The notes: generated by a model from the sequence alone, not told the origin. Shown: positions 1 to 32,889, counted from the first letter of the stretch. The stretch: DNA of 32,889 nucleotides from Vicinamibacteria bacterium (GCA_016934575.1 JAFGSN010000203.1:1-32889); one strand, 5' to 3'. Translations and numbers: made by a program.

Positions 1-252
1 GTGCTCGCACCTCCGTCTTCTTCGGGCGGATTCTCCGATCCCGACGACGTCGCCGCCATAGCCGCCTGCTCGGCCGCAAGCCGCTCCGCTTCCTCGACGA
101 CCGGCTTGGCCTCCTCGTCGACAACTTCGACGCCCTGGGCATCCGAGTCGGCGATAGCGGCATGCACAGTGCTCGCACCTCCGTCTTCTTCGGGCGGATT
201 CTCCGATTCCGACGACGTCGCCGCCAAAGCCGCCTGCTCGGCCGCAAGCCGC
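1..252 (-). repeat. 168-bp tandem repeat inside the nusA 3' end
   Basis: Positions 1-84 and 169-252 match at 82 of 84 bases; the differences are at positions 40/208 and 59/227. The offset is 168 bp, exactly 56 codons, so the reading frame is kept. The repeated peptide contains RLAAEQAA followed by AATSS and [13 protein letters not shown]. The second copy is cut by the window edge, so the copy number is unknown. The bases between the two matched blocks are more diverged. Confidence 0.88.
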
Positions 253-1538
253 GCCGCCTCCTCGGCGTCCCGGCGATCCCATTCGGCCTTGGCTTTCGTC
301 GCGGCCTCACGGATTCTCTCGGCCGTCTTCAATCCGACTCCTTCAATCAGGCAGATATCGTCGTCGCTCATTTCAAGCAAGTGCGTGAGTCCGCCGATGC
401 CGTGATCGATGAGCTTCTGAATCGTCTTGTCGCCGACGCCCTCCAAGCTCCGCAGCTCAGCCACGATGCGCGCCATGCGCGCCATCTCCGCCTCGACCTC
501 CTGCCGCTTTTCCTCCTCGCTCTTGATGTCGATCCGCCAGCCGACGAGCTTGGCCGCCAGCCTGACGTTCTGCCCTTTCTTGCCGATGGCCAGCGATAGT
601 TGTTTGTCCTCGACGACGACCTCCATGATGCGTTGTTCCTCGTCAACGATCGCGACGCGACTCACTTTGGCCGGAGAAAGCGCCTTCTCGACGAAGGCCA
701 CCGAATCCTCGCTCCATTCGACGATGTCGATCTTTTCGCCGCGCAGCTCGCGAATGATCGATTGTACGCGCGTGCCCTTCATCCCTACGCAGGCGCCGAC
801 GGGATCGACGTCTTTCTCTCGTGAAAGCACCGCGATCTTGGCGCGTTCGCCCGACTCACGCACGCATCCCCTGATCATGACGGTGCCGTCATAGATCTCC
901 GGCACCTCCATCTCGAAAAGCTTGATCAGCAACGCCGGATCCGTGCGGCTGACGACGACTTGCGGGCCTTTCGCGGCCTTCATGACCTTGGAAATCACCA
1001 CGCGCACGCGATCGCCGATCTGATAGGCCTCGGCGCGGCTCTGTTCCTTACGCGGCAGCACCGCCTCGGCGCGACCGATGTCGAGAACGAGATCTCCCAT
1101 CTCCTGTCGCTTGACGATTCCATTGATCACGTCGCCCACGCGCCCCGAATACTCGGCGAAAACGTTGTCGCGTTCCGCTTCGCGCACTTTCTGGAAGATC
1201 ACTTGCTTGGCCGTCTGCGCCGCGATTCTTCCGAGCACGTCCGTCGGTTTGGGGAACTCGATCTCGCTTCCCAGCTCGGCCTCGGGAATCAAGCCGCGCG
1301 CCTCCTCGACGCCGATCTGAGTCAGCGCATCCTCGACTTTTTCAACCACTTGCCGCACGGCGAAAACCTCGATCTGTCCAGTCTCGTCGTTGAAGCGGCT
1401 GCGCAGATCCTCTTCCGTGCGGTAGTACTTTTTCGAGGCCGTGAGAATGGCGTCCTCGATCGCCGCGATGATGATCTCGGCGTTGATGTTCTTCTCGCGA
1501 CTGATCTGCTCGATCTGTTGTCGTAATTGACTCGCCAT
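1..1538 (-). CDS. nusA: Transcription termination/antitermination factor NusA (3' end outside window)
   Basis: NusA binds RNA polymerase and nascent RNA and modulates pausing, termination and antitermination. The start is the ATG at 1538, three bases after the rimP stop, giving 512 codons before the window edge. Seen in the translation: the NusA N-terminal domain (residues 1 to about 130, beginning [20 protein letters not shown]), an S1 region, a KH1 motif GMKG near residue 251, a KH2 motif [18 protein letters not shown] near residue 320, and two helix-hairpin-helix units around residues 361-405 ([12 protein letters not shown] and [13 protein letters not shown]). After these comes an Ala/Glu-rich extension with a 56-residue tandem repeat, cut by the window edge. 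That makes the protein longer than typical NusA (about 350-500 residues). The rimP-nusA order is the classical one; infB would be expected downstream but lies outside. Identity is very secure; only the C-terminus is unknown. Confidence 0.97.
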
Positions 1539-1541
1539 CTC

Positions 1542-2069
1542 TTATCGCTTGTTCCTCTCAAATCGTTTTTGGCGCCCTGAACATCCGGGAGCGAAGTCGA
1601 TCGAGAGCCGCGCGTGCTCGATGCTCGCCAGCGGGATAATGATCGTCGCTCCCGCCTGGGACGCCGAACTGATGCAAACCGCTTCCGCATCGACGGATTC
1701 GACGCGCCCCTCGAAGTCCCGTCGCCCCTCGATAGGACCACGGCTTTTCATGCTGACTAATCGTCCAATGCAGCGTGAAAAATCCGCCTCGCTTCGAAGC
1801 GGCCGATCCAGACCCGGCGAGGAAATCTCGAGCCTGTACGCCGATCTAATCGGATCTTCGACGTCCATGATCGTCGAGATCTCCGAAGACACCGACTGAA
1901 GATCCGCGAGATCCACGCCTCCGTCCGATCGATCGACGAACACGCGCACAAGATGACTCCCCCGGCCGCGAGCCAACTTCACGTCAACGACATCGAGACC
2001 ACGGCTCAGCGCCACTCTCTCGGCGATGCATCGGATACGGCCAATGACTCCGTTGGACTCCTGTTTCAT
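1542..2069 (-). CDS. rimP: Ribosome maturation factor RimP
   Basis: RimP assists late assembly of the 30S ribosomal subunit in the cytoplasm. The 175-residue product has the usual family length. It shows the N-terminal domain pattern (IAERVALSRGLDVVDVKLARG, then HLVRVFVDR), the conserved YRLEISSPGLDRPL segment in the middle, and the small SH3-like C-terminal domain (GRVESVDAEAVCI...). I chose the ATG at 2069; an in-frame TTG at 2075 is also possible. Neither start has a good Shine-Dalgarno sequence, because a T-tract and hairpin lie immediately upstream. The gene is followed after three bases by nusA, so the pair is almost certainly co-transcribed. Family assignment is secure; the exact start is less so. 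Confidence 0.94.
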   Translation of the reverse strand: MKQESNGVIGRIRCIAERVALSRGLDVVDVKLARGRGSHLVRVFVDRSDGGVDLADLQSVSSEISTIMDVEDPIRSAYRLEISSPGLDRPLRSEADFSRCIGRLVSMKSRGPIEGRRDFEGRVESVDAEAVCISSASQAGATIIIPLASIEHARLSIDFAPGCSGRQKRFERNKR

Positions 2070-2077
2070 TCCCAAAA

Positions 2078-2100
2078 AAAAGAGTGGGTCGAACCCACTC
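2078..2100 (-). terminator. Intrinsic terminator or attenuator between rimO and rimP
   Basis: Read on the minus strand, an 8-bp perfect stem (GAGTGGGT with ACCCACTC, three-base loop) is followed at once by a run of eight T. It ends only a few bases before the rimP start. It can end rimO transcripts. If the promoter candidate just upstream drives rimP, it would instead act as a leader attenuator. A second small hairpin (CCAAC/GTTGG) lies between that promoter and the stem. Confidence 0.7.
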
Positions 2101-2126
2101 GGTGCCCAACCCCAAGTTGGATGTAC

Positions 2127-2155
2127 ATCTTAACCGTGTTCGGCTCTTTCCGCAA
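2127..2155 (-). promoter_or_regulatory. Candidate sigma-70-type promoter for rimP-nusA
   Basis: On the minus strand, TTGCGG (2155-2150) and TAAGAT (2132-2127) are separated by 17 bases. They sit right after the rimO stop and upstream of the hairpin/T-tract. The -35 matches the consensus at three positions and the -10 at four, so the call is modest. Its position would give a short leader containing the terminator. Confidence 0.35.
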
Positions 2156-2158
2156 GCG

Positions 2159-3520
2159 TCAACGCACGGTTTTAACGACGAGATCGTAAGGACCCGCCTG
2201 AATGATCTCGCATCGGACGAAAGCGCCGGGAACGACATCACCGCCAACGATCAAAACCGATCCGTCGATATCGGGCGCCTGCGTGGAAAGCCGGCCTCGG
2301 GCTGGCCCATCCGGCGAACCGGGCGTCTCGATCAAGACGTCGACTCGCTCTCCTACTCGCCTCCGATTGCGCGCGAGGCAGATGGATTGCTGGAGCCGCA
2401 TCAATTCGCCCCTTCGTCTTTCTTTCGTCTTTTCCGGCGTCTGCGCGCGAATCCCGTCAGCCCTGGTTCCCTCTTCGCGAGAGAAGGTGAAAACGCCCAC
2501 ATGATCAAAACGCGCCGTCTCGACGAATCTCATCAGAATCGAGAAATCACGCTCCGTTTCTCCCGGGAATCCGACGATGAACGACGTACGTATCGCCAGA
2601 CCCGGCGCTCGCTTTCTCATCCTTTCCACAAGTCCGTTCAAGCGGGCGTGACCTGTTGGTCTTCGCATCATCGAAAGCACATGATCGCTCGCATGTTGCA
2701 GCGGAAGGTCGATGTATTTCACGACCTTCTCTTCCGAAGCGATCGCATCCAGCACTTCATTCCCCAACGTCGCCGGATGGGCGTACAGCACACGGATCCA
2801 GCGCAATCCCTTGATGCCGCACAGGCTTCGGAGAAGTCGCGCCAAGCCGTGTTTCATGCCCAGATCCAGGCCATATCGTGTCGTGTCTTGTGCAACGAGA
2901 ACGATTTCCAGAACTCCTTTCGCGACCAAGCCTCGCGACTCCGTCACGATGCTTTCAATGGAACGACTCCGATATCTTCCGCGCAACTTCGGAATAACGC
3001 AGAAAGAGCACGCATAATTGCAGCCCTCGCTGATCTTCACGTAGGCCAGATGCGGCGGCGTCGAAAGCACGCGCTTGTAACGGCCGCCCGGAAGCCAGCC
3101 CGGCGTTCCCGACACCGTGGTCTTCATGCCCAGGACGGCGCGCTCTATCCATTCGATCTGGCCCGTGCCGAGTGTGGAGTCGATCTCGGGAATGGCGCGA
3201 CGCAGTTCGGCGTCATATCGCTGCGCCAGGCAGCCCGTCACGACCATCCTCCGAACGCCGCCGTACTGCTTGTGGCGAGCCATTTCCAGTATGGCGTCGA
3301 TCGATTCGCGCTTGGCGGGCTCGATGAAGGCGCACGTATTGACGATGATCACATCGGCCTGCGCGGTATCCGACACGATTCCGCAGCCACGCGCCTGAAG
3401 GCGCGCCAGCATTGCCTCGCTGTCGACGCGGTTCTTCGGGCAGCCGAGACTGACAAGCCCGACGCGTGGACGCGCATCCGGCGCCTTGGACGGACATCGA
3501 CCATGAGGCTTTCGGGACAT
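2159..3520 (-). CDS. rimO: Ribosomal protein uS12 (S12) methylthiotransferase RimO
   Basis: RimO is a radical-SAM enzyme with two [4Fe-4S] clusters that methylthiolates the conserved aspartate of ribosomal protein S12. The 453-residue product has the family length. N-terminal MTTase domain cysteines are C27 (in LGCPKNRVDSE, diagnostic for RimO rather than MiaB), C63 (NTCAFIEPAKRESIDAI) and C97 (VTGCLAQRY). The radical-SAM CxxxCxxC is C167-C171-C174 (SEGCNYACSFC). A C-terminal TRAM-like domain covers roughly residues 380-450. Its start overlaps the upstream glycosyltransferase stop in an ATGA, which suggests translational coupling. There is no sign of truncation. Confidence 0.97.
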   Translation of the reverse strand: MSRKPHGRCPSKAPDARPRVGLVSLGCPKNRVDSEAMLARLQARGCGIVSDTAQADVIIVNTCAFIEPAKRESIDAILEMARHKQYGGVRRMVVTGCLAQRYDAELRRAIPEIDSTLGTGQIEWIERAVLGMKTTVSGTPGWLPGGRYKRVLSTPPHLAYVKISEGCNYACSFCVIPKLRGRYRSRSIESIVTESRGLVAKGVLEIVLVAQDTTRYGLDLGMKHGLARLLRSLCGIKGLRWIRVLYAHPATLGNEVLDAIASEEKVVKYIDLPLQHASDHVLSMMRRPTGHARLNGLVERMRKRAPGLAIRTSFIVGFPGETERDFSILMRFVETARFDHVGVFTFSREEGTRADGIRAQTPEKTKERRRGELMRLQQSICLARNRRRVGERVDVLIETPGSPDGPARGRLSTQAPDIDGSVLIVGGDVVPGAFVRCEIIQAGPYDLVVKTVR

Positions 3521-4605
3521 CAGCTCAGCCGAAACGTCGCCATGACGAGACGAGCGGCTTCCGCCGCGCCGTCCAGGCGAGGCGGAGACGGAAACGGCCG
3601 CTCCAACGCGGTCCGAATCGCTTTATCGAGACGGCCGGCTTCGAGATCATCGTTGCGCACGAATGCGCACGGCAAAAACTCCCTCATCTCACGCACCAGA
3701 ATCGCATATTCCGGGAAGTCGCCGCGCTCCGTATAAACGATTCGTGTTCCGCCGCTGATCGCGTCCGTGACGATTCCATATCCCGGCTTCGTGACGACGA
3801 CATCCGCCGCCGCGACCAGATCGATGTACTTCAAACCCCGCAAACGCATCTCCGTTCGACTCAAACCGATCGCGTTTTCTGGCAGGGCCCGATCATCATC
3901 GACGAAAAGAAAGCGATATCCCTTCAGCGATGCGAGCACTTGCGGATCGAGTCTTGCAAGCCCGTGCCCTCCAAACGACATCAGGACCAAAGGCTCCGCT
4001 CCGTGTCCCAACCGACGCCTGACTTCCGCCGCGTCATGAAACGGCCGACGAGCGACAAGCGGGATGTCGGCGATATGGGGAAATACCGAGAGATCCCCGG
4101 CAAACGGCAGCCGGAGCAGCAACGTCGCCTGGCGATAAGCGTCGGCGGCACGGACGGCCATGACGCTCATCCCGGACAAACGCTGCGATAAATGACGGTA
4201 GATCCAGTCCCATGAGAAATTCGCCATCGCGACGCTGGGAATGCCGGCGCGCGCGGCGGCGGCGAACGCCAACGGAGGGATGTCCCCGATAACGCCCCTG
4301 ACTCCCATTCTCAACCGGCGCGCCTCGTTTTCGACCAGCGACTCCCACTGCCGTTGAAAACTCTCGAGACGCGACAGCGTCGCTTGCTCATTGATGTCGA
4401 CGGCGTCGTTCTGCGCCAGACCAACGTCGCACGCGAGCGAACGCACGTCGATCGACTCCGAAACGGCCTCCTCGAATAAAAATCTTGGAGCGCTCGTCAC
4501 CACCGTCAACGCGATCTCGGGCCGCCGCTGTTTCAGCTCACGCAAGACCTCTGCCGTTCGCGTTGCATGGCCGAAACCGTGACCTGAAACATAAGCTACG
4601 ATCAT
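3520..4605 (-). CDS. MurG/GT28-like glycosyltransferase
   Basis: The 361-residue product begins MIVAYVSGHGFGHATR, a Gly/His-rich loop typical of GT-B glycosyltransferases. It is especially like the N-terminal domain of plant L-arabinokinases and the related bacterial proteins. The C-terminal half has VLMSFGGHG, then VAAADVVVTKPGYG and GGTRIVYTERGDFPEY, the nucleotide-sugar-binding pattern of GT28-like enzymes. The ATG at 4605 was chosen because AGGAG lies five bases upstream; the same frame stays open upstream to about 4950 but has no conserved features there. The stop overlaps the rimO start. Donor and acceptor are unknown. The family-level call is good; a sugar-kinase role is not supported because no GHMP kinase domain is fused. 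Confidence 0.75.
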   Translation of the reverse strand: MIVAYVSGHGFGHATRTAEVLRELKQRRPEIALTVVTSAPRFLFEEAVSESIDVRSLACDVGLAQNDAVDINEQATLSRLESFQRQWESLVENEARRLRMGVRGVIGDIPPLAFAAAARAGIPSVAMANFSWDWIYRHLSQRLSGMSVMAVRAADAYRQATLLLRLPFAGDLSVFPHIADIPLVARRPFHDAAEVRRRLGHGAEPLVLMSFGGHGLARLDPQVLASLKGYRFLFVDDDRALPENAIGLSRTEMRLRGLKYIDLVAAADVVVTKPGYGIVTDAISGGTRIVYTERGDFPEYAILVREMREFLPCAFVRNDDLEAGRLDKAIRTALERPFPSPPRLDGAAEAARLVMATFRLS

Positions 4606-4829
4606 CCGTGCTCCTGCAAGTCGCCGGGATAATAGCGTGAAACGGGCAAAAACGAGTCGCTTGAATCGGACCCGCGCGACTTTTCTCGCGACCATGCCGA
4701 TAGCCATGGCAACGAAATGCATCGCGGACTTTCGTCGGACCGAGTTTCTTTCTCGCGATCGTTGGCCTGTGCGCCGGCAGGCGGCCGGAGAGTCGTTGCA
4801 TAAATCCCTTTCCCGTTCGAGAATCACTC

Positions 4830-6212
4830 GTGCATCCGATCCGCCTGGCGATCGACGAGGTCCGCCGCATATTTGAAAAGCCGCGTGAGGAGCTGACGCG
4901 GGCCCAGGCCGCCTTGCTCTATGGTTTCGATTTGGGACGGCATTGCGCACGCGAGCTCTATCACGATCGCGCCACCCAGATGGCGGCCGCGCTGACCTAC
5001 CACACGCTCTTCAGCCTGCTCCCGACTCTCGTGCTGATGCTCGTCGTATCGCGCGCCTTCGTGACGCAGGCCGAGCTCGAGCAGTTCCGTGAATCGAGCG
5101 TGAGCTACGTCATGCAATGGCTCTTGGAGGCTTCGCCCGACAGCGCAATCGATTCACCCGGCGCATCCTCGGGACAGGCGGAGATGGCCGCCATCGCCAA
5201 GGAGCTTCGAGAAGGCATTCAATACTGGCTTGACCGTTTGCAGACGCTCAGTTTTGAGGGAATCGGCGTCGTCGGCGTCTTGCTTTTCATTTATGGCGCC
5301 ACGGGCATGCTGGCGACGACCGAAAGAAGCTTCAACCAGATCTTCGGCGCCTCGCACAACCGTCCCTGGTACATCCGCCTCTCCATGTACTACACGGTCA
5401 TCACCCTCGGTCCGCTGGTGATGATCGCGGGCCACTACATCGAGGTCCAGACGCTGCGACTTATCGCCGGCGGCGTGTATACCAGTTGGCTGAGCGGCCC
5501 TCTCGCCTTGACCTCGCCCGTGCTTGCCACTTGGATCGTTCTGTGCGTCGTCTTCGTGCTGCTGCCCAACACACGCGTGAGCATCCGCGCAGCCGCCATC
5601 GGCAGCTTTATCGCGGCCCTCGGCTGGGTCGGCGCCATCGAGCTGTTCGGCCTCTATGTGCGTCGCGCCGCGTCCGCCACCCTCTACGGCGCTCTGGCGC
5701 TGCTGCCGTTGTTTCTGTTCTGGCTCTGGCTGATGTGGCTCTTCCTTCTCTTCGGCTTGGAGCTCACGTATACGCTGCAAGCGATGCGCGGACGGAAGTT
5801 CAAGAGCCTGGAGAAGTCCGAAACTCGGGACCTGGTTGACGTGACGTCGATCATCCCGATGCTCACGCTCATCGGCCGAGGATTCGAGGAGGGCCGGGCG
5901 CTGTCCGCCGAGGAGATCGCCGAGAAACTCATCCTTCCCGTTCGCTCGGTACAACGAACCGGCGAACGGCTCGAGGCGGAAAACCTGCTGAATCGCATCG
6001 AAAGCGGATCAGGAAGCGTTTCCTACGCGCTCGCCATGCCTCCCGACCGCATCGGCATCGAGCGCATCATCGATCTATGTGGCGCGCTTTCAACGCCGCG
6101 CCGCGTCGGTTCCGCTCTGCCCGGAGGCGACCTCATGGCGCGCCTCGCCGACGCCCAGAAAGCCGCCGCAAGCCATATCACCCTGGCGAACGTCGTTCGT
6201 CCGAAATCCTGA
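4830..6212 (+). CDS. YihY/BrkB-type integral membrane protein with C-terminal winged-helix-like domain
   Basis: The 460-residue product matches the YihY/virulence factor BrkB family, formerly mis-annotated as RNase BN. It has the family signature MAAALTYHTLFSLLPTLVLML near residue 50. About six membrane segments follow, including GIGVVGVLLFIYGATGMLA and ALLPLFLFWLWLMWLFLLFGLELTY, and the segment QIFGASHNRPWYIRL between them. After about residue 310 the protein continues into a soluble region (SAEEIAEKLILPVRSVQRTGERL...LNRIES) with the look of a winged helix. This extension is known in some family members. The start used is a GTG at 4830 with no strong ribosome-binding site. It is divergent from the glycosyltransferase; the 224-bp gap presumably holds both promoters. 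Function of the family is unsettled. Confidence 0.88.
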   Translation: MHPIRLAIDEVRRIFEKPREELTRAQAALLYGFDLGRHCARELYHDRATQMAAALTYHTLFSLLPTLVLMLVVSRAFVTQAELEQFRESSVSYVMQWLLEASPDSAIDSPGASSGQAEMAAIAKELREGIQYWLDRLQTLSFEGIGVVGVLLFIYGATGMLATTERSFNQIFGASHNRPWYIRLSMYYTVITLGPLVMIAGHYIEVQTLRLIAGGVYTSWLSGPLALTSPVLATWIVLCVVFVLLPNTRVSIRAAAIGSFIAALGWVGAIELFGLYVRRAASATLYGALALLPLFLFWLWLMWLFLLFGLELTYTLQAMRGRKFKSLEKSETRDLVDVTSIIPMLTLIGRGFEEGRALSAEEIAEKLILPVRSVQRTGERLEAENLLNRIESGSGSVSYALAMPPDRIGIERIIDLCGALSTPRRVGSALPGGDLMARLADAQKAAASHITLANVVRPKS

Positions 6213-6496
6213 AGATCACGAGCGCCCATCCGACACAACGCGCGACTTGACACCTCATCCGAATCGCCGGTATAAGCAAATCATGGCGATCGATCGAACC
6301 CCCGGCCCGCGCGCGACGGAAGCGCGGCGACGGATGTGTACATGGCCAGCGACGCGCCGGCGGGGCTGGATTCGTCTTGGATCGCTCATCCACGACCTCA
6401 CGACGCGCTAACCGGCGGCCTCCGACAAACCCGAAAACGCTCAAGACCGCGTACCTTGATCGAGCGCATGCGACGCGCGCGAAAAGGATGAAGACA
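6213..6496 (+). promoter_or_regulatory. metYXW promoter and long 5' leader
   Basis: TTGACA (6247-6252) and TATAAG (6271-6276) are spaced by 18 bases, a strong sigma-70-type promoter. Transcription would start near 6283, leaving a leader of about 214 nt before metY. The leader holds a GC-rich hairpin (CCGCGC at 6307-6312 with GCGCGG at 6322-6327) and an open 49-codon reading frame from ATG 6342 to TGA 6489. I could not match it to a SAM-I, SAM-II or SAH riboswitch by eye. The length suggests regulation, but the mechanism is not visible. Confidence 0.5.
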
Positions 6497-7774
6497 ATGG
6501 CACGATTCGAGACTCTGGCGTTGCACGCGGGCCAGTCGATCGAAAGCGACACGCTCTCGCGCGGCGTTCCCGTCTATCGCACGACCTCGTTTGTCTTCAG
6601 AAGCGCCGCGCACGCGGCCGATCTTTTTTCCCTGAAGGAACTGGGCAATATCTACACCCGACTCATGAATCCCACGCATGACGTGCTCGAGAAAAGGGTG
6701 GCGGCGCTCGAAGGCGGAGCTGCCGGCCTGGCGTTCTCATCGGGCACCGCGGCCATCTTCAACACGGTCGTCAATATCGCCGCGGCCGGCGATGAAATCG
6801 TTTCGGCCGACAATCTCTACGGCGGCACGTACACGATGTTCCACGACATCCTGCCGCAGCTCGGCCTCCGTGCATGCTTCGTAGATCCGCGCGACCCGCG
6901 CAATTTCGCACATGCGATCACGCCACGGACTCGTTTGCTTTTCGGCGAGACCGTCGGCAATCCGGCGCTGGACGTCCTCGACGTCGCCGCCGTGTCGGAG
7001 ATCGCGCGCGCGAATCATCTGCCGTTGATCGTCGACTCGACCTTCACGACGCCTTTCCTGCTGCGGCCGATCGAGCATGGCGCGGACGTCGTCGTCCATT
7101 CGCTCACGAAATGGATAGGCGGACATGGCACGGCGATCGGCGGCATCGCGATCGACTCCGGCCGATTCGACTGGACCGACGCCAAATTCAAGCTCTACAA
7201 CGAGCCCGAGCCTAGCTATCACGGGTTGCGTTTCGCGCATGACCTCGGCTCCCTGAATCCCATCGCCTTCATCCTCAGAATGCGTCTTGTTCCTTTGCGC
7301 AACCTCGGCGCCTGCATCTCGCCCGACAACGCCTGGATCGCGCTCCAGGGCGTCGAAACCCTGCCGCTCCGAATGGAGCGACACTGCGAGAACGCCATGA
7401 TGATCGCGCGCTTCCTGCTTTCGCACCCGAAATCGTCCTGGGTTCGCTATCCCGGACTTCCGGAAGATCCCTCGCACTCCGTCGCCCGCCGATATCTCCA
7501 TAATGGTTTCGGCGGCATGGTCGTCTTCGGCGTCAAGGGCGGCAAGGAATCCGGCCGGCGATTCATCGAGAGGCTGTGTCTCTTCTCGCACCTGGCGAAC
7601 GTCGGCGACGCGAAGAGCCTGGCGATCCATCCGGCCACGACCACCCACTCGCAGCTCACGGAAGAAGAGCAACTCCGTTCCGGCATCACTCCGGATCTCG
7701 TGCGTCTTTCTATCGGCATCGAGCACGTCGATGACCTCATCGAAGACCTGCGCCAGTCGCTCGACAACGCCTAG
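6497..7774 (+). CDS. metY: O-acetylhomoserine sulfhydrylase (PLP-dependent)
   Basis: MetY condenses O-acetylhomoserine with sulfide to give homocysteine, the direct sulfhydrylation route to methionine. The 425-residue protein is a Cys/Met-metabolism PLP enzyme. It shows NIYTRLMNPTHDVLEKRVAALEGG, the substrate/PLP segment LAFSSGTAAIFN, the PLP-binding DSTFTTPF, and the Schiff-base lysine in HSLTKWIGGHG at about K205. The insert around WTDAKFKLYNEPEPSYHG is typical of O-acetylhomoserine sulfhydrylase rather than cystathionine enzymes. HPATTTHSQL near the C-terminus is also family-typical. ATG 6497 is preceded by AAAGGA at a good distance; an ATG at 6488 lacks room for a ribosome site. It is followed by metX after 15 bases. 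The call is firm. Confidence 0.95.
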   Translation: MARFETLALHAGQSIESDTLSRGVPVYRTTSFVFRSAAHAADLFSLKELGNIYTRLMNPTHDVLEKRVAALEGGAAGLAFSSGTAAIFNTVVNIAAAGDEIVSADNLYGGTYTMFHDILPQLGLRACFVDPRDPRNFAHAITPRTRLLFGETVGNPALDVLDVAAVSEIARANHLPLIVDSTFTTPFLLRPIEHGADVVVHSLTKWIGGHGTAIGGIAIDSGRFDWTDAKFKLYNEPEPSYHGLRFAHDLGSLNPIAFILRMRLVPLRNLGACISPDNAWIALQGVETLPLRMERHCENAMMIARFLLSHPKSSWVRYPGLPEDPSHSVARRYLHNGFGGMVVFGVKGGKESGRRFIERLCLFSHLANVGDAKSLAIHPATTTHSQLTEEEQLRSGITPDLVRLSIGIEHVDDLIEDLRQSLDNA

Positions 7775-7789
7775 GGCATTGCTTTGACC

Positions 7790-9007
7790 ATGGACACGGT
7801 CCGCGAAGACAGCGCGTCGTCACGAGGCCGCCGGTCACGAAACGGCCCCTCCGTGGGCGTCGTGGAAACGCGTCATGTCGTCTTGTTCGGAGAAGAAGAC
7901 GACCGCCTGCGTCTGGACTCGGGCGCCCGCCTCGGCCCGATCACCGTCGCGTATGAGGCATACGGCCGATTGAACGAGGAGCGCACTAACGCCATTCTGA
8001 TCTGCCATGCGCTGTCCGGATCGGCGCACGCCGCCGGCTTCCACGGAGAATCCGGACGCGATCCCGGCTGGTGGGAAGGCGCCGTGGGTCCCGGCAAGGC
8101 GTTCGATACGGACAGGCACTTCATCCTGTGCTCGAATGTCCTCGGAGGCTGCGTCGGCACGACCGGTCCTTCATCCATCGATCCCGAAACCGGGCGCCGC
8201 TACGGCGTCCGTTTCCCGGTCGTCACCGTGGGCGACATGGTCAAGGTTCAGAAAGCGCTGGTCGATCATCTCGGAATCCCCCGTTTGCTAAGCGTGGCCG
8301 GCGGATCGCTCGGAGGCATGCAGGCGCTCGAATGGGCACTGCGCTACCCTGAACGGGTCCGTTCCGCCTGCGTCATCGCGGCCACGGCGCGGTTGTCGCC
8401 GCAGGCCATCGCCTTCAACGCCGTCGGTCGCAACTCGATCACCAGCGATCCGAACTGGCGAAGAGGCGAATACTCCGGCGATTCGGTTCCGGCGCTGGGA
8501 TTGTCCGTGGCCCGCATGATCGGCCACATCACGTACCTGAGCGACGAGGTCATGCACGTCAAGTTCGGCCGCCGCCTGCGAAGAAACGGCTTGAGCTACG
8601 ACTTCTCCCGCGAATTCCAGGTCGAGAGCTATCTCGACCATCAGGGCACGAAATTCGTGGAGCGTTTCGACGCCAACGCTTACCTCTACATGACCAAGGC
8701 CATGGACTATTTCGACGTGCCGGAGACCCACGGCGGCGGCGATTTGAACGCGGCGCTAGCGCGCATTCAGGCGCGCGTGCTCGTGCTCTCCTTCTCTTCG
8801 GACTGGCTCTTTCCGCCCTATCAGTCAAGAGAGATCGTGGACGCATTGCTGGGAAACAAGAAGGATGTGACCTACGTCAACATCGAGACGCCCTGCGGCC
8901 ATGACGCCTTTCTCCTGGAGATCGAAAAGGAGGGCTCTGTCATCGGCGCCTTTCTCGCCGCTACGGCGGAGGGATTGGGGCAAGCTCCCGCGGGAGCACG
9001 ACGGTGA
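7790..9007 (+). CDS. metX: Homoserine O-acetyltransferase MetX (alpha/beta hydrolase fold)
   Basis: MetX acylates homoserine from acetyl-CoA (some members use succinyl-CoA) to feed MetY. The 405-residue protein has the early conserved GPITVAYEAYGRLNEERTN, the ICHALSGSAHAAG segment and the LGGCVGTTGPSSIDP signature. The nucleophile elbow GGSLGGMQALEWA places Ser173, with Asp338 (SSDWLFPPYQSREI) and His371 (CGHDAFLLE) completing the triad. I used ATG 7790; an in-frame TTG at 7784 is the only nearby alternative, and neither has a strong ribosome site. The stop overlaps the metW start (GTGA), so translation is probably coupled. Acetyl versus succinyl specificity cannot be read with certainty here. 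Confidence 0.96.
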   Translation: MDTVREDSASSRGRRSRNGPSVGVVETRHVVLFGEEDDRLRLDSGARLGPITVAYEAYGRLNEERTNAILICHALSGSAHAAGFHGESGRDPGWWEGAVGPGKAFDTDRHFILCSNVLGGCVGTTGPSSIDPETGRRYGVRFPVVTVGDMVKVQKALVDHLGIPRLLSVAGGSLGGMQALEWALRYPERVRSACVIAATARLSPQAIAFNAVGRNSITSDPNWRRGEYSGDSVPALGLSVARMIGHITYLSDEVMHVKFGRRLRRNGLSYDFSREFQVESYLDHQGTKFVERFDANAYLYMTKAMDYFDVPETHGGGDLNAALARIQARVLVLSFSSDWLFPPYQSREIVDALLGNKKDVTYVNIETPCGHDAFLLEIEKEGSVIGAFLAATAEGLGQAPAGARR

Positions 9008-9624
9008 GGAAGCTTCTTGCCACAGTCGACGGTCGCATCGATCTCACGGCGATCGCGGAATGGATCACGGAGGACGGCAACGTGCTCGACCTGGGATGCG
9101 GCGACGGCGCTCTTCTCGACCATCTCATCCGCCACAAGCGCATCCGCGGCATGGGCGTGGACATCGATTTCAAGAGATTGCTGTCCTGCGTTCGACGGGG
9201 AATCCCCGTCGTTCAGAAGGATCTCAACCAGCCGCTCGGCTGTTTCGGCGACGGTTCATACGATCACGTCATCCTCAGTCAGACGATTCAGCAGGTGAGT
9301 CGGCCCGAGGATCTCATGATGGAGATCCTGCGCATCGGCCGAAACGCCATCGTCAGCTTTCCTAATTTCGGCCACTATTCCCTGCGTCTCCAGCTCCTGC
9401 TTTCGGGCCGAATGCCGCGCACGCGCGCGTTGCCTTACGAGTGGCACCGCACCCCCAACATCCATCTGATGACTCTGGCGGATTTCGAGGCTTTCTGTCA
9501 CGAACGGCACGTTCGAATCCTTCGTCGAGCGTACATCCTACGCCGGCGATTGCGACGCCGCGTCGTTTTCGCCAACCTGCTCTCCGAGGGAGCGGTGGTG
9601 CTCGCCTCGCGCGATCGCTCATGA
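9004..9624 (+). CDS. metW: Methionine biosynthesis protein MetW (methyltransferase fold)
   Basis: The 206-residue product matches MetW. It has the SAM-binding motif NVLDLGCGDGALLDHL near residues 26-40, GMGVDIDFKRLLSCVRRGI after it, then DHVILSQTIQQVSRPEDLM and AIVSFPNFGHYSLRLQLLLSGRMP, and LPYEWHRTPNIHLMT. MetW is commonly encoded next to metX and is thought to associate with or activate MetX in several bacteria. Here it starts with GTG inside the metX stop, the tightest coupling in the operon. No clear terminator follows. Identity is secure; its biochemical role is known less well. Confidence 0.94.
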   Translation: MRKLLATVDGRIDLTAIAEWITEDGNVLDLGCGDGALLDHLIRHKRIRGMGVDIDFKRLLSCVRRGIPVVQKDLNQPLGCFGDGSYDHVILSQTIQQVSRPEDLMMEILRIGRNAIVSFPNFGHYSLRLQLLLSGRMPRTRALPYEWHRTPNIHLMTLADFEAFCHERHVRILRRAYILRRRLRRRVVFANLLSEGAVVLASRDRS

Positions 9625-9744
9625 GTCGGGCGCTCGTCGTGACTTGACGAAACACGCCGATTATTGGAGACTTCGTCGTATCCTTTGTTTCTCGGCCAAG
9701 CACGGCGCCAGCAAGCGCCGATGCACGAGCCCTTGGAGGAGGAG

Positions 9745-10104
9745 ATGGACGAAGACACCCCCCGGACCGAGGCGCCGCCTTTCACTCAGTTGCCCATGGA
9801 ACCGGAAATACCGTCGGCGTTTCCGGAAGACACTCCGGAGTCCCGGTTCCCGGCCGTGATACAAGAGGCCTCCAAGCCGAAGCCGGCACAGAAGCCGGTC
9901 AAGAAGGCTAAGAAAAAGGCCAAACCGGCGAAGAAAAAAGCGATCAAAAAGGTCGTCAAGAAAAAGGCGGCGAAAAAGAAGGTCGTGAAAAAGAAGGCCG
10001 CCAAGAAGAGCGTCGTGAAGAAGAAAGTCGCGAAGAAGGCGCCCAAAAAGACGCCCAAGAAGAAAGCGGCGAAGAAGGGGCGAAAATCATCCGGCAGGAA
10101 GTAG
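9745..10104 (+). CDS. Lysine/alanine-rich histone H1-like protein
   Basis: The 119-residue product has two parts. Residues 1 to about 45 are acidic and proline-rich (MDEDTPRTEAPPF...). The rest is a low-complexity basic tail of KKAAKKK, KKVVKKK and KKAPKKTPKKKAAKKG units ending KSSGRK. This layout resembles bacterial histone H1-like nucleoid proteins, which bind DNA or RNA through the Lys/Ala tail. The ATG at 9745 was chosen because GGAGG lies five bases upstream; an in-frame ATG at 9721 would add eight residues. A strong terminator follows. Low-complexity tails can arise independently, so homology is uncertain even though the gene looks real. Confidence 0.72.
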   Translation: MDEDTPRTEAPPFTQLPMEPEIPSAFPEDTPESRFPAVIQEASKPKPAQKPVKKAKKKAKPAKKKAIKKVVKKKAAKKKVVKKKAAKKSVVKKKVAKKAPKKTPKKKAAKKGRKSSGRK

Positions 10105-10142
10105 GCTCGGAGTCCCCGGACTCGCAAATACCGCGATACGGA

Positions 10143-10186
10143 CGGTGGGGGTGATCTGACGTTCCATCCCCACCGGGCTTGTTTTT
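10143..10186 (+). terminator. Rho-independent terminator after the H1-like gene
   Basis: A perfect 8-bp stem, CGGTGGGG (10143-10150) with CCCCACCG (10168-10175), has a 17-base loop and is followed by GGCTTGTTTTTCT. It lies 38 bases after the stop of the lysine-rich gene and faces the convergent dehydrogenase gene. Confidence 0.75.
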
Positions 10187-10206
10187 CTCAATTGACGAAA
10201 TATCCG

Positions 10207-11247
10207 TTAAGGACGGATGATTGTTTTCATTTTTCTTTTCCTTTGTGTCATTTCCTTCAGAACACGCGGGAGCGCCCTCAACGGCTCTTCCCCTTCAATG
10301 AATTCATTGGGATTCACGGCTCCTGCCGCAACCAGCTCCAGCGCCCGACGGATGGTTTCCGGAGTGTGATGGAAGGTCCCAAACAGTCGATTCTCCTGAT
10401 AATGCGCCCTCTCCACGTCCAGTGAAGCCGTTGTTCCCGCCGCGCTGCCCCCAAACAGGTTGATCTGCCCGCCCTTTCTCACAACCGAGAGAGCGGCTTC
10501 GATGGTTTCGGACGTTCCGATGGCCTCGATGACTAGAGAAAAGCCTTGGCGCCCCGGACTGATCGCGCGAAGCTGACTCCCGAGATCCCCATGACGTTTG
10601 GAGACGACTTCATGCGCGCCCAATGCCTTGGCGCGCTCGAGCCCATCGAGGCTTCGCCCGGCGACGACGACACTCAGCCCCTGCTTTCTTGCCAGGACGA
10701 GAAGCATCAAACCGAGCGGTCCGGCGCCGATGACGGCCACGGAATCGCCTTTTCGAATCACGCATTCATCGAGACCATGGATCGCGCACGCCAGCGGCTC
10801 GATCAACGCCGCTTCATGCGCCTGGACGTTCGGAGGGCGATGCAAGAGATTCTTCTGAACGATACGTTCCGGAATGATCGTCAATTCCGCATAGGCGCCG
10901 TTCCAGAAAAGCAGGTCTTCACACAGGCTGGCGCGGCCGGTCTGACAGTATTCGCAAAAGCCGCAGGGCGCCGAGTTCGCCATGACGACCGGATCTCCGG
11001 GCGCAAAGCCGACGACGCCCTCGCCTGCCGCTTCGATCACGCCCGCCGCCTCGTGGCCGAACACGGCCGGCGGAACGATCATCCGCGCGTGATACCCGCG
11101 TCGAAACACCTTGGCGTCCGTTCCGCACGTCAACGCCGCCTCGATGCGTAATAGAACCTCGCCCGGACCCGGCTCGTCCACCGCGATCTCTTCGATGCGG
11201 ACGTCTTCCCGTCCATGAAGAACGGCCGCCATCGTCTTTCTCGCCAT
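10207..11247 (-). CDS. Zinc-dependent MDR-family alcohol/polyol dehydrogenase (first of tandem pair)
   Basis: The 346-residue product is a medium-chain dehydrogenase/reductase. The catalytic zinc ligands are in LTCGTDAKVF (Cys) and GHEAAG (His-Glu). The structural zinc site is the cysteine set in CGFCEYCQTGRASLC. The cofactor domain has VAVIGAGPLGLMLL followed by VVVAGRSLDGLERAKALGA. The second-strand end lacks the acidic residue typical of NAD enzymes, so NADP or mixed use is possible. The pattern is closest to threonine/sorbitol-type dehydrogenases, but the substrate is not readable. ATG 11247 is used; ATG 11232 is an alternative. It lies 10 bases after the neighbouring dehydrogenase, in the same operon. 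Confidence 0.85.
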   Translation of the reverse strand: MARKTMAAVLHGREDVRIEEIAVDEPGPGEVLLRIEAALTCGTDAKVFRRGYHARMIVPPAVFGHEAAGVIEAAGEGVVGFAPGDPVVMANSAPCGFCEYCQTGRASLCEDLLFWNGAYAELTIIPERIVQKNLLHRPPNVQAHEAALIEPLACAIHGLDECVIRKGDSVAVIGAGPLGLMLLVLARKQGLSVVVAGRSLDGLERAKALGAHEVVSKRHGDLGSQLRAISPGRQGFSLVIEAIGTSETIEAALSVVRKGGQINLFGGSAAGTTASLDVERAHYQENRLFGTFHHTPETIRRALELVAAGAVNPNEFIEGEEPLRALPRVLKEMTQRKRKMKTIIRP

Positions 11248-11257
11248 CTCGCGTTTC

Positions 11258-12319
11258 TCAGGCTTTCTCGCGCTGACCGCGTATTTCGATCATCGCTTTG
11301 AGCACGCCCGTACAAGGCTGCGCCGCGATCTCCACGGCGCGAGCGGTCTGCTCGAGAGAAAATCGATGGGTGATCAGCTCCTTGACGCGCACCTTGCGCT
11401 GGAACACAAGTTGGGCCGAGGTTTCTTGCAGATCGATAGACGAGCTGTATGCCGTCAAGATCCGCTTCTCGCTCGTGCAGAGGAGACCCAGTTCCACCTC
11501 CGCTTTCTCCCCTTTCGACGTGGCCGAGAACACCATGACCCTGCCGGCCGGCCGCGTCGCGGCAACCGCCTGAGCAAAGGCAACCGGGCCGGGCGCCGCA
11601 AGAAAGGCGCAGTCCGCGCCGCGTCCGTCGGTCCACGATCGCACCGCTGCCGGCACGTCTTCGCTCGCATCGACCGTCCGCTCAGCTCCCAGACGACGAC
11701 CCATATCGAGACGATCCGCGAGCATGTCGGAGACAACCGTTTTCGCCCCTCGTAAGCGCGCCAATTGCATAAGAATCAGGCCGATCGGCCCTTGCCCGAC
11801 GATGAGCGCCGTCTCGTCCGCTTGCAGGCAGGTATTCTCCACGGCCTTGAGACATGTGTTCACCGGCTCGACGAACGCCGCCTCTTCGAAATCCACGCCG
11901 TCGGGGATGCGCAAGATCCCGCGTTCGACGATCCAATCCATGGCCCGCACGTACTCGGCGAATCCCCCGCCGGACGGCTCGAAACCCGCGGTCGTTCCAT
12001 TGCGCTTGTAATGCGCGCACTGGGCAAAGGCGCCGCGATCGCAGTAGAAGCAATCACCGCATGGAACGTGGTGATGAGCCACGACCCGATCGCCTTCGCG
12101 GAAAGCAATCACGCCGCGGCCGACCTCAGCGACAACGCCCGCCATTTCATGACCGAAGATTCGGGGCGCCGGCAGGAGCCCTTTCTGGATCTTCTTGATG
12201 TCGGTCGGGCAGACGCCACACGCCTCGACCGCGATCAAGATCTCTCCCGGCCCGATCGCGGGACGAGGGACATCCTCGATCTCGATCCGCCCGACTCCTC
12301 GATAAACAGCGGCGCGCAT
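11258..12319 (-). CDS. Zinc-dependent MDR-family dehydrogenase (second of tandem pair)
   Basis: The 353-residue product is a second MDR enzyme, clearly diverged from its neighbour. Catalytic zinc ligands lie in ACGVCPTDIKK and GHEMAG, structural zinc cysteines in CGDCFYCDRGAFAQC, and the dinucleotide fold in ALIVGQGPIGLILM followed by TVVSDMLADRLDMGRRLGA, whose aspartate fits NAD preference. ATG 12319 is chosen over an in-frame TTG at 12328, since AGGA lies at a fair distance from the ATG. It is transcribed first in the pair. Two dissimilar zinc dehydrogenases in tandem suggest successive oxidations of one polyol or sugar alcohol, but this is inference. It is divergent from the terpenoid operon, and a functional link is unproven. 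Confidence 0.85.
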   Translation of the reverse strand: MRAAVYRGVGRIEIEDVPRPAIGPGEILIAVEACGVCPTDIKKIQKGLLPAPRIFGHEMAGVVAEVGRGVIAFREGDRVVAHHHVPCGDCFYCDRGAFAQCAHYKRNGTTAGFEPSGGGFAEYVRAMDWIVERGILRIPDGVDFEEAAFVEPVNTCLKAVENTCLQADETALIVGQGPIGLILMQLARLRGAKTVVSDMLADRLDMGRRLGAERTVDASEDVPAAVRSWTDGRGADCAFLAAPGPVAFAQAVAATRPAGRVMVFSATSKGEKAEVELGLLCTSEKRILTAYSSSIDLQETSAQLVFQRKVRVKELITHRFSLEQTARAVEIAAQPCTGVLKAMIEIRGQREKA

Positions 12320-12709
12320 GGGATTCAAATCCTAACGCGGCCGATGGCTGCGGCCAAACGACGGCCTCGCGATGACCTGCCGTCATTGCGCGCCGAGCGC
12401 CACTGTCGCTCCAGCGGCTGGTCTACATCGACAAGCAGTAGAAGCCGGCGAAGCGCTTGACTCCTGTCGCCGCGCAACGACACGGCAGGAGGCGACCTGG
12501 CGATGTGAGATCCCGGCAAGCACGCTCTTCGACGCCTGGCGAGGAGGTTGGCGACGGTCAGAGCCGCCGCCCCGACCTGCGGCGTGGCCGACTCCGGCAT
12601 CACCTTGACACCGCTTGCGGCTTTGGGCGCGAAAGCAAAGGCCTATCAGTTGGTGAGCCGCCCCGCGGCGAAATGCCGTCTGTTCAGTTGAAGGCGGCCG
12701 GCCGCCCCG
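12320..12709. other. Divergent spacer between dehydrogenase pair and terpenoid operon
   Basis: No supported gene. Short open frames exist on both strands but have no recognisable domain or ribosome site. The spacer must hold promoters for both flanking operons. A TTGACA at 12605-12610 points towards the plus-strand operon, but no good -10 lies 16-18 bases downstream, so I do not call a promoter. Confidence 0.4.
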
Positions 12710-14947
12710 ATGTTGGCGGGAAAAATGGATCTTTTCTCAATCGATGCCGTGACAGGCCAATCCGAGGACAACACCGATCCTCTCCTACGACACGCTTCCG
12801 AAATCGAGTGGTGGTGGTGTCTTCTTGAGCTCGATCGCCGTTTTGTCCTGACGACTCGCCTCTTGCGTGTCCGGCCCCGCTTCAACGGAAGCGAAGGCTG
12901 GATGGCTTCAATGTCCATCCAAGAAAACACTGGCGCCATCAGTCATGGCGCCACATTCGTCTGCCGAAATCTCGCCTCGTTTGTTCGAAATCAAGTGCGG
13001 AAATTGGTCCGCAAATCAACGGATGTCTTTCTCAACGCTTTTCTCGAAATCAATCAGGACGGCGGGATCCACGCACCTTTTCGCTCAATGGCAACGCCAA
13101 GGGTCTCCGGGGACTCTGTATTCGAGATTTCCTTCGACCTCGATCCACTTCTGTGGACCATTGACCGCCAGAATCGAACATCGCACTTGAGGATTCGCAC
13201 GCATTTCCTGGAATTCGAAACAGGATTCGATCTTTTCAAGCGGTCGATTCCTATCCCGACTCCGAAGGCCAACGGCTTATCAGGGCGTCTGCTCTGTCGC
13301 GCCCGAATCGCTCCCAGCAGCACCCTGGCCATCAGCGGAAGGCAGGAGATCATCGGGAACGGATCGATCTGGATGGAACACTTTTGGGGGCCCTGGCCTC
13401 AGCGGAATTCCATACGCCACTTTTACCTGCCGGAGATCAATCGGTTTATCGTTCATGTACACGATCATTCCACGCTGTTGATTCAGCACCGTCCTGCGGA
13501 AGAAGCCCTTATTCATCGCCTGGATGCCGACGCCACCGAATTCGAAGACGTCAGTCCAGCATGTGCCGTCTCGGCCGACACCTTCGAAAGCGCCCGCACT
13601 TTCAACCGCTATGACACAAGCTGGTCTTTCAGTCAGGGGGACGCCCAGAGCTTGAACGTCCGGCTCACCGCCGCACCCGCCGAAATCCCGGTACCGAGTA
13701 TGAGAAGGGGCTTCTTGATCTCCGGCTGCCAACTCGAAGGCACGCTTCTCAACGTCCCGATCCGTGGAAGCGGGTGCGCAGAGATCTTCGGCCAAGAGGT
13801 GAACGTCAACCGTTTTTTCTGGGGAATGCAGAAAACCACTCTGGCGACCCGCCTGGAATCGTTCATGCCGAGGGCGTTCGACCCGTCATGGTTTCAACGT
13901 ATCTGCATGACCCCGAACCCCTTGATTCTGGACCCCAACGACGCTCAATTTGCCATATTGGATCCCATCTGGTCCATGATGGACCGCGGCGGAAAGGGAT
14001 GGCGATCCACTTGGTTGGCGCTCTGCCTGTACGCGCTGTCCTACGAAGGGCGCCAATTCATTGATCTCCTTCCCGTCATTGAACTGCTCCACACAGGCAG
14101 CCTGGTTATCGATGACATCCAGGATCAATCCCGCATGCGCCGTGGAAAACCGGCGCTTCACGAACAGATCGGCACCGATCTGGCCATCAACGTGGGAAAT
14201 TTCCTGTATTTCCTGCCACTGATCCTCATCCAGGAGGCTCATTGGCTCAGCGACACACAGCGCCTTCACATCTTCGAGCACATCGCGACAGCACTCAGGC
14301 AAGGCCATATCGGTCAAGGAATCGACCTCATGTGGTCCAAGGGCCGGTTGGATACCGACGCGAAAGCGTCGGACCTTGAAGTGGCGCAATCCCAATTATT
14401 GGAGCAATACAGACTGAAATCCGGATCTCAACTCGAATCGATTGCCCGAATCGCCGGGACCATCTCCCAAGCGCCTCCAAACCTGGTCGCGGTTCTTGCG
14501 GACTACTCCAGGGTATTTGGCGTTGTTTTCCAGATCGTCGACGATCTGATCGATGTTCAGGAGGGTTTCGAGAAACTGGGAAAAGATGAATTCGAGGATC
14601 TTAAGAACGGCCGTCTCAACATGGTGCTGCTCCACACCCTGTGCCGCCTTTCGCCTCGAGAAAGGAGGAAGGTGATCCGAGCCATGAATGACGCGACCGG
14701 CAAGAATCGCGAGACAATCCGGACACTGATCTCGGCTTCAAATGCGGAACAGCAGTGCATCGCGCTGGCCGAAGAGATGATCGAAAAAGCCTGGACGCCC
14801 ATGGCGGCATTGCCGGCCACCGATGCCAAGATCGTCCTACGCTCCGTTCCCAAATGGCTGCTAGAGCAGCGGAGGGCCGCGTCGACAAGAAGACGCGGTG
14901 TTTTCCAGCGAAACTGGAAACGCGCTTGCCAATTCGCTTTGCGGTAG
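12710..14947 (+). CDS. Fusion of AttH/CrtC-like domain and polyprenyl diphosphate synthase
   Basis: A 745-residue two-domain protein. Residues about 400-720 form a trans-isoprenyl diphosphate synthase. They show GGKGWRS (427-433, with the conserved Lys and Arg), the first aspartate motif DDIQD (468-472) in LLHTGSLVIDDIQDQSRMRR, and the second motif DDLID (611-615). Such enzymes condense isopentenyl diphosphate with allylic diphosphates to C15-C20 or longer chains. The first-motif context recalls geranylgeranyl diphosphate synthases of the eukaryotic type. Residues 1 to about 390 look like the lipocalin-type AttH/CrtC (carotenoid 1,2-hydratase) superfamily, with EIEWWWCLLEL at 31-41 and GNGSIWMEHFWGPW in mid-domain. 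A second start, ATG 12725, is possible. The synthase call is firm; the N-terminal one rests on motif resemblance. Confidence 0.85.
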   Translation: MLAGKMDLFSIDAVTGQSEDNTDPLLRHASEIEWWWCLLELDRRFVLTTRLLRVRPRFNGSEGWMASMSIQENTGAISHGATFVCRNLASFVRNQVRKLVRKSTDVFLNAFLEINQDGGIHAPFRSMATPRVSGDSVFEISFDLDPLLWTIDRQNRTSHLRIRTHFLEFETGFDLFKRSIPIPTPKANGLSGRLLCRARIAPSSTLAISGRQEIIGNGSIWMEHFWGPWPQRNSIRHFYLPEINRFIVHVHDHSTLLIQHRPAEEALIHRLDADATEFEDVSPACAVSADTFESARTFNRYDTSWSFSQGDAQSLNVRLTAAPAEIPVPSMRRGFLISGCQLEGTLLNVPIRGSGCAEIFGQEVNVNRFFWGMQKTTLATRLESFMPRAFDPSWFQRICMTPNPLILDPNDAQFAILDPIWSMMDRGGKGWRSTWLALCLYALSYEGRQFIDLLPVIELLHTGSLVIDDIQDQSRMRRGKPALHEQIGTDLAINVGNFLYFLPLILIQEAHWLSDTQRLHIFEHIATALRQGHIGQGIDLMWSKGRLDTDAKASDLEVAQSQLLEQYRLKSGSQLESIARIAGTISQAPPNLVAVLADYSRVFGVVFQIVDDLIDVQEGFEKLGKDEFEDLKNGRLNMVLLHTLCRLSPRERRKVIRAMNDATGKNRETIRTLISASNAEQQCIALAEEMIEKAWTPMAALPATDAKIVLRSVPKWLLEQRRAASTRRRGVFQRNWKRACQFALR

Positions 14948-14963
14948 CCCCCCGGTCATTCCT

Positions 14964-15833
14964 GTGACAGTCCTGTCCCCTTTCTCGGAATTCCTGATCA
15001 AGCATTTTTACTTCTCCGCCTGCCTGGCATTGGTGTTCCTGGCCCTGCTCTCCTTGTTGGTCTTCGCCGGCCACAGAAACACATCGGTGATCAGTGGCGC
15101 GCTATCTCTGCCATGCGGGCTCTACGCAATCTTCTTCGTCCCCGAATACTGGGACCCCGTCCGGGTATTCCGCTGGTTTATCGATGTCGGTCCGGAGGAT
15201 TTTCTGTTCTCGTTTGCCAACGGATGCCTGGTCTGGCTTCTCTGCGTGATGCCCCTTGGAAAGCGGCGTCCGCGGTTCGAGATCTCTGCCCATCCCCTGC
15301 TCTTGAGGTATGGAACCTGTTGCGGAATCTTCATTCCTGCTCTGTTCATCGGGCCCGTTCTAGGGATGGGCGTCATGACATCGTTTCTGGTGGCCAGTTC
15401 CGCTGTTGTGATCGTGGCGCTTTGTCGGAATCCCAAGCTTTGGGTTTTTTCTCTTTCCGGCGCATCGCTCTTCCCATTGTTCTATTTCTTGGTCACGGCC
15501 GCGCTGTTTGCGTTGAAACCGAGTTTTCTCGACGAATGGAACCTTGTCCAACTGTCGGGTGTCCGGGTTTTACGTGTCCCGTTGGAAGAAATCCTCTGGG
15601 CATTTGGGTACGGCTGCGGTTGGTGCACGGTCATGGCGTTTTCGTTTGACGCAAAATTCCCGAAAGCCAACGTGCCACCTCGGCCCCGGGATCCCGCCGG
15701 GGCTTTCTCCGAACGTCAGACCAGGCGCCGCGATTCATCCCAACCCGCCCGGAGTCATGCAATGGTGGACGCCATTAAGATTCCGGCTTTCGACGGCCAG
15801 GCGCCGATATCGCCCCAGAAGCCGGAAGCATGA
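14964..15833 (+). CDS. Membrane protein with two lycopene-cyclase-type domains
   Basis: A highly hydrophobic protein of about 289 residues with roughly seven membrane segments. Two internal units resemble the lycopene cyclase domain of CrtYc/CrtYd-type cyclases. The first is FVPEYWDPVRVFRWF followed by VGPEDFLFSFANG. The second is LDEWNLVQLSGVRVLRV followed by PLEEILWAFGYG. In that family the acidic pair after proline is conserved and probably catalytic; here the units read PED and PLEE. A tail of about 60 polar, proline-rich residues ends the protein. GTG 14964 follows the upstream stop by 16 bases; an in-frame GTG at 14898 would overlap it. The stop overlaps the next start (ATGA). The protein may cyclise the prenyl chain made next door. 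The substrate is unknown. Confidence 0.78.
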   Translation: MTVLSPFSEFLIKHFYFSACLALVFLALLSLLVFAGHRNTSVISGALSLPCGLYAIFFVPEYWDPVRVFRWFIDVGPEDFLFSFANGCLVWLLCVMPLGKRRPRFEISAHPLLLRYGTCCGIFIPALFIGPVLGMGVMTSFLVASSAVVIVALCRNPKLWVFSLSGASLFPLFYFLVTAALFALKPSFLDEWNLVQLSGVRVLRVPLEEILWAFGYGCGWCTVMAFSFDAKFPKANVPPRPRDPAGAFSERQTRRRDSSQPARSHAMVDAIKIPAFDGQAPISPQKPEA

Positions 15834-18800
15834 AGCCATCCCAAACGTCCGTGTTCTGTGAGCGACCGCGGAGGTGGACCCTTTTCGTATCGCGTCTGTC
15901 CGACTTCAGTTTTGACCACGCCCAATGTTTGGCGTGGGCTTCCGGGCTCTTCCTGCTATCGTCATTCTTCTTCACCCGAGGTCTGAAGGTTGACGCGGAT
16001 CTTTTGAAGCTGCTGGATTCGGATGACCCGGCGTTGAATTCGTTCACCGTTCATCAAAATCTGCCCGGGGCAGCGAGCCCACTTATAGTGACCCTGGACA
16101 ACGAGCCAGTAGCCTCCGGCAATATCGGTGAGTTCAAGATCAGGTTAACCGAAGAGCTGCAGCGCTTTGAGGATATCGAGACGTTTCCTGGGCGAATTGA
16201 GGATACGCTTCCCGCCGCGATGCGGCTGATGGCCGCGATGCTCAACCAGGACCCTCCTCGGATTGAGCCGTTTTGTTCACGACTCAGCGCAGCCGGGATG
16301 GAAAAGCATGTTCGAAGAACGAGGAGAAAACTCATCACGGTGAATGATCCGTCAGTGAGAGCGCAACTGGCTTCGGATCCATTGAACTTGCTGGCCCTGG
16401 TTGAGCCCTTTCTCCTCAGCCGCTTCTCTCCTTCGCTTTTTTCCATTGTTACCGGCGACAGAGCACGTCTGCGCGGCGATCTTGGCCATCGAGATTATGT
16501 TTTCCTCAAGCCGAAAGGATCAGCGGAAGACAGTCACTACTGTCGGGACCTTGTGGCTCGCATCGACCAGGCATGCCGAAACGTGGCCATGTCGCTGCCG
16601 GACGGATCATCGATTCGATACGAATTCCTGGGTCTCCATGCCCTGACGGCGAGAAGCACCGTGGTGTTACAGCGCGAGATCATCCGGATCACGGCATGGG
16701 CTACCTTCCTGCTCTTGTTGCTCCTGTTCATCGCGTTGAGGAGGGTGTCGGCCGTGTTCGTGGTGTTTTTCCCACTCTTGCTCTCCATGGCGGCCCTCTT
16801 CTTGTTCGCGCGGCTGTTTTTCAATCCGATCTACTTCATCACAATCGGCTTTGTCGCCATCGTTTTGGGATTGGGACTGGATATATCGCTGCACCTCGCC
16901 GCACATCTCCTTATTAGCAAGTGGGACGGAAAAACGAATCGCCGCGAAGCGGTGAGAACCACCATGATTGAATGCGCCTGGCCGCTCATGATCAGCACGA
17001 TCTCCACCGCATTGGCGTTCATCGCGTTGTTGTTCACGAATATGGAGGCATTGATCCAATTCGCCCTGTTAACGTCCGCCGGCCTGTTGATCACCATGGC
17101 GACCACATTTTGTCTGTTTCCTTGCCTGGTTCGCCTATTGATCGTCCATGAGACCCCAGGTGGACTCAGCATCCGGATTCTCCCCCAATCGTTTTTTGGG
17201 GGTTGCGTTCGGAAACGCGGATGGTGTCTCGTAACGGGGATGATTCTCATCGCCGCGTGCCTGCCCTCTTGCGCGCGCTTCAAATTCAATATCGATCTGA
17301 AGCATCTGTTTCCCGCAATGATGCCGGAACTCGATATCACGCGCTCTTTTGAGCGGGAATCGGATGCGTCTCTGACCTCCACGTTACAGATCAGCATCGA
17401 TGCGCCCAGCATCGAAATCGCCAAGGACGTTCAGAAGAGCCTGGATGAACGGCTTCAAGCCGACGTGAGATCGGGCAGGATCTCTTGTTTCGAATCACCC
17501 AGCAACCACGTACCGTATTCCACTACAACGTGCCCGTCTCAGGACGCGGTCTCGGGTCTCCGAGAAATGCTTTTTTCCCTTTTGAGAAAACACCACATCA
17601 AGGTCACGCCGAACCATGAGGTCTATGGTCGGCTCCTCGAAAGGATGGCCTCGATATCGGAAAACGGCATGGACTCTTTTGCTTATAATGCCGATTTGGC
17701 GCCATGGATTCACAACGGCCAGAATCGCATCCGATTCCTGACCTCCGTCTGGCCCAGCCGCACATGGGCGGGAGAGACTCTGTTCTCCCCAGTCCCGGCC
17801 CGAGACCTGCAGATGGAACTGGATGGATGGTCCCATCCCGCCGACGTCAATGTAAGAGTCTTTAGCACGGCGCACCTTCTCCAGTCACTGCAACAGATGA
17901 TCAGAAGGCAATTCGCAGAAATAAGCTGGATTTCGATCGCGTTAGTTTTCGGCTTCGTGTTCCTGTGCTTTCGCAGAATCCGACCATCGATCATGAGCCT
18001 TGCGCCATTGTTCGGAGCATTGCCGGTCATGGCGGCGTCCGTTGTGGTTTTCAACATTCCGTTCACGCCTACCGGAATTGCATTCATCGCCATTGTCCTC
18101 GGGGTTGGAATCGACGATGCCGTCCACCTGATCACGCGATCGGGATCTTTGCCAGCCGATTCCTTTGCGCGGGCATTCGCCGAAATCGGCCCCGTCTTGA
18201 CTCTGACGTCGTTCACAACAGCGATTGGTTTCGGCAGCCTGACGCTCTCATCACATCCGGTGGTCTCTTCACTGGGAATGGTGGTATCCACGGGTGTCAT
18301 GGCATGCTGGCTCTTCACCATGCTGTTCATGCCCTTCCTCTTGGTTCGACGCACGGGATCGGGTCGCGCGATATCGAAGGGCGCGGCGGCCCTCGTCTTC
18401 TTGACGCTCATCGCCCCGCATGCCATGCCTCAAGAGACGGACGTGAATGACCTTCTGCTCGAAATTCAGCGAGACATGGCGGATATCAAGGCGTGTTCAT
18501 GTCAGTTCTCCGCCGAGAAGAAACTCAGCGAGTTGACCAGGCCGGTTATTCTCGAGGGGAATTGCCTCTTTCAGCAGCCTGATCGGTTCAGAATCGAAGT
18601 CACGGGCGACGAGCGCCTACTGATCCTGAGCGATGGCGGCGCCATTACTCTGATCGATTTGGATTCTGAGGATCTGGAAACCTTCGCTATCGATGAGTTC
18701 CGCGAAGACACGAATATGGGATTTCTCCCGCTCGCGTGGCGATTCGACCCGGAACAGTTGAAACAGCGTTACACGATGCACGCTCGGGTTTCGGGATCCT

Positions 18801-19000
18801 CATCCAAAACACTGGAACTCACGCCACGCGACGCCGAGAGCCCCGTTGCGAAAGTGGCGATCGAGCTTGTCTCCAGAAGTAGAATCAAGAGGGCGACCGC
18901 GTTCTTCAAAAACGGCGACCGGATTCAAACCACGTTCCGCAAGTGGCGTAAACGGAATCCCGTCGGCGAGTCAACATTCCGGTTCTCGCGGCCGCAATAA
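15830..19000 (+). CDS. RND/MMPL-family lipid exporter fused to a LolA-like domain
   Basis: A 1056-residue protein. Residues 1 to about 845 form an RND exporter of the MMPL/HpnN type: two repeats, each with one helix, a large periplasmic loop, then five helices. The functional helices carry VLGLGLDISLHLAAH (first half) and VLGVGIDDAVHLITRS (second half), the GxxxD proton-relay pattern of these pumps. After the last helix comes AISKGAAALVFLTLIAPHAM, then a soluble region (about 865-1056) with the LolA/lipoprotein-sorting look: IQRDMADIKACSCQFS, GNCLFQQPDRFRIEV, LLILSDGGAITLIDLDSED. MMPL plus LolA-like pairs occur in aryl polyene clusters and HpnN in hopanoid export. The stop of the cyclase-like gene overlaps its ATG. 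It probably exports the operon's hydrophobic product. Confidence 0.87.
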   Translation: MKPSQTSVFCERPRRWTLFVSRLSDFSFDHAQCLAWASGLFLLSSFFFTRGLKVDADLLKLLDSDDPALNSFTVHQNLPGAASPLIVTLDNEPVASGNIGEFKIRLTEELQRFEDIETFPGRIEDTLPAAMRLMAAMLNQDPPRIEPFCSRLSAAGMEKHVRRTRRKLITVNDPSVRAQLASDPLNLLALVEPFLLSRFSPSLFSIVTGDRARLRGDLGHRDYVFLKPKGSAEDSHYCRDLVARIDQACRNVAMSLPDGSSIRYEFLGLHALTARSTVVLQREIIRITAWATFLLLLLLFIALRRVSAVFVVFFPLLLSMAALFLFARLFFNPIYFITIGFVAIVLGLGLDISLHLAAHLLISKWDGKTNRREAVRTTMIECAWPLMISTISTALAFIALLFTNMEALIQFALLTSAGLLITMATTFCLFPCLVRLLIVHETPGGLSIRILPQSFFGGCVRKRGWCLVTGMILIAACLPSCARFKFNIDLKHLFPAMMPELDITRSFERESDASLTSTLQISIDAPSIEIAKDVQKSLDERLQADVRSGRISCFESPSNHVPYSTTTCPSQDAVSGLREMLFSLLRKHHIKVTPNHEVYGRLLERMASISENGMDSFAYNADLAPWIHNGQNRIRFLTSVWPSRTWAGETLFSPVPARDLQMELDGWSHPADVNVRVFSTAHLLQSLQQMIRRQFAEISWISIALVFGFVFLCFRRIRPSIMSLAPLFGALPVMAASVVVFNIPFTPTGIAFIAIVLGVGIDDAVHLITRSGSLPADSFARAFAEIGPVLTLTSFTTAIGFGSLTLSSHPVVSSLGMVVSTGVMACWLFTMLFMPFLLVRRTGSGRAISKGAAALVFLTLIAPHAMPQETDVNDLLLEIQRDMADIKACSCQFSAEKKLSELTRPVILEGNCLFQQPDRFRIEVTGDERLLILSDGGAITLIDLDSEDLETFAIDEFREDTNMGFLPLAWRFDPEQLKQRYTMHARVSGSSSKTLELTPRDAESPVAKVAIELVSRSRIKRATAFFKNGDRIQTTFRKWRKRNPVGESTFRFSRPQ

Positions 19001-19203
19001 TTCGATCACCCAGCCAGACTCCCGCTCGAGATGTTGCCAATGCGAGGCCGGCGGTTCGGTTTTGGGATGGCGGCTTTCGCGTCCGAGATTTCCGGCTCCA
19101 TGTCGGCCTCCATCGGGCGCGGAGTCTGCGAGCACGACAAAGGCGACTCATCATCGCAGGTCCGGATTCTCGGCCCTCCTTCTCTCTCTGGTCTCTTCGT
19201 GGT

Positions 19204-20574
19204 TCAATCCTGGACCGCGAGATCCAACGTGACGTCGTTGTCCGCAGGGGGGAGGTCGGTCCAGATACTCTGAAGCATGACGGCCGCCAACTGCTCGACG
19301 AGGCGGCCGGACACGAACAAACTCTGGATTTGGGCTCTTACATCGGGGGAGATGGCCTCGTCGCCAAGGTAGTGGGCCACCAAGCCGTCGGCGAGCCAGG
19401 GCGCAATCTCCGCCGCTCGTTTGGCCGGGAGCGAGTACGGCGGAGACTGGATGAGCTCGGCGGTCAAGGGAACGAGCCTTAGGCGCTGGTTGTCGTTGGC
19501 GTACGTCTGAAAGTCCGGCGCGAGACCCAGGTCGTGGTCGATAGCGGTGATGTATTTGGTGATGACGATGAGCGTGTCCGCGGCGATATCAACGATGCGG
19601 TAGGGACAGGGGTAGGAGGCGGCCGCTCCGGTTTCGATGTCGAACAAAGGTCGTTTCCGGCCGTCCACGACGAACTGGGTTATGTCGTTGGCGTGGAAGT
19701 GACCCGTGAAAACCGCCCCGACGCCGCCATCTAAAAGCAGTGAGGCCACGTCCGCGTGATCGTCGACAACGAAATCGGAGAAAAGCAACGTCTGCCTGGT
19801 GAAGTGTTCGATCAGCCCATGGTGCAACATACCCACGACCGTCGTCGCACTCCGTTTGGCTTCGTCAAGCATGGACTCGATCCAGGCCCTGGTGCTCGCG
19901 GACAGCCGTCCTGCGTGCTTCGAGCTGCCACGCGTGTCGCCGTAGATGCACGAGTCGATCGCCAGAAGCCACAGTCCCGGCGCCAACTCGGCGACGTAAC
20001 TAAGCGAGGCCGGATCGCGCGCGATGGCCTCGCCGTAGCCGGCATCCTCATAGATGCTGGCAAACTCGGCGGCGGAAACCGTCGGGACTTCTCGGGTCTC
20101 GGTTCCAGCGTAGCTCAAGGCATTGGCGTTCTGAATGTCGTGGTTCCCCGGCACGACGAAGACCTTGCGTCCGCCGCTCTTCATCTGGCGCAGGTAGTCG
20201 GCGATGCCCTCGTGCGAGACGCGTTCGCCGTCCTTGGTGAGATCTCCCGCGACCAGTACAATCTGTGGATTCTCTCTCTCTACCAGGTCCGTCAAGGCGC
20301 GCATGATTGCGTCGCTCTCCATGAGCAGCTTGGGGTCGTGAGCGAGATAGTCCTCCAACGCCTCACCCTGGGACCATAGCGACGGAGCGAAGTAGTGCGG
20401 GTCGGAGAACACCATCAGCCTCGCCATGGAAGTCTCGTTCTGAATCGTCCCGGGAGTGTCGCCACATCCCGCGGTCAGAAAAGGCGCAAGAAGAGCGGTG
20501 ACAGCAAGGCGCAAAGGCAGACGGCGAACGTCCGACGCCAGTCTTCTTGAATATCGCGCATATATGCTCTGCAT
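19204..20574 (-). CDS. Exported metallophosphoesterase, probable lipoprotein
   Basis: The 456-residue product starts at ATG 20574 with a signal peptide (RRLPLRLAVTALLAPFLTAGCG). Its LTAGC matches a lipobox, so a lipid-anchored protein is likely. The calcineurin-like fold shows all metal-binding motifs in order: FSDPHY (a DxH), LVAGDLTKDGE, VVPGNHDIQN, GMLHHG and FTGHFHANDI. This is close to the cyclic-nucleotide phosphodiesterase (CpdA/Icc-like) and related exported phosphatases; the true substrate is unknown. The region after about residue 350 is an extra C-terminal part without recognised motifs. In-frame upstream codons to 20631 would bury the signal peptide. It stands alone, convergent with the terpenoid operon. 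Confidence 0.87.
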   Translation of the reverse strand: MQSIYARYSRRLASDVRRLPLRLAVTALLAPFLTAGCGDTPGTIQNETSMARLMVFSDPHYFAPSLWSQGEALEDYLAHDPKLLMESDAIMRALTDLVERENPQIVLVAGDLTKDGERVSHEGIADYLRQMKSGGRKVFVVPGNHDIQNANALSYAGTETREVPTVSAAEFASIYEDAGYGEAIARDPASLSYVAELAPGLWLLAIDSCIYGDTRGSSKHAGRLSASTRAWIESMLDEAKRSATTVVGMLHHGLIEHFTRQTLLFSDFVVDDHADVASLLLDGGVGAVFTGHFHANDITQFVVDGRKRPLFDIETGAAASYPCPYRIVDIAADTLIVITKYITAIDHDLGLAPDFQTYANDNQRLRLVPLTAELIQSPPYSLPAKRAAEIAPWLADGLVAHYLGDEAISPDVRAQIQSLFVSGRLVEQLAAVMLQSIWTDLPPADNDVTLDLAVQD

Positions 20575-20861
20575 CTCGTTCCGGTATTCCCTCGTTTGGC
20601 GCGCGTAGACTACTTCATCGAGCGTGAGCAAACGATTGTCGCCGCCTCCACATGAACAGACGGCATTTCGCCCCGGTGCGGCTCACCAGATGGCGCAGAA
20701 CGACTGCGCGTTGCGGCAGCCCGCGCTCACTCAGCGAGCCTGAGCCGAACCGACTTCCGCACCGCTCTCTTCGAATAAGGAGCGGACGTTTCCTCGGATG
20801 CGGTTCGCGGCAATTCGAGGCAGCGGTCCAGTCATCCTGATGAGCGGTCACGACCATAATT

Positions 20862-20880
20862 ATACTGGTCCAACCGTTCC
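20862..20880 (-). promoter_or_regulatory. Inverted repeat enclosing a TATAAT box
   Basis: GACCA and TGGTC flank nine bases. On the minus strand the centre contains a perfect TATAAT (20874-20869). No convincing -35 is found 16-18 bases upstream. It could be an operator-controlled promoter for the metallophosphoesterase about 290 bases downstream. Confidence 0.25.
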
Positions 20881-21062
20881 TTGCGCCTGTGGCACAGCGG
20901 CGCGGTACGCTGGCCGCCACAACAAGATCTTCACGACAGCCCTGGGAGAGATGATGCTGTAGCGCGCCTACTAACATGCCTGCAGGTTCCTTGCGTCATC
21001 AGTAGGAACTCATGCCCTGCGCCCAGCGTAAGCTGCCGCAACCACGTACGGCGGCACGGCGG

Positions 21063-21090
21063 GCCAGGCGGGAACGTTTACCCGCCTGGC
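21063..21090. terminator. Strong hairpin downstream of the outer-membrane protein gene
   Basis: A perfect 10-bp stem, GCCAGGCGGG with CCCGCCTGGC, and an eight-base loop lie 57 bases beyond the stop at 21147. There is no T-run on either strand, so it would be an atypical terminator or an mRNA 3'-end stabiliser. Confidence 0.35.
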
Positions 21091-21146
21091 GTCCAATTTC
21101 GCGCGATCATGAGTGACACGCAAGAAAAACCCTTATCGCCTCAAGC

Positions 21147-21767
21147 TTAGAAATTGAAATTCAGCGTGGCCACCGCATAAGTTCTGCGGAGAGATGCGGA
21201 GACCTTGGCTTCCAGATCCAAGGCCATGTCATCCCACCCGTCATCAATCTCAATATCATCCAAATCGGACAATCCTTTGACCTCGGCGGAAAGGCTATAG
21301 AGGTTTATCCCAAACTCTCCGCCCACGCCGAAATGTTCGTTGACCCGGTACTCCCCGCCAAACCCCACCTTGAATCCCTTGAAACCGAGTACGTCTTCCA
21401 GAAGTTCCTTGACATCACCGTCCAACATATCTTCGCCCGCCACATCGAGTTTGACGCTCGCCATGGCCTTGAAGAATCCTCCGTAGACATAGGGACGTAC
21501 CGGCTCACTCGAGAAGTAGTATCTCGCGCCGACATGCGGCACGACGAGAGAGAGACTCGCCTGGATGCCCATGCCCTCTTCCACCTTGCCGCCCAGTGAA
21601 AAATAGTCCACGCCGATATACGGCTGAAACCGGTCGTTGTTCAATCCCAACTGAGCGGTCTGAAGATTATCCCCGCCGACTTTAACGCAGAAAACGGCGC
21701 CCTGAGCGGATGCGAGCGCTGGAACGAGCATCAGAACCAGGGCCGAAAAAACGGGCCCCATTTTCAT
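21147..21767 (-). CDS. Small outer-membrane beta-barrel protein
   Basis: The 206-residue product has a clean signal peptide (MKMGPVFSALVLMLVPALASAQ) and alternating strands typical of OmpA/OmpW-like porin-fold barrels: RFQPYIGVDYFSLGGKVEE, VVPHVGARYYFSSEPVRPYVYG, FGGEYRVNEHFGVGGEFG. It ends with an aromatic, ATLNFNF, the usual outer-membrane insertion signal. An acidic loop (LSDLDDIEIDDGWDD) lies before the last strand. ATG 21767 is chosen because AAAGGAG lies six bases upstream and it opens the signal peptide; the frame continues upstream to 21890 but would bury that peptide. It has no operon partner. The role could be a pore or a structural barrel; none can be assigned. Confidence 0.76.
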   Translation of the reverse strand: MKMGPVFSALVLMLVPALASAQGAVFCVKVGGDNLQTAQLGLNNDRFQPYIGVDYFSLGGKVEEGMGIQASLSLVVPHVGARYYFSSEPVRPYVYGGFFKAMASVKLDVAGEDMLDGDVKELLEDVLGFKGFKVGFGGEYRVNEHFGVGGEFGINLYSLSAEVKGLSDLDDIEIDDGWDDMALDLEAKVSASLRRTYAVATLNFNF

Positions 21768-22188
21768 CTTTTTCTCCTTTCCATAAAACTGGCCGCTAAA
21801 CCGCCGAACTAATTGGGCCATAAGGCGATACCGATCATCGACGCCAGTCCGGTTCTCGTTTCTTGGTTTCATTTTCGTGCCCTTTCTCATTAGCTTGGTG
21901 TCGTTCAGCCACCACCCACCTAGACAGACGACGATTTGGCCAAACGCGGATCACCGCCAGGCGCGGAAACGCGGAACCTCCGGGCACGGCAGGGCGACGA
22001 GGGCGACGCAGCCCATGTGCTTCTTCTATCTGCTAGGCTAGGATCACTCGGCTTCCGGGACCTGACGCGCCTCGCTTGGTGGGGAGGGTGGCGCGGATCT
22101 CGGCGAGCCATGGTTGGCCCCCGGCGGACGGTCTGTACTATCGGTGCACGACGAACGGTCCGTCGGAGTATCGCGACCGAGGTGCGCC
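21768..22188. other. Divergent spacer before the sigma factor-kinase module
   Basis: No supported gene. This stretch must contain promoters for the barrel protein (minus) and the sigma factor (plus), but no box pair is good enough to call. An upstream minus-strand frame (MRKGTKMKPRNE...) is in frame with the barrel gene and may be an untranslated leader. Confidence 0.35.
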
Positions 22189-22770
22189 ATGGATGACGTC
22201 GGCGAAATCACGCGGCTCCTCGCACGGCTCGACGAGGAGCGGGGCGCGGGTGAAAGCGCCGCGCTCAAGCAACTCATGCCCCTCGTCTACGGTGAACTCA
22301 AGAAGCTCGCCCGCGCCAACCGCCACAGGTGGAGCGGCCAGCCGGCTCCTGGGACAACGAGTCTCGTCCACGAGGCATACCTCAAGCTGGCGGGTCAGGC
22401 CGGCGCGGGCATCGTCAATCGGAGTCGTTTCTTTTGCGTGGCCTCGAAAGCGATGCGGAGCATCCTGATCGACAACGCGCGCTGGCAGCGGCGCCAGAAG
22501 CGAGGCGGCGGGAGCACGCCACTTGAGCTGAAGGAGTCGATGTCGGTGTCCGCCCAGCGGCCAGAGGAGCTTCTGGCTCTGGACGAAGCGCTGGATCGGC
22601 TGGACCAGCGGGAGCCGCGGCTGGCGCGCATCGTCGAGTGCCGGTGCTTCGGAGGTCTCAACGTCGACGAGACGGCGGAAGTTCTGGCGGTCTCTCCAGC
22701 AACCGTCAAGCGCGGCTGGAGTCTTGCGAGAGCATGGCTGTATCGCGAGCTGCAGGCCGCCCAACCATAG
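22189..22770 (+). CDS. ECF-type RNA polymerase sigma factor (PF07638-like)
   Basis: The 193-residue product matches the Sigma70_ECF group that is abundant in Planctomycetota, Acidobacteriota and relatives. Region 2 includes LMPLVYGELKKLARANRHRW, GTTSLVHEAYLKLAG and FFCVASKAMRSILIDNAR; the WQRRQKRGGG linker and region 4 (ALDRLDQREPRLARIVECR then GGLNVDETAEVLAVSPATVK) follow. ATG 22189 has GAGGTG five bases upstream, so the longer frame from 22114 is not used. Only 16 bases separate it from the kinase gene, so the two are one operon. No anti-sigma factor of the usual membrane type is adjacent; the kinase-TPR protein probably fills the sensing role, by inference from this common pairing. Confidence 0.92.
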   Translation: MDDVGEITRLLARLDEERGAGESAALKQLMPLVYGELKKLARANRHRWSGQPAPGTTSLVHEAYLKLAGQAGAGIVNRSRFFCVASKAMRSILIDNARWQRRQKRGGGSTPLELKESMSVSAQRPEELLALDEALDRLDQREPRLARIVECRCFGGLNVDETAEVLAVSPATVKRGWSLARAWLYRELQAAQP

Positions 22771-22786
22771 TCATGGAGATCTCGAG

Positions 22787-25540
22787 ATGATCCAGGCGTC
22801 CCTGGAACGACTGGAGGAGCTGCTCGCGGAGGCGCTGGAGCGCCGGCCCGAGGATCGTGGTCCCTTCCTCGACAGCGCCTGTAGTGGCGACGACCCCGCC
22901 TTGCGCCGGGAGCTGGAAGAGCTTCTCGGCCTGCACGACCGTGCGGCGGAGTTCTTCGGGCAGCTTGAAAGCGACATCGTCGCCACCTCCGGTCTGGAGC
23001 TGGAGAGCGCCGCTCATCCGCGTATGCGGATCGGACCCTATCGAACCATCGAGGCGATCGGCCACGGCGGCATGGGAGTGGTGTTTCGCGCCGAGCGCGT
23101 GGATGGGACTTACGATCAAGAGGTGGCGCTGAAGCTCCTCCACCGCGATATGGACACGCCCAAATTGCGGGCACGGTTCTTGGCCGAGCGCCAACTGCTG
23201 GCTGGCTTGTCCCACCCCAACATCGCGCGACTCCTTGACGGCGGCGTCACCGACGAAGGCCGACCGTACTTCGTCATGGAGCATGTGGCGGGCCTGCCAA
23301 TCACGCATTACTGCCGGCAGAACCGCCTTGCCACCGAGCAGATCCTGCGCCTCTTCCTGGCGGTCATCGACGCCGTGAGCTACCTGCACCGCAACCTGGT
23401 CGTGCATCGGGACCTCAAGCCGAGCAACATCTTCGTCGACCAGAGCGGGCAGGTGAAGCTGCTGGATTTCGGGATCGCCAAGCTGCTGGCCGATGGGCCA
23501 ATGGAGGTCGGGGTAACTCGTACCGGCGAGCGGCTGATGACCCCTGAATACGCAGCTCCGGAGCAGCTCGCCGGCATGCCGGTCACTACCGCAACGGATG
23601 TCTATGCGCTTGGGGTCGTCTTGTATGAGTTGCTGACAGGCAGGCGGCCCGGCCTACCGGACCGTGGAACGACTGCACGGGACTTGCCAACTCGGCCCAG
23701 CTCGATCCTCCGAACGCGTCGCAAGAGCACGAACAAGGCGCCATCAGCGCAACCCAGTGGCGGTCCCTCTTCCGACATCGCATGGCGCCAGGTCGCCGGC
23801 GACCTCGATACCATTTGTCTCATGGCGTTGCGCCCGGAGCCGGAGTCGCGCTACCCGTCCGCCGAGCAACTCGGCCAGGACATCGAGCGACACCTCCAGG
23901 GACTGCCGGTTCGCGCCAGGAAGAGCACGCTCGGATACCGAATCGGTAAATTCGCCCGCCGCCATCGACGAGGCCTAGCTGCCATGACCGGCGTGTTAGC
24001 GCTGATCACGGCAGGCTTTGCCCGCGAGCGCGGCCTGCGAACGGAAGCGCAGCAGGCTCGGACGGAAGCGCAGCAACAAGCGGCCAAGGCCTTGGCGGTC
24101 CTGGACTTCCTGAGCGAGCTGCTATCGTCGATAGATCCGGCGAAGGCGCAGGGGAAAGAAGTCACGGTGGCGACGGTGCTAGACCAAGCCGCCGGCAAGA
24201 TCGCGAAGAGCGCCCAGATTCGCGACCAGCCCGCGGTGGAAGCGGCCGTGCGTCTGACCATCGGCAAAACCTATACGGCGCTGGGCAAGTACGCCGAAGC
24301 GCGGGAGCACTTGGAACGTGCCGCGGAACTGCGTGGCGGCGTCGACGCACGGGATTCCGATGCGTTGGCGGCCGCCGCTAGTCTCGGCGACCTGTACCTG
24401 CGGCTGGGGCGCTATGACGAAGCGGAGAGAATCCTACACAGGGTGCTCGTCGTGCGGACCGAAATCCTCGGCGAGGATCACCCGCTCTCGTTGCAGGCGA
24501 TGAATCAGCTCGCCGATGTGCTGTGGGCAGCGGGCCGACACGACGAGGTTGAGGCGATCGACCGCAAGACCCTTGATGTACGCCGCCGACTCCTCGGCGA
24601 GGACCACCCGGACACGATCAAGTCGCTCAACGGCCTGGCCGTCTCGCTCTTCATCCGGGGGCGCTACGGGGAGGCGGCTACGCTGTTCGAGCAGGCTCGC
24701 GCGTTCCTGCGGCGGCAGGAGAGCGACAGTCATCCCTACACGCTGGCGCTCAGCAGCAACCTCGCGGCGGCGTATCTCGAGATGGGCCGCTATCGAGAAG
24801 CGGAGTCGTTGGAGCGAGAGGTTATCCACGACAGCGCCCGCGTGCTGGGCGAAGCGCATGATGGGACGGCGTTGGCGGTGCACAATCTGGGAGTGATTCT
24901 GGCGCAGCAGGCCCGCTACACGGAAGCGGAAGAGCAGTTACGTCGAGCGATCGCGGTCCGCGAACGCCTGGCGGGCGACAAGAGAGGCTTCTTCTTCTCG
25001 AGGTCCTATCTGGCAGACGTCTACCGCGACTGGGGTCGCCACGCGAAAGCTGAAGCCCTCTACCTCTCGACCCTGAAGCAGCAGCGTCAGAACTTCGGCA
25101 AGGAGGACCCGGAGACCCTCAAGACCGCCAGCGGACTGGCCGAGCTACGGCTGCGCCAAGGGGACCGGAGAGCCGCCGAGGCGTTGATCGTCCAGATCCT
25201 GGAGCCGCAGAGGGGCGTACGCGGGGAGGAGCACCCGGATTATCTGCAGAGCCTGATGACGCTCGCCCGGATCCGCCGCGCGCAGCGTCGCTACGCGGAC
25301 GCCCTCAAGCTGAGCGAGGGGGCGGTTGCGGCCGCGAGTCGGGGGCTGGGAGCCAACCATCCGCTGGCCTTGACTGCGGCTCTCGAGCAGGCGCGAGCGC
25401 TCGTCGGACAGCAGGAGCATCGAGCGGCCCGAGACCTCGCCGCGCGGGTTTACGCTGGACGCGCGAAGCTGCTCGGCGACCAGCATCCCGATACCGTCGA
25501 GGCCCGTAACCTGCTCGGCGATCTCGAACGAGCTCTATGA
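22787..25540 (+). CDS. Transmembrane Ser/Thr protein kinase with C-terminal TPR array
   Basis: The 917-residue protein carries a Hanks-type kinase domain at about residues 85-370. It has the glycine loop IGHGGMGVVFRAE, the ATP lysine in QEVALKLLHR, catalytic HRDLKPSNIFV near 206, DFGIAKLL near 226, and YAAPEQLAG. A membrane segment (GLAAMTGVLALITAGFA) lies near 396-412. An outward TPR region follows to the end, with repeated units such as YAEAREHLERAAEL, YDEAERILHRVLVVR, YREAESLEREV and YTEAEEQLRRAI. TPRs bind partners, so the outside part could sense a protein or cell-wall state and signal inside. ATG 22787 has GGAG eight bases upstream. All catalytic residues are present. Confidence 0.95.
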   Translation: MIQASLERLEELLAEALERRPEDRGPFLDSACSGDDPALRRELEELLGLHDRAAEFFGQLESDIVATSGLELESAAHPRMRIGPYRTIEAIGHGGMGVVFRAERVDGTYDQEVALKLLHRDMDTPKLRARFLAERQLLAGLSHPNIARLLDGGVTDEGRPYFVMEHVAGLPITHYCRQNRLATEQILRLFLAVIDAVSYLHRNLVVHRDLKPSNIFVDQSGQVKLLDFGIAKLLADGPMEVGVTRTGERLMTPEYAAPEQLAGMPVTTATDVYALGVVLYELLTGRRPGLPDRGTTARDLPTRPSSILRTRRKSTNKAPSAQPSGGPSSDIAWRQVAGDLDTICLMALRPEPESRYPSAEQLGQDIERHLQGLPVRARKSTLGYRIGKFARRHRRGLAAMTGVLALITAGFARERGLRTEAQQARTEAQQQAAKALAVLDFLSELLSSIDPAKAQGKEVTVATVLDQAAGKIAKSAQIRDQPAVEAAVRLTIGKTYTALGKYAEAREHLERAAELRGGVDARDSDALAAAASLGDLYLRLGRYDEAERILHRVLVVRTEILGEDHPLSLQAMNQLADVLWAAGRHDEVEAIDRKTLDVRRRLLGEDHPDTIKSLNGLAVSLFIRGRYGEAATLFEQARAFLRRQESDSHPYTLALSSNLAAAYLEMGRYREAESLEREVIHDSARVLGEAHDGTALAVHNLGVILAQQARYTEAEEQLRRAIAVRERLAGDKRGFFFSRSYLADVYRDWGRHAKAEALYLSTLKQQRQNFGKEDPETLKTASGLAELRLRQGDRRAAEALIVQILEPQRGVRGEEHPDYLQSLMTLARIRRAQRRYADALKLSEGAVAAASRGLGANHPLALTAALEQARALVGQQEHRAARDLAARVYAGRAKLLGDQHPDTVEARNLLGDLERAL

Positions 25541-25783
25541 CGCGCTGGCATGGTGGGGCCGCTGGCCACAGGTCATCACGAGGCTACATCGAGTAGACGG
25601 ATGCCGCCCGTGGCGAACCTCGACCGATCCGAAATTCGATGGAGTGGCGCGGCCGCGCTATGAGCGATACTCACTATATGAGCAAGGCTATGCCGGCGCT
25701 CGACCGCGGGGGATGAATCGACTCCACATCGCGGGTTGTTGCGCCACGTCTTCATTCCCGACCGACGTGCTATCCTCAATGCC

Positions 25784-28057
25784 ATGCAACGTATCGATCT
25801 TGTCCGCTTCCCGGCCGCGCTCGGTCTACTACTAGCGCTTGCGGCTGTCTTTCTTTCCACTTCGCTCAATGTTTCCGCGGATTCCACCATGCCCAATCCC
25901 GCATACCGCAATCCCGGCCTGACAGTTGAAGAACGCGTCGCCGATCTGCTCGGCCGTATGACCATCGAGGAAAAAGTCGGCCAGTTAACGATGTGGGACG
26001 CGCGCGGCGAAGACCTCTCGTTCATCAACAACCGTCGACCCGGCTCGATCCTCCATATCCTCGGCGCGAAGATCGACCGCGCCATGGACCTCGCCGCTCA
26101 GAATCGCCTCGCCATCCCGCTCCTTGTCGGTGAAGACGGCATCCACGGCCACTCGTTCTGGAAGGGAGCGACCATTTTCCCGACCCAGCTCGCGCTCGCC
26201 GCAAGCTGGAATCCGGATCTGCTCGAACAAGTCGGACGCGTGACCGCCGAGGAGATGGCGCCCACGGGCATCCACTGGACCTTTTCGCCCGTCCTCTGCC
26301 TGGCACGCGACCTGCGCTGGGGCCGCATCGGCGAGACGTTCGGCGAGGATCCGTATCTGATCGGCGAGCTGGGTGCCGCTCTCATTCGCGGCTACCAGGG
26401 CGAGGGCCTCGACGACCCGACGGCGGTGCTCGCCACCGCCAAGCACTACGCCGGCTATTCCGAGACTCAGGGCGGCCGTGACGCTTCCGAGGCCGACATC
26501 TCACGCCGCAAGCTGCAAAGCTACTTCCTGCCTCCGTTCGAGCGCGCCGTACGCGCCGGCGCGATGACCTTCATGACCGGTTACCAGTCAATGGATGGCG
26601 TGCCTTCGACCGCCAACCGCTGGCTGCTCACCGACGTCCTCAAGAGCGAGTGGGGCTTCCGCGGCGTGCTCGTGACCGACTGGGACAACGTCGGCCGCCT
26701 CATCTACGAACAGAAGGTCTGCGCGACCCACGCCGACGCCGCGATCATGGCGCTGCGCGCCGGCAACGACGTCATGATGACCACCCCGCGGTTCTACGAG
26801 GGAGCGATCGAAGCCGTGCGCCGAGGCCGCCTCGCCGAGTCGGAGATCGACGCGCCGGTGCGCCGCCTGCTTGCGTTGAAATTCCGCATGGGTCTGTTCG
26901 AGAATCCTCGCCGTCCCAACCTCGAACGCGCCGCCATTGAGATCGCGCGTCCCGATCATCGTGCCGTCAATCTTGAAGCCGCGCGTCAAAGCCTCGTGCT
27001 GCTCCAGAACAACGGCCTGCTTCCCCTCGATCCGGCCAAGGTGAAGTCTATCGCCGTGGTCGGCCCCAACGCCGACGACGATCTCCAGCAGCTCGGCGAC
27101 TGGACGCTCGGTTCATCACAGCACCCGCCGGAGGCCGGCAAGCAGCCGCGCGAAAAGACGACCACCGTGCTCGACGGCATCCGCGCTCTGGCGCCTGCCG
27201 GCTGCTTGGTTCGCCACGACCGAGGCTGCTCAATAATCGACGACGACATCTCCGGTATCCCCGCGGCCGTCGCCGCGGCGCAGGCGTCCAACGTGATCGT
27301 CGCGGTCTTGGGCGACCACCTGCGTTTCATCGGCGAGGGACGCAGCACCGCCACGCTCGAACTGCAGGGCGGACAGGTCGCGCTGCTTGACGCCCTGGAA
27401 AAGACCGGCAAGCCGATGATCGTCGTGCTCGTGAACAGCAAACCGCTCGTGCTGCCGCCCTCAGCCAAGCGCGCCGCGGCGATCATCGAGAGCTTCAACC
27501 CCGGCATGGAGGGCGGACGCGCCGCCGCCGAGGCGATATTCGGACAATTGAATCCCTCGGGCAAGCTCACGATCTCGATCCCGGTCCACGTCGGCCAACA
27601 GCCAGTTTTCTACAACCAGGTGCGCGGCCAGCACGGCGACCGCTACGCTGATCTCACGCAGGAACCTCTCTTCCCCTTCGGCCACGGCCTGAGCTACACA
27701 CAGTATCGCTATTCGAATCTGCGGCTTGCCGCGCCGACGCTCGCGCGCGGACAGTCGGTCGATGTTCACGTCGACGTGGAAAACACCGGCCAGCGCGCGG
27801 GCGATGAGATCGTGCAGGTCTACGTGAGCGACATCGTGACCTCGGCGACCTGGGTGAACAAGGCGCTCAAGGGCTTCGCCCGCGTGCGCCTCGATCCCGG
27901 CGAAAAGAAGACAGTGCAGGTTTCGCTGCCGTGGAAAGCGTTCCAGATCGTGGACGCCGAGGGCCATAGCGTGGTCGAGCCGGGCGACTTCGAGATCCTC
28001 GTCGGCCCCTCGTCACGCGATCACGATCTGCTGAAGGCGACGCTGCGCGCGGAGTGA
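25784..28057 (+). CDS. Secreted glycoside hydrolase family 3 beta-glucosidase
   Basis: The 757-residue product starts with a signal peptide (FPAALGLLLALAAVFLSTSL up to about SADS). GH3 domain 1 shows RVADLLGRMTIEEKVGQLT, then VGEDGIHGHS, THPTGIHWTFSPVL-like and RWGRIGETFGEDPYL, ATAKHYAGY, and the nucleophile in LVTDWDNVGRL (Asp299). The second domain includes SLVLLQNNGLLPL, VAVLGDHLRFIGEGRS and LPPSAKRAAAIIESF..., and the C-terminal fibronectin-III-like domain starts near PLFPFGHGLSYTQY. It is like BglX and would hydrolyse beta-linked gluco-oligosaccharides in the periplasm or outside. ATG 25784 opens the signal peptide; the 25736 start would not. No operon partner is seen. The exact substrate is not readable. 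Confidence 0.95.
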   Translation: MQRIDLVRFPAALGLLLALAAVFLSTSLNVSADSTMPNPAYRNPGLTVEERVADLLGRMTIEEKVGQLTMWDARGEDLSFINNRRPGSILHILGAKIDRAMDLAAQNRLAIPLLVGEDGIHGHSFWKGATIFPTQLALAASWNPDLLEQVGRVTAEEMAPTGIHWTFSPVLCLARDLRWGRIGETFGEDPYLIGELGAALIRGYQGEGLDDPTAVLATAKHYAGYSETQGGRDASEADISRRKLQSYFLPPFERAVRAGAMTFMTGYQSMDGVPSTANRWLLTDVLKSEWGFRGVLVTDWDNVGRLIYEQKVCATHADAAIMALRAGNDVMMTTPRFYEGAIEAVRRGRLAESEIDAPVRRLLALKFRMGLFENPRRPNLERAAIEIARPDHRAVNLEAARQSLVLLQNNGLLPLDPAKVKSIAVVGPNADDDLQQLGDWTLGSSQHPPEAGKQPREKTTTVLDGIRALAPAGCLVRHDRGCSIIDDDISGIPAAVAAAQASNVIVAVLGDHLRFIGEGRSTATLELQGGQVALLDALEKTGKPMIVVLVNSKPLVLPPSAKRAAAIIESFNPGMEGGRAAAEAIFGQLNPSGKLTISIPVHVGQQPVFYNQVRGQHGDRYADLTQEPLFPFGHGLSYTQYRYSNLRLAAPTLARGQSVDVHVDVENTGQRAGDEIVQVYVSDIVTSATWVNKALKGFARVRLDPGEKKTVQVSLPWKAFQIVDAEGHSVVEPGDFEILVGPSSRDHDLLKATLRAE

Positions 28058-28434
28058 GGCTTCATTCCGCGCCGGTCGTCCCCGAACGAGTGTCTTCCTT
28101 TACTGCGAATGCCATTTTTTCGTTAAGATGCAGGTCCGTGCAGCGGACATCACGTACATTCCGTTGACGCGCGGCTGCGCCTATCTGCTAGCACGTTCAG
28201 TGATAAAAACAACGCCTTGATCGAAGACACGGGAGAGACGCTGCGGATCGTGCGGCCGTTTCCGAACGACTAACCGAACTGATCGGCGCTTGGCGAGTTC
28301 GGAATAATCCGGGATGCAAACCGAGCCCGGGCATGAGAAGCGCCGAAGGAAAACATACAGCGCTCAGCAGCAAGCGCTTTCTACATCCTCACCGTCGGGC
28401 GTTCACTTTCGACAACGCCCGGGGGCGTAGTCGG
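28058..28434. other. Spacer without a supported gene
   Basis: No gene called. A 48-codon open stretch ending at TAA 28271-28273 (ending TGETLRIVRPFPND) looks coding-like but has no start codon and could be the decayed 3' end of a lost gene. Confidence 0.3.
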
Positions 28435-28977
28435 CTACTTCTGGCAATTGGACGGCGTCACCATAATAACTTTGATGCCGTGCCAATCGACGGTGCCGGG
28501 ACCGGCGTTGTTTTTGTAGTTCGACTCATTGAGGACGCGGTTCGTGTTCACCGTTGCCTGGAACGGATGCGGCACCTTGGTCGTCATGTGACGCGGATTG
28601 GCGGAATAGTATGGGATTGGGATCAAGATCTGTTTGGTCTCGCCCTCTTTCAGGGGCGGATGAATGTTGACGCTCGCGCCCCACTTGGCCGACAATCCGG
28701 GATGGATGTCCGTCACGAAGACTGCCGGCTCGACTCCAGACCAGCTCGCTCGACCCTGATTCTTGACGCTTACACCAAACGTGAAGACCGTCTCGCGAGG
28801 AGCGCAGGTGCCCCAGGAGACAAGGCCGAACGAAGTGATCACCAGGTCGGGCAGCAGACGAGGCACGCTTGGAGCTTGCGTCGTCGGCTTGAAATCAGTC
28901 GGCGCCGCGACCGCCAACACCAGCGTGGACGCCACGCAGAACGTGACCAGCATCGGGATGACCGTTCTCTGTCTCAT
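28435..28977 (-). CDS. Exported protein with a CARDB/Ig-like domain
   Basis: The 180-residue product has a signal peptide (MRQRTVIPMLVTFCVASTLV...). It then has one beta-sandwich unit of the CARDB type: LPDLVITSFGLVSWG, FTFGVSVKNQGRASWSG, then strands around KEGETKQILIPIPYY and TVNTNRVLNESNYKNN. The pattern in which a conserved PDL opens the domain and NESNxxNN closes it is typical of CARDB. Two cysteines (in GTCAP and near the C-terminus in SNCQK) may form a disulfide. ATG 28977 has AAGGAG about seven bases upstream. Such domains mediate adhesion or matrix binding; no enzyme motif is present. It stands alone. Confidence 0.75.
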   Translation of the reverse strand: MRQRTVIPMLVTFCVASTLVLAVAAPTDFKPTTQAPSVPRLLPDLVITSFGLVSWGTCAPRETVFTFGVSVKNQGRASWSGVEPAVFVTDIHPGLSAKWGASVNIHPPLKEGETKQILIPIPYYSANPRHMTTKVPHPFQATVNTNRVLNESNYKNNAGPGTVDWHGIKVIMVTPSNCQK

Positions 28978-29047
28978 GAGCGCTCTCCTTCTTGTCACAT
29001 GAAACAACTATTGCCGAGCTGGGCGTGAATGTCAATGTTCACGACGC

Positions 29048-29290
29048 CATCGGCGCTCCGGTCCTGATTCTCGCCCGCATGCGCATGCTTTTTACACGGA
29101 CGGCGCATTCTCCGACGAGGGCGCCTTCCATCCGCTCGCCGACCGGGACGGCCATGAGCTGATGCGGCTCTTTCGCGAGCGACTGCTCGTGCGCCTGGTC
29201 GAGAAGCACTATCTTTCTTTCGGCCGTTCTCAACTCCGGAATGGCGACCCTTTTACTACGGCTTGCGGAAAGAAAGGCCTACAGGTTTGA
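29048..29290 (+). pseudogene. Remnant of an IS91-like (HUH/Y2) transposase
   Basis: One frame with no start codon reads HAHAFYTDGAF, then SDEGAFHPLADRDGHELMRL and LFRERLLVRLVEKH, and ends in TGA 29288-29290. This resembles the mid-part of IS91-family transposases, where a His-hydrophobic-His metal motif precedes a DGVF-type segment and then a FHPL segment. The upstream catalytic part and zinc-binding domain are absent and the 3' side is short, so it is inactive. No intact terminal repeats or target-site duplications were seen. Call by motif resemblance only. Confidence 0.5.
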
Positions 29291-29454
29291 CAACGCTCTG
29301 GCCGTGGGAATATCATGCTCCCTGTACATGCAAGCTCAAGAGGGTGCGATCGGAGAGCGGCCGTCCGTCCCAGTTGCACGGGACTCGCTGAAGTGTTCTG
29401 CATCGGCACGGCCATTCGTCCGTTGACACCCATTCGAGAAAGGAGCCTTCCCCA

Positions 29455-29874
29455 ATGAGTATCAAGCGTAAACGCGCGAAATCGATCCTGACGGCCTTCG
29501 CCATCGCCATGGCTTTTGTGGCCGGTCTGATGCTCAATACGACGACTTCGACGAACGCCGCTCCGCCTGAGACACAAAAGACCGAGTCGAAAATCAAGCT
29601 CCCGCAGCCGCCTACCTCGCCCATCTTGCCCCGCCTGAAGTACGAGGGATACGTTTACGACGAGGGCACAAAGAAGGGCGCGAAGGGCGTCAATGTAAAG
29701 CTGCAGGGACCGAAGACCTACACAGCGACGACGGATGACGAGGGCGTTTTCCGGTTCGACCAAATCGCTCCCGGTGAATACACCATCGTGCTCACCGGCC
29801 ATCAGGACTATGGCTACGCTCCGAGAGGCGTCAAGCTCGTCAACAAGTTCCGCCAGTACGCAGAACCCAAGTAG
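29455..29874 (+). CDS. Exported small protein with a carboxypeptidase-regulatory-like domain
   Basis: The 139-residue product starts with a basic N-terminus and hydrophobic segment (KRAKSILTAFAIAMAFVAGL), so it is exported or membrane-anchored. A proline-rich linker (IKLPQPPTSPILPRLKYEG) leads to a beta-sandwich with YVYDEGTKKGAKGVNVKLQG, YTATTDDEGVFRFDQIAPGEY and TIVLTGHQDYG. This is the carboxypeptidase-regulatory-like/SpaA-type fold, common in surface proteins and TonB-receptor plugs. ATG 29455 has AAAGGAG about 11 bases upstream. There is no catalytic motif. It lies between the transposase remnant and an empty spacer, with no operon partner. Confidence 0.72.
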   Translation: MSIKRKRAKSILTAFAIAMAFVAGLMLNTTTSTNAAPPETQKTESKIKLPQPPTSPILPRLKYEGYVYDEGTKKGAKGVNVKLQGPKTYTATTDDEGVFRFDQIAPGEYTIVLTGHQDYGYAPRGVKLVNKFRQYAEPK

Positions 29875-30387
29875 AGCGTTCTCCGCGGAAATGCCTGACG
29901 GCGACGGGCGGAGTTCGTCCATCTGAGCCCGAGTCGCCTGCTTCCCGTGCCTTTGTGGAAGCGATGTCCATCCGCGCGAGCTGAAAGCGATGATATCGTT
30001 AATTTGACGGATCACTGTCGAGCCTTGCGCCCCCGTAAATCGTCGTATGTTTGAGGGCGCTCGATGACGGGCCGGGCCAATGCTGGGGCCCGTACAACAC
30101 CGTGTAAAGTCGGCATGCTGGCGGCCTGCAGAGCCAATTGCTGCTGAAACCGCCTTCATGGTTGCGTCGGCCTTTCGAATCCTCCCCGTATTGGTTCGAA
30201 ACCGAGAAGGAGCACCCGTAATGGTGCGGCATGGTAGGCCGGCGACTCCTCCCTATGGTCCGTGGCAGCCAGCCACCTTCGAACAGACGACCCGAAGCCG
30301 TCATCTTCGGCGATGCCGGAGGTGATGATCTCGAGAATTGGAAAAACGATTGAAGGAATTCAATCTCACTATCGGAGGAAGAGGCGA
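29875..30387. other. Spacer with hairpins but no supported gene
   Basis: No supported gene. ACGGGCC (30067-30073) can pair with GGCCCGT (30087-30093). Longer frames on both strands have no recognisable domain. A minus-strand frame at 29999-30454 overlaps the next gene and is dismissed. Confidence 0.35.
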
Positions 30388-30939
30388 ATGAAAGACTGGA
30401 AAGATCTGCTGTTGGGAACCGTGTGGGAAGGCGTCGAGGATGAATATGGGCCAAACAGCAATGCTGTTGTGAGTGCTTTTGAAACCCTTAGCGAAACCGA
30501 GTGGTTTAAACATGTAGGCGAAATGGTTTCTGCGAAGGGAGAAATTGTTTCGGTCGGATCTTGGCAGGAAAGCATCGTACCTCTCATCGATGAAGATGGC
30601 AAAATCTATGGTCCTAACGGCCATTTACTCAAACCTTCCAATTTGTGTATCGAGGTAATTGAATCTGAGCGATATCATGATCTTTGGCAGCTTGCTGGAT
30701 CTGACGCTTTTGATTACTGCGATGTTTTAAGTCACATACCAGACTCGTTACCCGCCTTCCAGCAAGATTTCATCGATGAGTACGTGTACGAGTTTGTATC
30801 TTTTCTGCTTGCTGAGATTGTGGGGTCTGACGTTGTCGGAACCACTTACTTTCGGGAAATGCTTTCTTGGTTTTATGCAGGGCACTTTCCCTGTGGATGG
30901 GTAGGCGTGTGGCCAGAAGGAAGGATGCGAGTATATTAG
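30388..30939 (+). CDS. AT-rich orphan protein of unknown function
   Basis: The 183-residue product is acidic and probably cytoplasmic, with no signal or membrane segment. It begins MKDWKDLLLGTVWEG and ends GHFPCGWVGVWPEGRMRVY, a tail reminiscent of uncharacterised proteins in Planctomycetota-like genomes. ATG 30388 has AGGAAGAGG just upstream; the longer frame from 30262 lacks a ribosome site. Base use is unlike the neighbours: two sampled 60-base lines (30481 and 30601) hold 28 and 22 G+C. That and its isolation suggest recent arrival. An immunity-type role (as with SMI1-like proteins) is only a guess. No known domain recognised. Confidence 0.6.
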   Translation: MKDWKDLLLGTVWEGVEDEYGPNSNAVVSAFETLSETEWFKHVGEMVSAKGEIVSVGSWQESIVPLIDEDGKIYGPNGHLLKPSNLCIEVIESERYHDLWQLAGSDAFDYCDVLSHIPDSLPAFQQDFIDEYVYEFVSFLLAEIVGSDVVGTTYFREMLSWFYAGHFPCGWVGVWPEGRMRVY

Positions 30940-31379
30940 CTTAGCCCGCGTAACAATAATTCCAGCCATCTGATCGAAATATTGACGTAGCTGTGAAGCG
31001 GGAGTTCCGCATATAAACGGCGCGAGAGTCCGGCCTAAGCGCTGTCGCCGCGATTGTTGGGGTCGTGAGACACGAAACGTGGGGTGCGGTTTGCGTTGAG
31101 TCGGTCGGCACCCGAAGCCCCGCCTCCTATACGGAACACCTGCCGGGCTGGTATTGAGGCCGAAGAATCCATGCGGCCCTTGACGCACGGGGCCGGCGCG
31201 GTCTCAGCTCGAGTCCGAGATCGGCGCTTGCAGGCGGGCGAGGTCGTCAATCATCTCATCGACCAGACGACTGATCGTCCGCGTGGCGTTCTTGCCGCGG
31301 TCACGGCCGTAGGATCGAATCTGGATCGGGCACGGTGGAACGGATAACGTTCCGTGGGAATGCGTATGTTCCCCCGGAC
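30940..31379. other. Spacer without a supported gene
   Basis: No gene called. Minus-strand frames here end in charged peptides (e.g. RTISRLVDEMIDDLARL before a stop at 31204), which may be a gene remnant; I could not match them. Confidence 0.3.
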
Positions 31380-32045
31380 TTATGCCTTCATAAACATCCT
31401 GAGGCCCAAGAAGATCACGGCCTGCACGGCGAGGAAGACTAGGGACAGGACGACGTAAATCCAGCCGATAGGCCGGCTCCGGAGGACTTCGGCGATCGCC
31501 TCCGCATCGAGCGTTCGCTCGCGACCGTAGGAGAGCGGGCGCGCGCGCACGGTGAACACGAGTGCGAGCGGCAGACAGAAGGTCACCGGAAGATACCCGA
31601 GGACCAGCGCCTGCCTCAGGATCCGCCTGCGCTGCTCCCGAAGGTCGCTTGAGTAGGGGACCACTCGCATGTACTCTTTTTGGACGAGCCACCGTGTCAG
31701 GGCCGGGGACGGGTTGAAGAGCACCCGAATCTGCTGGCCTGCTGAGTAGCGCCTGTCGAGATCCGCCTGGCTCGTGCAGGGGTAGAGGGTCAGCCTCTCC
31801 CGATGGCCGTCTACAGTGCCCTCGGCATGGCAGGAAGGCGAATCCGTCCCATCCGGGGATGGGTTCGCCTCGACGTAGACGGCCTTCTCTACGAAGAAGA
31901 TGGCGGGAGCGAAGTCATCGGCGTTCTGCACCAGTTCCCACTGAGAGGCGATCAGGAACACAAACGCAAAGCCCCACAGGGCGGCGATCGTCGAGAGCAG
32001 CCCAGACACGTGCAGCGGGATCGCTGCGAGGATCTTGTCTTTCAC
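31380..32045 (-). CDS. Membrane protein resembling DUF3592
   Basis: The 221-residue product has a first membrane segment (LLSTIAALWGFAFVFLIAS), a soluble domain of about 110 residues, then segments at LGYLPVTFCLPLALVFTV and GWIYVVLSLVFLAVQAVIFL. The middle contains RYSAGQQIRVLFNPSPA, the kind of segment seen in DUF3592 proteins, where a conserved V.YNP/V.FNP motif follows a strand pair. Function of that family is unknown. GTG 32045 is the start used; its ribosome site is weak. It lies 92 bases downstream of the hydrolase gene on the same strand and may be co-transcribed. Confidence 0.6.
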   Translation of the reverse strand: MKDKILAAIPLHVSGLLSTIAALWGFAFVFLIASQWELVQNADDFAPAIFFVEKAVYVEANPSPDGTDSPSCHAEGTVDGHRERLTLYPCTSQADLDRRYSAGQQIRVLFNPSPALTRWLVQKEYMRVVPYSSDLREQRRRILRQALVLGYLPVTFCLPLALVFTVRARPLSYGRERTLDAEAIAEVLRSRPIGWIYVVLSLVFLAVQAVIFLGLRMFMKA

Positions 32046-32137
32046 TGGTAGAACCTAAACTCCGGACTTGAGTCTTTTGCTCGCCGAACAAGTTACTCCA
32101 CGCTGGCGCCGTGCGTCAAGTTGTCACTTGATCACCG

Positions 32138-32889
32138 CTATTTACATTGGATCACGGTGCCCTCTCGATGAGATTGACACCACCAGCTTTCAGAAGAGAA
32201 TGATCCCGAAGTATGGCGACGCGCCGGCCCACCCTGCATCTTCGAACGCATCTCGAGCTGCGCGGCGAAGAGCATGGCGCGGTCGACGTCTTCGGCCGCC
32301 CACTCGAGCAGCGTGTCGAGGCTGGGCTGCACGCGGCTGCGGAAGGACTCCTGATCGTTCGTGCGCACCACGACCTCGGCGCCGAGATCGAACTCCTCGG
32401 GGGAGAGCAACAGCCGGCACCGGCGAATGCCGATGGCCACGACTTCGACCGTGTTCCCCTTCCGCTCCGCGACCAGGCCTCCCGCGCGCTTGGGCGGGAG
32501 GCCCAGCACGCCCAGCTTGGCCGGGGTATCGGCCAGCTCGTCGATCACGACCCACGACATGCGGTTGGCGCGATCGGTCAGCTCGGTCGCCAACATGACG
32601 CGCTCCGGCAGTGGATCGCGGGGGTGCGCGTCGATGAATGCCTCGATCTGCGGCGCGCGCTTCGGATGCCAGCTCGTGTCGTGTCCGCTGTTCTCCACCT
32701 CGAAGGTGACGTCCGCGCCGGCGTTTCGGAAGGCGTCCAGAAGCGGCCGCTCACTCTCGGCCGGGTACAGAGGGTCCGCGCTCCCGTTGATCGCCAGGAA
32801 GCTCTTGCCGACGACGTTGGCGACGAACATGGAGCCCTCGACGCCGACAGCCGGGTTTGCGAGAACGTTCGGACTGCCGATGAGCGAGA
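32138..32889 (-). CDS. Alpha/beta hydrolase, 5' part outside the window
   Basis: The frame stays open to the right edge, so the N-terminal part, including the nucleophile, is missing. The visible part shows the hydrolase core end: VGKSFLAINGSADPLYPA (candidate acid Asp in NGSADPL), then VTFEVENSGHDTSWHPKRAP with a candidate catalytic His in SGHDTSWHP. After that comes an extra C-terminal beta-rich domain (ELTDRANRMSWVVIDEL..., VVRTNDQESFRSRVQPSLDT, LLEWAAEDVDRAMLF). This is consistent with a dienelactone-hydrolase or prolyl-oligopeptidase-like esterase. The last residues (SGSFSSESWWCQSHREGTV) are unlike the rest and may lie beyond a shift. Catalytic assignment is tentative. Confidence 0.62.
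   Translation of the reverse strand, partial: SLIGSPNVLANPAVGVEGSMFVANVVGKSFLAINGSADPLYPAESERPLLDAFRNAGADVTFEVENSGHDTSWHPKRAPQIEAFIDAHPRDPLPERVMLATELTDRANRMSWVVIDELADTPAKLGVLGLPPKRAGGLVAERKGNTVEVVAIGIRRCRLLLSPEEFDLGAEVVVRTNDQESFRSRVQPSLDTLLEWAAEDVDRAMLFAAQLEMRSKMQGGPARRHTSGSFSSESWWCQSHREGTVIQCK

Follow-up and report, generated by a model that had tools for sequence, protein, structure and literature searches.

A three-gene operon in the window, the whole stretch of 32,889 nucleotides from Vicinamibacteria bacterium that was analysed, is probably devoted to making and exporting an isoprenoid lipid, a reading to which we give roughly two chances in three. Its first gene fuses a predicted CrtC/AttH-fold domain to an isoprenyl diphosphate synthase, the second encodes a membrane protein of the lycopene-cyclase-type family PF18916, and the third an RND pump fused to LolA. 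In relatives from distant phyla, the maker and an exporter stay linked while the type of exporter swaps between ABC and RND-LolA. No description of a fusion between CrtC/AttH and prenyl synthase was found in the open-licence literature searched.

The operon and its three proteins

The window makes up an entire contig of a draft genome of 3.98 Mb that is 98% complete. MAG contamination was considered and ruled out, as the NusA encoded on this contig is single-copy and ~84% identical to that of same-family genomes, which indicates that the contig is native. A genome of the same phylum has a contig identical to one of Candidatus Aminicenantes CSMAG_2431, which makes this the phylum of Aminicenantes (Acidobacteriota in GTDB). 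An earlier note had described three genes on one strand with a 16-bp gap and an ATGA overlap, and its coordinates were all borne out (Table 1). The gap lies between ORF1 and the GTG of ORF2 at 14964. As both flanking genes are on the opposite strand, the operon consists of exactly three genes. Pfam recognises polyprenyl synthetase in ORF1, Lycopene_cyc (PF18916) in ORF2, and MMPL and LolA in ORF3.

Table 1. Coordinates of the operon, its flanking genes and the domains and motifs discussed in the text.
Feature	Coordinates	Strand	Description or basis
Zinc alcohol dehydrogenase gene	11258-12328	opposite	5' flank of operon
ORF1	12710..14947	+	CrtC/AttH-fold domain (predicted) fused to isoprenyl diphosphate synthase, 745 aa
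CrtC/AttH double-lipocalin half (predicted), residues 25-363	12782..13798	+	hhalign, Foldseek; fast-evolving in window copy
Codon of E223, at the position equivalent to CrtC proton donor Asp268	13376..13378	+	D in 59/67 fusion proteins, E in 7/67
Polyprenyl synthetase domain, residues 417-672	13958..14725	+	PF00348 1.4e-46
First Asp-rich motif DDIQD, residues 468-472	14111..14125	+	D468, D469 and D472 invariant in 67/67 fusion proteins
Second Asp-rich motif DDLID, residues 611-615	14540..14554	+	D611 and D612 invariant in 67/67 fusion proteins
ORF2	14964..15833	+	PF18916 (lycopene-cyclase-type) membrane protein, 289 aa, GTG start
First-repeat acidic motif PED, residues 77-79	15192..15200	+	E78 invariant in aligned set
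Second-repeat acidic motif PLEE, residues 206-209	15579..15590	+	P206 and E209 invariant
ORF3	15830..19000	+	RND (HpnN/HAE3-type) pump fused to LolA, 1056 aa
ATGA overlap, ORF2 stop / ORF3 start	15830..15833	+	
RND half, Asp in both half-repeats (LGLGLD351, LGVGID762)	15887..18364	+	Aligned to Aminicenantes RND
Extra hydrophobic segment between RND and LolA, residues 847-866 (20 residues)	18368..18427	+	Hydrophobicity scan
LolA domain, residues 886-1053	18485..18988	+	PF03548 5.8e-13
Metallophosphoesterase gene	19204-20631	opposite	3' flank of operon

The C-terminal half of ORF1 is a trans-isoprenyl diphosphate synthase (PF00348) by family score, by both Asp-rich motifs and by fold, the synthase half of the structural model matching 3oyr in Foldseek (2e-11). 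It keeps 40 of the 45 near-invariant positions, with both Asp-rich motifs among them. The N-terminal half of the window's protein has no Pfam match to PF07143 or PF17186, nor does it align to CrtC/AttH proteins in hhalign as a single sequence. A search of plasmids turned up proteins of Tolypothrix and Streptomyces whose match to ORF1 runs well past the synthase domain, and these relatives score clearly to CrtC (PF07143) and Lipocalin_9 (PF17186) before the synthase. An N-half profile from 67 fusion proteins (those long enough for alignment, the window and three plasmid sequences included) aligned in hhalign with CrtC/AttH proteins from the same phylum as the window (probability 99.9%, E 2.7e-36). 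An AlphaFold2 model of ORF1 (46 sequences; pLDDT 86, pTM 0.90) matched AttH 2ich (E 4.4e-10, TM 0.68 by target length) and kievitone hydratase 7a0t (E 1.1e-9) in Foldseek. The CrtC/AttH fold predicted for the N half is established by these three lines, namely relatives, profile comparison and predicted structure, and ORF1 is the prenyl-synthase fusion that the earlier note took it for.

Several known enzymes resemble parts of this arrangement. Kievitone hydratase (PDB 7a0t, 7a0q) shares the N-half fold by Foldseek and hydrates the prenyl group of an isoflavonoid at its terminal double bond (PMC5805349), but it is a free-standing fungal enzyme with only 11–13% identity and an isoflavonoid substrate. 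The fungal bifunctional terpene synthases PvCPS (copalyl diphosphate synthase) and PaFS (fusicoccadiene synthase) also join a prenyl diphosphate synthase to a product-modifying domain; there, however, the folds are those of classical terpene cyclases, whereas ORF1 carries the predicted CrtC/AttH fold.

ORF2 had been called lycopene-cyclase-type, and it does pass the curated PF18916 cut-off (36.6 vs 27 bits), although "lycopene cyclase" should be read as a family-level label only. Like the heterodimer-type CrtYc/CrtYd of this family it has acidic motifs in both halves. Unlike them, it belongs to a separate branch, marked by FVPEYWxP and a first motif of PED, IED or IES, with no linked carotenoid genes, and lies closer to PF18916 proteins from outside carotenoid clusters than to those of the two-PxEE type. 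A structure search against the PDB gave no fold match for ORF2. PF18916 is rare in the window's phylum, occurring in 16 of 396 genomes, compared with 4 of 18 loci of the window's clade of fusions (described below) in which it lies within 2.2 kb of the fusion.

ORF3 proved to be the RND-LolA fusion it had been taken for, with Pfam matches to MMPL (1.5e-17) and LolA (49.4 bits against a cut-off of 23.6). Its RND half aligns end to end with the RND of an Aminicenantes fusion locus, L119 (31% identity, 338 bits, 842 residues), while HpnN scores far below this at about 70 bits. The pump shares with HpnN and HAE3/MMPL pumps the RND family, the Asp in both half-repeats and lipid-exporter relatives. 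It is not HpnN by NCBIfam (128 bits vs a cut-off of 752), has LolA in the same chain and stands in a genome without a hopene cyclase. The LolA domain matches over its full length the Aminicenantes LolA that adjoins its fusion and RND. L119 and L162 encode LolA by a gene of its own; in the window the LolA gene has become fused to the pump. The extra hydrophobic segment is probably a former LolA signal peptide, which would now tether LolA in the periplasm.

Exporters beside the fusion in distant relatives

A scan of the genome collection with ORF1 as a single protein gave no match, while an alignment-based scan returned the best 80 of at least 148 relatives. These 80 come from Myxococcota, Bacteroidota, Balneolota, Aminicenantes, Verrucomicrobiota, Nitrospirota, Omnitrophota, Desulfobacterales, Actinomycetota, Planctomycetota (Scalindua), Pseudomonadota and archaea. 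Few members of the window's phylum have the fusion, with a long match in 2 of 396 sampled genomes, and it is missing from the other 16 genomes of the order. In the tree, L091 (Gammaproteobacteria) and L092 (Arenicella) form a group with the window (support 100), inside an 18-sequence clade (support 99) that also holds L104, L105, L108, L110, L119, L127 and L162.

Within this clade, an envelope lipid exporter neighbours the fusion on the same strand in 9 of 18 loci and PF18916 does so in 4 of 18, the exporter count leaning to the clade as its queries were proteins of that clade. No exporter adjoins the fusion in 8 of the 18 members, although several of these loci stop at a contig edge. The count also missed some genes, for example one of FtsX type near the L116 fusion. 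The count was limited to exporter genes adjoining the fusion; an ABC ATPase within 6 kb (11 of 69 loci) was not taken as evidence by itself because such genes are common. By annotation, a DevC lies beside the L086 fusion.

The exporters are of two unrelated types. In L091 and L092 the fusion is followed by an ABC ATPase, a MacB/FtsX permease and PF18916, with overlapping genes in L091. L105 has the order fusion, HlyD-type protein, ATPase and two FtsX permeases, FtsX and ATPase genes lie directly upstream of the fusion in L104 and L108, and an FtsX end stands beside the fusion in L110. In the Aminicenantes loci L119 and L162, the fusion is instead followed by RND and LolA. An RND gene adjoins the fusion on the opposite strand, in convergent orientation, in L127, and a PF18916-like gene precedes the fusion in L149. 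These recurrent neighbours indicate that the fusion has repeatedly been tied to a lipid exporter, be it ABC or RND-LolA. A related association is known from AttEFGH-type ABC exporters, as AttH genes associate with LolD/ABC genes (PMC2954199). Similarly, a CrtC/AttH protein is linked to a Lol/MacB-type ABC in L091, L092, L104, L105 and L108, whereas the window uses RND-LolA, and the AttH part shares a chain with a prenyl synthase.

The co-occurrence on which the earlier note had staked its proposal is thus found elsewhere, as fusion, ABC and PF18916 in the two nearest relatives and as fusion, RND and LolA in Aminicenantes. Its claim that the operon makes a modified isoprenoid for the outer envelope gains from this linkage of maker and exporter, but the exact trio of fusion, PF18916 and RND-LolA occurs only in the window among the loci inspected.

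Branches outside the window's clade look like terpenoid clusters in their gene content. Fusion loci of Spirosoma and Telluribacter contain P450s, an FkbM methyltransferase, a GT28-like glycosyltransferase and LMF1. In Tolypothrix and Polyangiaceae, a sulfotransferase and a glycosyltransferase lie in the same chain as the fusion.

Residues of the CrtC/AttH half

In CrtC, Asp268 acts in hydration with the aid of Trp residues (PMC4717167, PMC12402844), and mutation of Trp283/Trp285 abolishes or drastically cuts activity (PMC12402844). ORF1 shares with the CrtC/AttH family (PF07143, PF17186) the predicted double-lipocalin fold, the EWW motif and the putative W-x-(D/E) proton-donor site. At the donor position, 66 of the 67 fusion proteins have D or E, the window's E223 being a conservative change found as E in six others, and W221 and E325 are invariant in all 67. 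The D-to-W spacing of 15/17 in a CrtC/AttH protein equals that of D268-W283-W285 in CrtC, and because of this match the W-x-W positions of the fusions correspond to Trp283/Trp285. They are W in 64 and 60 of the 67 fusion proteins and are occupied by I243 and R245 in the window. ORF1 further departs from the family in being fused to a prenyl diphosphate synthase, in escaping detection by Pfam and in having no linked carotenoid genes.

Overall, the CrtC half of the window keeps 13 of 22 near-invariant residues, with EWW, W221, the acid (E223 for D), H224 and E325 among those retained. Since the nine that are lost (9/22) include both Trp of the W-x-W pair, this half appears partly degenerate and may not be catalytic. 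It is also fast-evolving, as the window and L091 are 26.6% identical in the CrtC/AttH half and 54% in the other half. Among the window, L091 and L092, identities are 21–27% for N halves and 50–55% for C halves, whereas the gap is far smaller in other clade members (~37–41% vs 45–51%). The group that combines fusion, PF18916 and exporter thus shows a CrtC half whose evolution is relaxed or redirected. With its Trp-x-Trp pair lost and its evolution accelerated, the simple reading is that ORF2 may have taken over end-group chemistry from the CrtC half. Contrary to such a takeover, the N half of L149 is fully conserved although the neighbouring gene there is PF18916-like.

Candidate pathway and competing readings

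The chemistry, the export from RND to LolA and the outer-envelope destination, as we infer them, would run as follows. In the C-terminal half of ORF1, IPP and an allylic diphosphate would be condensed into an all-trans prenyl diphosphate, which the intact synthase motifs suggest is C20 or longer. This product would pass to the fused CrtC/AttH half. Judging by fold and residues, this domain in the family probably uses an Asp/Glu to protonate the omega (terminal) double bond, which it then hydrates or cyclises. CrtC itself hydrates the terminal prenyl unit of lycopene and also on that of short terpenoids (PMC12402844). ORF2, with its two acidic motifs, may cyclise or otherwise modify the end group within the membrane, perhaps replacing the CrtC half. 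The proton-driven RND half of ORF3 would then lift the lipid from the inner membrane to the tethered LolA, and the LolA domain would carry it to the outer envelope. Delivery of this kind has a precedent in the aryl polyene export module (ApeM RND, ApeL LolA-like, ApeN LolB-like), in which RND and LolA-like proteins deliver the lipid made by neighbouring genes (PMC8253772). There, however, the cargo is a fatty-acid-type polyene rather than a putative isoprenoid, and the operon described here has no LolB-like gene.

The main rival concerns carotenoids. The earlier note held that the operon is no standard carotenoid cluster and no hopanoid cluster either, a conclusion that stands, although the absence of a desaturase applies to the window alone. 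The window has no phytoene synthase or desaturase and the genome no real squalene-hopene cyclase, but one CrtI-family desaturase is encoded on an unlinked 6-kb contig (502 bits vs a cut-off of 238). A hopene-cyclase-like hit was rejected as a partial match of 27 bits to a short toroid-type protein. PF00494 detects only two SQS_PSY genes in the genome and no third; they are adjacent, next to HpnE on another contig, and one scores as HpnD while the second is presumably HpnC. Having only these two and no hopene cyclase, the genome gives no support to the synthesis of C40 carotenoids or hopanoids. Squalene might instead yield a C30 carotenoid, with ORF1 and ORF2 serving as CrtE/CrtC/CrtY-type enzymes that tailor a C30 (squalene-derived) or C40 carotenoid from unlinked genes and ORF3 placing the pigment in the outer envelope. 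CrtC, CrtE and CrtYc/Yd are indeed carotenoid enzymes, and the Myxococcus carB operon combines them (PMC8156234), squalene-route C30 carotenoids are known in Planctomycetota (PMC12078418), and the unlinked genes named above coexist with no hopene cyclase to use squalene. We nonetheless consider carotenoid tailoring unlikely, given the missing third SQS_PSY gene, the affinity of ORF2 to PF18916 proteins from other settings and the lack of any recognised phytoene synthase or CrtI adjoining the fusion in the inspected clusters of relatives. Moreover, the fusion of a prenyl synthase to the CrtC fold suggests that this fold acts on what the synthase makes.

The CrtC/AttH half might alternatively be a lipid-binding lipocalin only, shielding or passing on an unmodified polyprenyl chain that receives its head group elsewhere and is then exported. 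The loss of the cation-stabilising Trp pair and an N half evolving about twice as fast as the rest would suit such a role, as would the association of AttH proteins with ABC/Lol transporters and lipid handling (PMC2954199). Across the family, however, the conservation of W221, E325 and the acid is that expected of an enzyme, and the clusters of another branch hold P450s, a methyltransferase and a glycosyltransferase with no recognised terpene cyclase near the fusion. ORF2 would, moreover, still be a modifying enzyme, and a purely binding role is improbable. That the three genes are chance neighbours or a decaying remnant is very improbable, even though none of the other 16 genomes in the window's order has the operon and the N half of ORF1 has diverged. 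This reading is contradicted by the recurrent linkage of the same kinds of gene in distant phyla, and the overlapping frames, three long stop-free ORFs and intact motifs in all three proteins also speak against it.

A synthesis-and-export unit for an isoprenoid lipid would bear on the family beyond this genome. Tentatively, and with somewhat less than even confidence, the fused CrtC/AttH domain may represent a new and widespread class of proton-initiated terpene hydratase/cyclase, spread over many bacterial phyla and archaea, with one clade defining undescribed envelope isoprenoid lipids served by interchangeable exporters of Lol/MacB-type ABC or RND-LolA. If so, many genes annotated as "polyprenyl synthetase family protein" would encode two-domain terpenoid enzymes, one clade of them with its own lipid exporter, and uncultured phyla would contain a new kind of envelope lipid. 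The fusion would present a non-classical terpene-modifying fold already attached to the maker of its substrate. The clade would also be a natural experiment in which one cargo is paired with two unrelated exporter types, and the swapped exporters in distant relatives would point to a widespread, undescribed lipid pathway.

Domain content and neighbours of the fusion in relatives

In two relatives a sulfotransferase, a glycosyltransferase, the CrtC/lipocalin part and the prenyl synthase form a single chain, the product of which is probably a sulfated, glycosylated terpenoid. The fusion-family protein of the Nitrosomonas plasmid has a shortened or strongly diverged N-terminal half, and its gene adjoins those for a flavin monooxygenase and a methyltransferase. 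In Spirosoma and Telluribacter (loci L093, L095, L114, L141) the fusion gene is clustered with cytochromes P450, an FkbM methyltransferase, a GT28-like glycosyltransferase and a lipase-maturation-factor gene. Locus L097 has a similar cluster, and no recognised terpene cyclase was found near the fusion among the inspected genes of these five loci. A MAG labelled Klebsiella pneumoniae (L116) also carries the fusion, which the protein tree places deep among Myxococcota; this record is probably contaminated or mislabelled.

Fusion-family proteins and genes of the source assembly
Feature	Source	Position	Length
Four-domain fusion	Tolypothrix plasmid	L086:5803-10329	~1509 residues
Four-domain fusion	Polyangiaceae	L102:6863-11389	~1509 residues
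Fusion-family protein	Nitrosomonas stercoris conjugative plasmid	L088:7978-9924	
HpnD/HpnE squalene genes, adjoining second SQS_PSY gene	Own genome	C1:19530-22523	
CrtI-family desaturase	Own genome	C229:4522-5952	

A separate PF18916 branch

PF18916 (Lycopene_cyc) members at L002, L037 and a Methylophaga plasmid (L089) share the signature FxPxYWxPP...GFDIES...PxEE. This branch probably has a role other than lycopene cyclisation. Exporter and fatty-acid-modifying genes lie next to the Methylophaga member.

Squalene and desaturase genes

Neither a hopene cyclase nor a third SQS_PSY gene was found in the bacterium's own genome. With HpnD/HpnE, the second SQS_PSY gene and the CrtI-family desaturase, a C30 carotenoid route is possible in this organism.
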